DNA of 64,000 bases from Halarcobacter anaerophilus. Lineage in GTDB: Bacteria; Campylobacterota; Campylobacteria; Campylobacterales; Arcobacteraceae. The stretch's first letter is position 1, and the number at the start of each line of letters is the position of its first letter. Position numbers and translations under genes: made by a program. The stretch spans positions 1,798,001 through 1,862,000 of the forward strand of contig NZ_CP041070.1 of the NCBI RefSeq assembly GCF_006459125.1, given 5' to 3'. The notes under the pieces are model-generated. The model searched no databases. It was not told the DNA's origin and was given only the letters and a program-made list of their open reading frames with translations. Of the stretch, positions 1-64,000 are shown in pieces.

Positions 1-546
1 GTAGATACGGCAGGAAAATCAACCCAGCTTGATATACTAAAAAACAAATATCAAGATGCAATCTTTACCAAAGAGCCCGGAGGAACAAAAATAGGTCTGA
101 AACTAAGAGAAATGGCTTTAAACGGTGAAGCAAAAAGTAAAATTGCGGAAATGTTCCTTTTTTTGGCCGATAGAGCCGAACATATAAATGAAGTGGTAAA
201 ACCGAACAAAGAGAAAATGGTAATAAGCGACAGAAGTGTAATAAGCGGTATTGCATATGCTTCAAATATGCCTTTGGAAATCGTTACAACACTTAATTTA
301 ATAGCAACATCAAATACTTTACCTACTCACGTTATACTGCTTGAACTATCAAAAGAAGAGCTTACCAAAAGGCTTCAAGGCAAATCAAACGATTCTATAG
401 AATCAAGAGGAATTGATTATTTGATTGATATTCAAAATAGAATGAAAAGAACTGTAGAGATGTTAAATTTAAATCATATTTATATAGATGCTGCTTTAAG
501 CATTGAAGAAATTTCAAAAAGAATTGAGGATTTTATTAATGGCTAA
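1..546 (+). CDS. tmk: Thymidylate kinase, 5'-truncated by the window edge
   Basis: Phosphorylates dTMP to dTDP in the cytoplasm for DNA synthesis. Frame 1 is open from base 1 and reads VDTAGKSTQ, the P-loop of thymidylate kinases, then the TKEPGG motif and the DRSVISGIAYA segment with the DR motif. Only about the first ten residues are missing. An internal ATG at 112 is not the real start, because the P-loop lies upstream of it. The stop (544-546) overlaps the hisS start by 8 nt, so the two are translationally coupled. The family is clear from motifs; only the N-terminus is unseen. Confidence 0.95.
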   Translation, partial: VDTAGKSTQLDILKNKYQDAIFTKEPGGTKIGLKLREMALNGEAKSKIAEMFLFLADRAEHINEVVKPNKEKMVISDRSVISGIAYASNMPLEIVTTLNLIATSNTLPTHVILLELSKEELTKRLQGKSNDSIESRGIDYLIDIQNRMKRTVEMLNLNHIYIDAALSIEEISKRIEDFING

Positions 547-1756
547 TATTCAAAGCTTAAGAGGAATGAATGATATTTTAGATAAAGATAGTGAACTCTT
601 TACCTACTTTATAGAAAATGCTTCAAGAATCGCAAAAAATTATGGATTTACTTATATCGAAACTCCCATTTTAGAAGAGACTTCTCTTTTTAAAAGATCA
701 GTCGGAGAGAGTTCGGATATTGTAAATAAAGAGATGTACCAATTTATCGATAAAGGTGAAAACGATGTCTGTCTAAGACCTGAAGGTACGGCAGGAGTTG
801 TTAGAAGTTTTGTTCAAAATAAACTTGACAGAGCCGGCGGAAATTATAGATGGTATTATTATGGACCGATGTTTAGATATGAAAGACCTCAAAAAGGAAG
901 ATTAAGAGAGTTCCACCAATTCGGTTGTGAAGTTTTTGGAGTAAGTTCTGTTTATGAAGATGCAAATATCATTATGATGATAAAAGATATTTTAGATTTT
1001 TTCAAAATAGGTTTCAAATTACAAATCAACTCTTTGGGATGCCAAACATGTATGCCGGTGTATAGAGAAAAGCTTGTTAATTATTTAACAAATATTAAAG
1101 AAGAGCTTTGTGAAGATTGTAATAGACGTATAGTAACAAATCCAATCAGGGTTTTGGATTGTAAAGTTGAAAACTGTCAAAAACTCTTATACAATGCTCC
1201 AAAAATCACTCATAATCTTTGTGAAAAATGTGATACGGATTTTGAGAAATTAAAAGAGATTTTAGATTTTAACAATATAGAGTATGAAATAGATACAAAC
1301 TTAGTAAGAGGTTTAGATTATTATTCTCAAACTGCTTTTGAGTTTACTTCAAATGAGATTGGAGCTCAAAGTGCAATTGCAGGTGGAGGAAGATATGACA
1401 GACTTGTTGAATTTTTAGGAGGAAGACCTACTGCGGGAATAGGATTTGCAATAGGTATTGAAAGACTTTTAGAATTAATAAAAACAGAAGATGTAAAAAA
1501 AGAGAGTATTTATTTGGGTGCTTTATGTGAAGAGGCATTAAATGTATTAACAAAAGTTGCTGCAAAAAAAAGAAAAGATTATAAAACTTTTATTGAATAT
1601 ACTCCAAGAGGTTTTGGAAAACATTTTAAAATTGCCGAAAAAAATAGTGCTACAATAGTTGCTTTAATAGGTGAAAACGAGATAAAAGAAGGAACTATTT
1701 ACACTAAAAATTTAAAAACTAAAGAAGAAAAAACTATAAAACTAGAGGATTTTTAA
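539..1756 (+). CDS. hisS: Histidyl-tRNA synthetase
   Basis: Charges tRNA-His with histidine. The 405-aa length is typical of bacterial HisRS. Class II motif 2 is seen around FRYERPQKGRLREFHQFG, the histidine-specific motif around LVRGLDYY, and motif 3 around GIGFAIGIERL; a C-terminal anticodon-binding domain follows. I chose ATG 539 (protein MANIQSLRGMND), which aligns with the family N-terminus; the upstream in-frame codon at 503 lies inside tmk and would add 12 unlikely residues. It overlaps tmk by 8 nt and is followed 2 nt later by speA. Confidence 0.96.
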   Translation: MANIQSLRGMNDILDKDSELFTYFIENASRIAKNYGFTYIETPILEETSLFKRSVGESSDIVNKEMYQFIDKGENDVCLRPEGTAGVVRSFVQNKLDRAGGNYRWYYYGPMFRYERPQKGRLREFHQFGCEVFGVSSVYEDANIIMMIKDILDFFKIGFKLQINSLGCQTCMPVYREKLVNYLTNIKEELCEDCNRRIVTNPIRVLDCKVENCQKLLYNAPKITHNLCEKCDTDFEKLKEILDFNNIEYEIDTNLVRGLDYYSQTAFEFTSNEIGAQSAIAGGGRYDRLVEFLGGRPTAGIGFAIGIERLLELIKTEDVKKESIYLGALCEEALNVLTKVAAKKRKDYKTFIEYTPRGFGKHFKIAEKNSATIVALIGENEIKEGTIYTKNLKTKEEKTIKLEDF

Positions 1757-1758
1757 TA

Positions 1759-3555
1759 TTGGAAAATTATGGTATTGATATTTGGGCAGATGATAATTTT
1801 ATAATTGAAGAGGGTGTAGTCAAATTAAATTATGCATCAAAACCATCATTAATAGAGATGGTAAAAGAGATAAGAGAAAAGGATTATAAGGGTCCCCTTC
1901 TTTTTAGATTTCCTCATTTAATTGAAAAACAGATAGAAAAACTATATACGCTTTATACAAATGCAATCAAAGAGTATGACTATAAAGGAAAATTTAATGC
2001 TGTTTTTCCTTTAAAAGTAAATCAATTACCAAACTTCCTTATGCCTTTGATAAATAGCGGAGAAAAATATAACTACGGTTTAGAAGCAGGAAGTAAGGCT
2101 GAACTATTTTTGGCAATGACCTATAATAAAATAGGAGCTCCCATTACAGTAAACGGTTTCAAAGATAAAGAGATGATTCATTTAGGTTTTATTGCAAAAA
2201 AAATGGGACATAATATCACTATTATTATTGAAGGTTTAAATGAACTTGAAACTATATTGGAAGTAGAAAAAGAGACTTCTTTGCCTACTCCAAACGTAGG
2301 AATTAGAACAAGACTTTTTAATGCAGGAAGCGGAGCCTGGGCAAAATCGGGAGGAATTGACGCAAAATTCGGATTGAGTTCAACAGAAATACTTGAAGCT
2401 TTTGAGATGTTAGAAGAGAATAATCTGACAAATATTCTTACTATGATTCATTTTCATATAGGCTCTTCTATGAAAACAATTAAACCTTTAAAAAATGCTT
2501 TAAAAGAGGCAGGTCATATATATGCCGAACTTAAAAATCTAGGAGCAACAAATTTAAGTGCTATTAATATAGGGGGTGGATTAGCCGTTGAATATTCACA
2601 GTTTCAAAGAACGGCACAATATCACCTTCAGGAGTTTGCAAATGATGTTGTCTTTACACTTAAAAATATTGCTAAACAAAAAGGTGTAGAAGAACCGAAT
2701 ATTTTCACGGAATCAGGAAGATTTATTTCTGCTTCTTCGACTGTTTTAATAACTCCTGTTCTTGAACTTTTTACGGCAGAATATGATGCTCAACATTTAA
2801 GATTAAAAGAGAAAAATCCTCCTTTGATTGAAGAGTTAAGAGAGCTTTATAATGATATGAATTCAAAAACCGCTTTAGAATATATGCACGACAGTATTGA
2901 CCACCTTGATTCTTTATTAAAACTTTTCGATTTAGGTTATATTGATTTAGAAGATAGAAGCAATGCAGAGATTTTGGCAAATTTAATTATAAAAAAAGCT
3001 ATTTGGCTTTTAGAAGTTGACGATTATGAAGAGTTAAAAAGGATTGATAATAAAATTCAAGAAAAATATCTGGTAAACTTTTCTATATTCCAATCACTTC
3101 CCGATTTTTGGGGAATCAAACAAGAATTTCCCGTAATGCCTATAACTCATCTAAATAGAAATCCTACAAGAAGCGCAAGTCTTTGGGATATTACCTGCGA
3201 TAGTGACGGAGAGATTCCTTTTAATCCTCAAAAACCTCTTTTACTGCATGATGTAAATCTAAAAAAAGAGGAGTACTATTTAGGATTTTTCCATGTAGGT
3301 GCATATCAAGATATTTTAGGCATGAGACATAATCTTTTCTCGCATCCTACGGAAATCAATGTTGTTTTTGAAAAAGGTAAAGTTAAACTTGAAAAGATTT
3401 TAGAGTCTCAAAAAATTATAGATATTTTAGAAGATATTGATTATGATACAAAAGAGATAAAAGAGGTGTTGAAAAATAATTTAGATAACAGAACATATAA
3501 AGTATTAAAAAAATATTTACATGATAACAGTTATCTAAAAACTACATGGAGCTAA
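1759..3555 (+). CDS. speA: Biosynthetic arginine decarboxylase (PLP-dependent)
   Basis: Decarboxylates arginine to agmatine, the entry to polyamine (putrescine/spermidine) synthesis. At 598 aa it fits the SpeA family (alanine-racemase-fold type III decarboxylases). The PLP lysine lies in FPLKVNQ near residue 95, and the barrel motifs IHFHIGSS and INIGGGLAVEY are present; the C-terminal domain carries the WDITCDSDGE motif. It begins with TTG two bases after the hisS stop, with a purine-rich AGAGG inside the hisS end as ribosome site. It sits in a hisS-speA-cysE operon. Confidence 0.95.
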   Translation: MENYGIDIWADDNFIIEEGVVKLNYASKPSLIEMVKEIREKDYKGPLLFRFPHLIEKQIEKLYTLYTNAIKEYDYKGKFNAVFPLKVNQLPNFLMPLINSGEKYNYGLEAGSKAELFLAMTYNKIGAPITVNGFKDKEMIHLGFIAKKMGHNITIIIEGLNELETILEVEKETSLPTPNVGIRTRLFNAGSGAWAKSGGIDAKFGLSSTEILEAFEMLEENNLTNILTMIHFHIGSSMKTIKPLKNALKEAGHIYAELKNLGATNLSAINIGGGLAVEYSQFQRTAQYHLQEFANDVVFTLKNIAKQKGVEEPNIFTESGRFISASSTVLITPVLELFTAEYDAQHLRLKEKNPPLIEELRELYNDMNSKTALEYMHDSIDHLDSLLKLFDLGYIDLEDRSNAEILANLIIKKAIWLLEVDDYEELKRIDNKIQEKYLVNFSIFQSLPDFWGIKQEFPVMPITHLNRNPTRSASLWDITCDSDGEIPFNPQKPLLLHDVNLKKEEYYLGFFHVGAYQDILGMRHNLFSHPTEINVVFEKGKVKLEKILESQKIIDILEDIDYDTKEIKEVLKNNLDNRTYKVLKKYLHDNSYLKTTWS

Positions 3556-3559
3556 AGAT

Positions 3560-4324
3560 ATGAATGATGAAGAGATAATCAGTAAAATAGAAGAAGAAAG
3601 CAAAAAACTAGGACTTTGGAAACAAATAAAAGAGGATTTCTCCGTTCCTAAATTAAATGACCCTGCACTTAATTCAAATATAGAACTTTTTTTTAATTAT
3701 CCGGGTGTTTGGGCGGTAATTAACCACAGAGTTGCCCATAGATTATATAAAAAAGGCTTTAAACTACTATCTAGAATGATTATGGGACTTACACAATTTT
3801 TATGCCATATGGATATTCATCCCGCTGCAACAATAGGACGAAGAGTATTTATAGACCATGGCATAGGAGTCGTGATCGGTCAAACAGCTATTATTGAAGA
3901 TGATGTTTTAATCTACCAAGGAGTAACTCTTGGAGGTGTTAGTTTAAATAAAGGTAAAAGACACCCTACAATAAGAGCAAACTCGGTTATAGGAAGCGGC
4001 GCAAAAGTCTTAGGAAATATTACAATAGGTAAAAATGGAAAAGTAGGAGCAAACTCAGTAGTAATTTGTGATGTACCGAAAAATTCTACTGCTGTAGGTG
4101 TTCCTGCAAAAATAATCAAAAGAGACGATAAAAACGGAAGATTAAATCATGGGGATCTTCCGGATGTAACAAAAGAGATGTTTGAATATCTTCTAAAAAG
4201 AGTGGCTTTGTTAGAACATGCAGTAAGAGATCATGATGGAATTGATTTAAGCAATCAGGACCATGATTTGGAGTGTATTTACAAGAGATTTATAAGCGCA
4301 ATGAATGCAACAGATAAAAACTAG
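3560..4324 (+). CDS. cysE: Serine O-acetyltransferase
   Basis: Transfers acetyl from acetyl-CoA to serine, giving O-acetylserine for cysteine synthesis. At 254 aa it has the family's N-terminal helical domain followed by a left-handed beta-helix of hexapeptide repeats. The catalytic region DIHPAATIGRRVFIDHGIG contains the Asp/His pair, and GGVSLNKGKRHPTI forms the usual loop. It starts 4 nt after speA and ends directly against the ATG of the next gene, so all are probably co-transcribed. Confidence 0.95.
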   Translation: MNDEEIISKIEEESKKLGLWKQIKEDFSVPKLNDPALNSNIELFFNYPGVWAVINHRVAHRLYKKGFKLLSRMIMGLTQFLCHMDIHPAATIGRRVFIDHGIGVVIGQTAIIEDDVLIYQGVTLGGVSLNKGKRHPTIRANSVIGSGAKVLGNITIGKNGKVGANSVVICDVPKNSTAVGVPAKIIKRDDKNGRLNHGDLPDVTKEMFEYLLKRVALLEHAVRDHDGIDLSNQDHDLECIYKRFISAMNATDKN

Positions 4325-5062
4325 ATGACTTTAGAACTTATACTATTCGGACTTACAGCCGGATTTGTTTCAGGCTTTTTCGGCTTAGGCGGAGGAACTG
4401 TTCTAACTCCTATTTTATTTACTGCCGGTTTTGCAATGAAAGAAGCGATTGCAATCTCTATTATGCAAATGGTTTTTAGTTCTATATACGGTTCATTTCT
4501 AAACTCAAAAAAAGCAAAACATATTTTTAAAGACGGAATAACCTTAGGTATAGGAGGCTCTCTTGGCGGACTTTTAAATAGTTTTGTTCATGCTTTAGTC
4601 TCTGATATTTTTTTACAATATGTTTTTATAATAATCATTATTTTCTCGATTGTCAAAATATTCGTATCTCCTGCTGAACATAATGAAGAGGTAAAACAGC
4701 ATAGTAAAATTGTACTTTTAACTGTCGGTTTTATTGTAGGAGTTATTGCAATGAGTATCGGTGTGGGAGGAGCTATAATGTTAATCCCTATTTTAGTCAG
4801 TTTTATGAGATATCCCTTAAAAATAGCAACAAGTCTTAGCTTGTTTTTTGTAATTTTTTCATCGGTTGCAGGTTTTATATCTTTGTCTCTTTCAGGACAA
4901 ATGCCTTTTTATGAAGGTTTGATTATAGGAACTGCTTCTTTAATCGGTGTATTTTTCGGAATAAAAACTAAAAATTTGACAGGAGCTAAAAATTATAAAA
5001 AATCGATTCTGATTATGAATGTTGTAATATTAGGAATAATGGTTTATAAAACAGTTTTATAA
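4325..5062 (+). CDS. TauE/SafE (TSUP) family membrane permease
   Basis: A 245-aa integral membrane protein with about eight hydrophobic segments and two copies of the family's glycine-rich motif: SGFFGLGGGTVLTPIL near residue 17 and MSIGVGGAIMLIPIL near residue 144. TSUP proteins are proposed to move sulfite, sulfoacetate or other small sulfur or organic anions. Being fused directly to cysE (ATG immediately after its stop) hints at a sulfur-related substrate, but that is inference. Its stop overlaps the convergent aconitase-like gene by 6 nt. Confidence 0.85.
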   Translation: MTLELILFGLTAGFVSGFFGLGGGTVLTPILFTAGFAMKEAIAISIMQMVFSSIYGSFLNSKKAKHIFKDGITLGIGGSLGGLLNSFVHALVSDIFLQYVFIIIIIFSIVKIFVSPAEHNEEVKQHSKIVLLTVGFIVGVIAMSIGVGGAIMLIPILVSFMRYPLKIATSLSLFFVIFSSVAGFISLSLSGQMPFYEGLIIGTASLIGVFFGIKTKNLTGAKNYKKSILIMNVVILGIMVYKTVL

Positions 5063-7567
5063 ACCTTTCTTTTCAAAAAAAGAGTTTAATATTCCCCTGT
5101 TTTTATAAAGTTCAAGCTCTTTTTTCGTATCCAATCTTGTTTTTAAATCAATCTCTATTTTAATACCGTTTTTATGAATTTCTGCCTTTACTATAGAGTT
5201 AACTTTTATAAGATTGTCCGAAATTGTTATACTCTCGTCTCCTTTTAATTTTAAAGTTTTTATATCATCTTCAACAAACTCCAAAGGCAAAACTCCGAAA
5301 CTTATCAAATCTTCTTTATATACCTCATCAAAAGATTTTGCAATTACTGCTTTTATTCCTAAAACACCGATACTTCGTGCAGCCCAATAAGAAGAGACTC
5401 CTTTTGCAAAATTCTCTCCTGCAAAAATTACGGAATCTCTATTTTGTTTTTTAAACGCTAATGCCTTGTCATAAATGGATACGATCTCATTATTTTCATA
5501 ATCTTTTGTATATCCGCCCTCTTTTGAAATCATTAAATTTTTAATATCAATACTATCAAAAACTCCTCTTGTCATTACTTCCGCATTTTGTTTTCTATCT
5601 TCAAAAGTTCCATACTCAAAAGATTTTACTTTCATACTCTCCAAATATCTAGCAGCAGGTGAATATAAAGAAATCTGTCCCAAAGGAAAAATCTGTTTTG
5701 TTGAAATATTATCACCGAAAATAGCCAAAATTCCAGCTTTTTGTATTTCAAGTTTTTCTAAAACAGGCTCTTTTTTAAACGTTAAAGCTTGAATATAAGT
5801 AGACTCTTTATCCCAATTATAAAAACTTGAATTTTCAAATTTCAATTTCTGCCAAAACTCATCTCCTCTAAAAATATTTTTATATATATCTTTATACAAA
5901 ATTTTATCAAGCTTTCCAAGATGAGAGGTAACTTCATAAGATTTAGGCCATAAATCAGCTAAATAAGTATCGGCACAAATCTCTTTATTAAATAGATCAA
6001 TATCTATTTTTCCCGTTAAAGAGTATAAAATCACTAAAGAAGCCGACATTTTATAGTTACTTTTTATCAAAGGATTTAACATATCTTCTATTTGTATATC
6101 AGAAGAGATTACCGAACATAGATTTAAATTATTGCTTTTAATCTCTTTTTCAATACTGCTTTCAATATTAAAAATAGAATTATCTTTTTTATAATCAATT
6201 ATGATAAATCCCAACTCTTTAAAATATTTAAGAAAATCCAGTTTTTCCAAATACTCTTTTATAAAAGGCTCTATTACTAAAGAGGCTTTTGTTTTACTGT
6301 TTACTTTTAGTCCTAAAGCAACTGCTTTTTTTGCAATTAATGCTGCATGAGCAAGAATATAAGAGTTTGATTTTAAAAAAGTTGATAAAACAATAGAAGC
6401 GGTTACAATATCTGAATCCTCCAATGATTCTGTTTTATTAAACTTCGGAAAATTTTGCAAACTTTCGATATCCATACTCTCTTGAGGCTTTTTTAAAAAA
6501 AGTACGTTTGCACAGAGTTTAGATAAATCAAATTCAATAACTCTATCATATTCTAGATTCTCATTTTGATAAAAAAGATTCTGTTTTTTTAAATATGTCT
6601 CTATTAACTCTCCGTAATCTTCATTTTCTCTTGTTTCGTCAAAATATTTTATGGTTTTATCGTCAACTGCAAAAAAAGAGCATTTTGCTTCATATTCAAA
6701 AGCCGATTTTGAAATAACTGCCCTATTTTCCAAAGTTAGATATTTTAAACCTTCTCCGTAAAACTCTACTAAACAGTTTTGAACATTTTGCTCTTTTAAA
6801 AGTTTTACCAAACCTGAAACTATATCCCAAGAAGTTACCGTCTCTTTTAACTGTTTGCAAACTTTTACTCCTATTACTTTAGGCAAAGCTAAGAGAAGTT
6901 CGTTTCCCAGCATAACTCCTTGTGCTTTAATAGAATCTACAGACCATCCAAGTACTCCAAAAGAGTTAATCATAGCAGTATTTGTATCCGTTCCTACAAT
7001 AGTTTCCGGATATAAAAAAAATTTATCCTCTTTTTTTTCTATATGTAAAATTGTAGATAAATACTCTAAATTTATTTGATGACAAATACCCGAACCAGGA
7101 GGAATAATTCTTAAATTGGAAAAACTGTTTTCTGCCCATTTGGCAAAGCCGTAACTCTCTTTATTTTTTTCATTCTCTTTTTTTACAATATCTTTATCGT
7201 CAATATCCAAAGAGTCGTCAATAATCATATCAACTAAAATCTCAGGATTTATCTTATTAGCTTCAAGAGCTTCTTTTTTTGCAAAATCACGCATGGAAGC
7301 TAAATCCATAAAAAAGTTAAGGTGTGAAAATCCCTGCATTATCATTCGTGAAGGATAAAAACCGATTTTTTGATTTTTTCTGTTTTCAAAAATATCTATT
7401 ATCTTTGAAAACTCTGTATTATCTTTTGCTTTTCTTAAATTTGCTTCTAAAAGTATCTTTAATACAATAGGCAATCTTCGTAATTTTTCATTCTCTTTAA
7501 TTACTTTGCTAATATCATAAAAATAGAATTTTTCTCCTTCTATTTCAAAACTATTTACTATATCCAA
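5057..7567 (-). CDS. Aconitase-A-fold protein lacking the Fe-S ligands (putative pseudoenzyme)
   Basis: Intact 836-aa ORF that aligns along its whole length with AcnA/IRP1-type aconitases: IIPPGSGICHQINLEYL near 154, YPETIVGTDTNTAMIN near 186, FGDN at 617-620, SPAARYL near 636, and VSSYWAARSIGVLGIKAVIA near 724. Remembered AcnA motifs align without gaps, yet the three cluster cysteines are replaced: SCTNTSNPS reads S-T396-F-L-K, and YGCTTCIGNSG reads Y-K-K460-D-N-S463. Other losses are H118 to D, H196 to N, DH to KQ at 624-625, and SSR to V-S-S at 724-726. Start is TTG at 7567 with AGGG just upstream. It should not carry a normal [4Fe-4S] cluster or be an ordinary aconitase; a structural, RNA-binding or other role is possible. 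Confidence 0.85.
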   Translation of the reverse strand: MDIVNSFEIEGEKFYFYDISKVIKENEKLRRLPIVLKILLEANLRKAKDNTEFSKIIDIFENRKNQKIGFYPSRMIMQGFSHLNFFMDLASMRDFAKKEALEANKINPEILVDMIIDDSLDIDDKDIVKKENEKNKESYGFAKWAENSFSNLRIIPPGSGICHQINLEYLSTILHIEKKEDKFFLYPETIVGTDTNTAMINSFGVLGWSVDSIKAQGVMLGNELLLALPKVIGVKVCKQLKETVTSWDIVSGLVKLLKEQNVQNCLVEFYGEGLKYLTLENRAVISKSAFEYEAKCSFFAVDDKTIKYFDETRENEDYGELIETYLKKQNLFYQNENLEYDRVIEFDLSKLCANVLFLKKPQESMDIESLQNFPKFNKTESLEDSDIVTASIVLSTFLKSNSYILAHAALIAKKAVALGLKVNSKTKASLVIEPFIKEYLEKLDFLKYFKELGFIIIDYKKDNSIFNIESSIEKEIKSNNLNLCSVISSDIQIEDMLNPLIKSNYKMSASLVILYSLTGKIDIDLFNKEICADTYLADLWPKSYEVTSHLGKLDKILYKDIYKNIFRGDEFWQKLKFENSSFYNWDKESTYIQALTFKKEPVLEKLEIQKAGILAIFGDNISTKQIFPLGQISLYSPAARYLESMKVKSFEYGTFEDRKQNAEVMTRGVFDSIDIKNLMISKEGGYTKDYENNEIVSIYDKALAFKKQNRDSVIFAGENFAKGVSSYWAARSIGVLGIKAVIAKSFDEVYKEDLISFGVLPLEFVEDDIKTLKLKGDESITISDNLIKVNSIVKAEIHKNGIKIEIDLKTRLDTKKELELYKNRGILNSFFEKKGL

Positions 7568-7727
7568 AGTGCCCTAACCTTTTTGATTATTTTTAACTGT
7601 ATAAAATAGCAAATGATAGGTTAAGTATTAATTATTTTTAGAATATAACGTCTACGTTGTTTACTTTTGTAATCTTTATTTATAAAAGCAGTATAGATAC
7701 TTTAATTAACTATTATCAAATCTATCT

Positions 7728-7733
7728 TATAAT
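7728..7733 (+). promoter_or_regulatory. Probable -10 box for uvrA
   Basis: A perfect TATAAT lies about 30 bases before the uvrA ATG, which puts transcription start near 7740. No clear -35 box is visible, as is usual in this phylum. Confidence 0.5.
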
Positions 7734-7764
7734 ACCAGCTTACTTTATTTAAGATGGACAAAGA

Positions 7765-10581
7765 ATGAATAATACAATTAAAATATTTAATGCAAAAGAG
7801 AATAATTTAAAAAATATAAATTTAGAGATACCGAAAAACAAACTTGTGATTTTTACAGGACTTAGCGGAAGTGGAAAATCTACTCTTGCTTTTGACACTT
7901 TATATGCAGAAGGACAAAGAAGATATATAGAATCTTTATCTGCTTATGCAAGACAATTTTTAGACAAAGTAGGAAAACCCGACGTAGAAAGAATAGAAGG
8001 ATTAACACCTGCAATTGCAATAGACCAAAAAACAACATCTAAAAACCCAAGATCAACGGTAGGAACTATTACCGAAGTTTATGATTATTTAAGACTTCTT
8101 TATGCAAGAGTAGGAAAACAGCACTGTCACAAATGTGGAAAACCTATCTCTCAAATGAGTGCTTCAGATGTAATTGAACAAGTTCTGTCTCTGCCTGAAA
8201 ACTCAAAAATCGTAATTCTTGCTCCTCTTATAAATAGAAAAAAAGGAACCTTTGCAGATCTTTTAGAGAGTTTAAGAGGAAAAGGTTACGTAAGAGCCAT
8301 GATTGACGGAGTTATGGTCAGACTTGATGAAGATATAGTTCTTGCAAAAACTCAAATGCATACAATCAAAGTAGTAATAGACAGAGTTGTAGTAAAAGAA
8401 GAGAATAGAGACAGAATTGCCCAAGATGTGGAAAAAGGTTTAAAAGAGAGTTTTGGAGAACTTGAAGTTGAAATCTTAAATTACGAAGAGCTAGGTTGCG
8501 ACAAACATGTACACTACTCAGAACATATGGCATGTTTTGATTGTAAAATTTCATTTGAACCTCTTGAACCTCTCTCTTTTTCATTTAACTCACCAAAAGG
8601 TGCCTGCCCTTCATGTGACGGGTTAGGAATTAGATATGCCTTGGATATGAAAAAAGTGATAAATGAAGAGTTACCTCTTGAAGACGGAGCTATAAAAATA
8701 ATATACGGCTTCAACAAAGGATACTACTTTAAAATGTTAATTGCCTATTGTAATGCTGCAGGAATTGATATTACCGTACCCTTTAAAGAGTTACCCGACC
8801 ATCAGCAAAAAGCAATACTTCACGGTGGAGTAGAAGAAGCAAAATTTACATGGAAAAGACATAACCTTACAAGAAAATGGGAAGGTATCGTAAAAATTGC
8901 CTATGATATGATAAAAGATGAAAAAGATATGGCAGAGTTTATGACAGAAAAAGTCTGTTCAGATTGTCACGGAAATAGATTAAAACCTTCATCTTTAAGT
9001 GTTTTTGTTGCAGGTAAAACCATATCTGATATTATAAATCAACCAATAGAAGATGCCCATGCTTTTTTCCAAGATGAAAAAAACTTTGAATATTTAAACG
9101 AACAAAACCAAATGATTTCAGCTCCAATCTTAAAAGAGATTAGAGAAAGAATCTTCTTTTTAGATGATGTAGGTTTGGGTTATATCACATTAGGAAGAGA
9201 TGCAAGAACAATAAGCGGTGGAGAAGCTCAAAGAATCAGAGTCGCTTCACAAATAGGTTCAGGTTTGACAGGAGTTATGTATGTACTTGACGAACCCTCA
9301 ATAGGTCTTCATGAAAGAGATACAAATAAACTTATAAAAACATTGAAAGCTCTTCAAGAAAAAGGTAATACCGTAATTGTCGTAGAACATGATAAAGAGA
9401 CAATCAAAGCAGCGGATTTTATAGTCGATATTGGTCCTAAAGCAGGTAAATACGGAGGAGAAGTCGTTTTTGCGGGAACATTGGAGCAGATGAACAAAGC
9501 AAAAACTCTTACTGCACAATACCTAAACGGAGAAAAAGAGATAAATTATGTTCATAACCGACCTCAAAAAGAGTTTATAGAGATAAAAAACGTAAACATA
9601 AACAATATTAAAAACTTGGATGTAAAAATTCCTCTTAAAAATTTAGTATCAATTACAGGTGTATCGGGAAGCGGTAAATCTTCACTTATTTTACAAACGC
9701 TTCTTCCTGTGGCAAAAGAACTTTTAAATCATGCAAAAAGAGTTAAAAAAGTTGACGGAGTCAGCATAGAAGGTTTGGAAAAACTTGACAAAGTTATCTA
9801 TCTTGACCAAAGTCCTATAGGTAGAACTCCTAGAAGTAACCCGGCAACATATACGGGATTGATGGATGAAATCAGAACTCTGTTTTCTAAAACAAAAGAG
9901 GCTCAGCTTAGAGGATATAAAGTAGGACGTTTCTCCTTTAATGTAAAAGGCGGAAGATGCGAAAAATGCCAAGGAGAAGGTGAAATAAAAATTGAGATGC
10001 ACTTTTTACCCGATATTATGGTTAAATGTGATGACTGCCAAGGAAGAAGATATAACGCACAAACTTTGGAGATTTTATACAAAGGTAAAAATATCTCTGA
10101 TGTTCTTAATATGAGTGTAGATGAAGCTTTAGAGTTCTTTACAAAAGTTCCTAAGATCAAAGCTAAACTTCAAACCCTTTCAGATGTAGGACTTGGATAT
10201 ATAACTTTAGGACAAAATGCCGTTACTCTTTCAGGAGGAGAAGCCCAAAGAATAAAACTAAGTAAAGAGTTAAGTAAAAAAGATACGGGAAATACTCTTT
10301 ATGTTTTAGATGAGCCTACAACAGGTCTGCATTTTGCTGATGTTGATAGATTAACAAAAGTACTTCACCATTTAGTAAAAGTAGGAAACTCTGTTCTTGT
10401 AATAGAACATAACCTTGATATAATCAAAAATTCCGATTGGATTATAGATATAGGCCCTGAAGGCGGAAGTAAAGGAGGGAAAGTAATAGCACAAGGAACT
10501 CCTGAAAAGTTAGCGAAAGAGCATAAAAAAACAGGTTCCTATACGGGATTTTATTTAGATAAAGAGATAAATTCAAAATGA
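7765..10581 (+). CDS. uvrA: Excinuclease ABC subunit A
   Basis: Damage-recognition ATPase of nucleotide excision repair. At 938 aa it has two ABC ATPase modules, with Walker A motifs GLSGSGKST (near 32) and GVSGSGKSS (near 632) and signatures ISGGEAQR and LSGGEAQR. Zinc-binding CxxC pairs are visible (CHKC, CFDC/CPSC, CSDC, CEKC/CDDC). Nothing is missing relative to the family. It has its own promoter and overlaps the following DUF309 gene by 4 nt. Confidence 0.97.
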   Translation: MNNTIKIFNAKENNLKNINLEIPKNKLVIFTGLSGSGKSTLAFDTLYAEGQRRYIESLSAYARQFLDKVGKPDVERIEGLTPAIAIDQKTTSKNPRSTVGTITEVYDYLRLLYARVGKQHCHKCGKPISQMSASDVIEQVLSLPENSKIVILAPLINRKKGTFADLLESLRGKGYVRAMIDGVMVRLDEDIVLAKTQMHTIKVVIDRVVVKEENRDRIAQDVEKGLKESFGELEVEILNYEELGCDKHVHYSEHMACFDCKISFEPLEPLSFSFNSPKGACPSCDGLGIRYALDMKKVINEELPLEDGAIKIIYGFNKGYYFKMLIAYCNAAGIDITVPFKELPDHQQKAILHGGVEEAKFTWKRHNLTRKWEGIVKIAYDMIKDEKDMAEFMTEKVCSDCHGNRLKPSSLSVFVAGKTISDIINQPIEDAHAFFQDEKNFEYLNEQNQMISAPILKEIRERIFFLDDVGLGYITLGRDARTISGGEAQRIRVASQIGSGLTGVMYVLDEPSIGLHERDTNKLIKTLKALQEKGNTVIVVEHDKETIKAADFIVDIGPKAGKYGGEVVFAGTLEQMNKAKTLTAQYLNGEKEINYVHNRPQKEFIEIKNVNINNIKNLDVKIPLKNLVSITGVSGSGKSSLILQTLLPVAKELLNHAKRVKKVDGVSIEGLEKLDKVIYLDQSPIGRTPRSNPATYTGLMDEIRTLFSKTKEAQLRGYKVGRFSFNVKGGRCEKCQGEGEIKIEMHFLPDIMVKCDDCQGRRYNAQTLEILYKGKNISDVLNMSVDEALEFFTKVPKIKAKLQTLSDVGLGYITLGQNAVTLSGGEAQRIKLSKELSKKDTGNTLYVLDEPTTGLHFADVDRLTKVLHHLVKVGNSVLVIEHNLDIIKNSDWIIDIGPEGGSKGGKVIAQGTPEKLAKEHKKTGSYTGFYLDKEINSK

Positions 10582-10898
10582 CACAAATCGAAAAATTTAT
10601 TCAAGCTTTAAAAGAACAAAGATTTGTAGAAGCCCATGAACTTTTAGAAGAAGATTGGCGATTTTATAGAAAAAAAGGGCAAAAAGTAGAAGAAAAAGCA
10701 ATACAAGGTTTGATAAATGGAGCTACGGCACATGCTCTTTTTTTCATAAAAAAAAGACCTAAAAGTTATGAAAAAGTATGGAAAGTTTTTGAAAAATATA
10801 AGCACTACATTAGTGAAGCTAATTTAGAAAATATAAATAAATTTCATGAAGCCAAAGAACTACTTTTGGAAATAAACAAAAAAGTGTATAAAAACTAA
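10578..10898 (+). CDS. DUF309-family protein
   Basis: A 106-aa helical cytoplasmic protein with the DUF309 pattern: a conserved AHELLEEDWRFYRK segment near residue 19 (His-Glu motif with following Trp) and GLINGATAHALFF near 46. The family's function is unknown. It is translationally coupled to uvrA (ATGA overlap) and its stop overlaps the convergent gene by 4 nt. Confidence 0.8.
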   Translation: MTQIEKFIQALKEQRFVEAHELLEEDWRFYRKKGQKVEEKAIQGLINGATAHALFFIKKRPKSYEKVWKVFEKYKHYISEANLENINKFHEAKELLLEINKKVYKN

Positions 10899-11296
10899 CT
10901 TTTTAAATCAGCAGCTCTTTGAGCCTGCTCTTGCTCTAAATAGTAGGCTTTTAATTTCATCATTTCATCTGTAGGATATTGACTTTCAGACTCACCTCTT
11001 ATAGCTTTTACATAAAAATCTCTTGAAGAGTTATTAAAACCAAAATTCAAATTTGTCAATACAACTTCTTGATATTGCGAAACTTTACTGCTAGAAACCT
11101 CTTTAGTTTCAGAGACTTCGGAACTTTTATCTTCGGAAGTTTGTTCTACTCCTTTTAAAAAATTATCCCTTTGTATCTGTTTTGCTTCATTGCCGTTACT
11201 AAGTTTTGCAATCGCATTAGAAGGTTGTACTTGTTGAATCAATATCTCATTATTTTCAGCATACTGGTTAATTGTAGGTACTAGTCCATATTCCAT
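10895..11296 (-). CDS. Hypothetical protein, low-complexity Ser/Glu-rich middle
   Basis: 133 aa, no signal peptide or membrane segment. The middle (about residues 52-76) is rich in Ser, Glu, Val and Lys and looks disordered; the C-terminal part (NFGFNNSSRDFYVKAIRG, then EMMKLKAYYLEQEQAQRAAD) is probably helical. The ATG at 11296 is preceded by GAAGGAGG, a strong ribosome site. I do not recognise the family. The layout (disordered spacer, short helical tail) resembles small accessory proteins of Campylobacterota, but no function can be assigned. Confidence 0.7.
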   Translation of the reverse strand: MEYGLVPTINQYAENNEILIQQVQPSNAIAKLSNGNEAKQIQRDNFLKGVEQTSEDKSSEVSETKEVSSSKVSQYQEVVLTNLNFGFNNSSRDFYVKAIRGESESQYPTDEMMKLKAYYLEQEQAQRAADLKS

Positions 11297-11420
11297 AATA
11301 ACCTCCTTCTACAATATATAAACTAATTATACAAAATTTTTTAATTTTTTGTCAAAAAAAAATCAACTTTTATATATTTTTTGATATTATTAGCTATAAA
11401 TTTTTTTTAAAGGAGTATTA

Positions 11421-11480
11421 TTGGAAGATAGTTCCCAGAGGTGCAATTTAGAGAAGAAGGATAGAAAATGGAATTTCTAA
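11421..11480 (+). other. Possible 19-codon leader ORF overlapping the CNNM start
   Basis: AAAGGAG at 11409-11415 is followed by TTG at 11421, opening a frame (Leu/Met-E-D-S-S-Q-R-C-N...) that ends with TAA at 11478-11480. It overlaps the main ATG at 11468 in another frame. It may be a coupling leader peptide or chance. Confidence 0.3.
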
Positions 11481-12520
11481 TATTTCTATTTATCCTTGTA
11501 ATAGGCACATCGTTCTTATGTTCCGTGTTAGAATCAGTAATTCTATCGACAAATTATACTTTTATATCCGTACTTGAAGAAAAAGATCCAGCAACAGGAA
11601 AACTTCTTAAAAAGTTAAAAATGGATATAGATAAGTCTATAGCTTCAATTCTTATTTTAAATACTATTGCAAACACATTAGGTGCAACTGCTATTGGAGT
11701 ACAAGCACAAAATGTTTTTGAAGGTGACAAAACATTAGTAATGATTGTCTCAATAGTTCTTACTTTTGCAATACTGTTTTTTGCAGAAATTATTCCAAAA
11801 ACAATCGGTGCTGTATATTGGAAACAATTATCTTCAATCTCTGCTAGAGTTATAAGAGTATTTGTTTTTTTTACTTATCCTATAATTCTTATCACTCAAT
11901 TTGTGACAAAAAAGATAAAAGGAAAAGAGAATTCAGATTCTTTGTCAAGAGAAGAGTTGATTCATACAACTTTACTTAGTGAAGAAGAAGGAGTAATAGG
12001 AGATTTAGAATCAGATATTATTGAAAATACTCTTACTTTACATGAAATAAAAATAAAAGATATTTTAACTCCTAGATCAGTTATGTATGCAGTTGAAAGA
12101 AATACTGCGATAAAAGATATTCTTGATGATAAAAGAACATATAAATTTTCAAGAGTACCTATATATGACGACACGATAGATAACATTGTGGGTGTAGTTC
12201 TAACAAAGAAACTATTTAAACAGGCAATCAGAGATAAAAATGCAACACTGGAATCTATAATGAAACCGGTACTTACACTAAATGAAAATATCCCTGTTGC
12301 AAAAGCTTTAAATAAATTTATTCAGAAAAAAGAGCATATGATTATTGTTCTTGATAATTATGACCAAACCGAAGGGATTATTACTTTGGAAGATTGTATT
12401 GAAACTCTTCTTGGTTTGGAAATTATGGATGAATCAGATACAACAGCCGATATGAGAAGATTAGCTTTAAATAAAATGAAAGCTAAAAGAAGAGAAAGAG
12501 CGGTAAATCAAAAGCCTTAA
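11468..12520 (+). CDS. CNNM/CorC-type DUF21 + CBS-pair membrane protein
   Basis: 350 aa. Residues 1-150 form the DUF21/CNNM membrane domain (several hydrophobic segments, with LFFAEIIPKTIGA typical of the family). Residues about 190-310 form a tandem CBS pair (ILTPRSVMYAVE; SRVPIYDDTIDNIVGVV; EGIITLEDCIETLLG). The C-terminal CorC/HlyC FAD-like domain seen in longer members is absent. Family members are implicated in Mg2+/Co2+ efflux or ion homeostasis. ATG 11468 has AAGGA 6 nt upstream. A short upstream frame overlaps this start. Confidence 0.88.
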   Translation: MEFLIFLFILVIGTSFLCSVLESVILSTNYTFISVLEEKDPATGKLLKKLKMDIDKSIASILILNTIANTLGATAIGVQAQNVFEGDKTLVMIVSIVLTFAILFFAEIIPKTIGAVYWKQLSSISARVIRVFVFFTYPIILITQFVTKKIKGKENSDSLSREELIHTTLLSEEEGVIGDLESDIIENTLTLHEIKIKDILTPRSVMYAVERNTAIKDILDDKRTYKFSRVPIYDDTIDNIVGVVLTKKLFKQAIRDKNATLESIMKPVLTLNENIPVAKALNKFIQKKEHMIIVLDNYDQTEGIITLEDCIETLLGLEIMDESDTTADMRRLALNKMKAKRRERAVNQKP

Positions 12521-12537
12521 TCTGCTATTCTTACTAT

Positions 12538-12581
12538 TTTGGTATAATCTTTTGTTCAAATAAACAGGAGAATATACCAAA
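12538..12581. repeat. 9-bp inverted repeat flanking the promoter/start region
   Basis: TTTGGTATA at 12538-12546 and TATACCAAA at 12573-12581 are perfect reverse complements, 26 bp apart. The left arm overlaps the -10 box and the right arm touches the start codon, so a DNA-level operator is conceivable. Confidence 0.45.
12543..12548 (+). promoter_or_regulatory. Probable -10 box for the HugZ-like gene
   Basis: TATAAT sits 33 bases before the ATG at 12581. It overlaps the left arm of a 9-bp perfect inverted repeat (TTTGGTATA 12538-12546, TATACCAAA 12573-12581). Confidence 0.45.
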
Positions 12582-13057
12582 TGTTAAAAAAATTTTTAGA
12601 TACTTTTAAAAGTACTGTCCTCTCAACACTCGATGAAAATAACAATCCTTTTACAAGTTATGCTCCCTTTATAAAAAAAGATGATAAATATTATATCTAT
12701 ATAAGTTCAATGGCAAAACACTTTAAAAACTTAAAGAAAAATAAAAAAGTCTCACTTTTTTTTGTAGAAGATGAAACATATTGTGAAAATATTTTTAGAA
12801 GAAAAAGAGTAGTTTTACAATGTAATTCGGAAATAATTCCAAGAGATACAAAAGAGTTTGAACAGTTAGTAGAACTCTTTGAAAATAAGCACGGCTCAAC
12901 TATGAAAGTTTTAAAAAGTATGAAAGACTTTGCATTTTTTGAATTTATACCTTTTTACGGTGAAGCAGTATTTGGTTTCGGGGAGGCTTATAATATAGGC
13001 GGTGAAAAATTTGATCAATTAATTGAACGGGAAAATTTAAAAGGTCATTCAAAGTAA
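12581..13057 (+). CDS. Short HugZ/ChuZ-like split-barrel protein (pyridoxamine-phosphate-oxidase fold)
   Basis: 158 aa with the FMN-binding split-barrel pattern (SYAPFIKKDDKYYIYISSMAKH early; FEFIPFYGEAVFGFGEAY late). The late motif matches the HugZ/ChuZ heme-degrading enzymes of Helicobacter and Campylobacter, which use no FMN and bind heme through a C-terminal histidine; a tail histidine is present (GHSK, H156). H. pylori HugZ is about 250 aa, so this is a short form. A heme-degrading or heme-binding role is likely but unproven; a generic PNPOx-like oxidoreductase is the alternative. Confidence 0.75.
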   Translation: MLKKFLDTFKSTVLSTLDENNNPFTSYAPFIKKDDKYYIYISSMAKHFKNLKKNKKVSLFFVEDETYCENIFRRKRVVLQCNSEIIPRDTKEFEQLVELFENKHGSTMKVLKSMKDFAFFEFIPFYGEAVFGFGEAYNIGGEKFDQLIERENLKGHSK

Positions 13058-13085
13058 AAGATTAGATTACTTCTACATCTTTTAC
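13054..13085. terminator. Possible bidirectional hairpin between convergent genes
   Basis: GTAAAAGAT (13054-13062) and ATCTTTTAC (13077-13085) form a perfect 9-bp stem across the convergent ends of the HugZ-like and MerR genes, with a 14-nt loop. The stem is AT-rich and there is no strong T-tract. Confidence 0.35.
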
Positions 13086-13400
13086 TTCAACTCCTGAAAG
13101 TTTTTCCAACTTCTTTTCTACAATATCTAAAAACTCTTTTTTATTTTTTTCATCCATATTGCTCTCTAACATTTCCAAAATATATTTAATTCCGTTTGCA
13201 TTTATTTTTTTTACACTTGCTAAATAGTGAACAAAAGAGATAATATTTACATCATTTATAGAGTATAGTTTTTTAAGTTCTTTTTTGTGAGGCAAAAGTC
13301 CTTTTTCTTCATACATTTTCAAAGTTCTAACTTTTGCAGTAAGTAGTTCTGCTATACTGCTTAATGGCAACACATCTTTGTTATTATCTAATAAAGCCAA
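13062..13400 (-). CDS. MerR-family transcriptional regulator
   Basis: 112 aa. The N-terminal winged helix-turn-helix is recognisable (LSSIAELLTAKVRTLKMYEEKGLLP, residues about 13-37, followed by a YSINDVNIISFVHYL wing/helix). The C-terminal part is a helical, charged dimerisation region with no cysteines, so it is not a classic metal-binding MerR; the size resembles HspR/GlnR-type members. Targets are unknown. It is convergent with the HugZ-like gene and divergent from the orphan regulator at 13596. Confidence 0.85.
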   Translation of the reverse strand: MALLDNNKDVLPLSSIAELLTAKVRTLKMYEEKGLLPHKKELKKLYSINDVNIISFVHYLASVKKINANGIKYILEMLESNMDEKNKKEFLDIVEKKLEKLSGVEVKDVEVI

Positions 13401-13595
13401 AATACAATTCCTTTTTTTTTCGTAATTATATTAAATTTTTTATTAATTAAATCAAATTTTTACAGCTAAATAAGATTTTTATAAGAATTTTATGATATAA
13501 GTATACATCATTTATATAGATTTTACACTTTTTGATGTTAAATCTATTCCTCTAACTTGATATAAAATTCTCATTATAAAGGTTTTAATTAGTAA

Positions 13596-14243
13596 ATGCG
13601 TCTTTTATCATTAGATATAAACAGCGAAATTTTAGATTATATTATAGACAATGAACTATATATATGTGATGCCGTCACCGAAATAGATGATGCCATCTAC
13701 CATAGTGAAGTTAGGTATTATAATTTAATTTTGATTAAACATAACAACATAAAATATCTCAAAGAGATTTTAAAACATATAAACCCAAGACAGACTGCTG
13801 CCATTTTTTTAGTAGATAATATTAGTAAAGAAGAGGAAATAGAACTGCTGAAAAAAGGTGCGATAGATGTATTAAAAGGTCCTGTTTCAAACGAATTGCT
13901 TTTAGCAAAAATGAAATCAATTCATAGAGAAAATTTTGAAAATCAATATACTTTTAAAGATAAATATCTTATAAATAAAGAAGAGAGATCAATCTCTGAC
14001 AAAAACAATAACAAACTTGTTATAAACGGAAAACCTTTTAGTATTTTAGAGTATTTAATAAAAAACAGACACAGATCTGCAATATCAAAAGAAGAACTTC
14101 TCGATGTTTTATGGGATGATCCTGAATGGGTTGTAAGAAATGTCGTAGAAGTTAATATCAATATCATAAGAAAAGGTATACAAAATACTTTTGAAGATAA
14201 TTTCATAAACACAGTACGGCACAGAGGTTATCAAATAATCTAA
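13596..14243 (+). CDS. HsrA/CosR-like orphan OmpR-family regulator without phospho-acceptor Asp
   Basis: 215 aa: degenerate receiver (1-115) and OmpR-type winged helix (about 135-215). The effector resembles H. pylori HsrA (HP1043) and Campylobacter CosR: INGKPFSILEYL, SKEELLDVLWDDPEWVVRNVVEV, INTVRHRGYQII. In the receiver the usual DLVLLD reads N-L-I-L-I-K48, so the phosphorylated Asp is replaced by Lys and the protein should act without a kinase, as HsrA and CosR do. It is 245 bp upstream of ectA on the same strand, making it the obvious local candidate for ectoine regulation (inference). It is probably a paralogue of the essential HsrA/CosR, not that protein itself. Confidence 0.85.
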   Translation: MRLLSLDINSEILDYIIDNELYICDAVTEIDDAIYHSEVRYYNLILIKHNNIKYLKEILKHINPRQTAAIFLVDNISKEEEIELLKKGAIDVLKGPVSNELLLAKMKSIHRENFENQYTFKDKYLINKEERSISDKNNNKLVINGKPFSILEYLIKNRHRSAISKEELLDVLWDDPEWVVRNVVEVNINIIRKGIQNTFEDNFINTVRHRGYQII

Positions 14244-14253
14244 ATTTCAAAAA

Positions 14254-14274
14254 AGAAGAGAAACTCTCTCTTCT
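14254..14274 (+). terminator. Weak terminator after the orphan regulator
   Basis: AGAAGAGA (14254-14261) and TCTCTTCT (14267-14274) form an 8-bp stem with a 5-nt loop about 10 nt after the regulator stop. The downstream sequence (ACTCTTTATA) is only moderately T-rich, so some readthrough into ect is possible. Confidence 0.45.
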
Positions 14275-14369
14275 ACTCTTTATAAAATCAATATTCCAAT
14301 AAAAATTCCAGTCAAAACAGACTACTTGTTTCTCTCATATTATTCAATTTTCACTATATTAAAAACTTT

Positions 14370-14476
14370 TTTACATTTAAATTAAGAATAATTAAAGTTT
14401 TATTTGTTATATTGATACAAATTTTATGTAAATATTTAACATTTTAACTGTAAATTATTTACATAATAAATGTAAA
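14370..14476. promoter_or_regulatory. Repeated TTTACAT/ATGTAAA motifs upstream of ectA
   Basis: TTTACAT at 14370-14376, ATGTAAA at 14426-14432, and a palindrome TTTACAT-N5-ATGTAAA at 14458-14476 just upstream of the ectA ribosome site. Three clustered sites on both strands suggest a regulator-binding region, although the background is very AT-rich. Confidence 0.4.
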
Positions 14477-14488
14477 AAGGAATAACAT

Positions 14489-14992
14489 TTGTCTGAAAAA
14501 AAGATATATATTCGTAAACCGAAAAAGGAGTTTGCAAAAAAGATATATAAGTTAGTCGAAGATACAAAAATCTTAGACTTAAACTCGGAATATCTTTATT
14601 TATTACAAACAACCCATTTTAAGGAGTCTTGTTCAATCGCACTTTGTGAAGAAAATATTGTAGGTTTTGTTTCAGGGTATAGATTGCCAAATAAACCTGA
14701 TACTCTTTTTGTTTGGCAAGTTGCTATCGATGAAAATTTTAGAGGAATGGGCTTAGCTGCAAAATTGATTGCAAATACTCTAAAAAGAAAAATAAATAGT
14801 GACATAAAGTACATACATACTACAGTTTCACCAAGTAATAAATCTTCTATAAAAATGTTTACAAAACTAGCAAAATATCTAAAAACAGAGATTAAAAGCA
14901 AACAGTTTTTTGAAAAAGAGGATTTTGTTGACCAGCATGAAGAGGAAAATCTTTATGAAATCGGTCCTATAAAAAGAAAGGGAGAAAAATGA
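14489..14992 (+). CDS. ectA: L-2,4-diaminobutyrate acetyltransferase
   Basis: Second step of ectoine synthesis: acetylates diaminobutyrate with acetyl-CoA. 167 aa, GNAT fold, with the acetyl-CoA loop region VAIDENFRGMGLAAKLI near residue 77 and the EctA-typical TTVSPSNKSS near 110. It starts with TTG at 14489 behind AAAAGGAATAAC. It overlaps ectB by 4 nt. It is the first gene of the ect operon, which implies use of ectoine as compatible solute in saline habitats. Confidence 0.96.
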   Translation: MSEKKIYIRKPKKEFAKKIYKLVEDTKILDLNSEYLYLLQTTHFKESCSIALCEENIVGFVSGYRLPNKPDTLFVWQVAIDENFRGMGLAAKLIANTLKRKINSDIKYIHTTVSPSNKSSIKMFTKLAKYLKTEIKSKQFFEKEDFVDQHEEENLYEIGPIKRKGEK

Positions 14993-16269
14993 GAATTTTT
15001 GAAAATTTAGAATCTGAAGTTAGAGGATATATTAGAAGTTTTCCGACAATTTTTGAAAAATCAAAAGGTGCAATATTAACGGATGAACAAGGTGAAGAGT
15101 TTATTGATTTTTTTGCAGGAGCAGGAACTTTAAACTACGGGCATAATAATGAACATGTTCAAGAAGCATTAATGGAATATCTAAAAAAAGACGGTGTGGT
15201 TCACGGATTGGATATGGCAACAACAGCAAAAAAAGAGTTTATCCAAACTTTTGACGAACTGATTTTAAAACCAAGAAATCTTGAATATAAACTTCAATTT
15301 ACGGGACCTACAGGTGCAAACGTAGTTGAAACGGCATTAAAACTCGCAAGACTGATTAAAGGACGAAGCAATATTGTAGCTTTTACAAACGGTTACCACG
15401 GTTTATCACAAGGAGCCCTTGCAGTTACAGGGAATAATGAGTATAGAGATGAAAGTTATATTAGCAGATGCAATGCAACCTTTATGCCTTATGACGGATA
15501 TTTCGGAGAAGTTAATACTTTGGAATATTTTAGAAAGTTTTTAGAAGACGGCAGTAGCGGAGTTGATTTACCTGCTGCGGTTATTCTTGAAACTATACAA
15601 GGAGAAGGAGGAATAAACGTAGTATCAAAAGAGTGGTTACAAGAGCTTGAAACTATTTGTAAAGAGTTTGATATTTTACTTATTGTAGATGATATTCAAG
15701 TAGGTAACGGACGAACAGGCGAGTTTTTCTCTTTTGAATTTGCGGGAATAAATCCTGATATGGTAACCCTTTCTAAATCAATAGGAGGAGGTCTTCCTAT
15801 GGCACTTCTGCTATTTAGACCTGAATTAGACCAATGGAAACAGGGAGAACATACAGGAACATTTAGAGGTAATAACTTAGCTTTTGTTGCATCTAAAGTC
15901 TGCTTGGAAAACTATTGGCAAAGCGACGATCTTTCAAATGCAGTATTCTACAAAGAAAAAATATTAAAAGAGAAACTTCAAGAGATTGCAAAAAAATATG
16001 AAGATGAATATACAATAGATGTAAGAGGTAGAGGATTAGCTTACGGTTTTGAAGTAAAAGAGGATAAATCAATTGCTTCAGAAATTTCGGAATATGCTTT
16101 TAAAGAGAATCTTATTTGTGAAACTTGCGGTAGCCAGAATCAAGTAGTAAAATTTTTGCCGCCTTTAACAATTAGTGAAGATCTTTTGAATGAAGGCTTA
16201 CAAAGATTTGAAAATGCAGTAGATAAACTATTTAAAGATAAAAAAGAAAAATTAACACAGGAGTTTTAA
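14989..16269 (+). CDS. ectB: Diaminobutyrate-2-oxoglutarate transaminase
   Basis: First step of ectoine synthesis: converts aspartate semialdehyde to L-2,4-diaminobutyrate using glutamate. 426 aa, class III PLP aminotransferase. Visible motifs are FFAGAGTLNYGHNN, TGPTGANVVETALKLAR, the VDDIQVGNGRTG cofactor Asp region, and the PLP lysine in TLSKSIGGGLPMALLL. Length and motifs match EctB throughout. It begins within the ectA end (ATGA) and is followed 1 nt later by ectC. Confidence 0.97.
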   Translation: MRIFENLESEVRGYIRSFPTIFEKSKGAILTDEQGEEFIDFFAGAGTLNYGHNNEHVQEALMEYLKKDGVVHGLDMATTAKKEFIQTFDELILKPRNLEYKLQFTGPTGANVVETALKLARLIKGRSNIVAFTNGYHGLSQGALAVTGNNEYRDESYISRCNATFMPYDGYFGEVNTLEYFRKFLEDGSSGVDLPAAVILETIQGEGGINVVSKEWLQELETICKEFDILLIVDDIQVGNGRTGEFFSFEFAGINPDMVTLSKSIGGGLPMALLLFRPELDQWKQGEHTGTFRGNNLAFVASKVCLENYWQSDDLSNAVFYKEKILKEKLQEIAKKYEDEYTIDVRGRGLAYGFEVKEDKSIASEISEYAFKENLICETCGSQNQVVKFLPPLTISEDLLNEGLQRFENAVDKLFKDKKEKLTQEF

Positions 16270-16270
16270 A

Positions 16271-16663
16271 ATGATAGTAAGAGATATTAAAGATATTATA
16301 GGAACACAAAAAGAGGTACATGCAAAAAAAGGACAATGGAGCAGCAGAAGAATGCTTCTAAAAGATGACGGTATGGGATTTTCTTTCCATGAAACAATTA
16401 TTAAAGCAAATACAAAAACACATATTCACTATCAAAACCATTTTGAAGCCGTATATTGTGTAGAAGGAAACGGGAAAATTGAAGATCTGAAAACAGGAAA
16501 AGTGCATGAAATATATGACGGAGTTATGTATGCTTTAAATGAACATGATGACCACAATTTATATGGAGGAAGTGAAGATATGAGACTAATTTGTGTATTC
16601 AATCCACCTCTTAAAGGAACTGAAAACCATAATGAAAACGGGGTTTATCCTTTAGAAGATTAA
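16271..16663 (+). CDS. ectC: Ectoine synthase (cupin)
   Basis: Cyclises N-acetyl-diaminobutyrate to ectoine. 130 aa, the normal EctC size, with the cupin metal site region HYQNHFEAVYCVEGNGKI (Glu57), Tyr near 85 and the EHDDHNLYGG segment (His near 93), the positions that bind iron in characterised EctC. It ends with PLED close to the family C-terminus. It lies 1 nt after ectB and 2 nt before an unknown 100-aa gene. Confidence 0.97.
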   Translation: MIVRDIKDIIGTQKEVHAKKGQWSSRRMLLKDDGMGFSFHETIIKANTKTHIHYQNHFEAVYCVEGNGKIEDLKTGKVHEIYDGVMYALNEHDDHNLYGGSEDMRLICVFNPPLKGTENHNENGVYPLED

Positions 16664-16665
16664 AT

Positions 16666-16968
16666 ATGAAATATGTATATATTGGTAACTATTTATTAAC
16701 AACAAGAGAAGAGAAACTTGAATTTATTAAATATATGCATGTTTTCAAAAAGTTCAAGATTATCAATCAAAAGATTATTTTGAATGATAACTCTCTTATT
16801 TTGGAGCTAAGCGATGATTCTTCCGGTCAAATAGCTAAAAAATCAGCTCAGCTCTTTTTTAAGAAAAAAGAAGAAATCCAAGTTTATATTATAGATAAAA
16901 TAATTTTAAGGAATAAAGAAATAGAGATATACAAAAACAATAAACTATTTAAAAAAATTGATATCTAA
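16666..16968 (+). CDS. Unknown 100-aa Lys/Ile-rich protein between ectC and ectD
   Basis: No family recognised. The protein is basic and rich in Lys, Ile and Leu, without a signal peptide or clear membrane helix; predicted strands alternate (YVYIGNYLL, IILNDNSLILEL, IQVYIIDKIILRN, IEIYKNN). It starts with ATG 2 nt after the ectC stop and ends 10 nt before ectD, whose ribosome site (AAAGGAGA) immediately follows its stop. This position inside an otherwise canonical ect operon argues that it is a real, co-translated gene with a role tied to ectoine or hydroxyectoine. Confidence 0.7.
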   Translation: MKYVYIGNYLLTTREEKLEFIKYMHVFKKFKIINQKIILNDNSLILELSDDSSGQIAKKSAQLFFKKKEEIQVYIIDKIILRNKEIEIYKNNKLFKKIDI

Positions 16969-16978
16969 AGGAGAGAAA

Positions 16979-17866
16979 ATGCAAGATTTCTACCCGTCAA
17001 GAGGTGAAAAAGAAGAAATTATTAACAGAGTAGACAAAACTGTGTACAGCAGTATTTCAGCAGGAGAATACTCATTGGATAATATATCCAGAAAAGAGTA
17101 TGAAGAGAGAGGATTTATTGTCTTTCCTAATCTTTTTACTCAAGAAGAGACAAAAGAGATGTTAAAAGAGCTTGAATATATGGCAAGCAATACCCAACTA
17201 GCAAAAAATGAAGAGTTTATCCAAGAACCTGATAGTAATAAGATCAGAACAATATTCAATCAACATCTTTTTAGCACACTCTTTGACAAAATATCAAAAG
17301 AGCCTAGAGTTTTAGACAAAGTAAAACAACTTTTAGGAAGCGACGTATATATACATCACAGCAGAATAAATATAAAACCTGCATATAAAGGAAAATCTTT
17401 CCCCTGGCACAGTGATTTTGAAACTTGGCATTGTGAAGACGGACTACCTAGATGCAGATGTCTGACTGCTTGGATTATGCTAACTGATAATACAGAATTT
17501 AACGGTCCTTTGTATGTAATACCAAAAAGTCATAAAAAATATGTATCTTGTAAAGGGAAAACGCCCCAAAATAACTATAAAAAATCATTAAAAAAACAAG
17601 AGTACGGCGTTCCTAGCGTAAATGCAATAAAAGAGTTTACAAAAGATTCTCAATTAGTAGGAGTTTACGGTAAAGCGGGAACTCTTGTAATACATGACGG
17701 AAATACAATGCACGGAAGCCCTGATAATATCTCTCCATATAGTAGAACTAACGCTTTTTTTGTTTATAACTCAATAGAAAATAAACCTGCAAAACCTTTT
17801 GCGGCAAAAACATCAAGAGCCGATTTTTTATGTCTAAAAGATTTTACACCGTTAAAAAGTGAATAA
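16979..17866 (+). CDS. ectD: Ectoine 5-hydroxylase
   Basis: Fe(II)/2-oxoglutarate dioxygenase that turns ectoine into 5-hydroxyectoine. 295 aa. The EctD signature is present (F-P-WHSDFETWHCEDGLPR), giving the iron-binding H-x-D, with the distal iron histidine in HDGNTMHGSPDN and the oxoglutarate Arg in SPYSRTNAFF. I chose ATG 16979 because AAAGGAGA lies 6 nt before it; an in-frame codon at 16958 is inside the preceding gene. Presence of ectD means the cell can make hydroxyectoine as well. Confidence 0.96.
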   Translation: MQDFYPSRGEKEEIINRVDKTVYSSISAGEYSLDNISRKEYEERGFIVFPNLFTQEETKEMLKELEYMASNTQLAKNEEFIQEPDSNKIRTIFNQHLFSTLFDKISKEPRVLDKVKQLLGSDVYIHHSRINIKPAYKGKSFPWHSDFETWHCEDGLPRCRCLTAWIMLTDNTEFNGPLYVIPKSHKKYVSCKGKTPQNNYKKSLKKQEYGVPSVNAIKEFTKDSQLVGVYGKAGTLVIHDGNTMHGSPDNISPYSRTNAFFVYNSIENKPAKPFAAKTSRADFLCLKDFTPLKSE

Positions 17867-17922
17867 TTTAAAAATTAAATACCCCATCAAAAAAGTTAGA
17901 AAAAAGCTAACAAAGGAAATAA

Positions 17923-19290
17923 ATGAATATCAAAGTATGTAAATTTGGAGGAAGTTCGGTAAAAGACTCCTTTCAAATAGAAAAAGTGCTGAATATAGTA
18001 AAAGAAGATAAAAAAAGAAGAGTAATTGTAGTCTCAGCTCCCGGAAGGGACGAAAGATACAATGAAAAAATTACGGATCATCTTCTAAATTTAGCTACGC
18101 AAGGAAATCATTTTTATGAACAAAAAATTTCAATAACAGCAAAACAAAGTTCAAATGTAATAATAGAAAAATTTGAAAAACTCTGCGACAATCTTAATAT
18201 TGAGAAAAAAACTCTACTTGAAGATTTGAAAAAAGATTTAAATAATAAAACTCTAAAAGAAGATAAAAGAGATGCTTTTTTCTTATCCAGAGGTGAACAC
18301 TATAATGCAAAAATAATATCGGCATTTTTTAAAAAAAGTAATTTAAATGCACAATTAAAACTTCCAGAAGATTTTAAATTCATTCTCTCCGAAAATTATT
18401 GTGACGGAAAAATAAAAAAAGAGACTTATAAAAATATAGAAAAAAATTTTACTTTTGAGAATGATGAAATATATGTAGTTCCGGGATTCTACGGAGTTAC
18501 CAATAGCGATGAAATTGCAGTTATGAGTAGAGGCGGTTCAGATTTAACAGGAGGAGAAATAGCTTATGCTTTGGATGCCGATATGTACGAAAACTGGACA
18601 GATACAAACGGAGTTTATGAAGTTGACCCAAGAATAATAGATGATGCAAACGTGATTCCAAGATTAACATTCAAAGAGATAAGACTTCTTAGTTCAAAAG
18701 GTTTTAACGTCTTTCATTTTAATGCAATGTTAAACTGTAAAAAAAGCAAAATACCTATTAATATAAGAAATACAAATAACCCAAGCCATAAAGGAACAAT
18801 GATTTTAGATGAAAGAGTTCCTATGGAAGATTTAGTAGGTATTGCAAAACTTGACAATATGGCTTCAATTCATATACAAAAAAATATGTTAGGTGATGAA
18901 ATAGGATTTACAGCCGAACTTTTAAAAATATTCGGAGAATACAATGTAAATACCTATCATTATCCCACAGATAAAGATGATATTGCAATTTTAGTCGATC
19001 AAGAAGATTTAAAAGGAAAAATAAATAATTTAAGAAGACAAATAGAAAAAAGATTACAAACCAACCAAATAACGGTAACTTATCATCTTTCAATAATCAC
19101 TTTAGTAGGAATAGGACTAAAAGAGAATGCTTTTGCTCTTGTTGATGCAATAAATGCTCTAAAAAACAACAATATAAGTTTTGAGATGCTGGATATGAGC
19201 CCCTCAAAAGTATCTTTTCATATAGGAGTTACACAAAATATAGCAGATGCTGCACTTAGAACACTATATGAAAAGTTAATAAAGAGTTAG
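17923..19290 (+). CDS. Aspartate kinase of the ectoine cluster (Ask_Ect type)
   Basis: Phosphorylates aspartate, feeding aspartate semialdehyde to EctB. 455 aa: kinase domain with KFGGSSVKD at the N-terminus and SRGGSDLTGGEIA near 205, followed by two C-terminal ACT-like domains (TAELLKIFGEYNVNTY; IGLKENAFALVDAINAL). Many ect operons carry such a dedicated, less feedback-sensitive aspartokinase. AAAGGAAATAA precedes the ATG. Its TAG stop lies within a terminator stem. Confidence 0.92.
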   Translation: MNIKVCKFGGSSVKDSFQIEKVLNIVKEDKKRRVIVVSAPGRDERYNEKITDHLLNLATQGNHFYEQKISITAKQSSNVIIEKFEKLCDNLNIEKKTLLEDLKKDLNNKTLKEDKRDAFFLSRGEHYNAKIISAFFKKSNLNAQLKLPEDFKFILSENYCDGKIKKETYKNIEKNFTFENDEIYVVPGFYGVTNSDEIAVMSRGGSDLTGGEIAYALDADMYENWTDTNGVYEVDPRIIDDANVIPRLTFKEIRLLSSKGFNVFHFNAMLNCKKSKIPINIRNTNNPSHKGTMILDERVPMEDLVGIAKLDNMASIHIQKNMLGDEIGFTAELLKIFGEYNVNTYHYPTDKDDIAILVDQEDLKGKINNLRRQIEKRLQTNQITVTYHLSIITLVGIGLKENAFALVDAINALKNNNISFEMLDMSPSKVSFHIGVTQNIADAALRTLYEKLIKS

Positions 19291-19317
19291 ACCTTTTAAA
19301 AGTTTCTAACTCTTTTT
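19281..19317 (+). terminator. Rho-independent terminator of the ect operon
   Basis: AGAGTTAGA (19283-19291) pairs perfectly with TCTAACTCT (19305-19313), extendable with flanking A/T pairs, and is followed by TTTT. The stop codon of the aspartokinase (19288-19290) is part of the stem. Confidence 0.8.
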
Positions 19318-19323
19318 AAATCC

Positions 19324-19950
19324 CTACTCTGTCTCTTTTTCTAAATCTGTTTGTGATAACTGTGCAATTTTTTCATCAATAATAGAAAGTGTTCTTTCCT
19401 GGGTTTTATAAGAGATATCAGGAAGTTTCCCTCCCCACATTTTTTCAGCCTCTTCAAAACCTTTTACTACACCTTCTCTTACCTCTTTTAATGCTTCTAC
19501 GTCATCACCTGCTAAAGAGATTACAAAAGAACTGACTCTATCAGAAGTTTGTGTTACTCCGAAAAAACCTTCATCAGAGACTAAATCTTTTGCCTCATTT
19601 GAACTAAGTTCCGTAATAGGTTTTCCTTCATATCCTATTGAAGAGAGACTAAATCCGTTTTGTGTCTCTTTTCCTGAAAGAAAATCATAAATTTCCCTAT
19701 TGTTAACTATATTTAATAAGGAGTTTTGCGAAGAGATATTGTCTTGATTAAACTCTGCACTTTTTATATTTAAATATACTTTTAGACTCTGCATTGAAAT
19801 AGAGACATTTACGGCAGAATTGTGCATTTTATGCACAGAAGAAGTATCATCTTCTTTATCTGAAGTCGGCACACTTGCACTGCTTTTCTCTTTTATTAAA
19901 CTATTTGCTTGGTAAGCATCATAGTAATTTTTTGTATCTATGCCATTCAT
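19324..19950 (-). CDS. Conserved Campylobacterota protein (resembles entries named 'hydrogenase-4 component G')
   Basis: 208 aa, no signal or membrane segment. A Ser/Asp-rich, probably disordered N-terminal third (to about 60) is followed by a helical C-terminal half (EVREGVVKGFEEAEKMWGGKLPDISYKT near residue 155) that I remember from proteins annotated 'hydrogenase-4 component G' or DUF5610-like in this phylum. That name is historical and there are no hydrogenase genes here. Function unknown. Confidence 0.65.
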   Translation of the reverse strand: MNGIDTKNYYDAYQANSLIKEKSSASVPTSDKEDDTSSVHKMHNSAVNVSISMQSLKVYLNIKSAEFNQDNISSQNSLLNIVNNREIYDFLSGKETQNGFSLSSIGYEGKPITELSSNEAKDLVSDEGFFGVTQTSDRVSSFVISLAGDDVEALKEVREGVVKGFEEAEKMWGGKLPDISYKTQERTLSIIDEKIAQLSQTDLEKETE

Positions 19951-20071
19951 GACAGATCCTTAAATAATTTATACTCTTATTATAGTAACACATTTCTTAA
20001 TTTTTTCTTAAATTTAATTTATTTTTAAGGTATCTTAAAATTCATTTTATATAACTTTTACAATAATTTAC

Positions 20072-20077
20072 TATAAT
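20072..20077 (+). promoter_or_regulatory. Probable -10 box for the L,D-transpeptidase gene
   Basis: TATAAT lies 28 bases before the ATG at 20105, with AGGA between them as ribosome site. Confidence 0.5.
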
Positions 20078-20104
20078 CTAAAAAATTTTATAGGAATTTT
20101 ATAT

Positions 20105-21925
20105 ATGAGAATACTCTATATCAGCCTTTTTTTATTACTTTTTAACCAAAGTTTATCTACTTTAAATGCTGAAAACATCGATAATCTTATATTTAAAGAG
20201 AAAAAGAGGACAGATCTTGAGCCAAAAAATCATATACAATTTCTAAAAAATCTTTTAAAAAAAAATCAAAATTTTGAAATTAATAATCATCTAATAGCGC
20301 TATATTATAAAAAACATGGATTTAAAACTTTTTTTGTTGAAAAAAAGAGTATAAAACCTCTGGCATTTAACCTTTTAAATAAAATAGAAAACGATGAAGT
20401 TTTAAAACCCAATATAAAAAACTTTTTTAATTTAGATAATATTCACACTCAAATAAAAAAAGTTCAAAATAACCCAAGCTTAGAAAACCTTATTAACTTT
20501 GATTTTCTATTCGTTTCAATTTATCATAAATATATGACTCTTTTGTCAAAAGGCAGTATTGATTGGGAAATATTTAAAGAAGAATTGGAAAAATTAAAAG
20601 AAAACAGTAATATTAATACAAATTGGGAAAAATACGATGCCAGAAAAAATATAAGAAAATTATTATATAAAGCTGTCAAAAAAGATGATATATACTCTGC
20701 TATAAATGAAGTTAATTACAGTTTTCCAAAAGCCAAAGAGTTAGAAAAAAAGATAAAAGAGTATGAAAAGATTGCTAAAAGCGGGGGATATATCAAAATT
20801 CCTAGAGAAAAAAGGGTTTTAAAAAAAGGTCAATACTCTTCTGAAATTCAACTTCTAAGAAAAAGATTATTACAAAGTAATTATATAAAAGCCGATAACT
20901 GCATAAAAGAAGAAGAGTTTATTTTCTCAGATGAAACACCTGTTAAAGTAAAAATAGATAAAAATACTGCCTCAATAAATATCAACGACAATTTACAAAA
21001 GAATTGTGATAAATATTATGATGAAGAGCTTTATGAAGCTATTAAAGAGTTTCAAAAAGATAATGGCTTAACACAAGACGGCGTTATCGGCAAGAAAACG
21101 ATAAAAGCTTTGAATATACCTATTGAAGAAAAAATAAAAAAGATGCGTCTAAATCTTGAGAGAATGAGATGGATGCCTAGAAATCTCGGGGAAAAATATA
21201 TAGTCGTAAATATCCCTGCTTTTAATATGAAAATGTACGAAGAAGATAAAAAAATACTTCAAATGAGAGTAATAGTAGGAGAAAAAAAACACCCTACACC
21301 TATTTTCAGTCATAGAATGTCTGAAATCATATTAAATCCATATTGGCGAATTCCCCAAAGCATAGTAAAAAAAGAGGTTATACCCAATTTGGTGAAAAAT
21401 CCAAACTATCTAAAAGATGAAGATATAAATGTACATGAGAACTGGGATTATGAATCTATTCAATATGATACCACAGGCATTGATTGGAGTATCTTTTTAA
21501 ACAATGATTTAATAGGAGATGACAAAGAGGCTCCTATGAGATTTATTCAAATACCCGGAAATAAAAATCCTTTGGGAAGAATCAAATTTTTATTTCCCAA
21601 CAAATACTCCGTATATCTGCACGATACTCCCGCAAAATATCTGTTCAGCCAAAAAAACAGAGCCTTTTCACACGGTTGTATAAGATTATCAAAACCACAT
21701 GAACTATTAAAAGCTATTTCAAAAGAAGAGAATAAAATAGATTTTGAAAATTCGGAAAAGATATTAGAAGGTAAAAATAGAACAGATATTGATTTAGAGA
21801 GAAAAATTCCGGTACATATCGTATATCTTACAGCCTGGGTCAATGATGAAAACAGAGTACAATTTAGAGATGATATTTATGATTATGATAAAATCCAAGA
21901 AAAGATATTATTTGACAGAAATTAA
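20105..21925 (+). CDS. L,D-transpeptidase, YcbB (LdtD)-like
   Basis: Forms 3-3 peptide cross-links in peptidoglycan or trims/anchors stem peptides in the periplasm. 606 aa: N-terminal signal peptide (LYISLFLLLFNQ), a helical scaffold region, a PG_binding_1 domain (LYEAIKEFQKDNGLTQDGVIG near 310), and a C-terminal YkuD catalytic domain with the motif HDTPAKYLFS...SHGCIRLSKP near residue 520, which contains the catalytic Cys and His. Domain order matches E. coli YcbB. Its stop overlaps the convergent gene by 4 nt. Confidence 0.9.
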   Translation: MRILYISLFLLLFNQSLSTLNAENIDNLIFKEKKRTDLEPKNHIQFLKNLLKKNQNFEINNHLIALYYKKHGFKTFFVEKKSIKPLAFNLLNKIENDEVLKPNIKNFFNLDNIHTQIKKVQNNPSLENLINFDFLFVSIYHKYMTLLSKGSIDWEIFKEELEKLKENSNINTNWEKYDARKNIRKLLYKAVKKDDIYSAINEVNYSFPKAKELEKKIKEYEKIAKSGGYIKIPREKRVLKKGQYSSEIQLLRKRLLQSNYIKADNCIKEEEFIFSDETPVKVKIDKNTASININDNLQKNCDKYYDEELYEAIKEFQKDNGLTQDGVIGKKTIKALNIPIEEKIKKMRLNLERMRWMPRNLGEKYIVVNIPAFNMKMYEEDKKILQMRVIVGEKKHPTPIFSHRMSEIILNPYWRIPQSIVKKEVIPNLVKNPNYLKDEDINVHENWDYESIQYDTTGIDWSIFLNNDLIGDDKEAPMRFIQIPGNKNPLGRIKFLFPNKYSVYLHDTPAKYLFSQKNRAFSHGCIRLSKPHELLKAISKEENKIDFENSEKILEGKNRTDIDLERKIPVHIVYLTAWVNDENRVQFRDDIYDYDKIQEKILFDRN

Positions 21926-23091
21926 ACTCTAAGCTCTTTTATCTTCTCTTTAACTGCTCTTATTTGATTCTTTTGTAAATAAAATTTATCTTCTATTAAA
22001 TACTTCATAAATCTTACTTCGGCGTTGGTAAAACCGTCTAACTCTTTTTCCTTTATGGAAACTTCTTTTTTAGTAAGCCTGACTCTTTTTAGTTTTCCGT
22101 TTTGATTTTTGACATAATATACTATATCAAACTCTTTGCTGTTTATTTTTTCAATAGTAATAAAAACATTCTCTATATATTCACTATAAGAAGGAACCAA
22201 AGATAAAAACTCTTCATTTTTCATAAAACCTATATAAAGTTTTGTATAAATATCAAAATACAGAGATAATCTTTTTGTCTTAAAAAAATCTATATTTATA
22301 AAAGATTGGTTTTTCTTTCTGCATCTTTTAAATATCCACTCTAAAGTTTGAAAATATATAAATTTAGAGTGTTTTACGGTATATGCCTCAATAAATTTTT
22401 TATCTTTATATTTTGTTTTGAAACCAGTTTTTTTTCTGTTAAAAACCAGTTTTTTTAATAACTCATCATTTTCCAAATCTTTAGTTATCCATATAGTACA
22501 ATATGAAGGAAACCTTTTTATACCGATTGAACCTTCCGTTAATACAATTAAAGCTCGAATATGAAGATTTGGAAAAAGAAGTTTTAAGAGTGCATATTTT
22601 TTTTCTAGTCTTTTATTTAAACTTACGGTTTTTTTTGAAGTACTCATCTCCACAAAATAAAGAGCATCTTCCGTAAAAAAGAGTGCATCGAATTCGCTTA
22701 TATCTTTATAATTTGATTTATAAACAATTTGAAGACTTCTATCTATCATCAAACCTGTTTTATAAAATTTGTCTATTCTGTTTTGATGGGGACCTTTTAA
22801 AATAAATTGAGTGATACTTTCATTATTTAAAGCATAATCTAATAAAAATTCATAAATTATGTTCTCATAAACTTCACCTTTAAAACTATTGTAAGCAGCC
22901 ATATTCTCAATAGATATTTTTTGTGTTTCTGATTTTAATAGCGGCTTTATATTTTTTGATGAGTATTTATAGAAAAAAAGATTTTTTTCTATTCTTGATA
23001 TGTCTAAATTTTTAATTTCTTCTGTTATTTTTAACTGTTGCAACTTACTAAAACTTTCTTTTAAATCCCAAATAAGGCTGATTATATCCAA
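21922..23091 (-). CDS. Unknown protein with a degenerate PD-(D/E)xK nuclease-like core
   Basis: About 389 aa from a TTG at 23091; the frame is open to a GTG at 23193 but the extra N-terminus looks like translated AT-rich spacer, and no convincing ribosome site marks either start. The middle has EFDALFFTEDALYFVEMSTSKK, which follows the D-Xn-ExK pattern of DUF1887/Card1-like nuclease cores, except that Ser replaces the Lys (E-M-S). A basic stretch (RCRKK) and a C-terminal winged-helix-like end (TNAEVRFMKYLIEDKF) follow. Function unknown; nucleic-acid-related is a guess. Confidence 0.6.
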   Translation of the reverse strand: MDIISLIWDLKESFSKLQQLKITEEIKNLDISRIEKNLFFYKYSSKNIKPLLKSETQKISIENMAAYNSFKGEVYENIIYEFLLDYALNNESITQFILKGPHQNRIDKFYKTGLMIDRSLQIVYKSNYKDISEFDALFFTEDALYFVEMSTSKKTVSLNKRLEKKYALLKLLFPNLHIRALIVLTEGSIGIKRFPSYCTIWITKDLENDELLKKLVFNRKKTGFKTKYKDKKFIEAYTVKHSKFIYFQTLEWIFKRCRKKNQSFINIDFFKTKRLSLYFDIYTKLYIGFMKNEEFLSLVPSYSEYIENVFITIEKINSKEFDIVYYVKNQNGKLKRVRLTKKEVSIKEKELDGFTNAEVRFMKYLIEDKFYLQKNQIRAVKEKIKELRV

Positions 23092-23164
23092 AGTATTTGA
23101 TTTTGTAAAGTATAAATTTACGCAAATAAAAATATAATAAAAAGAAAAAGAAAATTTAGTCAAA

Positions 23165-23686
23165 ATGAAACATTTTATTATATTAATATTCACAGTTTTT
23201 ATTTTTGTAGGTTGTAGTAATAAACATGATTACCAACTACCTTCAGAAAAACAATTTTTAAAACAAAAAGCAAAACAACTCTCTTTGGAAGTGGAATCAA
23301 TTTCAAAAAATATTGATAAAAAAGAGGCTTACAGCGTAGCGTTAAATGCCCTTGTATATTCAAAATATCTTGCAAAAGAGTATGATGTCAATACTCCTGC
23401 TTTATTCCATAACCTTTTAATAAATCTTAATATCAAAAAAAGAGGTTTGTGTTACCACTACGCAAATGATCTTTTAGAATATTTAAAAACAAAAAAATAT
23501 AAAACCTTCAAATTTGAAAAAGTTGTATCAAGCCCTAATCAATATTTTGAACATACAAGTATAATAATTACAAGAGAAGATATAGAGTTTAGAGACAGTA
23601 TTGTTTTAGATGCCTGGAGAGATACGGGAAATCTATACTTTTCAAAAGTAAAAGATGATAAAAGATATGATTGGGAGCTGAAATAA
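23165..23686 (+). CDS. Lipoprotein with a possible Cys-His-Asp (transglutaminase-like) site
   Basis: 173 aa. Signal peptide with lipobox FVGC (lipid-modified Cys17). The mature part has RGLCYHYANDL near residue 95, EHTSIII near 131 and IVLDAWRDTG near 149, in the order and spacing of the Cys-His-Asp triad of transglutaminase/papain-like folds. This suggests an outer-membrane-attached peptidase or amidase, but I cannot confirm the fold by eye. It is divergent from the nuclease-like gene and followed by a terminator. Confidence 0.7.
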   Translation: MKHFIILIFTVFIFVGCSNKHDYQLPSEKQFLKQKAKQLSLEVESISKNIDKKEAYSVALNALVYSKYLAKEYDVNTPALFHNLLINLNIKKRGLCYHYANDLLEYLKTKKYKTFKFEKVVSSPNQYFEHTSIIITREDIEFRDSIVLDAWRDTGNLYFSKVKDDKRYDWELK

Positions 23687-23724
23687 CAGCAAAAGCCAAA
23701 GGCTTTATACTGTCTGTTTTTTTA
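23686..23724. terminator. Terminator between convergent lipoprotein and MFS genes
   Basis: AAAGCC (23692-23697), loop AAA, GGCTTT (23701-23706), with outer ACAG/CTGT pairing, followed on + by a long T-rich run (GTTTTTTTATTTTTT). It overlaps the end of the MFS gene. Confidence 0.7.
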
Positions 23725-24943
23725 TTTTTTTAATATTAAATACCATTAAAAGAGAGACTATCAAAGCAATTATAAAAAAGCCTGCAAAAACATATAAAGT
23801 CTGTGCATAACTTCCCGTTATATCTTTAACGATTGAGATAATAAGCGGTCCTACAAGCCCCGCTGCCGCCCATGCAGTTAAAATATATCCATGAATTGCT
23901 CCGAGCTCTTTTGTTCCGAAGATATCTCCTATATAAGCAGGAATTGCGGCAAAACCTCCTCCGTAACAAGTCATTATAAAATATAAAACCACTTGAAAAA
24001 CTACTATTTCACTAATTGACGGCAACATATAAAACGCTACAATTTGAGTTATAAAAAAGATAACATAAACAGCAGGTCTGGTAATAATATCGGAAATTGA
24101 AGCCCAGACAAGTCTTCCTGCACCGTTAAATATTCCCATTAATCCCACAGCTGCCGCAGCTGCAATTGCAGAAACTCCCATAACCTCTTGTAGAAGCGGT
24201 GATGCCACACCGATAATTGCAATTCCACAAGTAATATTTATAAAAAGCATTATCCAAAGACCGTAAAATCTCGGTGTTTTTACAGCCTCTTTCAAAGTTA
24301 GATTCTGTAAATCTTTTTTTATCTTCTTTTTACCCTCTTTTACTTTTTTCTTAAATTTTTCCGGCATATATCCTTCTTGCGGTTTTTGAAGATATAAAGC
24401 AGATAAAAACATAATCACAAAATAACTAGCACCCAAAATAAAAAAAGTATTTGAAATACCGACACTTTCAATTAATATTTTAATTGTAGGTCCCCAAATA
24501 GCAGAAGCAAAACCAAATCCCATAATTGCAAGACCTGTTGCCATTCCTCTTTTATCGGGGAACCATTTTACCAAAGTAGAAACAGGTGAAATATACCCTA
24601 TTCCCAAACCGCAACCGCCTAAAACCCCGTAAAAGAAGTATAGAAGCATTTTTGATTCCATTAAAATTGCAAGACCGGAACCTATTGTTCCTAAACCAAA
24701 TAAAGAAGCAGCAATAATAGCAGAGACTCTAGGTCCGTTTTTTTCAACGAATTTTCCCATTAAAGCAGCCGAAAGACCTAAAAAGAAAATTGCAATACTA
24801 AAAGAGATTGTGACATCCGTTAAACTCCAAGAAAGCTTTTCCTGAATAGGTTTAACATATACACTCCAAGCATAAACCGAACCGATACAAATATGTACAC
24901 CGACAGCAGCAAGTGCCATAAGCCAACGATTTTTTTCAATCAT
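23705..24943 (-). CDS. MFS transporter, oxalate/formate antiporter (OFA) family
   Basis: 412 aa with twelve hydrophobic segments and a basic central loop (about residues 195-215). The N-terminus (WLMALAAVGVHICIGSVYAWSVYVKPI) and GGCGLGIGYISPVSTLVKWFPDKRG are hallmarks of OFA-type major facilitator proteins. Substrates in the family include oxalate, formate and other monocarboxylates such as lactate or pyruvate; the substrate here cannot be read from sequence. Single gene with its own ATG at 24943. Confidence 0.88.
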   Translation of the reverse strand: MIEKNRWLMALAAVGVHICIGSVYAWSVYVKPIQEKLSWSLTDVTISFSIAIFFLGLSAALMGKFVEKNGPRVSAIIAASLFGLGTIGSGLAILMESKMLLYFFYGVLGGCGLGIGYISPVSTLVKWFPDKRGMATGLAIMGFGFASAIWGPTIKILIESVGISNTFFILGASYFVIMFLSALYLQKPQEGYMPEKFKKKVKEGKKKIKKDLQNLTLKEAVKTPRFYGLWIMLFINITCGIAIIGVASPLLQEVMGVSAIAAAAAVGLMGIFNGAGRLVWASISDIITRPAVYVIFFITQIVAFYMLPSISEIVVFQVVLYFIMTCYGGGFAAIPAYIGDIFGTKELGAIHGYILTAWAAAGLVGPLIISIVKDITGSYAQTLYVFAGFFIIALIVSLLMVFNIKKIKKQTV

Positions 24944-25018
24944 TATTTTCCCCTAAAAAAAATTAGATTGGGATTTTAACAATTTTTTTTGATAATTAGC
25001 TAAAATATTTTTTATTTA

Positions 25019-25048
25019 ATATGAACTAAGTCTAAACTTAGTTCATAT
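25019..25048 (-). terminator. 13-bp perfect hairpin at the sstT stop codon
   Basis: ATATGAACTAAGT (25019-25031) and ACTTAGTTCATAT (25036-25048) form a perfect 13-bp stem with a 4-nt loop. It contains the sstT stop codon. The T-tract beyond it is weak, so it may also act as a 3' stabiliser. Confidence 0.55.
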
Positions 25049-26243
25049 CATGACAAGCAGCAGTAAAAACAACATCGGTTGAAGAGTTTAATGCTGTTTC
25101 CATTGAATCTTGAATTACGCCTATAATAAACCCCGTAGCAACTACTTGCATTGCAATCTCATTTGAAATACCGAATAAAGAACACGCTAAAGGAATTAAC
25201 AGTATTGATCCTCCTGCAACACCTGAAGTACCGCAGGCTGCCAAACTAGAAACAATACATAATAAAAATGCCGTTCCCAAATCAACATTTATGCCTAAAG
25301 TATTAACAGTAGCCAGAGTTAATACAGTAATAGTAACTGCTGCTCCTGCCATATTTGTTGTTGCTCCAAGAGGAATTGATATAGAATAAGTATCTTCATG
25401 CAAACCTAGTTTTTTACATAAATTTAAATTAACAGGAATATTTGCCGCACTGCTTCTAGTAAAAAAAGCAGTTATTCCGCTCTCTTTAATACAAGTAAAA
25501 ACCAAAGAATAAGGGTTCTTTTTTGTTTTTATAAAGACTATTAAAGGATTTAAAATAAAAGCTATTACAAGCATAGTTCCTACTAATACAACAATTAACT
25601 TAGAGTACGTCATAAGAGTTGCAAAACCGGTTTTTGCAAAAGTTCCCGCAACTAACCCGAATATTCCAAAAGGAGCAAGCCTTATAATAAATTCAACAAT
25701 TTTAGTAACTCCGGCAGAAATATCAAAAAAGACTTTTTTGGTCTCGGCAGAAGTACTGTGCATAGCAAAACCAATTGCAATAGCCCAAGCTAAAACACCT
25801 ATAAAATTCCCCGTTAAAAGAGCGTTAATAGGATTATCTACAACATTAAACAAAACACTTTTTAAAACTTCAATTATACTACTTGGAGGATTTAAAGTTT
25901 CACTGCTAGTTTGTAAAAAAACTAAAAAAGTAGGAAACATAAAACTTATAACTACAGCTAACATAGCCGATAAAAAAGTTCCTATCAAATATAAAAGAAT
26001 AATAGGTTTAATCTTAGTTTCAACACCAACCTCTTTACTAGCTATTGCTGAAGCTACCAATACAAATACCAAAATAGGAGCTATTGCTTTTAAAGCTTTT
26101 ACAAATAATGTACCCAATATCGATAAAGAAATTGCCATCTCTTTTGAGATCAAAGAAACAGCAACTCCTAAAACAATACCTATAAAAATTTGTAAAACTA
26201 AATTTGCGCGGGCAAATTTTAAAATAACATTTTTTAAATTCAT
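25038..26243 (-). CDS. sstT: Serine/threonine:Na+ symporter
   Basis: 401 aa, dicarboxylate/amino acid:cation symporter fold with about eight helices and two re-entrant loops. Motifs match Sst[33 protein letters not shown], the loop [19 protein letters not shown] near 260, and [13 protein letters not shown] near 300. It imports serine and threonine with sodium, fitting a marine amino-acid consumer. It stands alone between a methyltransferase and an MFS gene. Confidence 0.92.
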
Positions 26244-26334
26244 ACTTAATCCTAATAATTAAATTTTCAGATTAAGATTTTATCAAATATTTTATAAAAC
26301 AAAGTTATATTAAAATTTCATAAAAATCATATAT

Positions 26335-27246
26335 TTATTTCTTTATTCTCTTAAAAACCAAGTTTTTTAAACTTTTTTCATCATTATTTGAAGGAAATTC
26401 ATCTAAATTTGATAATCTTTTTACAAAAGCAAATTTCGGTGCATTTTTAGCAAAAAGCTCTTTTATAAAGTTTGTATCAAGTTCAGGTGCATTTAGACAA
26501 GATAAAACTACGCAGTTATCACTTGCTAATTCATCTAATCTCTTTATTATCTTCTCATAATCTTTTGTTGCGGCAAAACTTCCTTTTTGAAAAGACGGTG
26601 GGTCAATTATTATAATATCATAAGGAGCTTCTTTTCTTATTCTGCTCCATGACTTTAAAATATTATATGGAAAAAATTTTACTTTTTTTGTATCCAAATC
26701 ATTGATACGATGATTTATTCTTCCTATATTTAAAGCATTTTTTGCCATATCGACATTTATTACTTTTTTTGCATCTGAACTAACGGCACAAACGGAAAAA
26801 GCACAAGTATAAGAGAAAAGATTTAAAATATTTTTGTTTTTTGCAATTGATTTTATAAACTCTCTTCCCCTTTTCATATCAGGAAAAATTCCTATATTTT
26901 TATTTGAAAAATTTATTAAATATTTTAAACCGTTTTCAAAAGCAAACTCTTCTTCTTTTAAAGTTCCGTAAATAATTTTACAAGGAGCATTTTTTAAAAA
27001 TCTTTCTTGTACGACAAAACTCTTAAAATCATATCTTATAGCAATCTCTTCTAAAAGTTTTTCAATATCCTCTTGAAAATCATTTTTTTCATAAAATTGT
27101 GCAAAAAAGATTTTATCAATACTATCAACTGTTAAATAGGAAAAATCATCATAAAAATTCCCTCTACCGTGAAAAACTCTTCTATACTCAATATCTTTGT
27201 TTTTTAGATTACTCTCAATAACCAATTTTAAATCATCTAAATTCAC
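26335..27246 (-). CDS. RlmI/YccW-like class I SAM-dependent methyltransferase
   Basis: 303 aa. Rossmann methyltransferase with SAM motif I at NLFSYTCAFSVCAV (near 140), motif II acidic residue in NVDMAKNAL, and a catalytic IIIDPPSFQKG motif near 213, as in the PF10672 group of rRNA cytosine/guanine methyltransferases. The N-terminal PUA domain of full RlmI is absent. Probably modifies rRNA; exact target unknown. Confidence 0.82.
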   Translation of the reverse strand: MNLDDLKLVIESNLKNKDIEYRRVFHGRGNFYDDFSYLTVDSIDKIFFAQFYEKNDFQEDIEKLLEEIAIRYDFKSFVVQERFLKNAPCKIIYGTLKEEEFAFENGLKYLINFSNKNIGIFPDMKRGREFIKSIAKNKNILNLFSYTCAFSVCAVSSDAKKVINVDMAKNALNIGRINHRINDLDTKKVKFFPYNILKSWSRIRKEAPYDIIIIDPPSFQKGSFAATKDYEKIIKRLDELASDNCVVLSCLNAPELDTNFIKELFAKNAPKFAFVKRLSNLDEFPSNNDEKSLKNLVFKRIKK

Positions 27247-27321
27247 TATCTAACCTTAAAATTGAAAATATTGATAATAATAACATTTACATAGAAAAAA
27301 CAAACTTATTGTTAATATTAT

Positions 27322-27349
27322 AAATAAAGAGGGAGATCCCTCTTTATTT
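27322..27349 (-). terminator. Terminator of the tor reductase operon
   Basis: AAATAAAGAGGGA (27322-27334), a 2-nt centre, TCCCTCTTTATTT (27337-27349): a perfect 13-bp stem overlapping the torA stop codon, followed on the minus strand by ATAATATT. Confidence 0.7.
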
Positions 27350-29827
27350 CGGTTGTTTAAAGATTGTCAAAGAAGGTGCCTCTTTAGTATATTTTTCAAT
27401 ATTTACTAAGGCTGTATTTGAACTATTTCCCATTGCCAATTCTGAGGTAGGAATATCTTTTGTCAGAAGATTTGCTGAACCGTTTTTACAAAGAGTTCCT
27501 GCTTCTGCTTTTGTTTCAGGATCATACCAAGCTCCTTCTTGTACTCTTACAACTCCGTCTTTTAAATAATCAGTTACAATTGCTCCTGTTAATATTTGTC
27601 CTCTATCATTAAATACTCTTACAATATCGCCTGATTTAATACCTTTTCTTTTTGCATCTTGTGTATTAATCCAAATCGGTTCTCTATTTGATACTGCATA
27701 TTTTTTTCTTAGACTTGTATTATTTAATTGAGAGTGTAATCTATGGCTTGGATGTGGAGAAATTAGAGCAAATTCTGCTGTTTTATTTTCCATACCGACC
27801 CACTCTACAGGTTCAAACCATGTTGGATGGGCTTTACAATCTTTATAATTCATTTTTTCAATTGTTTTTGAATAAATCTCTATTTTTCCCGACGGAGTTC
27901 CAAGGGGATTTAAAATTGGATCTTCCCTAAAATCCGCATATCTGACAAATTGAGTATTTTCATACGGTGCTTCAAAAGTAATCGGCTGATTTTTCATCCA
28001 AAAAGTTTTGAATGGCGGTATAGGCATATTCATTTTTTCAGCTTGAGTATATGCTCTATTATAAAACTCTTCTATCCATTGCATTTCAGTTTTATTTTGA
28101 GTATATTTTTCAAACACCCCAAACTCTTTTGAAAGATCACTGAAAATTTGATAATCATCTCTTGCTTCATACTGTTTTTTAACTGCTTGTTTCATAGGAA
28201 CAATATTTAAATTTGAATAATCTCCCGTTACGGTAATATCATTTCTTTCATAACTTGTTGTTACAGGCATTACAATATCTGCCATTCTGGCTGTCGGTGT
28301 CCAAAAAGCTTCATTTACAACGACCGTTCTAGGAACTTTCCATGCTTTAATTAAAGTATTTGTATCTTGATGATGCACAAAGGGATTTCCACCCACCCAA
28401 TAGATAAAATCAATTTCGGGATAAGTGATTTTTTTACCGTTAAAATCAATTGTTTTACCAGGATTTAGAAGTGCATCTGCAATTCTGGCAACAGGAAATG
28501 AATATTTGGCAGCATTTTTTAACCAAGCTGCACCTCCTTGCTCTTTTGAAGTAGATACATTGGCTGTTATTCCACCTATAATTGCACTTTTTGCTGTAGG
28601 AACTCCTCCGTTTGAATAATGATAAGAGAGTCCAAAACCACCCCCTGGCAAGCCGATTTGTCCTAAAACAGAAGCAAGAGTTACAAGCATCCAGTGAGGT
28701 TGTTCTCCATGATGGGCTCTTTGCATTCCCCAGCCTGACATTAGCATCGTTCTATTATCATAAAATAGATTTGCCAACTCTTCAATTGTTTTTTTATCAA
28801 CTCCGCAGATTTTTGCCGCCCAAACTGCATCTTTTACAATACCATCCTCTTTTCCGTATAGATATTCTTTAAATTTATCAAACCCTTCTGTATATTCATC
28901 TAAAAAATCAGGATCATATTTTTTTGCTTCTAATAAAGTATGTACCATCCCCATCATCATTGCGACATCTGTATTAGGATTTGGAGCAATCCATTGAGCA
29001 TTTAAATATTCGCAGGTTTCTGTTTTAAAAGGATCTATACAAATAATTTTTTTGCCTGATTTTTTTAACTCTTCAAAATATTTGAATCCGTTTTCATCAC
29101 TTGAAGTCCAAGCAAGTTTCAAAGTCGCAATAGGATTTGCTCCCCAAATTACAACTACTTTTGAATGTTCTAATACGACAGGCCATGATGTTTGTTGTTC
29201 ATAAACTTCAAGTGTTCCTAAAACATGAGGCATTATTACTTGTGAAGCACCGGTTGAATAATCACCTACTGTTCCCGTAAATCCACCTGTTGCAGTCATA
29301 AATCTATGCAATAACACTCTACTGTTGTGAACATTTCCACTGCTTTTCCATCCGTAACTTCCTGCAAAAACTCCTTTTGCACCTTTCTCTTTTCTTGTTT
29401 TTTTAAGCTCTTTTGCTATTAATTTAATAGCTTCTTTATATGAAACCCGAACCCATTCGTCATTACCTCTTAGTTGCGGTTTTGGATTATCAGGATTGTT
29501 TAAATAAGATTTTCTAACCATCGGATATCTAATTCTATCCTCGGCATATACTAAATCCTCTGTATAATATTGTAAAGAATTTTCAATATCCGAAGTTTTT
29601 TGATAAGGTTCGGATTTTATTACTTTCCCCTCTTTAATAGTCAGTTTTAACATACCCCAGTGAGCAGCAGTTAAAATTTCTCCGTTAAGAACTAATTTTG
29701 TAGAAAACTTTGTAATCACACTTGCAAGCAATTCTCCTCTTTTTGTGATGGCATCAACAAAAGGAACAGCTGTAAAAAGTGCAGCAACTCTAATAAAACT
29801 TCTTCTTTTTTGATCTATATTTTTCAT
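27344..29827 (-). CDS. torA: Periplasmic trimethylamine-N-oxide reductase (molybdopterin enzyme)
   Basis: 827 aa. Reduces TMAO to trimethylamine as terminal electron acceptor. Twin-arginine signal QKRRSFIRVAALF at the N-terminus shows export with cofactor. The Mo-ligand serine lies in GSYGWKSSG; other DMSO/TMAO-reductase motifs are WGANPIATLK, SGWGMQRAHHGEQPHWM and GGGFGLSYHYSNGG. I chose ATG 29827 (AAAGGTG 6 nt upstream); a GTG three codons earlier overlaps the cytochrome stop. The gene order with the cytochrome matches Campylobacter jejuni Cj0264c-Cj0265c. Confidence 0.93.
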   Translation of the reverse strand: MKNIDQKRRSFIRVAALFTAVPFVDAITKRGELLASVITKFSTKLVLNGEILTAAHWGMLKLTIKEGKVIKSEPYQKTSDIENSLQYYTEDLVYAEDRIRYPMVRKSYLNNPDNPKPQLRGNDEWVRVSYKEAIKLIAKELKKTRKEKGAKGVFAGSYGWKSSGNVHNSRVLLHRFMTATGGFTGTVGDYSTGASQVIMPHVLGTLEVYEQQTSWPVVLEHSKVVVIWGANPIATLKLAWTSSDENGFKYFEELKKSGKKIICIDPFKTETCEYLNAQWIAPNPNTDVAMMMGMVHTLLEAKKYDPDFLDEYTEGFDKFKEYLYGKEDGIVKDAVWAAKICGVDKKTIEELANLFYDNRTMLMSGWGMQRAHHGEQPHWMLVTLASVLGQIGLPGGGFGLSYHYSNGGVPTAKSAIIGGITANVSTSKEQGGAAWLKNAAKYSFPVARIADALLNPGKTIDFNGKKITYPEIDFIYWVGGNPFVHHQDTNTLIKAWKVPRTVVVNEAFWTPTARMADIVMPVTTSYERNDITVTGDYSNLNIVPMKQAVKKQYEARDDYQIFSDLSKEFGVFEKYTQNKTEMQWIEEFYNRAYTQAEKMNMPIPPFKTFWMKNQPITFEAPYENTQFVRYADFREDPILNPLGTPSGKIEIYSKTIEKMNYKDCKAHPTWFEPVEWVGMENKTAEFALISPHPSHRLHSQLNNTSLRKKYAVSNREPIWINTQDAKRKGIKSGDIVRVFNDRGQILTGAIVTDYLKDGVVRVQEGAWYDPETKAEAGTLCKNGSANLLTKDIPTSELAMGNSSNTALVNIEKYTKEAPSLTIFKQPK

Positions 29828-29828
29828 C

Positions 29829-30416
29829 TTATTCACCTTTCATATCTTTTGCATGTTTTTGTAAATATTGAGTAACTAAATATCTGTCTTGTTTTTGGAT
29901 TGCAGTTCTATTTACCATGGCTTTAAACATACTTGGCCATTGATTAGCGGTAAATTCATTGACAGGATGTGCAGGATGGCAGATTGAACAGTTATTTTTA
30001 AAAAGTTCTTGTGCTTTTGAATATAAAGAATCCAAATCTTTTGTCAGATTACTATTTTTCGTATAAGCTGTTAAAACAACTTTTTCCCACTCTACTGCAT
30101 TTTCATCTTTGCTGCTTGATATTTTTTTAATATCAAAGTTTCCACTTTTACTTAAACCTGCAACTAGGATTCTTTTTCCTTTGACAAAATAGATAGCAGT
30201 TGAAACTCCCGATTTCATATAACCTTCCATTTCAATTTTTACTCTATTGCCTTTTTTTTCTAAGATTTTTACTTCTGAAGTAGGAAGAAGTCTTCCTTTT
30301 CTTGTAGTGCTATCTGAAGTTTCAAATAAGTTTTTGACGGAGCTGCTGTACATAATTTCACTCCCGTACAAAGATATACTTAATAATGAAACCCCAAAGA
30401 TTATGCTCTTTTTCAT
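29829..30416 (-). CDS. Monoheme cytochrome c, electron donor to TorA
   Basis: 195 aa with a signal peptide (FGVSLLSISLYGS) and one heme c site, NNCSICHPAHPVNEFTANQWPSMF near residue 143, which resembles the C-terminal heme domain of TorC-type cytochromes. The N-terminal part (residues about 30-110) is an SH3-like beta domain. It immediately precedes torA, as in C. jejuni, and should pass electrons from the quinol pool to TorA. Confidence 0.9.
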   Translation of the reverse strand: MKKSIIFGVSLLSISLYGSEIMYSSSVKNLFETSDSTTRKGRLLPTSEVKILEKKGNRVKIEMEGYMKSGVSTAIYFVKGKRILVAGLSKSGNFDIKKISSSKDENAVEWEKVVLTAYTKNSNLTKDLDSLYSKAQELFKNNCSICHPAHPVNEFTANQWPSMFKAMVNRTAIQKQDRYLVTQYLQKHAKDMKGE

Positions 30417-30511
30417 ATTAAATCCTTTATCTTTTCTTAATTTTTTAAATTATAAAAAAATTAAAGGTTAAAATAGTTGGAAAATTGTGGCAAAAAAATG
30501 GCTTTTGCCGT

Positions 30512-32167
30512 TTATTTGATTTTTATAGTAAATAAGGCTCCGTTTTCAATATTTTTTACATTTACAAAACCTTGCATATTGTTCTCTATAATCATTTTTG
30601 TCATATAAAGACCGATTCCCGTTCCTTGTTTAGCATGTTTTGTCGTAAAATAGGGTTCAAATATTATATCTATATCCTCAAGTTTTATTCCTCCTGCATT
30701 ATCGGATATTTTTATAACAGTAAATTTTCTACCCACTTTAATACTTATTTTTATCTTTGGGTCTTTTATTTTTCTAGAGACAAGAACATCTTTTGCATTA
30801 GATATAATATTTAATATTGCATGGGAAAATTCACTTGAATAACCGTTAATAATATTATCATCTTGAACATCAAAAATTAATTTTATTTTATTGTTAGTCA
30901 AAGAAGCATTAATAATAGATAAAGCTTTTTTACAGGCACTAAGTACGGAAAAATCCTCTTTTTTCTTTGATGGTTTAAAGAAATTTTGAAAATCGCTTAT
31001 AGTCATGGACATATGTTCCGTAACTTGGTTACAAATTTTAATACTTTCTAATAAATGTTCTTTATTTAACTTGCTGTACTTTGTAATAGTTTCTACTTCC
31101 ATTAAAACAGCATTAATCTCGCTTATAGGTTGTCTCCACTGATGGGCTATATTTCCAATCATTTCTCCCATTGCAGCTAATTTTGATTGCTGCATCATTA
31201 GTTTTTCCTGATTTGTTCTTTGAGTAATCTCTTCTTTGATTTTGTTTTCCAAACTGTCAATCACTTCATTCATCACGTTTTTTAAAGTATTTAACTCTTT
31301 TGATTTCCCTTCCTCTTTTAGCCTGTTCCCGAATTTTCCCTCTTTTAGATTATCTAAAGTTAAAGTTGCTTCATGAATAAGTTTATAATCATCATGTAAA
31401 TTCTCTTTTATTAATTTAACTTTTTTATTTATAGCTTCACTCATTAAGCCTAATTCATCTTTGCTTTTTATATCTATATGATGCAGTGTCTTTTTATAAT
31501 CAGTCGGACTGTTTAAATAATCGAAAAACTTTTCCAAACCTTTTTGTATTGTTTCTATATTTTTTACTAACTTCATAATAACTGTAATATCAAGAATTAA
31601 ACCGATTAGACCGATAATAAGTACTCCGATTAAAATATAAAAATTATTATTATCTACGCTTTTTTTAAGTTCAAATATCTTTTTTTCTGAACTTTTCAGT
31701 TTTTCATTTTGAATACCTTTTAATTGATTAATTAAATCATAAAAACTATCTCTTTCTACAGTTGAAGTATTCATAAAAGCACCTTCATCAAACCCTTTTA
31801 ATGAATATTCTCTTGTTTTTAAAGCAATTTTTTTATAATTTTCCCAATATTTACTGTCAAGATATAAATTTTTTGAAAACTTTCCATCTAGACTATTTAT
31901 CATTGGTAATATTTTTTTATCTATATCATTTTTATAATCATCATTTGGAGAGATAACTAAAGAAAGAATCATTTCACGTAAGATATATAACTCTTCTATA
32001 TATAAAGTTTGTATTTTTTGCGTATCTTGAAAATTAATAACTACACTATTTGAATTTTTAAAACTCTCTTGGTTTATTTTCAAAGCTAACCAGCCAATAA
32101 AAAGCAAAGAAAGAAAGGCGATAAACCCTAAAATTAGAAACTTTTGACGAATTTTAAGATTATTCAT
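30512..32167 (-). CDS. Sensor histidine kinase of the tor locus
   Basis: 551 aa: membrane helix near 10-29, a helical periplasmic sensor of about 140 residues, second helix near 175-195, HAMP-like linker, then the kinase. H-box AHQWRQPISEINAV, N-box FSHAILNIISNAKD, G-boxes DNAGGI and GTGIGLYMTK. It overlaps the upstream solute-binding protein gene by 8 nt and lies 95 bp from the cytochrome-torA pair on the same strand, so it probably senses TMAO or a related signal (inference by position). Confidence 0.87.
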   Translation of the reverse strand: MNNLKIRQKFLILGFIAFLSLLFIGWLALKINQESFKNSNSVVINFQDTQKIQTLYIEELYILREMILSLVISPNDDYKNDIDKKILPMINSLDGKFSKNLYLDSKYWENYKKIALKTREYSLKGFDEGAFMNTSTVERDSFYDLINQLKGIQNEKLKSSEKKIFELKKSVDNNNFYILIGVLIIGLIGLILDITVIMKLVKNIETIQKGLEKFFDYLNSPTDYKKTLHHIDIKSKDELGLMSEAINKKVKLIKENLHDDYKLIHEATLTLDNLKEGKFGNRLKEEGKSKELNTLKNVMNEVIDSLENKIKEEITQRTNQEKLMMQQSKLAAMGEMIGNIAHQWRQPISEINAVLMEVETITKYSKLNKEHLLESIKICNQVTEHMSMTISDFQNFFKPSKKKEDFSVLSACKKALSIINASLTNNKIKLIFDVQDDNIINGYSSEFSHAILNIISNAKDVLVSRKIKDPKIKISIKVGRKFTVIKISDNAGGIKLEDIDIIFEPYFTTKHAKQGTGIGLYMTKMIIENNMQGFVNVKNIENGALFTIKIK

Positions 32168-33791
32168 ATTTTACCCTTATGGGATAAAAATACTTTAATC
32201 TCTCTTTTGGTAACTCTTTTTTTCTAACTGACCAATGATAAGGCGTTATTTGTGCATTCCAAAGGGGAAATATCGCCATTTTTGAAGGCTTGTAAACTAC
32301 TTCTTTATTTAATGCCAAAACAATATTTGCCGAAGGCAAAACCAGAGTATATGCTTTATCATAACTATAAAGTAAAAGCTTATTTACTTCTTTTTTAAAT
32401 TCTTTAGAAGAGATATCAAGTTTAAATAGTTTGTGAAATTCTTTATCTAAAAACTTATCTTCTAAGATTGAACTCCAACCTGACTGGGGATAAAGGGTGA
32501 AGAAACCTGTCCAAGGGTGCCCGTTCCAATCCTCATCCCCCCAAATAAGTAAATCCCAATCATAACTTTTTTCTTTGTTGTCAAAAAGCCTTTTTAATAC
32601 GACCTTTTCATCACTTGTAATAAAATAATTTAATTTTACTCCATATTTTGATAATTGATACTCTATACCTTTGCATATAAACATAAATCTGTCTTGTGTT
32701 ACGACTTTTAACTCTAAGCCGTTTAAAATAGATTTCAACTCTTTTTGGGAGAATCTCGGTTTCCTGTTTAAATATTTTTTTGATATTTCTTTAGAATAAT
32801 AAGCATTTGAAGATAATAGAAACGGAGATATTTTAGCTTCATTTTTAAAAACAAATTTTATTAATCTCTCTTGATCAATAGCGTCATTTAAAGCCTGTCT
32901 AACTTTTTGATTCTTCAACTTGGAATTCTTTTTTAATAAATTCATATGCACAAGAAAAGTTCCGTTTGACGGAGAGATTAACAATTTAGCATATTTAGAG
33001 TTTACGATTTCCGTTTTTTTATCAAAAGGAATATATGCAATATCAAGTTCACCCTCTTTTTTTGAAATTTTATCAATAACCTCTTTATTTGTCAGTTGAG
33101 TATAGATTGTGATTTTTTCTACATAAGGTTTGTTTTTCTCAAAGTAATATGGATTTGCCTTTAAAACTATTTTTTTACTTTGTGTTAATCCTGTGGCGTA
33201 TCCTTCTTCTAAAATATAAGGTCCTGCTCCGTATAGACCTGCTGCTTTCGTATTTTGAGCAGTATAACTTGGTCTCCAATTATATTTTTTATAATAATCA
33301 TTTGTGTAAAAGTTTATTACACATAAATCATTTAGCAACATTCCATAGGGAACTTTCAGATGTATTCTTATTTTATATTCATCTACTTTTTCTACATAAT
33401 CCAAAGCATTATGAATATTACTATATAAAAAAGGTCCTTTTATAAAGTGTTTAAAATTTTCAACTACAGAATCTGCGTTAAACGTTGAACCATCTTGAAA
33501 TTTAACATCTTTTCTCAGCCAGAAATCATAAGTTAAAGCATCTACTTTTTTATGCTTATAGGCCAAATAATATTCCCAACCCTTATTTGAATCACTTAAT
33601 CTGACTAATGTTCCGTTTATTAAACTTAAAATATTAAAATATGGAAGAGTAGGCATATATACTTTTAAATGTGAACTTTTTATTCTCTGTTTTATTGCAA
33701 TATCTTTTGAGTTATCATGCTCGTAAGATATAGGGTTGGAAGAAAATAGAAAGCTTATTGTAAGAATAAGTGCAAAAAAAATCTTATGCAA
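32160..33791 (-). CDS. Family 5 extracellular solute-binding protein, sensor-associated
   Basis: 543 aa with a signal peptide (KIFFALILTISFLFSS; no lipobox). The fold is the oligopeptide/nickel-binding SBP_bac_5 type: FWLRKDVKFQDGSTFNADSVVENF near 90, GAGPYILEE near 190, VRQALNDAIDQERLIKFVF near 300, WDLLIWGDEDWNGHPWTGF near 410. No ABC permease or ATPase is near. It starts with TTG inside the response-regulator end (8-nt overlap) and ends inside the kinase start (8-nt overlap). This suggests a periplasmic ligand-binding partner of the kinase, like TorT but of a different fold family. Confidence 0.85.
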   Translation of the reverse strand: MHKIFFALILTISFLFSSNPISYEHDNSKDIAIKQRIKSSHLKVYMPTLPYFNILSLINGTLVRLSDSNKGWEYYLAYKHKKVDALTYDFWLRKDVKFQDGSTFNADSVVENFKHFIKGPFLYSNIHNALDYVEKVDEYKIRIHLKVPYGMLLNDLCVINFYTNDYYKKYNWRPSYTAQNTKAAGLYGAGPYILEEGYATGLTQSKKIVLKANPYYFEKNKPYVEKITIYTQLTNKEVIDKISKKEGELDIAYIPFDKKTEIVNSKYAKLLISPSNGTFLVHMNLLKKNSKLKNQKVRQALNDAIDQERLIKFVFKNEAKISPFLLSSNAYYSKEISKKYLNRKPRFSQKELKSILNGLELKVVTQDRFMFICKGIEYQLSKYGVKLNYFITSDEKVVLKRLFDNKEKSYDWDLLIWGDEDWNGHPWTGFFTLYPQSGWSSILEDKFLDKEFHKLFKLDISSKEFKKEVNKLLLYSYDKAYTLVLPSANIVLALNKEVVYKPSKMAIFPLWNAQITPYHWSVRKKELPKERLKYFYPIRVKYE

Positions 33792-34458
33792 CTTTATAAC
33801 CTATCCCCGAAAGATTTATAATAAAATCCTTCGGCAGCTTTTTTCTTAAATTTCTAATTAAAGATCTTAAAGCGTTATCAGTCATAACATTATCCTGCCA
33901 AACTTCATTTTGTAATTGTTCATAAGAAGTAATAGTGTTGATATTTTTAAAAAGCAACTCTAAAAACAGAATCTCTTTTTTTGTTAAAGAAATCAATTTA
34001 TCTTTATGTAACAATATTTTTTGATTCCAATCATACTCATAATCATCAGGCAACTTTTTTAAATTTTTTGAGTTTTCAAATAATTTTTGACAGTGAACTA
34101 AAGCATCAATAAGTTTTTCTAAATTTATAGGTTTTACTATATATTTTTCTATATGCATATCAATAAGTTCAAAAAGATACTTTTCACTTGTATAAGCTGT
34201 AACGACGACAATACAAATATCACTGTTATCTTTTCTAATCTCTTTTATAAAGTCTACTCCGTTCATATCCGGCATTTCCAAATCCGTTATAATCAAATCG
34301 GGAGTAAAGGTTTTTAACTTTTCTAACGCCTCAATACCATTTGATGCTTCTTCTACTTCTGCAACTATATAAGACAAAGAAGAGACTGTTTTCTTTCTAA
34401 TAAGTTCTTCATCCTCAACAAATAAAATTTTTAATTGTTTTAAGACTTTATTTGACAT
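33784..34458 (-). CDS. OmpR-family response regulator of the tor locus
   Basis: 224 aa. Complete receiver with the acidic pocket VEDEE, phospho-acceptor Asp in LIITDLEMPDMNG, conserved Thr/Lys (VVTAYTS, KYIVKPIN), and a C-terminal winged helix (ISLTKKEILFLELL, ALRSLIRNLRKKL, GIGYKV). ATG 34458 has GAGGTGG 5 nt upstream; a GTG three codons earlier is less likely. First gene of the RR-SBP-HK trio; it likely activates the cytochrome-torA pair. Confidence 0.9.
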   Translation of the reverse strand: MSNKVLKQLKILFVEDEELIRKKTVSSLSYIVAEVEEASNGIEALEKLKTFTPDLIITDLEMPDMNGVDFIKEIRKDNSDICIVVVTAYTSEKYLFELIDMHIEKYIVKPINLEKLIDALVHCQKLFENSKNLKKLPDDYEYDWNQKILLHKDKLISLTKKEILFLELLFKNINTITSYEQLQNEVWQDNVMTDNALRSLIRNLRKKLPKDFIINLSGIGYKVA

Positions 34459-34485
34459 AATTTCCACCTCAACAAATAATACAAT

Positions 34486-34968
34486 TTATTTAAACTCATA
34501 CATTTTTATATTAACAACTTCATACTCAAAAAAGTTGCCGTTTATTTGAAACTCGAACTCTTCATTAATCCTTTTTCCAAAGAGAGCTCTTCCTAAAGGA
34601 GATTTATTGGAGATTTTATTCTCTTTTGGATTTGTTTCAAAAGTTCCTACAAGTATATACTTATATTCTTCATTTGATTCTAAATTTAAAAGTTTTATTT
34701 CAGAACCGAAGTTAACTCTGTCGTGGGGAATTTTTGTTGTATCTATTACTTTTGAGTTATTTATGATTTTATCTAAAAATCTGAGTCTTTTATCAAGATT
34801 ACGTATCATCTCTTTTGCCGAGATGTATTCTGCATTTTCACTTCTGTCGCCAAATTGGGCAGCTATCTCTTTTTGCTTTACCCAATAAGGTTTTTTATTT
34901 TCTAAGAGGTCTTTAAATTCATCTACTATTTTTTTATATCCAAACTGTGTTATTAACTCTTTTTGCAT
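34486..34968 (-). CDS. greB: Transcript cleavage factor GreB-like
   Basis: 160 aa. Gre factors rescue backtracked RNA polymerase. N-terminal coiled-coil segment (FKDLLENKKPYWVKQKEIAAQFGDRSENAEYISAKE), with the acidic tip residues in GDRSENAEY, followed by the C-terminal FKBP-like domain (SPLGRALFGKRINEEFEF). The longer linker and sequence fit GreB better than GreA. Independent gene upstream of the response regulator on the same strand. Confidence 0.85.
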   Translation of the reverse strand: MQKELITQFGYKKIVDEFKDLLENKKPYWVKQKEIAAQFGDRSENAEYISAKEMIRNLDKRLRFLDKIINNSKVIDTTKIPHDRVNFGSEIKLLNLESNEEYKYILVGTFETNPKENKISNKSPLGRALFGKRINEEFEFQINGNFFEYEVVNIKMYEFK

Positions 34969-35014
34969 AAAATATTATAGTCAAAAAAGTTTGAATAAAT
35001 AGTCAAAAACAGTA

Positions 35015-35581
35015 TTAAACTGCTCCCATTAGTTGTTTTGAACTCTCTCCTACAAAAGTTAACATTTCATCGTAAGTTTTTGAGCTTTCTTCAACATTAG
35101 TATCTAATAACTCATCATACAAGGTTTCTATTTTTTCTTCTTGTTTTTTTAATCTTTTCATATCGCTTTTTTCAAGGTCAGCCAAATCCAAAAGTTCATT
35201 CCAAACAGAACTTTCATCAAGAGGGAAAGCGGTAAATTTTATTCCTTCATACTCAAAAGTTCCGGCTTTTTCCAAATCTGTTACATATAAAAGATATAAA
35301 CCTTCAGAAGTAAAAAAATCTTTATATTTTTCAACCATCGGTGCTAAATGGTGAAAGCTCTCTAATTCGCAAGTTAAAAATTTGATTTTTTCAGCTTCAC
35401 TGATAATAATAACCTGTTTTGCTTGAATTTTAGGCGGAAGTTTTCTATCAGGAGAAATTTGTTTCCCCGGCTCAATTATCAATGCACCTCTGTACCCGTA
35501 AGTATCGTTACTTAAATCACCACTGAAAGATGGTTGCCACGCTAGTTCGTTCTCTTTTATAAACTCGATAGGAGTTGCCAT
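35015..35581 (-). CDS. Unknown 188-aa protein
   Basis: No family recognised. Soluble, acidic, no signal peptide. A beta-rich N-terminal domain (QPSFSGDLSNDTYGYRGALIIEPGKQI; KQVIIISEAEKIKFLTCELESFHHL) is followed by an acidic helical tail with a probable coiled coil (LADLEKSDMKRLKKQEEKIETLYDELLD near 133-160). ATG at 35581. It stands between greB and the ArsC-like pair on the same strand. Confidence 0.6.
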   Translation of the reverse strand: MATPIEFIKENELAWQPSFSGDLSNDTYGYRGALIIEPGKQISPDRKLPPKIQAKQVIIISEAEKIKFLTCELESFHHLAPMVEKYKDFFTSEGLYLLYVTDLEKAGTFEYEGIKFTAFPLDESSVWNELLDLADLEKSDMKRLKKQEEKIETLYDELLDTNVEESSKTYDEMLTFVGESSKQLMGAV

Positions 35582-35652
35582 TTTAATTCCTTGTAATATA
35601 GTATTGGAATTTTAAATGCAATTACTATTCCTCTATAAAAAAGTTTTAAAGA

Positions 35653-35952
35653 CTACATTTTTTTATATTTTTTAGTTACCCTTACAAAATCGTAGAAATC
35701 ACTTAGCATTAAGTAACGAATTTGTATATCTTCAAATTTTTTATGAACTATTTCAAGACCTTCATTGAAAAGTTTTACATCTTCAATAAATTCACTTGGA
35801 TACTCTAATTTCTCCTCTTTTATTTGAGGGAAACACTCCATAAATTTATAAAAAAGTCTATTTACTTTTTCTTTATCCTCTTTTGTAGGATCTTTTAAAA
35901 ATCCTTTTAACGTTTCAAACTCTTGACAGATTTCAATTAAACACTTGTGCAT
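35653..35952 (-). CDS. Unknown 99-aa helical protein
   Basis: No family recognised. All-helical, charged, two N-terminal cysteines (MHKCLIEIC) and one at 40. It overlaps the end of the ArsC-like gene by 16 nt and has no strong ribosome site, so it is probably translated by coupling. A role together with the ArsC-like protein is likely from the arrangement only. Confidence 0.6.
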   Translation of the reverse strand: MHKCLIEICQEFETLKGFLKDPTKEDKEKVNRLFYKFMECFPQIKEEKLEYPSEFIEDVKLFNEGLEIVHKKFEDIQIRYLMLSDFYDFVRVTKKYKKM

Positions 35953-36359
35953 GAATCACTACTTTGGCAAGTTCCAATCTCTTTTTTCGTATCTATTTCA
36001 AGATTTAAGGCTTTATTTAATTTGGGTATATCAAAGCCGCAAATTTTTATATCATTTACTTGAATTAAAGGTCTTTTTATCAAAAGAGGCTCTTTTATCA
36101 TAAGTTCAACTAACTGCTCTTTTGTCAGTTTTTTTATATTTATTTCACCGCTTTTAATCTTAGGAGCAAATTGATTTACAATCTGTTCTTTGCTTAAATC
36201 TTGAAAAAAACTGTTTAAAGTCTTTATATCCCAATTTGTTGAGAGCATAGATTTAACTTCAAAATCAACTCCGTTTGCACTTAAAACCTCTTTTTGTTTT
36301 TTATTTCCTGCACATCCCGGTTTTTCATAGAAAGTAACACTTTTTTTTACGTAAAACAT
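35937..36359 (-). CDS. ArsC/Spx-family protein, 'nitrogenase-associated' type
   Basis: 140 aa thioredoxin-fold protein of the ArsC/Spx superfamily. TFYEKPGCAGNKKQKEVL puts the redox Cys at 16, and the second half has LLIKRPLIQVNDIKICGFD, the family's Arg-Pro loop. The wording FYEKPGC.N..QK matches the group called nitrogenase-associated protein in nif clusters, but no nif gene is in view. The C-terminus carries two extra cysteines (GTCQSSDSCTSV). Function in this group is unestablished. Confidence 0.75.
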   Translation of the reverse strand: MFYVKKSVTFYEKPGCAGNKKQKEVLSANGVDFEVKSMLSTNWDIKTLNSFFQDLSKEQIVNQFAPKIKSGEINIKKLTKEQLVELMIKEPLLIKRPLIQVNDIKICGFDIPKLNKALNLEIDTKKEIGTCQSSDSCTSV

Positions 36360-36368
36360 CTCTTCTCC

Positions 36369-36932
36369 TTAATCCATATATGGAATATCCAAATTTGCAT
36401 CTCTGTCACTGGCAGTAAAATCAAAATCACTGTCAACTAGCAATTTATCAAGATTTTTTTCAATAACTTTCATCTGTAGTTTATGATAATTGTTATTTAT
36501 CATATTCTTTTTTATCTCTACTTTATAAAAGCCCAAAATTATGGGGTGGATATTTTTTTGATTTATTACTATTTCATCTAAAAAGGCTTTTAATCGGGAA
36601 ATATCATATTCATCTATTTTTTTTAATTTTCTAACTAAATTTCTTACAAACTGTTTGGGATGGTAACCTTCACTCATATATAAAAGCTTTGAAGCTGCAT
36701 AAATATCGGCATCTTGTTCTGAATAATTATATAAATATCTAAAATGATCACATACAATTTGTACGTATTTCGGATAATGTTTTAAAACAAAAACCAACTC
36801 TTTTAGATCTCCGTCGATTAAAACTTGAAATAAAGTAGCCGTTCTTTTTTCTATTTTATCCCAGTGATTTCCAACCTCTTTAAACTCACCTAAAAATCTG
36901 TCATAAGTTTCTAAATCATAATTTTCTTCCAT
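36369..36932 (-). CDS. Unknown helical protein, paralogue of the gene at 46681-47385
   Basis: 187 aa, all-helical by eye, soluble. Residues 30-64 (RTATLFQVLIDGDLKELV...) and 107-139 (DEYDISRLKAFLDE...) align with residues 98-132 and 175-207 of the other protein at the same 77-residue spacing, with about 13/35 and 12/33 identities counted by hand. It starts 19 nt after the qhpG stop and may be co-transcribed with the qhp operon. Function unknown. Confidence 0.7.
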   Translation of the reverse strand: MEENYDLETYDRFLGEFKEVGNHWDKIEKRTATLFQVLIDGDLKELVFVLKHYPKYVQIVCDHFRYLYNYSEQDADIYAASKLLYMSEGYHPKQFVRNLVRKLKKIDEYDISRLKAFLDEIVINQKNIHPIILGFYKVEIKKNMINNNYHKLQMKVIEKNLDKLLVDSDFDFTASDRDANLDIPYMD

Positions 36933-36951
36933 TAAACTTTATATGCAAGAT

Positions 36952-38271
36952 TTATACCTCAAATTGCAGTAGTTTTTGGGAAAAGAGCCATTTCTTTAAA
37001 ATCTTTATATTTTTATCTATCAAAGAGTTTTTTATACAAAACTCTTCAAAATATTTCAATGCCTTATCTCTATTATTTTCAAGACAATATTTACTTAAAT
37101 CTACCACATCTATATTATTAAAGAGCCAAACTCCCATTGGATTGTTTTCTGTTATAACTACCTCGTTTGGATATATAAATTTATCTTTTAATATCCCCTC
37201 TTCTTCAATTCTAGGCACTTTTTTTAGCTCTTTTTCATCTTTTGGCCAAGTTTGTCTTTTTTGCCAAAAGTTTGTTTTATATCTGCTTTCAAGATTGTAA
37301 AACTCTTTTCCTACTTTTGAGAATTTGTTAAAAATAAACTCTACTCTTTTTTTATAAAAGCTTTTTGCTGTTTCACTATTTTGAGGAAAGTTTAAAATCG
37401 TATTTATAACATACGGAGCAACACTTGCCATACTTAAAGCTTGAAATGCACCGTTTCCAGACAAAGGGTCAATACTTGAAGCACTGTCTCCTACAAGTAA
37501 AAATTTATCGGAAACTATTGTTTTATGTATTTTGCAAAAAGAGTCTCTTTTTACCAATTTTTTTACGGGTTTTGATCCTTCTAAACTCCAAAGATTTAAT
37601 GATTGTTTATTGATATACTCCAACATTTGTTGAAAATTTGAGATTTTATTTGCCGCTTCTTCATCACAGGTAAATTGAATATAACCTTTTTTTTCTCCTA
37701 TATAAGCTTGCCAAATCCAACCGTCTTCTACCGAATCAATAGAAGTTTTACTCTGAACTGCATTTGGCATTTCTAATTCTTGAAGCAAAGAAAAACTCTT
37801 AGGGCCGTTTATATACTCATCTTTAAAAGGAGTAAATCTTCCTCTGGCATCAACTATAAAATCAGCTTCTGCTTCAAAAGTTATAGAATCTTTTTTATAT
37901 AAAATTACTGCTTTTTTTTCTAAAAATTTTGTATTTTTAACAACGCTTGCTTTTATACATTTTATTTTAAACTCTTTTGCATCCAAAATCAAAGCTTCGT
38001 CCAATAAGACTCTTGATACAACAAATTCATAATTTACTTTATTTTGAGTTTCTCCCCAGTTTGCATTTCTTAAAGATTGTTTTTCAAGAAGATTAGAAGC
38101 ATTTTTACAAGCATTTAAAAGAAGCCCCTCTTTTGTTTTTTGGCTGAATCCTTCATAAGCGCTAAAAGCTCTCTTTTTATAAAAAATTGTTACGTCAAAT
38201 CCCAACTTTTTTAAACCCATTGCAGTAGTTACTCCTGCAATTCCTCCACCTAATACAAAAATTTTTTTCAT
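36952..38271 (-). CDS. qhpG: FAD-dependent monooxygenase of QHNDH maturation (QhpG)
   Basis: 439 aa. Rossmann FAD motif GGGIAGVTTAMGLKKLGF at the N-terminus, VGDSASSIDPLSGNGAFQAL near 270 (FAD-binding, tryptophan-halogenase-like), and DARGR near 143. In Paracoccus, QhpG hydroxylates the Trp that becomes the CTQ cofactor in the gamma subunit, after QhpD cross-linking. Position (last of qhpADCBEFG) and fold agree. It overlaps qhpE by 4 nt (ATGA). Confidence 0.88.
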   Translation of the reverse strand: MKKIFVLGGGIAGVTTAMGLKKLGFDVTIFYKKRAFSAYEGFSQKTKEGLLLNACKNASNLLEKQSLRNANWGETQNKVNYEFVVSRVLLDEALILDAKEFKIKCIKASVVKNTKFLEKKAVILYKKDSITFEAEADFIVDARGRFTPFKDEYINGPKSFSLLQELEMPNAVQSKTSIDSVEDGWIWQAYIGEKKGYIQFTCDEEAANKISNFQQMLEYINKQSLNLWSLEGSKPVKKLVKRDSFCKIHKTIVSDKFLLVGDSASSIDPLSGNGAFQALSMASVAPYVINTILNFPQNSETAKSFYKKRVEFIFNKFSKVGKEFYNLESRYKTNFWQKRQTWPKDEKELKKVPRIEEEGILKDKFIYPNEVVITENNPMGVWLFNNIDVVDLSKYCLENNRDKALKYFEEFCIKNSLIDKNIKILKKWLFSQKLLQFEV

Positions 38272-38900
38272 ATTTTGTATCCTTTTTTTATACTGTTTAA
38301 AGCCTCTTCTTTTGAAAATCCTTTAGTTAAATAATCACAAAAAACTTTTGTAAACTTTGCAACTGCTACACTCGCTCCCGCAACTTCTCTTTCATTTGAA
38401 GAGGGATTTGCTCCAAAAAGAGAACTTTTTTCATTTAAAACTCTTATCTCAAAATCTTTACATCTTCCGTCTGAAGTTACGGCAATAACTTCATTGTAAG
38501 AAGCAGGAAAAACAAATTCATGCCCACTTCTTGGAAAAGAGGAGATTAAAGTAGTACCTTTTTGAACAAAATAGCTGCAAATATTCTGTAACTCTTGATA
38601 ATTTGACAAAAGACCTAAACTCATACTTATAACATCAACTTTTTTATCTGATAAATATTCCAAAGCTTTATATAAATAGTGAGCGGAAACACTATGATTT
38701 TGTTCAAAAACTTGAACATCGTAAATATTTATTTTATTGTTTTGTGCAAGTATTGAGCCGATAACGTCTCCGTGTTTTAATACAACTTGTTCTTGTTTGG
38801 TATAAATTATCTCTTTGTTTAGCTGTTTTATTGCAACTTTGTCAAAAGTTTCAAAAGAACAACCGCTGTCAATAAGTCCTACATAAATATCTTTTGACAC
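38268..38900 (-). CDS. qhpE: Subtilisin-like leader peptidase of QHNDH maturation (QhpE)
   Basis: 210 aa, a small S8 serine protease without signal peptide. Triad visible: Asp11 (LIDSG), His43 (LKHGDVIGS) and Ser177 (VAGASVAV), with the oxyanion Asn position occupied within FPASYNEV. In Paracoccus QhpE removes the 28-residue leader of cross-linked QhpC in the cytoplasm. It is 1 nt from qhpF and overlaps qhpG, as in the canonical operon. Confidence 0.9.
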   Translation of the reverse strand: MSKDIYVGLIDSGCSFETFDKVAIKQLNKEIIYTKQEQVVLKHGDVIGSILAQNNKINIYDVQVFEQNHSVSAHYLYKALEYLSDKKVDVISMSLGLLSNYQELQNICSYFVQKGTTLISSFPRSGHEFVFPASYNEVIAVTSDGRCKDFEIRVLNEKSSLFGANPSSNEREVAGASVAVAKFTKVFCDYLTKGFSKEEALNSIKKGYKI

Positions 38901-38901
38901 T

Positions 38902-40542
38902 CTAACTCCTTTTTATTTTTTTATCTTCAATAGTGTAAACAAAATCAAAAATATCAAGCATATCAAGTTGATGGGTTATAACAATTACGGTCATGTCCGA
39001 AAAAAGTTTATCTATATTTTCAAAAAACCATTTCGTATCCTCTTTGTCAATAGAAGAAGTAAACTCATCCAAAATTACGATTTTAGGTTTTAAAAGTAAA
39101 ATTCTTGCCAAAGAGAGTCTTTGTTTCTGCCCTACGGATAGATTTCTCCCTGCTTCAATTAATCTGCTATCTAAACCGTTTTCTAAGCTTTTATACCAAT
39201 CATACATCTTAACTAATTTTAGAACATTTATAATTTTTTCATCTTCGATATTTTTATTTGATAGAAGTAAATTCTCTTTTAATGTTCCGTCAAACATTAC
39301 GGGAATTTGCTCCATTTTTACAATATAATCAGCTATATTTTTTATATTTTTCTCTACGATATTTGTTGATCCTATAAAAATTTCTCCTGATGTTGGATTT
39401 TCTATTGAACACAAAAGATCCGTAAGTGTACTTTTTCCTTTGCCGTTTTTACCTATTAAGGCTATTTTTTGATTCTCTTTAATATCTAAATTTATATCTT
39501 CAAAAATTCTATTTTTATTATAAGAAAAAGATAACTTTTTAACTTTTAAATCATAATTTTGTCCATCAAGAGAAGTTGCATTCTCTTCTTTTTTGGGCAA
39601 TATTTCAGAAACCCGTTTTAAACTTACTTTTACTTTGGGAATATTATTTAAAATTCCCAAAACAGTATGAACAGGAGATAAAAGCATCCCGAAATAGGTT
39701 AAAAATGCTACTAATTCACCGATTTTAAGTTCACCTTTTATTGTTAAATACCCACCGTAAGCTAAAATAATAGTTTTTCCAAGAAGTGAAATCAAAGCAG
39801 GTATTTGGGTAAAAACAATATTTAATTTTTTATTTTTTATAACTGTTTTTTTATACTCTTCTTGAACATCATCCAAACTGTTCAAAATAAAATTTTGTGC
39901 CCCTAAAGTTTTAAAAAAAGTGAGATTTTGTAAACTCTGAACAAAAAATTTTGTAGTATCTGAAGTTTTTTCTCTCATATCTTTTGTGCTGTTATGCATA
40001 TATTTATAAAGCGGTTTTACGCACATAAACTCAATGGGAAGAAAAACAAGAATAAGCAACATAAGTTTGATATTATATGAATAGATTATACAAGAGATTA
40101 TAATCAAACTTAAAAATGTAGAGAAAAGTGCTAAAAAAGAGTCCGTAAAAAATCTTTGAAGTTCATTTATATCCCCCTGTACTCTTGTCATCAAATCGGC
40201 AGAATGAAAAGTATTTAAAAAACTCTTTTTATGTAAAAAAAGTTTTTTAAATACTTTTTGCCTAAAAGTAAATAAAATATTCATTGAAAAATTTGTATAA
40301 AATATTTCATTTACACTTCGAATAGAAATTAAAATCAAAGCAAGAAAAAAAGAGAGTCCAACTAAAATATACAATAAATAAAGATTTTGTTTTATCAAAG
40401 CATTATCAATTATATTTTGAATAATATAGGGTTGAAAAGCCCCTCCAAGAGATACGATAATAGAAAAAATAAAGATTGTAAAAAATCCTCTCTTATTTTT
40501 CTTTAAGAGAGGATATAAAATTTGCGTAATTTGATTTTTCAT
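38902..40542 (-). CDS. qhpF: ABC transporter ATPase-permease of QHNDH maturation (QhpF)
   Basis: 546 aa half-transporter: six membrane helices (to about 300) then an ATPase with Walker A ALIGKNGKGKSTL, signature LSVGQKQR (variant of LSGGQ), Walker B KIVILDEFTSS and H-loop ITHQ. In known qhp operons QhpF is proposed to export the processed gamma subunit to the periplasm. It follows qhpB by 6 nt. Confidence 0.9.
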   Translation of the reverse strand: MKNQITQILYPLLKKNKRGFFTIFIFSIIVSLGGAFQPYIIQNIIDNALIKQNLYLLYILVGLSFFLALILISIRSVNEIFYTNFSMNILFTFRQKVFKKLFLHKKSFLNTFHSADLMTRVQGDINELQRFFTDSFLALFSTFLSLIIISCIIYSYNIKLMLLILVFLPIEFMCVKPLYKYMHNSTKDMREKTSDTTKFFVQSLQNLTFFKTLGAQNFILNSLDDVQEEYKKTVIKNKKLNIVFTQIPALISLLGKTIILAYGGYLTIKGELKIGELVAFLTYFGMLLSPVHTVLGILNNIPKVKVSLKRVSEILPKKEENATSLDGQNYDLKVKKLSFSYNKNRIFEDINLDIKENQKIALIGKNGKGKSTLTDLLCSIENPTSGEIFIGSTNIVEKNIKNIADYIVKMEQIPVMFDGTLKENLLLSNKNIEDEKIINVLKLVKMYDWYKSLENGLDSRLIEAGRNLSVGQKQRLSLARILLLKPKIVILDEFTSSIDKEDTKWFFENIDKLFSDMTVIVITHQLDMLDIFDFVYTIEDKKIKRS

Positions 40543-40548
40543 CTTGTT

Positions 40549-41655
40549 TTAGTTGTTATGAAAAACTTGTAATGCAGCAGATCCCATATCTCCGGGCAAA
40601 TATACATTACCTAGTTTTTCTAATTTGTCTGCCGAATAAATAGCAATATCATTTAAACAACTTCCCAAATATACTTTTTTGGCATCTAGTGAAAAAGCAA
40701 CACTGTAATAAGTATGATCTAAAACAACTCTTTTTAAAACTTTTTTATTTTTTAAATCAAATTTTGTCAAATCATTTAATGAACCAAAAGCAATATTTCT
40801 GTCAACAGGGCTTCTCATTATAGTAAACATTAAAGTTTCATAATCCGTAAATTCAAATTGTTCTATTTTGTTTGTATTCAAATCTACACTTGTAACTCCC
40901 CAGTACCAACCTATATCCTTACCCTCTTTATCATACTTTTCGGCATAATAAAGTGTTGAGAAATCACCTTGTTGTTGTCCAAGTATATAGTTTCCTGCCG
41001 AATCTGGATCAGAATAATCTTTTTTACCCCAATTTAAGATTTTTTTAGCAACTTTTACCTCTTTTGTTTTTGGATTTATAGTATACAAAGCTGAACCTAT
41101 ACCGTAAATTGTTCCGTCTTTTGCAACACTGATTAGTGTCATTTGTCTAGGAATTTTAAAACTTGTTACAGGTTTTGCATTTACTCCGTCAGATACTTTG
41201 AAAGATGAAAACATAGGACTAAGTACCGTATATCTGTCTGTTTCCATTTTTGTTCTGTTGTATATAGTATAAACTTTTTTGCTATCCTCGCTTACGGCTA
41301 GTCCTGCTAAAGTTTGTCCTTTTATATTATCTTTTGTTAAATTTGCATGAAAAACTTTTTTACAAGTGGTTATATCGTAACCGCCTATTTCTTCTCCATA
41401 TCCTCCTATTACAAAAGCATATTTGTTATTTGGAGCTAAAACAATACCTCCCGGAGAAAATCTTTCATCAATTTTACAAGTATTTGCGACTTTTTTCTCT
41501 TTTGCATCAATTAAAACAATATTATTAGGTCTAGTTTCAGTTACTATATAATCTCTATTTGGCTTAAGTTTGATTTCATCGGCACTTAAGGATACAGAAC
41601 TTGAAGCTATTAATAGTGTGCAAAGAAGTCCGTTTTTTAATCTATTATTTAACAT
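40549..41655 (-). CDS. qhpB: Quinohemoprotein amine dehydrogenase beta subunit
   Basis: 368 aa. Signal peptide (LLCTLLIASSSVSLSADE) and a repeated YVTN-like beta-propeller pattern (NNIVLIDAKEKKV; GGIVLAPNNKYAFVIGGYG; VDLNTNKIEQFEF; YYSVAFSLDAKKVYLGS), as in the seven-bladed beta subunit of QHNDH. Exported structural subunit that carries the small gamma subunit. It lies 14 nt after qhpC. Confidence 0.9.
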   Translation of the reverse strand: MLNNRLKNGLLCTLLIASSSVSLSADEIKLKPNRDYIVTETRPNNIVLIDAKEKKVANTCKIDERFSPGGIVLAPNNKYAFVIGGYGEEIGGYDITTCKKVFHANLTKDNIKGQTLAGLAVSEDSKKVYTIYNRTKMETDRYTVLSPMFSSFKVSDGVNAKPVTSFKIPRQMTLISVAKDGTIYGIGSALYTINPKTKEVKVAKKILNWGKKDYSDPDSAGNYILGQQQGDFSTLYYAEKYDKEGKDIGWYWGVTSVDLNTNKIEQFEFTDYETLMFTIMRSPVDRNIAFGSLNDLTKFDLKNKKVLKRVVLDHTYYSVAFSLDAKKVYLGSCLNDIAIYSADKLEKLGNVYLPGDMGSAALQVFHNN

Positions 41656-41669
41656 ACTTTTTTATCTCC

Positions 41670-41990
41670 TTAAAGTTTTGGATATACATTATCAAGTTCT
41701 CGCCACTTGTCTTTACTTGATGCCGATTTATCTGCCCAGTTTTTATAACTTGATGAAGTGTCGGGAACTTGTGTCGGCCACCAACAAGGATCGGAACAAC
41801 CGTAAAGGTCTGCTTCCATAGGTTGGCATAAACTTGCAATTCCACCTTCATCGTCTACTTCCCAGCCAGGATCAAAAGTCGTAACACAACCTACAACACT
41901 TGACATAGCCAAGACTTCATCTTTATTGCCATTTTCAATTCCATCACTTAAAAGTTTTGCTTTCGGTGTTAATGGTTTAAAATGTTTCAT
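41670..41990 (-). CDS. qhpC: QHNDH gamma subunit precursor (CTQ-bearing, multiply cross-linked peptide)
   Basis: 106 aa. Mature numbering in P. putida/Paracoccus is the residue here minus 28. All partners of the known links are present: CTQ pair Cys65/Trp71 (37/43), thioethers Cys35-Glu44 (7-16), Cys55-Asp61 (27-33) and Cys69-Asp77 (41-49). The 28-residue leader matches the peptide that QhpD binds and QhpE removes. It overlaps qhpD by 14 nt. It carries the catalytic quinone of the periplasmic amine dehydrogenase. Confidence 0.96.
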   Translation of the reverse strand: MKHFKPLTPKAKLLSDGIENGNKDEVLAMSSVVGCVTTFDPGWEVDDEGGIASLCQPMEADLYGCSDPCWWPTQVPDTSSSYKNWADKSASSKDKWRELDNVYPKL

Positions 41991-43377
41991 TTTCTACCCC
42001 TTTATTTGTTAAAAATTTATCAAAAAAATCAGGATTGTTTTCTCTGATTTTTATATATGCAACTGTTACAAAATCAATCCACTCTCTCAAAGTATCGCAA
42101 TATTGATGACCTTTGATTTCAGGTGATTTATTTTTTATATAGTTTTCATGGTAACAGCCGCCTGCACATAAATATCTTGCTCTGCAACTTTGACAGTCAG
42201 AATCTTTTTCATTTGCTCTGTTTTCCAAAAACTTTGACAAAGATTTTTTATCCAAGCCTTCTTCTACACTTCCAAAAGACTGAAAATCTGAACCTGTAAA
42301 TCTATGACATAAATCAATATCTCCTTTATAAGAGACTGACAATAACCCTACTCCGGCTCCGCAAGGAAGTCTTTTTTTTCTTCCTTCATGAATATCCATA
42401 ATAGTTCTGTGAATATTTGAAAAACCGTTAAGTTTTCCTTTTATTGCATTTTCTATATAGTGTTCTCCCAGAATTTTAAACTCATCGAATACTTTTGCCT
42501 GTTCTTGAGAAGTTAAATTGAAAAATTCGTTTTCTCCCGAAGTTACGGGGGCAAAACCTATCTCTTTGAATCCAAGCTCATTTTTAAGATGATTCCAGAT
42601 CTCTAATACATCTGCTACTCCTCTTGTCAAAGTAACTCTTGCAGGAACAATTCTATCTTTGTAAACACTTAATAAAGTAGAAAGATTTTTTACGACACTT
42701 TGATATGTTCCTTTACCGTTTTCAAAAACCCTTGTTTTATCATGCAGTGCTTTCGGTCCGTCAATACTGATTGTTAGATCAACTCTGTTTTTATACATAT
42801 ACTCAATAATATCTTTAGTAAGCAAAGTTCCGTTTGTAGTCATTGCATAACCGATATTCAGACTTTTTGAGCCGAAAAACTCATTTGCATACTCAATAAT
42901 CTGTTTTATCAAAGGAAGATTACTTAAAGGTTCTCCTCCAAAAAAAGTAATTGAATAATTTTTTAAATCAGGAGATTCTTTGAAAAAGAGATTTATAGCA
43001 TCTTTTGCCATTTCAAAACTCATATTCCCGCTGTTTTTTAAAGACGTTAAATCCTCTTTATAACAGTAAGTACAACTTAAATTACAACCTGAAGTAACAT
43101 TTAAAACCAAAGCTTTTGCAGGAAACTTTTCAACTTTTACAGGTTTTTCTCTAAATTGATTTCCTACAAGATTCAAACTCATAAACTCTTTTAAAATCTC
43201 TTTATCTTCAAGAGTCAATTCTTCATTGTTTTCCAGTTTAGATAAGACTTCATCACTACTTTTGGATAGTTCAAAAACCGAAGAACTAGGCACATGGAAA
43301 ATATATTTGTTGTTATTCACTTCCAATCTGTTATAATTTACTCTTAGAAGAGGATAATTTTTTATGTCCATTTTCAT
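41977..43377 (-). CDS. qhpD: Radical SAM/SPASM cross-linking enzyme of QHNDH (QhpD)
   Basis: 466 aa. The radical SAM cluster is Cys98/Cys102/Cys105 (TSGCNLSCTYCYKEDL), followed by FFGGEPL, ISIDGP and a C-terminal SPASM region with many cysteines (LPCGAG, DLCHR, DCQSCRARYLCAGGCYHENY). QhpD makes the Cys-to-Asp/Glu thioethers in QhpC. The N-terminal about 80 residues form the leader-recognition domain. It lies between qhpA and qhpC, as in Paracoccus. Confidence 0.94.
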   Translation of the reverse strand: MKMDIKNYPLLRVNYNRLEVNNNKYIFHVPSSSVFELSKSSDEVLSKLENNEELTLEDKEILKEFMSLNLVGNQFREKPVKVEKFPAKALVLNVTSGCNLSCTYCYKEDLTSLKNSGNMSFEMAKDAINLFFKESPDLKNYSITFFGGEPLSNLPLIKQIIEYANEFFGSKSLNIGYAMTTNGTLLTKDIIEYMYKNRVDLTISIDGPKALHDKTRVFENGKGTYQSVVKNLSTLLSVYKDRIVPARVTLTRGVADVLEIWNHLKNELGFKEIGFAPVTSGENEFFNLTSQEQAKVFDEFKILGEHYIENAIKGKLNGFSNIHRTIMDIHEGRKKRLPCGAGVGLLSVSYKGDIDLCHRFTGSDFQSFGSVEEGLDKKSLSKFLENRANEKDSDCQSCRARYLCAGGCYHENYIKNKSPEIKGHQYCDTLREWIDFVTVAYIKIRENNPDFFDKFLTNKGVENETF

Positions 43378-43392
43378 AATTTATTCTTTTTA

Positions 43393-44991
43393 TTAATTAA
43401 TCGGTGGATTAACAAATTTAGGAACCGTAACTATCAAATGAGATTGAGCTTCTAATTTTTTGTTATTTTCAATATAAGTTGCCGTAACTGTTAAATTACC
43501 CACATTGTTAGCCATTAGTTTTCTAGTTGGATTATATCCCCCTTCACTTGGAGTAAATAACCCCGTATATCGGTCAATACTTCCCGCATACATAATATCT
43601 CTGTCCTCTTTTGCTTGTTCATCATATGGTTTCATATTCCATAAAACAGGCAGTTGTGAAAGTTTTATATCATCTGCTGTACCTTTTTTACCGTCAGCAC
43701 CGTTACTAAAACCTATTGCCTCAAATTGAGTAAACTCTTTTTTTATCTTTTCAGTCTCTTCACCGTATCTTGCTATTGCATAATCGGGAGTTATTTTCAT
43801 ATAATCGATTTTATTGTATGCAGCTATAGCATTTTTAACTACAATATCACCTATTTTCAGATCATATGCTTTTGTGTCCGATATATTTTGTGCAACAACT
43901 TCAATTTCAATTCTATTTTTAGTTGAAGAGATTTGATTTATTACTTTAATATTTTTAGGTAAATCAATACTTTTAGGTAAATTTGAACCTACAATTACAA
44001 GCTTTGTTTTTTCTCCTGCTTTTAATGCACTAGGATATATTTTTGTAATATATGTCACTTCTTTATTATCTGAAACACCTTTTAAAGAGGAACCGATTTC
44101 ATGATGCAAAGTTTCATATAAACGACCTTCTATGATTGATTCTTTAGGATTTATATGAAGTATTTGTTGAAATCTTTTATTGTTATTATCTTTTAAAGAT
44201 ACTCTTAATTCACTTCCTGAATATAATATTGCTTTTCCTTCTGCTTTAAAAGTTTTTCCATTTAAATAAGAGGCTTCATATATCGCTTTATAACTCTCAT
44301 CATTTTCTTTTTCCAAACTTAATGTAGCGGTAAAATCACCGTCAAGAGAGTTGTGTCCGTAAAAAGTCCAAGAAGAAGGAAGAGTATAATCTTTCATTGA
44401 GTTCTTATATTCAATCCATTTTTTTGATTGAAGACCGTATGTTTTTTCCAAATAAGGAACTAACTCTTTTTGTGCGATTCCAAACCAATCTCTGTCTCTT
44501 GCTTGAGCTTGAATTTCAAATGAGATAAATTGTCCAACATGAAAATTAACCAATCTATCCCATTCACCCTCAGTTCTTCTTTGCAGACCGATTCTTGCAT
44601 TTGAGTGGCATCTTATACACATTTCACTCAACATTGTATCAGCTTGAGCTTCCTGAAAATTCGGAGTTTTATCTAAAACATACTCAAAAGGCTTGATTTC
44701 ATCGGGTGTTAAACCTTGATTATCGGAAAGATATTTAATTACATTCTCTTCCTCTTGAGTGCTTAAAGATAAACCATGTAACCTTTGCATTCTACTTACT
44801 GTCATATACCACCCTTCAGGGGTTTTTCTTTGATCTGATATACGACTTAAACCATCTTCTATCGCTCCTGTATGACAGGCAGTACATTTAGTATCGATTA
44901 CCTTTGCACCCATATTCGCATCAACAGCAAATAGTGACATTGAAGATAAAAGAAAACCTAAACCTAGTTTAGACAAATTTGTAGAGTTCAA
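43393..44991 (-). CDS. qhpA: Quinohemoprotein amine dehydrogenase alpha subunit (diheme cytochrome c)
   Basis: 532 aa. Signal peptide (LGLGFLLSSMSLFAVDA), then two heme c sites, C36TACH and C125IRCH, in the N-terminal cytochrome domain, followed by beta-rich domains (PSSWTFYGHNSLDGDFTATLSL; ALKAGEKTKLVIVGSNLP; GNLTVTATYIENNKK). Length and architecture match the 60-kDa alpha subunit, which takes electrons from CTQ in QhpC. It heads the operon, divergent from qhpR. The enzyme oxidises primary amines in the periplasm. Confidence 0.94.
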   Translation of the reverse strand: MNSTNLSKLGLGFLLSSMSLFAVDANMGAKVIDTKCTACHTGAIEDGLSRISDQRKTPEGWYMTVSRMQRLHGLSLSTQEEENVIKYLSDNQGLTPDEIKPFEYVLDKTPNFQEAQADTMLSEMCIRCHSNARIGLQRRTEGEWDRLVNFHVGQFISFEIQAQARDRDWFGIAQKELVPYLEKTYGLQSKKWIEYKNSMKDYTLPSSWTFYGHNSLDGDFTATLSLEKENDESYKAIYEASYLNGKTFKAEGKAILYSGSELRVSLKDNNNKRFQQILHINPKESIIEGRLYETLHHEIGSSLKGVSDNKEVTYITKIYPSALKAGEKTKLVIVGSNLPKSIDLPKNIKVINQISSTKNRIEIEVVAQNISDTKAYDLKIGDIVVKNAIAAYNKIDYMKITPDYAIARYGEETEKIKKEFTQFEAIGFSNGADGKKGTADDIKLSQLPVLWNMKPYDEQAKEDRDIMYAGSIDRYTGLFTPSEGGYNPTRKLMANNVGNLTVTATYIENNKKLEAQSHLIVTVPKFVNPPIN

Positions 44992-45043
44992 CTTTGCTCC
45001 TTATAAATTATTTTCCCATTTTTAAAATTTAAATGAGACTTGA

Positions 45044-45049
45044 ATTATA
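45044..45049 (-). promoter_or_regulatory. Probable -10 box for the qhp operon
   Basis: ATTATA on + (TATAAT on -) about 50 bases before the qhpA start; AAGGAG lies directly before the start codon. Confidence 0.5.
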
Positions 45050-45089
45050 AAAAATTGTCTGCTTTATGTATTGTAAATTAACGACATTT

Positions 45090-45126
45090 TTGTATATAAA
45101 ATATACAATGATATCTTTTTATACAA
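45090..45126. promoter_or_regulatory. Candidate QhpR operator between qhpA and qhpR
   Basis: A perfect palindrome TTGTATAT-AAA-ATATACAA at 45090-45108, with a further half-site TATACAA at 45120-45126, sits between the two divergent -10 boxes. AraC-type activators bind such repeated half-sites. Confidence 0.45.
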
Positions 45127-45139
45127 ATATATAATTAGG

Positions 45140-45145
45140 TATACT
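45140..45145 (+). promoter_or_regulatory. Probable -10 box for qhpR
   Basis: TATACT at 45140-45145; transcription near 45152 supports the second TTG (45172) as start. Confidence 0.35.
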
Positions 45146-45171
45146 CTTAAAAAATTTGATTGGGAATTGCA

Positions 45172-45996
45172 TTGATAGAGTTTGAGTCATTTACGCCGGA
45201 ATATTTAGTAAGTAAATATATAAAATGTTATTGGATGATAAAAGGGAACAACAACTTATCAAGTTATAATAAAACAATTCTTCCACACAATGAAGTATGT
45301 ATGACCTTTCTAATAGGCAAAGAAAGCATTGAAACCTCAAAAAACAAAAACAGTATAAACACAGGTATTTACGTCTCTCTTGCTTCATCAAAAAATTATT
45401 CAATAGATTTCAAAGATAAATTTCATTATGTTGATGTATCTTTTTACCCCGGTGTGTTTTATGAACTGTTTAAAATTCCCCTTGATAAATTAGAAAGCAA
45501 ACTTTACAGTATTGACGAGCTTTGCATTAAAATGGATAAATCCATCTTAGAGACTTTATATGAGAAAAAAGATAACAATAAAGAGACTGTAAATATTTTA
45601 AACAATTATTTTTCTAAACTATTTTATAGATTGGATGAAAATCAATTTTTAAACAATATTAAAAATTTGTGTATAAACTCAAATTTGGAAGAGTTTTACA
45701 ATAATAGCAGACTCTCAACAAGACAAATACAAAGAGAGACAAAAAAATTTACGGGAATGACTCCAAGAACTATACAAAGAATATCAAGGTTTTATAAGAT
45801 TTTAGAACAATTGAAATACTCATCAAATCCAAATTTTGCCACCATTGCCCAAAACTTGGATTTTTATGATCAATCTCATTTAATAAAAGATTTTAAATCT
45901 TTTTCAGGATTAAATCTAAAAGATTTTATTCAAACAAATTCCAATTATTTGCAATTTCAAAGTAAAGAGTATTGCCATAATAATATAACTATATAA
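45172..45996 (+). CDS. qhpR: AraC-family regulator of the qhp operon (QhpR)
   Basis: 274 aa from TTG 45172 (GGGA 6 nt upstream); a TTG at 45160 is also in frame but has no ribosome site. C-terminal AraC DNA-binding domain: first helix-turn-helix SRLSTRQIQRETKKFTGMTP, second NFATIAQNLDFYDQSHLIKDFKSFSG near 220-245. The N-terminal half is a DUF6597-like sensor domain (YIKCYWMIKG; ILPHNEVCMTFLIG). In Paracoccus an AraC-type QhpR activates qhp genes in response to amines, and it is divergent from qhpA here too. Confidence 0.87.
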   Translation: MIEFESFTPEYLVSKYIKCYWMIKGNNNLSSYNKTILPHNEVCMTFLIGKESIETSKNKNSINTGIYVSLASSKNYSIDFKDKFHYVDVSFYPGVFYELFKIPLDKLESKLYSIDELCIKMDKSILETLYEKKDNNKETVNILNNYFSKLFYRLDENQFLNNIKNLCINSNLEEFYNNSRLSTRQIQRETKKFTGMTPRTIQRISRFYKILEQLKYSSNPNFATIAQNLDFYDQSHLIKDFKSFSGLNLKDFIQTNSNYLQFQSKEYCHNNITI

Positions 45997-46620
45997 TTAA
46001 GTTCTTTGTTCTGTTGCCAACTTTAATCCCAACAAAATAAGAATAACTCCGCTTGTTTTATTTATATATTTTAATACAATCGGTTTTGCTTTTATCCAAA
46101 AAGATAATAAACCTGATATAAACCCTATTGTTGATTTAATAAAAAAAGTTAGCAAAGCAAAAGTAATTCCCAAAATAAAAAGTTGTAATGTCTCATTTGA
46201 ACTGTTTAATGTAACAAATTGCGGCAAATATGAAAAATAGAAAATCGTAATTTTAGGATTCATTATATTTGAAATAGCTCCTTGCATAAACATCTTTTTA
46301 TAAGAGACTTTCGGCATATTTTTCATTGATAATTTGGGTTCTTTACTTGTAAGCAGTTGATAACCTATATAGATTAAATATGCAGCACCGATAAATTTGA
46401 TTATATTAAATAACCATTCTGAAGCCATTAATAAACTACCCAAACCAAACGTAGCGAATAACGTATGTCCAAGCAATCCTACACTCACGCCTAAAGCTGT
46501 CATTATACCTGCTTTTTGACCTTGTGAAATTGACCTTGACATTACCAAAATCATATCTTGTCCGGGAGTTAAAATAATAACTATTGAAGTAAAAATAAAT
46601 AATAGAGTTATAGCTTCCAT
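45997..46620 (-). CDS. LysE/RhtB-family amino-acid exporter
   Basis: 207 aa, about six hydrophobic segments; family motif ILTPGQDMILVMSRSISQGQKAGIMTALGVSVG near residue 16. Members export amino acids or homoserine lactones. Its stop directly abuts the qhpR stop (convergent, no gap). Whether it serves amine metabolism (for example exporting products) is unknown. Confidence 0.88.
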   Translation of the reverse strand: MEAITLLFIFTSIVIILTPGQDMILVMSRSISQGQKAGIMTALGVSVGLLGHTLFATFGLGSLLMASEWLFNIIKFIGAAYLIYIGYQLLTSKEPKLSMKNMPKVSYKKMFMQGAISNIMNPKITIFYFSYLPQFVTLNSSNETLQLFILGITFALLTFFIKSTIGFISGLLSFWIKAKPIVLKYINKTSGVILILLGLKLATEQRT

Positions 46621-46680
46621 ATATTTGACCTTTTTTTATATGAAAATTATTATATTACCCAAAGACTTAAAAAAGATTAT

Positions 46681-47385
46681 TTATTCAATTAGCTTTTTAG
46701 CTAACTTTTCCAAACCTTTTTTCTGCAAAATATGCAAATCGGAATTTTTTATCCATTTGTCTGCTTCTAAAAAGTAGTATTTTAAAATAATCTCATCTAT
46801 CTTATCTTTTTGAGAAATTACTTTTTCCAAATACTCTTTTAACTCACTTTGGTCAAACTCTTCAAAACTTTGTAATTTAAAATGTAAAGCTTCTAAAAAA
46901 GAGTTGTCTATAAACTCTTTTGCTTTTTGTATAAACTTTGTTGCCTCTTTTTCATTTGCAGGTATATCATTCCATTTTCTGCCTGTTTTTAGCTGATCTA
47001 TTGCTACAGGCAAAAAAACCGGAACCAAATCTAAAACTTGATTTAACTCACTAAAATCATTATCAACTAGACTTCTAAAAAGCATTCTTGTTCTGTTTCT
47101 TATTTTTACTCTTAAATTATCTTTAGAAATTACATCTTTATGAAGTAGTTGAAATCTTTTAAGTGCAGGAAGTTTTGAATGGTTAAAAGCCATAATAGAG
47201 ACAAGAGGTTCATTATCTGCAATCTGTTCCGCCCGAGAGCCGTTTGGTCTACAAAAAGCCCAATAAAGTCTTGCTTCCATATCGGGATGATTTAAATATT
47301 TTTCATCTCCAAGAACTTCAAAATCCTCTTCATCTTTTAAAAGTTCAACCTCATCTTTATAGGTCAAATTGAATAACTCTTCCAA
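46681..47385 (-). CDS. Unknown protein of the AAA-VWA operon, paralogue of 36369-36932
   Basis: 234 aa from TTG 47385 (AGAGG 9 nt upstream); a TTG at 47394 is too close to that site. Acidic N-terminal third (DLEELFNLTYKDEVELLKDEEDF is disordered or helical), then helical. Residues 98-132 and 175-207 match the 187-aa protein beside qhpG at identical spacing. It overlaps the VWA gene end. It is probably the substrate-linked or adaptor partner of the AAA/VWA pair (inference). Confidence 0.7.
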   Translation of the reverse strand: MEELFNLTYKDEVELLKDEEDFEVLGDEKYLNHPDMEARLYWAFCRPNGSRAEQIADNEPLVSIMAFNHSKLPALKRFQLLHKDVISKDNLRVKIRNRTRMLFRSLVDNDFSELNQVLDLVPVFLPVAIDQLKTGRKWNDIPANEKEATKFIQKAKEFIDNSFLEALHFKLQSFEEFDQSELKEYLEKVISQKDKIDEIILKYYFLEADKWIKNSDLHILQKKGLEKLAKKLIE

Positions 47386-48583
47386 ATCTTTCAAACCTCT
47401 TTATATTTTTCTTTTCGCTTATTACAAAAAGTGTTTTACAAACTAAAGCTTCGCTTATTTCAAACTCACCGTCTGTTAAAACCATCAATAAATTATCACT
47501 TTTGATACTGCTTGATTTTTTCAAAAATCTTAATACCTCGTCAAAATCAGTTCCCCCGTCACTTTTGGGAATAAAAAGTTCTTCTTGAACTAAAGGATTA
47601 AAAGAATCAAAACTTATTATGTGTTTATCTTTTACTTTTAAATCAAAAGGCAAAACCGTAACTTTGTATTCATAAAAGCTTTCACAAACGTCTTGAACTA
47701 CTCCCAAAAACTTTTTATATTCATCCAAAGTTACACTTGAACTACTGTCAAGAGCAATATAAACTTCTATTAGTTCATCGCTTTTTTTACTTCCAGGAAG
47801 ATAGAGTCCGCTGTGAATAAATCTTTTATTCGGTCTTGCATAGGTTGTTGTTTTTTCAAACAAAGAGGAGATTAAATACTCTTTTAACATATCTTGCAAG
47901 GATATTTCGGGTTTAATCAAAGTATCTATCTCTATTGCCATTCCTTCATATACTTTTGAACTTTTTTTGGCAATTGACAAAGCCTGAATTATAATACCGT
48001 CAAGTTTTTCTCTTTCTCCTTCATTTGTTTTTTCATCATTTACCTCATCCAAATCCATTTTAGATTCATCATAAATATGAGCTTTTAAATCTCCTTTTTC
48101 ATTTGGAGTTGTTTTTATTTCTTGCTCTTTTTTCTTTTCAGAACTTGAATCTTCATTCTCTTCTTCTTTGTTCTCTTTATATAAAATCTCATAAACCTCT
48201 TCAACACATTTATCTTTTAAATCCAAATCCAAAACTTCATCTACAGGCATAGAACCCACATTTGAAAAAGTTGACATAATAAGATTTATAACCAAATCAC
48301 AAGCTTGATTCCAGAGTTTTTTTTCTCTTGTTTTTTGTCTATAAGGATGTTTTAAAACTATATGAAGCAAAGTGTGGGCATAAAGGTAAGTTATCTCTTC
48401 ACTTGAATATCTTTCAAGTTTTTTTAAATCAATAAAAATTTCATTACCGTTTGTTTGAAAAGCACTATTTTTATTCTCTTTGAAAATTGTAGGAATCGAA
48501 AGTGCTAATACGGAAAGAAAAGGGTGATTAAACAAAAAATTAATTCTAATTTTTTGAAAAACCTCATCATATGATGTACTCAC
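47357..48583 (-). CDS. VWA-like protein with DUF2201-type N-terminal domain
   Basis: 408 aa. N-terminal region resembles the DUF2201 putative metallopeptidase domain, but the HExxH motif reads H70-T-L-L-H74 (then H79), so the catalytic Glu is lost. An acidic linker (EENEDSSSEKKKEQ) follows. The C-terminal VWA-like domain has the MIDAS-like VYIALDSSSSVT and FIPKSDGGTDFDEVL and LLMVLTDGEFE. I chose GTG 48583 (GGAG upstream), overlapping the AAA gene by 17 nt; ATG 48607 is the alternative. AAA + VWA pairs (MoxR, NorQ/NorD, CbbQ/O) remodel or activate enzymes. Confidence 0.82.
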   Translation of the reverse strand: MSTSYDEVFQKIRINFLFNHPFLSVLALSIPTIFKENKNSAFQTNGNEIFIDLKKLERYSSEEITYLYAHTLLHIVLKHPYRQKTREKKLWNQACDLVINLIMSTFSNVGSMPVDEVLDLDLKDKCVEEVYEILYKENKEEENEDSSSEKKKEQEIKTTPNEKGDLKAHIYDESKMDLDEVNDEKTNEGEREKLDGIIIQALSIAKKSSKVYEGMAIEIDTLIKPEISLQDMLKEYLISSLFEKTTTYARPNKRFIHSGLYLPGSKKSDELIEVYIALDSSSSVTLDEYKKFLGVVQDVCESFYEYKVTVLPFDLKVKDKHIISFDSFNPLVQEELFIPKSDGGTDFDEVLRFLKKSSSIKSDNLLMVLTDGEFEISEALVCKTLFVISEKKNIKRFERFGRVIQFDL

Positions 48584-49574
48584 CGTACTGCTCCATCCAA
48601 GTATCAAAGGCTTCTAATTCTGCTATATCTTCATCTTTTACGATTAAATCTTTTATAAGCATCACATTAAACTCAACAGGCAGATGTTTTACATATTCAA
48701 AAAGATTTACGGCTTCCTCTTTTTTAGAGTATTTTTCAATAATTGCAGCACACAAAGCATATAAAGCACTAGGCTCATCAGGTATTGTTTGACTTTGTCC
48801 TTCTAAAATTGCATCAATATTAGGAAGAGTTTTATAAACTTTTACAAAAGAGAGAAACTCAATTCCTGCTGCATATCCTACCGTTCCGTAAGTAATGGGA
48901 TGTAAGATATTTATATCTTCATTTTTTTTGATTATTTGTGACAACATATTCCAAGCTCTTGGTGTACAAAAAGCAGGATTTGTTTCAGTAGATCCCGGAA
49001 CTTCCGAACTTAACAAATCAGGTCTAAATCCTAAAAAACCTATTATAAAAGGGTGAATCTCATTTTTTATTGCCCAAACTTTAAAGTCATCATATTTTGC
49101 TTCAAGTACAATATGAACCATTCTGTTTATAAGAGGGCTAGGAAGTTTAAAAACAATCCCTTTATCATCTATTTTATTTCCTGCACAAATAATTCTCCAA
49201 CCTTTTGGAAGTGAATACTCCCCTATTTTTCTATCAAGTACAAGTTGGTAAATTGCTGCTTGAACAGAAAGAGGTGCCGAATTTAATTCATCTAAAAATA
49301 AAATCCCTTTTGAATTTTCATCATCAGGTAAAAATACAGGCGGCATCCATTTTGTTTGTTCATTGCTTATTGTAGGAATCCCTCTTAAATCAACGGCATC
49401 AAGCTGAGAAAGCCTTACATCAATAAGTTCCAGATTGTTTTTCTTTGCTATATCATTTACAATATAAGATTTCCCTATTCCAGGGCTTCCATGAATAAAA
49501 CATGGTATATCCGTTTCTATTAAAGTTTGTAATTGTTTATATAATTCTTGTGTTCCGATTGCAGGTGTAATCAT
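48567..49574 (-). CDS. MoxR/dynein-type AAA+ ATPase
   Basis: 335 aa. Walker A HGSPGIGKSYIV near 30, pore-loop region LRGIPTI, Walker B GILFLDELNSAPLSVQAAIYQLVLDRKIG near 90, sensor 1 CAGNKIDDKG, and an Arg-finger-like SPLINRMVHI, as in the AAA_5 group. It is the motor of the downstream VWA partner. It starts 12 nt after a 62-aa ORF. Confidence 0.9.
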   Translation of the reverse strand: MITPAIGTQELYKQLQTLIETDIPCFIHGSPGIGKSYIVNDIAKKNNLELIDVRLSQLDAVDLRGIPTISNEQTKWMPPVFLPDDENSKGILFLDELNSAPLSVQAAIYQLVLDRKIGEYSLPKGWRIICAGNKIDDKGIVFKLPSPLINRMVHIVLEAKYDDFKVWAIKNEIHPFIIGFLGFRPDLLSSEVPGSTETNPAFCTPRAWNMLSQIIKKNEDINILHPITYGTVGYAAGIEFLSFVKVYKTLPNIDAILEGQSQTIPDEPSALYALCAAIIEKYSKKEEAVNLFEYVKHLPVEFNVMLIKDLIVKDEDIAELEAFDTWMEQYGEYII

Positions 49575-49586
49575 TTTTTTTATTTC

Positions 49587-49775
49587 CTATGAAAGTTTTG
49601 CATTTTTAAGCATAGTATTTAGCTCTTCATTGAATTTTGATATCATATCAAGTATTTTTTCTTTTTCTTTTGCTTCTAATTTAAACTTAGAATCTATAGT
49701 TTCATATGTTTTGAGATTATTAGTAAATATATTCTGCATTAACTCTTGTTTGATTTTCTCTTCTAGAAAGCTCAT
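49587..49775 (-). CDS. Small 62-aa coiled-coil protein overlapping the hemerythrin gene
   Basis: ATG 49775 has AAAGGAG 5 nt upstream, a strong ribosome site located inside the end of the hemerythrin gene (56-nt out-of-frame overlap). The product is wholly helical (EEKIKQELMQNIF, KEKEKILDMISKFNEELNTMLKNAK). No family recognised. It sits between hemerythrin and the AAA gene in one operon. Confidence 0.65.
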   Translation of the reverse strand: MSFLEEKIKQELMQNIFTNNLKTYETIDSKFKLEAKEKEKILDMISKFNEELNTMLKNAKLS

Positions 49776-50163
49776 TAATCTCCTTTTTTAAATATGCGGT
49801 CAAATCACTATCCATACTTATTAAATGTAAATCAAACCAGTCTCCTAGTTTCTCTTTGAAATATGCTTTTAACATCTTTTTCCCAAATAAAGAGTTTGAA
49901 CTTTTTATAAAATATTCCATTTCAGCCAAAACTTTTTGATGTTCGTCTTTATGCTCTCTTTTTGCGGGATAGTTGTATTTATCCATCAAATCTTCTTCTA
50001 TCTTAAAATGAACTTTACTATGTTCTAAAAGCGAGATTAACTTTTGTATGTAACTATTTATATCCAATGAATCTACACTGTTATAAATTTCTAAAAATTC
50101 TCTATGCAAATCATCTATCTCTTCATAGTTTAACAGATGTTTCTTTTCATCAAACAGTTTCAT
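49720..50163 (-). CDS. Bacteriohemerythrin
   Basis: 147 aa with the complete di-iron ligand set: DDLHREF, HSKVHFKIEEDLM, HKDEHQKVL and WFDLHLISMDSDL. Binds O2 through a non-heme di-iron site. ATG 50163 has AAGGAG 7 nt upstream; the in-frame ATG at 50178 lies before that site. First gene of the operon running into the AAA/VWA genes, which may mean oxygen or redox control of that module. Confidence 0.88.
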   Translation of the reverse strand: MKLFDEKKHLLNYEEIDDLHREFLEIYNSVDSLDINSYIQKLISLLEHSKVHFKIEEDLMDKYNYPAKREHKDEHQKVLAEMEYFIKSSNSLFGKKMLKAYFKEKLGDWFDLHLISMDSDLTAYLKKEINELSRRENQTRVNAEYIY

Positions 50164-50248
50164 AATCTTCTCCTTCATAAACTGTTTTCATGCAATTTTT
50201 ATTCCATTTTATATCTCTTAAAAATTTGTAATATAAATAAAATACCAT

Positions 50249-50254
50249 TATAAT
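50249..50254 (+). promoter_or_regulatory. Probable -10 box for sfsA
   Basis: TATAAT 32 bases before TTG 50286. With initiation near 50261 the ATG at 50268 would have a leader of only about 7 nt. Confidence 0.4.
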
Positions 50255-50285
50255 CCCTTTTAAAATTATGAAAAAGGTAAGAGTT

Positions 50286-50978
50286 TTGAACTTTGATAAA
50301 TTATATAAAGGCAGATTAATAAAAAGATATAAAAGATTTCTTGCAGATATTATATTGGAAAACGGTGAAGAGATAACCGCCCATGTTCCAAACAGCGGAG
50401 CTATGACAAGTTGTATAGAACCAAACTGCGAAGTATGGGTTACTTTTCACGATAATCCAAAAAGAAAACTAAAATATACTTTGGAACTTACTAAAATGAA
50501 TGAAAATCTAATTTGTACAAATACAACTGTAGCAAATAAAATTGCAATTGAAGCAATAAAAAACGGAACAATAAAAGAACTTCAAAATTATACTTCTTTA
50601 AAACCTGAACAAAAATACGGTAAAAACAGCCGAATTGATATACTTTTGGAAAACGAAAATAAAAAATGTTATGTAGAGATAAAAAGCGTAACACTTAAAA
50701 TCGATGAGATGCTCGCTTTCCCCGATGCCATTACAAGCAGAGGAACAAAACATTTAATAGAACTTTCGGATATGGTAAAAGAGGGACATAGAGCCGTAAT
50801 GCTTTATGTTATACAAAGAACAGACCAGCTTCCTTTTAGATTGGCAGAGGAGATTGATAAAAAATATGCCCAAACTTTTAAGGAAGTAACAAAAAATGCA
50901 GTTGAAGTTTTAGTTTACCAATCAAATATTAATCTGGAAAAAATTGAAATAGAAAAAAGAGTAGACTTTCAATTATAA
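50286..50978 (+). CDS. sfsA: DNA/RNA nuclease SfsA
   Basis: 230 aa from TTG 50286, which has AAGG about 9 nt upstream and gives the same N-terminal length as E. coli SfsA before the L-I-x-RYKRFLAD motif; ATG 50268 is the alternative. Other family motifs: VPNSGAMTSC, YTSLKPEQKYGKNSRIDILL, EIKSVTL and FPDAITSRGTKHL, a PD-(D/E)xK nuclease core (D in SRID, E-I-K). SfsA was first described as a sugar-fermentation regulator and later as a nuclease. Confidence 0.93.
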   Translation: MNFDKLYKGRLIKRYKRFLADIILENGEEITAHVPNSGAMTSCIEPNCEVWVTFHDNPKRKLKYTLELTKMNENLICTNTTVANKIAIEAIKNGTIKELQNYTSLKPEQKYGKNSRIDILLENENKKCYVEIKSVTLKIDEMLAFPDAITSRGTKHLIELSDMVKEGHRAVMLYVIQRTDQLPFRLAEEIDKKYAQTFKEVTKNAVEVLVYQSNINLEKIEIEKRVDFQL

Positions 50979-51029
50979 GTTTTACTTAACTTATTTTTTA
51001 AAATTATAATAAGTTTTATTAATATATAA

Positions 51030-51051
51030 TTCCTTTAAAATCATAAAGGAA
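51030..51051 (+). promoter_or_regulatory. Hairpin that would cover the DUF2892 ribosome site
   Basis: TTCCTTT (51030-51036) and AAAGGAA (51045-51051) are perfect complements; the right arm is the ribosome-binding site of the next gene. Only transcripts starting upstream of 51030 (TATAAT at 51005-51010) would include both arms. Confidence 0.35.
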
Positions 51052-51060
51052 AGTTATATT

Positions 51061-51261
51061 ATGAATAAATTTGACAAAATAAGAGCTTTTTGTAGACCTT
51101 TTAGAGTTGTTTTAGGAATTGTTTTAATAGCAATCGGTATTTTTACGGGAATCGCATGGTTCTATTTAGGAGTTATTCCTTTAATAGCAGGATTAACTGA
51201 TTTTTGTCCTGTATGTATTATCAGTAAAAAATGTACTCCTAGGAATTTACAAAAAAGTTAA
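51061..51261 (+). CDS. DUF2892-family small membrane protein
   Basis: 66 aa with two hydrophobic segments (VVLGIVLIAIGIF; WFYLGVIPLIAGLTDFC) and a Cys pair in FCPVCIISKKC, as in YgaP-like DUF2892 proteins (often next to rhodanese or thiol systems). AAAGGAA precedes the ATG by 9 nt. A strong terminator follows. Confidence 0.8.
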   Translation: MNKFDKIRAFCRPFRVVLGIVLIAIGIFTGIAWFYLGVIPLIAGLTDFCPVCIISKKCTPRNLQKS

Positions 51262-51275
51262 TAAAGATATCTTCC

Positions 51276-51300
51276 ACAGGCAGAATATTCTGCCTGTTTT
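51276..51300 (+). terminator. Strong terminator after the DUF2892 gene
   Basis: ACAGGCAGAAT/ATTCTGCCTGT at 51276-51297 is a perfect palindrome, giving an 8-bp GC-rich stem with a 6-nt loop followed by TTTT. Confidence 0.85.
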
Positions 51301-51314
51301 AAATCTTTTTACAA

Positions 51315-51614
51315 TCAAATAAAAGTGCTTAAAAAAACTGCAAATTTTGCGGCTGTCATAATAAGTGCCTGCGTATTTGCCGCATTGTCTATCTCTTCTT
51401 TTATTTTATCTAGTTTTTGTAAATCCTCGGAAGTTGTTATAACTCCTTGTTTAAATAAAGCAAGTCTTGCATTAAGCAGCGCTTCTCTTGCCTTTAGAAT
51501 AGAAGGTTCCATCATCCATTTATCTGCCTCGTCAGCTTCTTCATATCTGTTATAAAGCTGCTGCAATACTTTATCCGCTTTTTCGACCAATATTAAATCT
51601 TGTTGTTCCGACAT
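51315..51614 (-). CDS. Unknown 99-aa helical protein
   Basis: No family recognised. Helical, acidic (LVEKADKVLQQLYNRYEEADEADKW; ILKAREALLNARLALF). The C-terminus (ALIMTAAKFAVFLSTFI) is hydrophobic and could be a tail anchor. AGGATG 6 nt before the ATG. It follows the lipoprotein gene by 14 nt, so the two probably form an operon. Confidence 0.65.
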   Translation of the reverse strand: MSEQQDLILVEKADKVLQQLYNRYEEADEADKWMMEPSILKAREALLNARLALFKQGVITTSEDLQKLDKIKEEIDNAANTQALIMTAAKFAVFLSTFI

Positions 51615-51628
51615 TTTTTCATCCTGCT

Positions 51629-52486
51629 TTATTTACACTCTTCTAGTTCAAAAATAGAGATATTTGAAACTCTTTTCCAATACTCATCTTCACTGAATTG
51701 TTTTTTGAAAACAAGTAATTTTTCACTAATTTTTGAGATATCAATTCCCTCTACGGTACTTACCAAATCAAAACCGCTTTGTGTAATAGAAAGAATATCC
51801 TCAAGGGAAACATCTTTGTAAGTACCGAGCAAAGAGTGAAGCTTTTCTCCCTCTTCTACGGCAATAAAGGTTAGTTTTAACGCATTTTCATGTTTTTCAT
51901 CATAAGTTATAACTTCATTTGCTATATCTTGAAGCAGCAGTTTAGCTTTGCTATTTTCTTCTTTTACAATCAAGTTTTTATATGATGCTACATCTTTTTT
52001 TAATTTATCCCCGTAGAGTGGATTTTCATTTAGAAAAACAGAAAAATTGACAAGTTGAATTATCGCTTTTGCAACAATATCACGACTACATGAAAGATAT
52101 TTTGCGCTTGCAAGATTTCCTAAAGATAGTGAATCATAGGTATTTCCTATCTTTTTATAAAGAGTCTTTATTTCGTCAAACTCTTCTTTTATCTTCTGAT
52201 TTAACTGATTTTGTTCTCGTGAACTTAATTCTTGAATCAATCTCTCAAAAGTTACAGCCTCTTTTCCATATTTTTTTATGGCAGCAGAAGTTAAATCAAA
52301 AATTTCATCATTTGATTTTTTTTCAAGATAAACGGAGTCTTTAAACAAAGTCTCATAAGCACTTATTGCTTGTAAAGATTTTGCTTCAAAGGATTTTACT
52401 ACCGTTAAAACTCCCTGCGCTTTCTCTTCACTACAACCTGTAAAGATAAAAATTACAATAACCGATAAAACAAATACTTTTTTCAT
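51629..52486 (-). CDS. Unknown lipoprotein, 285 aa
   Basis: Signal peptide with lipobox FIFTGC (lipid Cys at 17). I chose ATG 52486 because AGGAGAAC lies just upstream and the signal peptide then begins at once (MKKVFVLSVIVIFIFTGC). The mature part is helical and charged without a recognised domain. Co-transcribed with the 99-aa gene. Confidence 0.75.
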   Translation of the reverse strand: MKKVFVLSVIVIFIFTGCSEEKAQGVLTVVKSFEAKSLQAISAYETLFKDSVYLEKKSNDEIFDLTSAAIKKYGKEAVTFERLIQELSSREQNQLNQKIKEEFDEIKTLYKKIGNTYDSLSLGNLASAKYLSCSRDIVAKAIIQLVNFSVFLNENPLYGDKLKKDVASYKNLIVKEENSKAKLLLQDIANEVITYDEKHENALKLTFIAVEEGEKLHSLLGTYKDVSLEDILSITQSGFDLVSTVEGIDISKISEKLLVFKKQFSEDEYWKRVSNISIFELEECK

Positions 52487-52578
52487 TTCTTTGTTCTCCT
52501 TTTTTATTTGTAACATGAAAATATAATATTTAAATTTACCATAATTTTGTCACAAACGGTGTCACAAAAAGAGAAAAC

Positions 52579-53277
52579 TTATCTATTTATCCATTTTTTT
52601 ATCTCTAAAGAGAGTAATTCAGGCTCCTCCAAAGGCAGCATATGACTTGTACTATTCAAACTTTTTAAAATAATATGCTGATGTTTTTTTTGAATTTTTT
52701 CTATTGATTTATGATTTAAAAGCCTGTCTTTTTTGCTAAATAAAAAATTTATCGGTATATCCAAAGCCAAAAGTTCTTTATAAATATCTACTCTGTCAAA
52801 AGTTGAACTTAATTGCAATTTATACTCTTGAAGAGTAAAACTTTCAAACATCTCTTCTATTATGTTAAGAAGTTCTTCATTATCTTGATTTTTCTTTTCC
52901 AAAAGTGCTTTTAAATTTTTTGTAGAGAGTTTTTTAAACCGCAAGTTATCCATTTGTTTTAAAGTCAATTCTCTTCTTTTTACTTCAGCAGCACTTAAAG
53001 AGCTTGGAGTTCCCGCAACTAAAAATAGTCTTTTTATTTTTTGAGCTCTTTTTGAAGCATAAAAAGAGACTAAATAAGCTCCTAAAGAAAATCCTAAAAG
53101 ATTTATCTTTTCTTCTTTAAAAAAAGTATCTAAAACTTCAACTGCTTCGTTAAAATCTTTTGTTAAAGGTATTGGAATATATACAAGCTCAAAATCCCTT
53201 TTTAAAAAGGGTATGATTTTACTCCACAGTTTTTCATTATTCATAAGTCCGGGAAGTAAATATATTTTTTCTTTCAT
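52579..53277 (-). CDS. Alpha/beta hydrolase (tandem copy 1)
   Basis: 232 aa. Nucleophile elbow NLLGFSLGAYLVS near 61, acid in KKDRLLNH near 191, and His in TSHMLPLE near 215 give a complete Ser-Asp-His triad; N-terminal oxyanion region YLLPGLMNNEKLW. Similar along its whole length to the next gene (same 232-aa size). Substrate unknown; small esterase or BioH-like. Confidence 0.82.
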   Translation of the reverse strand: MKEKIYLLPGLMNNEKLWSKIIPFLKRDFELVYIPIPLTKDFNEAVEVLDTFFKEEKINLLGFSLGAYLVSFYASKRAQKIKRLFLVAGTPSSLSAAEVKRRELTLKQMDNLRFKKLSTKNLKALLEKKNQDNEELLNIIEEMFESFTLQEYKLQLSSTFDRVDIYKELLALDIPINFLFSKKDRLLNHKSIEKIQKKHQHIILKSLNSTSHMLPLEEPELLSLEIKKWINR

Positions 53278-53318
53278 CTACAATTTTCTTTTTAATAAAG
53301 TCTTTTTTAAAAGTGTTT

Positions 53319-54017
53319 TTATATTTTTTGCTCAAACCATTTTTTTATCTCAATACTTAACTCTTTTGGGAACTCCAAAGGGATATTATGACTTGTTCCT
53401 TCTCTTGAAACAAGTTGAATATTCTCTTTTTTATTAAGAATCTTATTTATTGAAATATGGTTTAACAATCTGTCATTCAAGCTGTAGTAAAATCTAACGG
53501 GAAAATTTAGTTTAATAAATTCTTCAAACATCTCGACTCTTTTTAAAGTTGAAGCTAACTGGGGAATATAAACCTCATTACCTAAGTCATTGAACATTGA
53601 AGCTACTATTTGGATTAACTCTTCATCCTCTTTTATCTCCAAAAGATCTTTTGCTTTTTCTAAACTAAGAGTAGGAAAATTGTTCTCTTTTGCTTCTTGA
53701 AGTTTTTTTTCTCTTTTTTTTACATTCTCTTTTACTGTTGCGCTGGGAGTTGCACTAACTAAAAAAAGTCTTTTTACTCTTTTTGGATTTTTAATTGCAT
53801 AATAAGATGAGATATAACCGCCTAAAGAGAAGCCTAAAAGATTTACTTTTTCATCTTTTATCTCTTTGTCTAATACTTTAACAATCTCATCAAAATTTTC
53901 ACTTAAAGGTATAGGAAAATGGATAAGCTCGTATTGTTTTTCCAAAAAAGGAAGCAATCTGCTCCACAATCTTTCATCTGTCATAAGTCCGGGAATTAAA
54001 TATATCTTTTCTTTCAT
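53319..54017 (-). CDS. Alpha/beta hydrolase (tandem copy 2)
   Basis: 232 aa from ATG 54017, which overlaps the phzF-like stop by 1 nt (TAATG); an in-frame start at 54092 lies inside that gene and would add 25 odd residues. Triad: Ser in NLLGFSLGGYISS, Asp in LNDRLLNH, His in TSHNIPLE. Tandem duplicate of the neighbouring hydrolase, clearly diverged. Confidence 0.83.
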   Translation of the reverse strand: MKEKIYLIPGLMTDERLWSRLLPFLEKQYELIHFPIPLSENFDEIVKVLDKEIKDEKVNLLGFSLGGYISSYYAIKNPKRVKRLFLVSATPSATVKENVKKREKKLQEAKENNFPTLSLEKAKDLLEIKEDEELIQIVASMFNDLGNEVYIPQLASTLKRVEMFEEFIKLNFPVRFYYSLNDRLLNHISINKILNKKENIQLVSREGTSHNIPLEFPKELSIEIKKWFEQKI

Positions 54018-54814
54018 TAAACGCTTATATTTCCTTCCAAATATTGAACAGCTTTTCCTGAGATTAAAACTCTGTCTTCTTTTAACTCGCAAAATAGAAC
54101 TCCTGTTCTTTTTGAAGCTTGAAGTGCGACTAAAATATTTTTATTAAGTTTATTTGCCCAAAAAGGAGTAAGTCCTGCATGTATTGAACCTGTTACGGGA
54201 TCTTCTTTCCCTCCGCTTGCAGGCCAAAAATATCTTGAAACAAAATCATACTCTCTATTTTTTGAAGCAGAGGTAACCACAACATCATAAGGAGCTAATT
54301 TTTTTAAAAGTTCACTTTTATATTCAATATTTAAAACATCTTCTTCTTTTTCATAAACTGCAAAATATGCCTGTACGTTTTTATAAATCTCTTTTGGTTT
54401 TATTGATAAACCTTCTAACAATTCATTTGGAAACTCTTGCACTTTTACAGGTTCTCTTTTGGGAAAATTCATTTGAATCAGACCGTCATCTTTTTTATAT
54501 ACTTCAAAATTTCCAACTGCTTTGGCATAAAATTTTATTGAAGTTAAAGCCTCATTTTCTTTAAAAAGAATAAAAGCACTAGCCAATGTTGCATGTCCGC
54601 AAAAATCAATCTCACATAAAGGAGAAAACCATCTTATATTAAAAATATCATTTTTTTCTTTTACTAAAAAAGCTGTTTCGGATAGATTGTTTTCAGCTGC
54701 TATATCTTGCATAAGTTTTTCATCCAACCAACGCTCAAGAACAATCACAGCAGCTTGATTACCTTTAAATAATTTATCTGCAAAAGCATCTACTATGCTC
54801 ATTTTTAATTTCAT
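54017..54814 (-). CDS. PhzF-family isomerase/epimerase-like protein
   Basis: 265 aa, diaminopimelate-epimerase fold. Motifs: VDAFADKLFKGNQAAVIVL at the N-terminus (family G-N-x-A), the active Glu in NNLSETAFL near 45, FCGHATLASAF near 73, and GGKEDPVTGSIHAGLTPFW near 200. Members act on varied small molecules; the substrate is unknown. ATG 54814 is preceded by AAGAAGG. First gene of an operon with the two hydrolases. Confidence 0.87.
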   Translation of the reverse strand: MKLKMSIVDAFADKLFKGNQAAVIVLERWLDEKLMQDIAAENNLSETAFLVKEKNDIFNIRWFSPLCEIDFCGHATLASAFILFKENEALTSIKFYAKAVGNFEVYKKDDGLIQMNFPKREPVKVQEFPNELLEGLSIKPKEIYKNVQAYFAVYEKEEDVLNIEYKSELLKKLAPYDVVVTSASKNREYDFVSRYFWPASGGKEDPVTGSIHAGLTPFWANKLNKNILVALQASKRTGVLFCELKEDRVLISGKAVQYLEGNISV

Positions 54815-54845
54815 CATACCTTCTTTTTAGTAACTTTAACTATTT

Positions 54846-55250
54846 TTATACTTTAATAGGCTTTGGAAGAGTATATTTATCCAAACAAGCAATCAGTTTA
54901 TGAAAATACTCTTCGTTTTTTTCATCTTCGGCAGGTTCATCTAAAAGAACATAACAAAGAGCAGGAATAACTTCTCCTTCAGCTTCTATTAACAAAGCCT
55001 CGCTTGTATAAGAGCTTAAATCTTGATAAAGTTTTTTTATTTCATCATGAGTTAAAGAGTAAACCATACCGTAAGTTTTGGAATCTTCATCTCTTAAAAG
55101 AGTTGCACTATTTCCAATTCTAATTCTATACCCTTTTACAAAAGCTTCTCTTCTATTTTTTGGGACTATTCCTTTATTCTTTAAAATTTCTTCGTCCATA
55201 TAAAGACCATAAAAGAATACATCATTGAGTCTATTTCTTGAATTATCCAT
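54846..55250 (-). CDS. Gamma-glutamylcyclotransferase-like (AIG2-type) protein
   Basis: 134 aa with the family's N-terminal FFYGLYMDEEIL (usual YGxLm), GYRIRIGN near 40, GMVYSLTHDEIKKLYQ and LSSYTSEA. Members open or close gamma-glutamyl bonds. Specific substrate unknown. It lies 31 nt upstream of the phzF-like gene on the same strand. Confidence 0.75.
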   Translation of the reverse strand: MDNSRNRLNDVFFYGLYMDEEILKNKGIVPKNRREAFVKGYRIRIGNSATLLRDEDSKTYGMVYSLTHDEIKKLYQDLSSYTSEALLIEAEGEVIPALCYVLLDEPAEDEKNEEYFHKLIACLDKYTLPKPIKV

Positions 55251-55367
55251 TATTAATCCTTTTATTAAGCTATTAATTTTTTTAAGAAAGTTCTTTTTTA
55301 AAATTATTACACATTATATCATAAAATAATTTTTTTATAAGTATATAATTTATTCTTTTTCCAAAAC

Positions 55368-55805
55368 CTACTTTAGTTCCTTGGATATTTCATTTATCAA
55401 AACAGGTCTTGAAAAATCTACTTGTTTATCCAAAGCAAGAGGAATCAGCCACCTTAGATTTGGAATAATATTATTTGGAAGTTTATCTTTCTCTAAAATA
55501 AAAACCTCTTCTTTTTCAACACTTTTTGCATCAAAGGCAAAATTGGAAAAAGCACAATATATATCCATTTCATAAAAATTAGGTCGATTAATTTTTGCAA
55601 AACAGTGCCAATCTTGCTTTTCTGTCAAAACTCCGGTTTCTTCTTTAAACTCTCTAACCATAGCATCGCTAGAGCTTTCTTGATCCTCTATTTTTCCACC
55701 TACACCGTTTAACAAACCTCTTTGCCATTTTGGATTTATTTTTTTTATCAGTACTACATATTTCAAATCTTCCGAAAACAAAAAGCCCAACACATATTTT
55801 TTCAT
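55368..55805 (-). CDS. Nudix hydrolase
   Basis: 145 aa. Complete Nudix box GGKIEDQESSSDAMVREFKEETGV near residue 36 (G-x5-E-x7-REx-EE-x-G). Hydrolyses a nucleoside-diphosphate-linked substrate, possibly an oxidised nucleotide (MutT-like). It overlaps the upstream permease end by 4 nt. Confidence 0.88.
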   Translation of the reverse strand: MKKYVLGFLFSEDLKYVVLIKKINPKWQRGLLNGVGGKIEDQESSSDAMVREFKEETGVLTEKQDWHCFAKINRPNFYEMDIYCAFSNFAFDAKSVEKEEVFILEKDKLPNNIIPNLRWLIPLALDKQVDFSRPVLINEISKELK

Positions 55806-57115
55806 AATAACTTCTTTGAATAAGGTCTGTTAAAAATATGTTTTCTAACAAGTCTTCCGTAAAAAACTTCAAACAATATAGACAAAATAATAAAATTAAA
55901 GAAAATAATAATTGCTTGCTTATCTGAAAAAAAAGTATGTATTAATAAAGTACATAAAGCTATAAAACTAATAATACAAGAAGTTAAAATAATAATTTTA
56001 TTTGCATTTAACTCTTTATGTAATTTTAAAGCAGCTATATTTACAATAAAAAAGATAAGTAGAAAACTGGCACTTCCAATTATTGCAATCTGGCTTAAAT
56101 CAATACTATTTGCCATAACTAAGCTTGCAAGTGCAGTAATTATCACACTTTGAGTTGGTATATTATTTTTTTCTTTATCAAAAAAAGAGGGAAGTTCTCC
56201 GTCTATTGCTAAAATATATCCTAATCTTCCGTTTCCGTAAATAGTTGCGTTTATAGCTGAAAAGGTTGCCAGTAAAGCCGCAATTGCAACAATAGTAAAA
56301 CCTGTTTGTCCCAAAGCCGGTTTTGCGGCTATGGCAAGAGCATAATCTTTTGCCTGCAACAGTTGATTTTCATTAACTGCTCCTATTGCCGTAACTGCAA
56401 TTAATAAATAAAGAGCAATAACCAGTAAAACCGAACTATAAAATGCCTTCGGCAGATTTTTTTTAGGTATTTTTATATCTTCAGCAGAGTTTGCTATAAG
56501 TTCAAACCCTTCATATGCAACAAAAATAATCATACCTGCAACTAAAATGGAGAAGTTACTGTCCCATCTAGATACGGATAATCTTTGCATATCTAAAAAG
56601 GGAACGCTAGCTACTATAATTAAAATCAACAATAAAACTTTTATTACTACAATTATAGTTTCGGATTTACTTACTAAATAGGCACTTATAAGATTTATCA
56701 ATAAAGGCAGACATACAGCTAAACTTATGAAAAAATGATTAAAAAAACTATTTGAATTGCTCAAAAAAAGTGCTTGAGCATAAGAAGAAAAAGCAACTGC
56801 ATACAAAGAAATCGTTACCAAATAACTAAGCCAAAGCATAAAATTAACGCTGCCTGATAGAAGATTATGCCCAAAAGCATTATCAATAAAACTTACTGTT
56901 CCGCCTTTGGTCTGAAATTTTACGGAAAGTTTTGCATAAGAATAAGAAGTAAGTAAAGCAACAATACCTGCTAAAAAAAAAGCAACAACAGTTGCTCCGT
57001 GGGCTAAAGATACAGCTTCTCCTAAAACAGCAAAAATTCCACCGCCTACCATTCCTCCCACACCTATAGAAACGGCGCCAAATAACCCTATTGTTCTATT
57101 ATTTTTGTTCTGCAA
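55802..57115 (-). CDS. APC-family amino-acid permease
   Basis: 437 aa, about twelve membrane segments. APC signature GAVSIGVGGMVGGGIFAVLGE at the N-terminus and FVAYEGFELIANSAEDIKIPKKNLPKA near 200. Imports or exchanges amino acids; specificity unknown. Coupled to the Nudix gene. Confidence 0.88.
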   Translation of the reverse strand: MQNKNNRTIGLFGAVSIGVGGMVGGGIFAVLGEAVSLAHGATVVAFFLAGIVALLTSYSYAKLSVKFQTKGGTVSFIDNAFGHNLLSGSVNFMLWLSYLVTISLYAVAFSSYAQALFLSNSNSFFNHFFISLAVCLPLLINLISAYLVSKSETIIVVIKVLLLILIIVASVPFLDMQRLSVSRWDSNFSILVAGMIIFVAYEGFELIANSAEDIKIPKKNLPKAFYSSVLLVIALYLLIAVTAIGAVNENQLLQAKDYALAIAAKPALGQTGFTIVAIAALLATFSAINATIYGNGRLGYILAIDGELPSFFDKEKNNIPTQSVIITALASLVMANSIDLSQIAIIGSASFLLIFFIVNIAALKLHKELNANKIIILTSCIISFIALCTLLIHTFFSDKQAIIIFFNFIILSILFEVFYGRLVRKHIFNRPYSKKLL

Positions 57116-57196
57116 TAAAATACCTTTTAGTATATATTAAAAAATTAATATACCAAAATATAAACTAATTTTACTTTAGAGAACTTCTTTTATAAA

Positions 57197-58966
57197 CTAA
57201 TCTTTTAAACCTCTGTTTTTTAATTGAGAATCTATCTCTTCTTTAACCATTTTTATGATTCTTTTTTTTAACTCTTTTTTTGCACTAAAACAGAGTTCTC
57301 CTTTTGAGATACCGTAAAGAAGAAATCCCAAATTTATATAAGAGTTAGGGAAAAATCCCATTTTATTTAAATATTTTTTTAATATAAGTTCTACTCTTTT
57401 TTCTATTGCTTGATATATTTTATCTAACTCTTTTTGAGATATTTTTATTTTATCAAAAGGGATTGTATCGATTTCATAAGTAATACTTTTAGAAGTGTCT
57501 GCTTGGGGAACATCTATTAAAGGAATAATTTGAATATATTCATTATCTATTAAGCAGCCTTGAGAGGCAAACCATTCAATGTTCTCTTTTACCAAAGAGT
57601 TGTTTTTCCCCATTTTAAAATGTTTTTTTAGAAAACTTTGTGCATTTTTTCTTCCTAATTGAAAATCATGTTGTCTAAACTTTTCATATAAGAATCCGCC
57701 AAAAGCTCCTAATGAACTTGAAGCCAAAGCTTTATCTCCGTAAATATCATCTTTGCTTGGAGCTATTAATGATCTACTGAATATATCTTTATTCATAGCC
57801 AAACTTAATTCATTTGGTTTAAATCTTGCCTGCTCTTTTAAAGAAGTAAATAAATCAAAAACTCTTTTTAACAAATAGTTATCTGAATTTTTGCTTTTAT
57901 TTTTTTCAACTTTTGCATAAGAATCTTTTATCTGACTAAAAGGATCAACCATTATCAAAGATTTTTTTACTTTCTCCTTATCACTGCTATCAAATAGATC
58001 ATCTCCGGCTAAAATTCTTCTAGCTAATTCCAGAGGTTCATTATTTGCGACTCCTCCGTCAATAGTATCAAAGTCATACTCTTCATCTTTTAGATTATAA
58101 AAAGTCGGATTTATCAGATTAAAACATCTGCCGTTATTAGAACAATTTGATTTTTCGGAACTTGGAGTCCACCATTTCCAAGATTTATAAGCCTCTTTAC
58201 TTTTTGTCAATGTCCGTGATTGTAAAAAAAGAGGAAAAGCTCCCGTAGCCAAAGTAGATTTTTTTAATAACTCTGTGGAAAAATCACTGTTTAAAGATAT
58301 CTTATTTCGATTATTTATAATTTCACCTAATTTAAAATTCATCATATCAGAATGATTTGTTATTCTGTAAAATTGTTCTATTTTATCTTTAGAATCATCA
58401 AAAAACAGGTCTAAATCTATACCGTTTAGATTAAAAACACTTAATAATAACTCTAATTCATCACAAATATACTCTTTTTTCTGAAATTTTTTAAATCTCT
58501 CTATAACATCATCTGCAATGCTATCAAGTCTTTGGCAGTTTAAAATAGAGTTTAACTCATTTATATCATCTAAGTGTTCAATGTCCTCATTATCCAAAAA
58601 ATAACTTATATCTATACCGTATTTTTTACTTACCCATGATTTATAAAATACATTATTTTGAATATCTGAATCTTTTACGTCAAGATAATTAAACCTTTTC
58701 ATAGGTTTATATGAAGCATCCATTAAAGTGGATAAAAGCATTGTACCACACATTCCACCTGCCGAAGCACCTGAAATAACCCTTATTTGTACTTTGTGTA
58801 ATTGCGGTTTATCGGGAAAATCCTCTTTAAACTTTTTTCTGACTTTTTCATAATTTTCCAAAGCTTCAAGGAAAAAATCCAATACCCCAGCCGTATAAGC
58901 TCCTGCCGAAACAGCACCTGCTAGAACCAAACCTATTTCAAAAGTATTACTTTTATCTTCAGACAT
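57197..58966 (-). CDS. Patatin-like phospholipase
   Basis: 589 aa. Ser-Asp dyad: oxyanion loop GAVSAGAYTAGV near 17, nucleophile ISGASAGGMCG near 64, Asp in TIDGGVANNEP near 305. The long C-terminal part is not recognised. It hydrolyses acyl lipids. No CD-NTase, Cap or other defence partner is adjacent, so an anti-phage role is not supported. Confidence 0.85.
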   Translation of the reverse strand: MSEDKSNTFEIGLVLAGAVSAGAYTAGVLDFFLEALENYEKVRKKFKEDFPDKPQLHKVQIRVISGASAGGMCGTMLLSTLMDASYKPMKRFNYLDVKDSDIQNNVFYKSWVSKKYGIDISYFLDNEDIEHLDDINELNSILNCQRLDSIADDVIERFKKFQKKEYICDELELLLSVFNLNGIDLDLFFDDSKDKIEQFYRITNHSDMMNFKLGEIINNRNKISLNSDFSTELLKKSTLATGAFPLFLQSRTLTKSKEAYKSWKWWTPSSEKSNCSNNGRCFNLINPTFYNLKDEEYDFDTIDGGVANNEPLELARRILAGDDLFDSSDKEKVKKSLIMVDPFSQIKDSYAKVEKNKSKNSDNYLLKRVFDLFTSLKEQARFKPNELSLAMNKDIFSRSLIAPSKDDIYGDKALASSSLGAFGGFLYEKFRQHDFQLGRKNAQSFLKKHFKMGKNNSLVKENIEWFASQGCLIDNEYIQIIPLIDVPQADTSKSITYEIDTIPFDKIKISQKELDKIYQAIEKRVELILKKYLNKMGFFPNSYINLGFLLYGISKGELCFSAKKELKKRIIKMVKEEIDSQLKNRGLKD

Positions 58967-59052
58967 AGCTTTTCCTTTTCTAACTTTATTAAATATATTA
59001 TTATATATTATGTAAATTAAGTCAAGAATAAGAGTATGATTTATAAAAAATT

Positions 59053-59286
59053 TTAAAATATATGATTCATAAAAAGAACGTCAAAAGGCAGATAAGAAAA
59101 TGTTTTTGTATCCCCTTCTTTAAAACCTAAATTTAAATACCAATTTTTAAGTCTAGTATTTTTTGCAATTATTCCTATACTTAACCTTTTGATATCTTTT
59201 CTCTTGGCATAATCAAAAATAAACCAAACAAGCTCTTTTCCTATATTATGATGTCTAAATTCCGGAAGTGCTCTTTTTATACTCAT
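59053..59286 (-). pseudogene. N-terminally truncated GNAT acetyltransferase fragment
   Basis: 77 aa corresponding to the C-terminal half of a GNAT (LPEFRHHNIGKELVWFIFDYAKRK, the acetyl-CoA loop, through IGIIAKNTRLKNWYLNLGF). The N-terminal half of the fold is missing and only 16 bp separate it from the upstream gene. AAGGATAA precedes an ATG at 59286, so a fragment protein might still be made. Confidence 0.65.
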
Positions 59287-59302
59287 TGATTATCCTTTTA
59301 AA

Positions 59303-59791
59303 CTATAGTTTCAACTGCCAAAATCCTACAGAGAGCCATTTGTCAAATTTAAAACCTACATCAGGCAGTAATCCGACTTTTTCAAATCCCAATTTTTCAT
59401 GAAGTGCTATGCTTGCCTCATTTGGCACTGTTATTAGACTTAAAGCATTTTTTATTCCCAAACTTTTTAATTGACTAAGAAGTTCCTTAAACAGAGCCTT
59501 TCCTATGCCTTTTCCGGTATATTTGGGATTTAAATAAATAGAAGGTTCAACAGTAAATCTATAAGCACTTCTTTCATGCCAAAAATGTGCATAAGCATAT
59601 CCTAAAATCTCTTCTTCTTTGTAAGCTACAATCCAAGGAAGTTTACTATTTTTTATTTTTTTAAATCTTTCAATCATATCTTGGGCAGTTATCAACTCCT
59701 CTTCAAAAGTGATAACACTATTTTCTATATAATAATTATAAATTTTTTCAATTTGTTCAAAATCTTGAACATTTGCTTCACGAATAAGCAT
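59303..59791 (-). CDS. GNAT acetyltransferase, Pat/MnaT-like
   Basis: 162 aa from ATG 59791 (AGGAAA upstream); an in-frame start at 59833 lacks a site. Motifs: LIREANVQDFEQIEKIYNYYI, the acetyl-CoA loop YLNPKYTGKGIGKALFKELL, and GFEKVGLLPDVGFKFDKWLSVGFWQ, typical of phosphinothricin/methionine-sulfone N-acetyltransferases. It should acetylate an amino acid or analogue. Confidence 0.88.
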   Translation of the reverse strand: MLIREANVQDFEQIEKIYNYYIENSVITFEEELITAQDMIERFKKIKNSKLPWIVAYKEEEILGYAYAHFWHERSAYRFTVEPSIYLNPKYTGKGIGKALFKELLSQLKSLGIKNALSLITVPNEASIALHEKLGFEKVGLLPDVGFKFDKWLSVGFWQLKL

Positions 59792-59835
59792 ATTTTTTCC
59801 TGTTTTATATTCTTTAAAAAAAGAATTATACAACT

Positions 59836-60630
59836 TTAAAATAAAGATAAAAGATATTTATACGCAGTAACTCCATAAACTCTTTTAAAATGTCTGTTAA
59901 AATGAGACAAATCCGTGAAACCGTATTCAACTATAGTTGCATAAATATCTTTTGTAAGTTCTAAATATTTTTTTGCATGGATTAATTTACAATTCAAGAA
60001 AAATTGATAAGGAGTAACTCCCGTGTTTGCTTTAAATATTCTAATAAATTGAAATTTTGAAAGATTTAATTGTTTTGAGATTTCATCTAAATTTAAAACA
60101 TCGTCAAGTTCATAATAGATCATCTCTTTTGCTCTTTTTACAAGAAGAGTCTCTTTTTTATAATCAAGAGTAAAATCTTTTGATGTAAAATTATCTACAA
60201 TATTTAAGAGTAACTCATTACATAAAGCTTCATCTTTTTCATATAATATCGTTGAAGAGAGATTTATTATATCTTGCTTTAATTTTTCATTATATACAAT
60301 AGAAGAAGAGAACTTGACAATCTCTTTTTCCCCTATTGCTTCTAAAAAAAGTTTGGGTTTTATATATAACATTACATAATCTAAAGATTCTTCTTTACTA
60401 CCTGCTTGTCCGTCATGTAACTCTTCGGGGTTAAACAACATTACGTCGTTTCTATAAGATTTTAGGGAACTTCCTTCTAAACTATATTTTTGAATTCCAT
60501 TTAAAGTTACGCCTAAAGCATACTCTTCATGAGCATGTTTTTTATATGCAAATTTTTCAATTTTTGCCGATAAAGTAGTGATTCCTATTCTATTTTTATA
60601 TATAAACTTTTCCAATATCTTTTCTTTCAA
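59836..60630 (-). CDS. AraC-family regulator with cupin-type sensor
   Basis: 264 aa. N-terminal AraC-type sensing cupin (HAHEEYALGVTLNGIQKY near 33) and C-terminal double helix-turn-helix (NLDEISKQLNLSKFQFIRIFKANTGVTPYQF; IVEYGFTDLSHFNRHFKRVYG). Located 44 nt upstream of the GNAT pair, which it may control. Confidence 0.88.
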   Translation of the reverse strand: MKEKILEKFIYKNRIGITTLSAKIEKFAYKKHAHEEYALGVTLNGIQKYSLEGSSLKSYRNDVMLFNPEELHDGQAGSKEESLDYVMLYIKPKLFLEAIGEKEIVKFSSSIVYNEKLKQDIINLSSTILYEKDEALCNELLLNIVDNFTSKDFTLDYKKETLLVKRAKEMIYYELDDVLNLDEISKQLNLSKFQFIRIFKANTGVTPYQFFLNCKLIHAKKYLELTKDIYATIVEYGFTDLSHFNRHFKRVYGVTAYKYLLSLF

Positions 60631-60741
60631 TTTTTGATATTTTAAATTAAATTATATCTTTTCTTCACTTTTTATCATAGTACATTATTGCTTTAGTATT
60701 AAAAGTTATTTGCAAAAAAATAAAAAAGTTGAGGGGAAGAG

Positions 60742-60788
60742 TCCTCTCTCCTGTTTAAAAGTAATTTGACTAAATAAACAAGAGAGGA
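60742..60788 (-). terminator. Probable terminator of the cystatin gene
   Basis: TCCTCTCT (60742-60749) and AGAGAGGA (60781-60788) pair perfectly, extended by TGTTT/AAACA around a one-base bulge; T-rich sequence follows further downstream on the minus strand. Confidence 0.5.
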
Positions 60789-60798
60789 TTTTAAGAAG

Positions 60799-61068
60799 TT
60801 AAATTCTTGTTATACTTACTATATGAGGATCACCTGTCAAAGGTTTAAAAATTTCAATTATTACTTCCCACACTACATCTGAAGGAGGGATTGAAGCAGT
60901 ACATTTAAACCGATAGTTTGTTCCCGCAACAACTTGTGTAGAGACTGAATACGGCAAATAATGAACACCTACAAAACCTTTTAAAGCTTCATCAAATATC
61001 ACTTTATCTTCAGCTGAAAGATCGTGATAAACAGTCCAACCGCCTGGAAGAGTATTATTTTCAGACAT
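60799..61068 (-). CDS. Stefin-like cystatin (cysteine-protease inhibitor)
   Basis: 89 aa, no signal peptide, so cytoplasmic like animal stefins. N-terminal Gly pair G9-G10 (inhibitor trunk), central Q45-V-V-A-G49 followed by TNY, the cystatin signature, and a second loop region KPLTGDPH near 75-82. Length is close to the roughly 98-aa stefins. Cystatins block papain-family proteases. Bacterial members are rare; the match at QVVAGTNY is very strong. Its partner protease is unknown. AraC and hydrolase genes are neighbours without clear link. Confidence 0.85.
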   Translation of the reverse strand: MSENNTLPGGWTVYHDLSAEDKVIFDEALKGFVGVHYLPYSVSTQVVAGTNYRFKCTASIPPSDVVWEVIIEIFKPLTGDPHIVSITRI

Positions 61069-61211
61069 TGTTAATCCTTTTTATTATAATTTGTTATTTA
61101 GATACAAAACACTTTACTAACAATATATTTCAAATCAAAACATATAATATATTTATATATTATTTATCTTAAAATTCTACTTAATTCACTTTTTTTATAG
61201 TATAAAATTAT

Positions 61212-62030
61212 TTAATTATCCAAGATGAATTCTGCTACAACACGGTTAAACTTTTCAGGGTCATCCCAAAACAGCATATGACCGCAATTTTCAAAAAATT
61301 CGGTTTTTGCATTTGGTATGTTTTCTCCCACCCAGGCACTTCCTTGCCAAGGAAAGACTTGGCTGTTTTTAGCGACACAAACCAAAGTCGGTATTGATAT
61401 ATGAGGAATAAAATCACGCCAATCAAGATTTGTATGATCACGCATAATATCAATTTTTACTCGTGCGGGACATTTCATAATTTCATCTGCAAGAAATTTT
61501 ACTTCTTCATTTGTAGGTACTTTATGCATACAACCATGAACCGTTCCTTCTGCATTTGCTCTCTCTTCATATTTCAAAGTTGCACATAATTGTAAGTAAG
61601 ATTCCACATCATAACAACCCAACTGACCCCATTTCCAATCAGGAGCAAAATATTGTGCAGGAGATTGGTCTATACTTATAAGTTTGCTTATTCGATGATT
61701 ACCGAAAAGTTCAAGATAACTCCACAATATAGAAGCACCCATTGACCAACCGGCAGCAGTAACGTCTTCAAGGTTTAAATAATCAAGAAGCTCTTTAATA
61801 TCCATTGCAAGACGTGAAATTCTATAACCGTGATCAGGTTTTCCTGATTCCCCGTGACCACGCAAATCCATAGCTATTACTTGAAATTTTTCTGAGAGAG
61901 GACCTATATTTTTATCAAAAAAATGAAAACTGCAACTCCATCCAGGAATCAATAACAAAGGTTTCCCCTCTCCTTGTTGAAGATAACTAATATCAACATT
62001 ATCTGCTGTTCGCATTGTTTTTGTTTTCAT
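61212..62030 (-). CDS. Alpha/beta hydrolase (haloperoxidase-like)
   Basis: 272 aa. Nucleophile AAGWSMGASILWSY near 93, catalytic His in ENCGHMLFWDDPEKFN near 250, and oxyanion region LIPGWSCSFHFF near 27; an Asp in the VCVAKNSQVFPWQ region would complete the triad but reads less clearly. Base composition looks a little less AT-rich than its neighbours. Substrate unknown. Confidence 0.82.
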   Translation of the reverse strand: MKTKTMRTADNVDISYLQQGEGKPLLLIPGWSCSFHFFDKNIGPLSEKFQVIAMDLRGHGESGKPDHGYRISRLAMDIKELLDYLNLEDVTAAGWSMGASILWSYLELFGNHRISKLISIDQSPAQYFAPDWKWGQLGCYDVESYLQLCATLKYEERANAEGTVHGCMHKVPTNEEVKFLADEIMKCPARVKIDIMRDHTNLDWRDFIPHISIPTLVCVAKNSQVFPWQGSAWVGENIPNAKTEFFENCGHMLFWDDPEKFNRVVAEFILDN

Positions 62031-62107
62031 TTCAAATCCTTTTAAATATCGTTATATATGATTATAACTAACTTGAAGATAATACAAAATAAATAAGTGT
62101 TTTTTGC

Positions 62108-62968
62108 TTACTTTTTAGTAACTAAGATACCGCCTATCACAATAAATACAATACCTATAAAAGTGTAAATATCAGGAAACAAATCCCCAAGCATAACACC
62201 GAAACCTATGGCAAAAGGAATATTGGCATAACTTACTACTCCTATAATACTTGCTTTACTTATACTATAAGCTCTGGTAAGAAACCATTGTGACGTCGTT
62301 GAGACAACAGCCATAAAGATAATAAGCAGCCATACAAAAAGATTTGTATGTATTTGAAAATGTACATAAGGAGTAAATAAAAACAAACAAAAAGGTATAA
62401 GCACCCCTGCACCCATAAAAGAGAGCATAATAACTCTAGCATCGTAAATATCTTTTATCTTTTTTATCGTTGCATATGCCGCTGCTGCAAAAAAACCGCC
62501 CAATACTCCTAAAATATGTTCATGAGATATAACAAGTCCTAAAGGTTTCATTATAAATAGAACTCCTATAAAACCGATAATCAAAGCAAAAAACGTACGC
62601 AAATTTATAGACTCTTTCATTAGATAATAAGCAAGTATAGTTACAAAAAAAGGTGAAGTTTTATTTAATACAACAGCTTCTCCAAGAGGAATAGTCGCAA
62701 TTGTATAAAAAAACAGCACCATTGCCAAAGCACCGAAAAGTCCCCTTAAAATAAGCAAATGCAATTTTGAGGTATCAATAGAGACATGAAACTTTTTTAT
62801 ACTAAATAGAATAATCAAAAAACCCAGTAAATTTCTATAAAATACTATTTCAAGTGGATCCATACTTTGAGATAAAAATTTTGCGAGAGCTCCGTTAAGT
62901 GCTCCAAGTAAAGCACTAACAAGCATAAAAAGTACACCTTTATCCATTGATTTTAATTTTTCCGACAT
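62108..62968 (-). CDS. EamA/DMT-family transporter
   Basis: 286 aa with ten hydrophobic segments in two EamA repeats (LVSALLGALNGALAKFLSQ, then GGFFAAAAYATIKKI). Drug/metabolite transporter superfamily, usually export of metabolites. Its ATG directly follows the hrpB stop (no gap). Confidence 0.85.
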   Translation of the reverse strand: MSEKLKSMDKGVLFMLVSALLGALNGALAKFLSQSMDPLEIVFYRNLLGFLIILFSIKKFHVSIDTSKLHLLILRGLFGALAMVLFFYTIATIPLGEAVVLNKTSPFFVTILAYYLMKESINLRTFFALIIGFIGVLFIMKPLGLVISHEHILGVLGGFFAAAAYATIKKIKDIYDARVIMLSFMGAGVLIPFCLFLFTPYVHFQIHTNLFVWLLIIFMAVVSTTSQWFLTRAYSISKASIIGVVSYANIPFAIGFGVMLGDLFPDIYTFIGIVFIVIGGILVTKK

Positions 62969-64000
62969 TTACAACCTTTTATCTTTCATCATATTTTTTT
63001 TGGTTTTATTTGTTGCAACAGCTTCAAAAGGATTTTCCGGCCAATAATGCTTTTTGTATTTTGAAAACAGCTCTTTTCTAACTTCTTCATATGAATTTTC
63101 CCAAAAACTTTTTAAATCATATGTTATTTGTATGGGTCTTTGTGCAGGACTTAAAAGATGTATTTGCAGTGCAATTTTATTGTCCAATATTTTTGGAGTT
63201 TGTTTTAAACCGAAAATCTCTTGTATTTTTACCGCTAATATAGGCGTTTTACTGTTTGAGTAATCAATCTTTATATTTGAACCGCTTGGCACTTTTATAT
63301 AACTTGGGGCTAAAGTATCTATAAGCTGTTGATTTTCCCAAGAAAGTCTTCCTAATAAAATAGAATAGAGATCCAAAGCTTCGAGTTGTTTTATTGTTTT
63401 GATTTCATTTAAATAAGGAGTAAGCCACTCTTGCATGGTATCTAACAATGAAGTTGTTTCAAAACTAGGTAAAGCAATATCCATATTTTCATTTATAAAA
63501 TTAATTCTGTTTTTTAAATCATTTGCTTTTTTGCTCCAAGTTAAAAGTTCTAAGCCCTCTTTTTTAATCAAATCTAAAAGAAGCTTTGAAAAATCATATT
63601 CTGACTCCAAGGAGATAGGTTTGGAATATAGTTTTAGTTCGTAAAAATAGTACTCTTCTTTTGTATCAAACTTTTTATTCTCTTTGTTATAGATAATTGA
63701 TTTTTTTCTCTTTATATATGAAGCAAACTTTTCTTCTATAGTGTGCAAAGATATTTTAAGAGCAAGATTTATATATGAGTTTTTATTTTGTGCATTTAAA
63801 ACAGGTGCTATTAAAAACTCTTCGTTAAAAAGTGAATCTTCGGGATTTAAAATAGCACCTTTGCCGTTACTTAGTTTATATCTATTCTCATTTTTTTCTC
63901 TTTGATGTGCCAACCTGTCAGGATAGGCAAAAAGAAGCAAAACAGCTAAAGTTTCTTCATCTATTTTTGTTTTATTTACATTAACTGTTTGTATAGCTTT
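62969..64000 (-). CDS. hrpB: HrpB-type ATP-dependent helicase, C-terminal part (window edge)
   Basis: The frame is open through base 64000, so the ORF seen from 63940 (344 codons in view) is only the C-terminal part of the protein. Visible motifs are the LLFAYPDRLAHQREK and YKLSNGKGA segments of the HrpB C-terminal domain and SPAQRPIQITYDLKSFWENSY near the end. The helicase motor (DExH) lies outside the window. Confidence 0.85.
   Translation of the reverse strand, partial: KAIQTVNVNKTKIDEETLAVLLLFAYPDRLAHQREKNENRYKLSNGKGAILNPEDSLFNEEFLIAPVLNAQNKNSYINLALKISLHTIEEKFASYIKRKKSIIYNKENKKFDTKEEYYFYELKLYSKPISLESEYDFSKLLLDLIKKEGLELLTWSKKANDLKNRINFINENMDIALPSFETTSLLDTMQEWLTPYLNEIKTIKQLEALDLYSILLGRLSWENQQLIDTLAPSYIKVPSGSNIKIDYSNSKTPILAVKIQEIFGLKQTPKILDNKIALQIHLLSPAQRPIQITYDLKSFWENSYEEVRKELFSKYKKHYWPENPFEAVATNKTKKNMMKDKRL

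Follow-up and report, generated by a model that had tools for sequence, protein, structure and literature searches.

A probable pseudoenzyme family of the aconitase fold in Arcobacteraceae, with eroded catalytic residues and repeated loss of cluster ligands

The analysed stretch of Halarcobacter anaerophilus DNA (the window; 64,000 nucleotides, positions 1,798,001 to 1,862,000 of contig NZ_CP041070.1) carries an open gene for an aconitase homologue in which the [4Fe-4S] cluster ligands and most active-site residues have been replaced, and which has relatives eroded to different degrees across the family. This protein, here termed pseudo-aconitase, is very probably a pseudoenzyme, as judged from its sequence and those of its orthologues. 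The explanation that we favour, at a probability of roughly 0.55, is that an AcnA paralogue has turned into a non-catalytic apo protein that works by binding a protein partner via surfaces outside the cleft.

Results

A full-length protein of the AcnA/IRP1 type

The pseudo-aconitase coding sequence occupies 5057..7567 on the minus strand, with a TTG start at 7567 and a stop at 5057-5059, and encodes 836 aa. An ORF check found no internal stop in the 836 codons, which confirms the intact frame of the original prediction and assigns it to the minus strand; read on the plus strand, this interval is full of stops. Profile matches to the Pfam Aconitase domain at residues 64-519 (6011..7378, minus strand, 8.2e-74) and to Aconitase_C at residues 656-765 (5273..5602, minus strand, 1e-20) place on one chain both domains expected of an AcnA. 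The protein scored 697.8 bits against the NCBIfam AcnA model PRK09277, above the cut-off of 686, and 682.2 bits against the AcnA equivalog TIGR01341, below the cut-off of 945. Its nearest solved structures are IRP1 (the closest) and IRP2, and human IRP1 aligned with it nearly end to end (2.5e-121), while identity to E. coli AcnA was 35%. The IRP1 alignment runs in two stretches and the protein, at 836 aa, is shorter than E. coli AcnA (891 aa), contradicting the earlier claim of a gap-free alignment to AcnA. These matches indicate that pseudo-aconitase is a full-length protein of the AcnA/IRP1 type. An AlphaFold2 model built with six sequences was poor (mean pLDDT 57).

The signals that might support expression are modest. 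A sigma-70-like match, TTGATA-18-TATACT, lies 122 bp upstream of the start (7690..7719, minus strand); it is a consensus match only (10/12 positions), and one of 24 found versus 16.1 expected. Among the 32 full-length family members described below, 27 have an AGG in the 20 bases preceding the start, as counted by eye, and 26 have a TTG start under a nearest-start rule. An inverted repeat, AACGT-CT-ACGTT, whose pattern is unique in the window, lies at 7647-7658 between the pseudo-aconitase gene and uvrA; in the remaining 31 full-length members, a looser pattern had no match in the 260 bases upstream.

Cluster ligands and active site of the window protein

Pseudo-aconitase has seven cysteines (residues 162, 237, 265, 296, 352, 484 and 531), none of which lies between residues 352 and 484 or at an expected ligand place. 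C435 of E. coli AcnA, the first cluster cysteine, aligns with either Ser395 or Thr396 (6380..6385, minus strand), because pseudo-aconitase has one extra residue there. The CxxC pair (C501/C504 in E. coli AcnA) maps to Lys460-Ser464 (6176..6190, minus strand), a segment without cysteine in which the exact pairing is uncertain because the loop is heavily altered. The ligand loss claimed at the outset therefore stands, while the residues given for it (Thr396, Lys460 and Ser463) require amendment, since residue 463 is Asn, the Ser is residue 464, and Ser395 is also a candidate for the first position.

At 20 scored active-site positions (the equivalent of R580 was unplaceable and is excluded from the counts), 6 residues are kept and 14 changed. 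The changes include Asp118 in place of an active-site His (pig H101; 7214..7216), Asn196 in place of another (pig H167; 6980..6982), Lys624-Gln625 in place of Asp-His (pig D568-H569; 5693..5698) and Val724-Ser725-Ser726 in place of Ser-Ser-Arg (pig S642-S643-R644; 5390..5398), all on the minus strand. Each of these substitutions had been named in the original prediction, and each was confirmed by alignment and a position check. The pig residue equivalences are those that we take to apply, anchored by alignment to motifs of E. coli AcnA. Neither the three [4Fe-4S] cysteines nor the Asp-His, Asp-Ser-His and Ser-Ser-Arg sets expected of an AcnA were found in the protein, and we infer that cluster and activity are both absent.

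Other aconitases in the genome

Four proteins of the genome match PF00330, namely pseudo-aconitase, a presumed LeuC (assigned by size), AcnB and an AcnD-like protein. AcnB (859 aa) has its own CxxC motif, and the AcnD-like protein (863 aa) has all three cysteines and adjoins genes that we take to be prpB-, prpC- and prpF-like. The search for real acn genes elsewhere, proposed with the original prediction, thus returned an AcnB and an AcnD with intact motifs. This content resembles that of Arcobacter butzleri, for which passages of PMC2147049 give acnB and a prpB-prpC-acnD-prpF set, with two aconitate hydratases only. The genome seems not to need pseudo-aconitase as an aconitase. In one relative (G033), a second, true AcnA is encoded at L036:4429-7074 (TIGR01341 1323 bits, three cysteines) besides the eroded copy.

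Orthologues form one clade within the family

Among 104 genomes of the family, counting that of the window, a full-length copy is present in 32. Five others have an incomplete version, which is shortened in G064 and G066 and a fragment in G089, G098 and, cut by a contig end, G088; no orthologue was found in the remaining 67 among the matches listed. Within the genus of the window, 13 of 16 genomes have full-length copies and 2 have shortened ones, with none seen in G057. The full-length frames comprise 783-850 codons without a stop and share 56 invariant columns (start Met counted), and the 31 others are 35-56% identical to the window protein. All 32 fall into one clade with 100/100 support, also when active-site columns are removed.

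Outside the family, a 398-genome sample of the order yielded no member among the matches listed, only a few proteins that score as true AcnA or AcnD-like (matches in G440, G234, G410 and G221 were placed in the tree, and a split match in G449 was left out), and a 298-genome sample of the phylum gave the same picture among the matches listed. A scan of named genomes returned one distant Planctomycetaceae AcnA, and viral contigs returned AcnA only, with no member of the pseudo-aconitase family.

Erosion of the active site proceeds to different depths

None of the 32 full-length members retains all 20 active-site residues, the number kept ranging from 3 (G001, G011 and G054) to 16 (G060), and none retains the Asp-His pair together with the first Ser of Ser-Ser-Arg. 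All three cluster cysteines are kept in three members (G060, G083 and G075) and at least one is lost in 29; none is kept in 11 members (12 in another alignment), and, depending on the alignment, counts in the CxxC loop are 12 or 13 of 32. The erosion is thus widely common to the orthologues, as the check suggested with the original prediction was meant to establish, and an isolated mutation or sequencing error is ruled out by it. Orthologues that keep the three cysteines, which had been named as grounds for refutation, do exist; the isolated mutation that they were held to imply is wrong, given at least four independent losses if regain is barred.

The three members with a full set of cysteines lie in opposite halves of the clade (G060 in one, the G083/G075 pair in the other), so that the simplest reading is that the ligands were present in their common ancestor. 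The family ancestor thus probably had cluster ligands, which were then lost repeatedly. With regain barred, the full cysteine set was lost at least four times and the single cysteines at least 8, 5 and 5 times; with regain allowed, the fewest changes at the single cysteines are 8, 5 and 4. The first Ser of Ser-Ser-Arg, which we take to be the catalytic base, is kept in 1/32 members and the His of Asp-His in 2/32; with regain barred these were lost at least 5 and 11 times, respectively, and the fewest changes are 2 and 3. That the three ligand-bearing members lack both of these residues suggests that catalysis was lost before the cluster, although the change counts do not establish a single early loss on the stem. 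In the shortened copies of G064 and G066 (622 and 668 aa), most of residues 352-564, including the ligand-bearing part, is missing in frame. These two group with G054 (support 91, in a quick tree that leaves the order of the forks open), and their deletion may be one event.

Locus and inheritance

In the window and in many relatives, the pseudo-aconitase gene is flanked by a convergent gene at 4325..5062 (plus strand), presumably for a TauE/SafE-like transporter, and by a divergent gene at 7765..10581 (plus strand) that we take to be uvrA; the former is the neighbour at most orthologous loci and the latter at many. In other relatives further genes are inserted on one side. One or both neighbours lie within 1.5-2.5 kb of the gene in 29/32 genomes with full-length copies and in 5/5 with shortened or fragmentary ones, and in G011, G091 and G095 the TauE-like gene is farther off on the same contig. 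In six genomes where no orthologue was seen (G057, G079, G081, G082, G014 and G084), coordinates place the two neighbours 102-131 bp apart. The uvrA match of G034 (contig 9, 179461-182271) crosses one in-frame TAA.

For 18 genomes, the UvrA and pseudo-aconitase trees have 11 of 15 splits in common and differ in 4; 200 shuffles gave 0.28 common splits on average and never more than 2. The median ratio of pseudo-aconitase to UvrA distances is 8.0, so that pseudo-aconitase evolves about 8 times faster than UvrA; relative to G067, for example, identity is 87% for TauE, 93% for UvrA and 54% for pseudo-aconitase. Tree and locus together indicate that inheritance is largely vertical at one locus, and a recent horizontal import is ruled out by the common locus and by a gene tree that largely tracks UvrA.

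An operon partner was also sought and rejected, the upstream neighbours being variable, with no conserved partner across loci. In G058, G065, G091 and G094, a pair of genes that we take to be catalase-like and ankyrin-like precedes the pseudo-aconitase gene on its strand, and G098 has the ankyrin part alone; these cases are too few to count as a conserved partner. Among relatives, such genes lie at L046:9232-11142, L047:8379-10289 and L053:10033-11950.

Selection and shifted conservation

Across five close pairs, dN/dS of pseudo-aconitase was 0.062, 0.139, 0.180, 0.192 and 0.196, compared with 0.061-0.146 for AcnD and 0.024-0.036 for UvrA. In all 34 pairs listed, which are non-independent, it was at most 0.375, a value reached in pairs with the G098 fragment. 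These ratios indicate that the constraint on pseudo-aconitase is real but relaxed, and weaker than that on UvrA. The family is therefore orthologous, constrained and stripped of catalytic residues, the combination that marks a pseudoenzyme. As originally predicted, the protein appears to be a diverged pseudoenzyme under constraint and not a decaying copy, a view that agrees with dN/dS of 0.06-0.20, with 32 full-length frames free of stops and with the presence of AcnB and AcnD elsewhere.

Conservation within the protein has shifted. In 11 true AcnA rows (the Paracoccus row and the AcnA row of G234 being left out), 19 of the 20 active-site columns show no variation. At the twentieth, the AcnA of G440 (L057) has Ser for Arg (E. 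coli R534). Mean identity within the pseudo-aconitase family was 0.31 at the active-site columns versus 0.54 at 221 other AcnA-invariant columns (p = 5e-4), in a comparison which, like the other column statistics here, sets a young clade against a broad AcnA set and uses columns that are correlated through the tree. The active-site value was 0.33 when the two CxxC columns were removed (p = 0.003), and with 6 AcnA rows the test gave 0.31 vs 0.55 (p = 4e-4). Conversely, codons 1-60 (7388..7567, minus strand) are more conserved than in true AcnA, with a mean column identity of 0.51 vs 0.38, a difference of +0.13 against -0.13 elsewhere (p = 1e-7). Residues 521-620 are level with AcnA or slightly higher (+0.05, +0.02).

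Discussion

The proposed explanation begins with an AcnA paralogue that would have been passed down largely vertically at one locus, losing its catalytic residues and, independently in several lineages, its [4Fe-4S] ligands. What selection would now maintain is the fold together with surfaces away from the active-site cleft, the first 60 residues in particular, and the constitutively apo, non-catalytic protein would bind a protein partner through those surfaces. A role in protein contact is favoured because the conserved part lies largely outside the cleft; the cleft itself has varied freely, which makes substrate binding or an IRP1-like role there unlikely. Both the protein nature of the partner and its identity are guesses. 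A more specific version, which we put forward tentatively and with the odds somewhat against it, is a dedicated apo-aconitase family whose functional part is no longer the active site but a new binding surface that includes the N-terminal 60 residues. The same version, as tentatively, has stages coexisting today: eroded catalysis with three ligands, ligands lost, and the ligand region deleted.

Against the protein-contact reading stand the 67/104 genomes without an orthologue among the matches listed and the at least two with fragments only, from which pseudo-aconitase appears to be dispensable. The same absences, together with the fragments in G089 and G098 and the shortened copies in G064 and G066, would fit a functionless relic in slow decay, with the frame open by chance or through selection against misfolding, as would the roughly eightfold UvrA distance, the TTG starts in 26/32 members and dN/dS values of up to 0.375 with the G098 fragment. 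We consider such a relic unlikely, however, given dN/dS of 0.06-0.20 in the close pairs and no more than 0.375 in the 34 non-independent pairs, stop-free frames of 783-850 codons in 32 genomes and 56 invariant columns. A permanently apo, IRP-like RNA-binding regulator, locked in the RNA-binding state by cluster loss, is rather unlikely, even with IRP1 and IRP2 as the closest solved relatives. Such a regulator would have parallels, as parts of the literature report that M. tuberculosis apo-AcnA binds IRE-like RNA (PMC7527780) and that IRP2 is without cluster and aconitase activity (PMC4056636), and some IRE-contact places are well kept among the 32 members (Trp782 in 30, Pro682 in 26, Ser681 in 25 and Asp781 in 18). 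Yet of the 11 IRE contacts that the accessible portion of PMC4184891 reports for IRP1, the window protein keeps two or three (Pro628, Trp728 and an alignment-dependent Thr396) and has Arg269 changed to Lys, Ser371 to Leu, Lys379 to Ser, Asn439 to Leu, Ser681 to Phe, Arg713 to Lys, Arg780 to Ser and Asp781 to Tyr; Lys or Arg stands at the Arg780, Arg713 and Arg269 places in 15, 17 and 23 of 32 members, respectively. Seven bacterial AcnA/AcnD rows, used as a control, keep 9 of the 11 contacts, with Ser371 and Lys379 absent. The window protein thus does not carry the contact set of an IRP, and the early suggestion that it might bind RNA as apo-IRP1 does finds no support for an IRP1 mode.

Two further possibilities retain some chemistry. 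Three members keep all three cluster cysteines but have neither the His of Asp-His nor the first Ser of Ser-Ser-Arg. They would fit an ancestral protein that carried a cluster and sensed iron or redox state without catalysis, a role preserved in these three and later lost elsewhere. We regard this as very unlikely, as it leaves the constraint on ligand-less members such as the window protein unexplained. Aconitase relatives that act on other substrates are familiar (AcnD, LeuC and homoaconitase), and the retained fold with a few cleft residues (pig D100 in 28/32 and D165 in 26/32) could suit a new cluster-free enzyme with a different substrate. This is highly improbable, however, because most of the 20 active-site positions have no common replacement, the residue varying from member to member, and the catalytic Ser is kept in 1/32.

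Aconitase is a textbook example of an enzyme that takes on a second job upon cluster loss. The family described here appears to have dropped the enzyme and kept the protein, losing the ligands several times over. Its surviving stages make the order of losses (catalysis, cluster, ligand-bearing region) testable, and would reveal which part of the aconitase fold has a job independent of chemistry. They also carry a warning for annotation, as the window protein passes one broad NCBIfam AcnA model and yet should not be called AcnA. A literature search, mostly outside subscription journals, found no report of such a bacterial pseudo-aconitase family, which appears to be unreported.

Compared with known systems, pseudo-aconitase resembles bacterial AcnA (E. 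coli AcnA; TIGR01341, NF006757) in domain order and near full-length alignment, and differs from it in having no cluster ligands, 6/20 active-site residues and a score below the TIGR01341 cut-off. AcnD of the methylcitrate pathway, a paralogue in the same genome with a full-length aconitase fold, keeps three cysteines and 19/20 of the listed residues (Q72 is His) and stands on a separate long branch in the tree. Human IRP1, the closest solved structure, and M. tuberculosis AcnA, whose apo form has a second job according to the available part of PMC7527780, possess ligands and switch states, whereas pseudo-aconitase has no ligands and so should not switch. The known precedent for a cluster-less, inactive aconitase homologue is human IRP2, as described in the sections of PMC4056636 at hand; pseudo-aconitase would share this condition with it, while mostly lacking IRP1-type RNA contacts and, being bacterial, presumably having reached it in a separate lineage.
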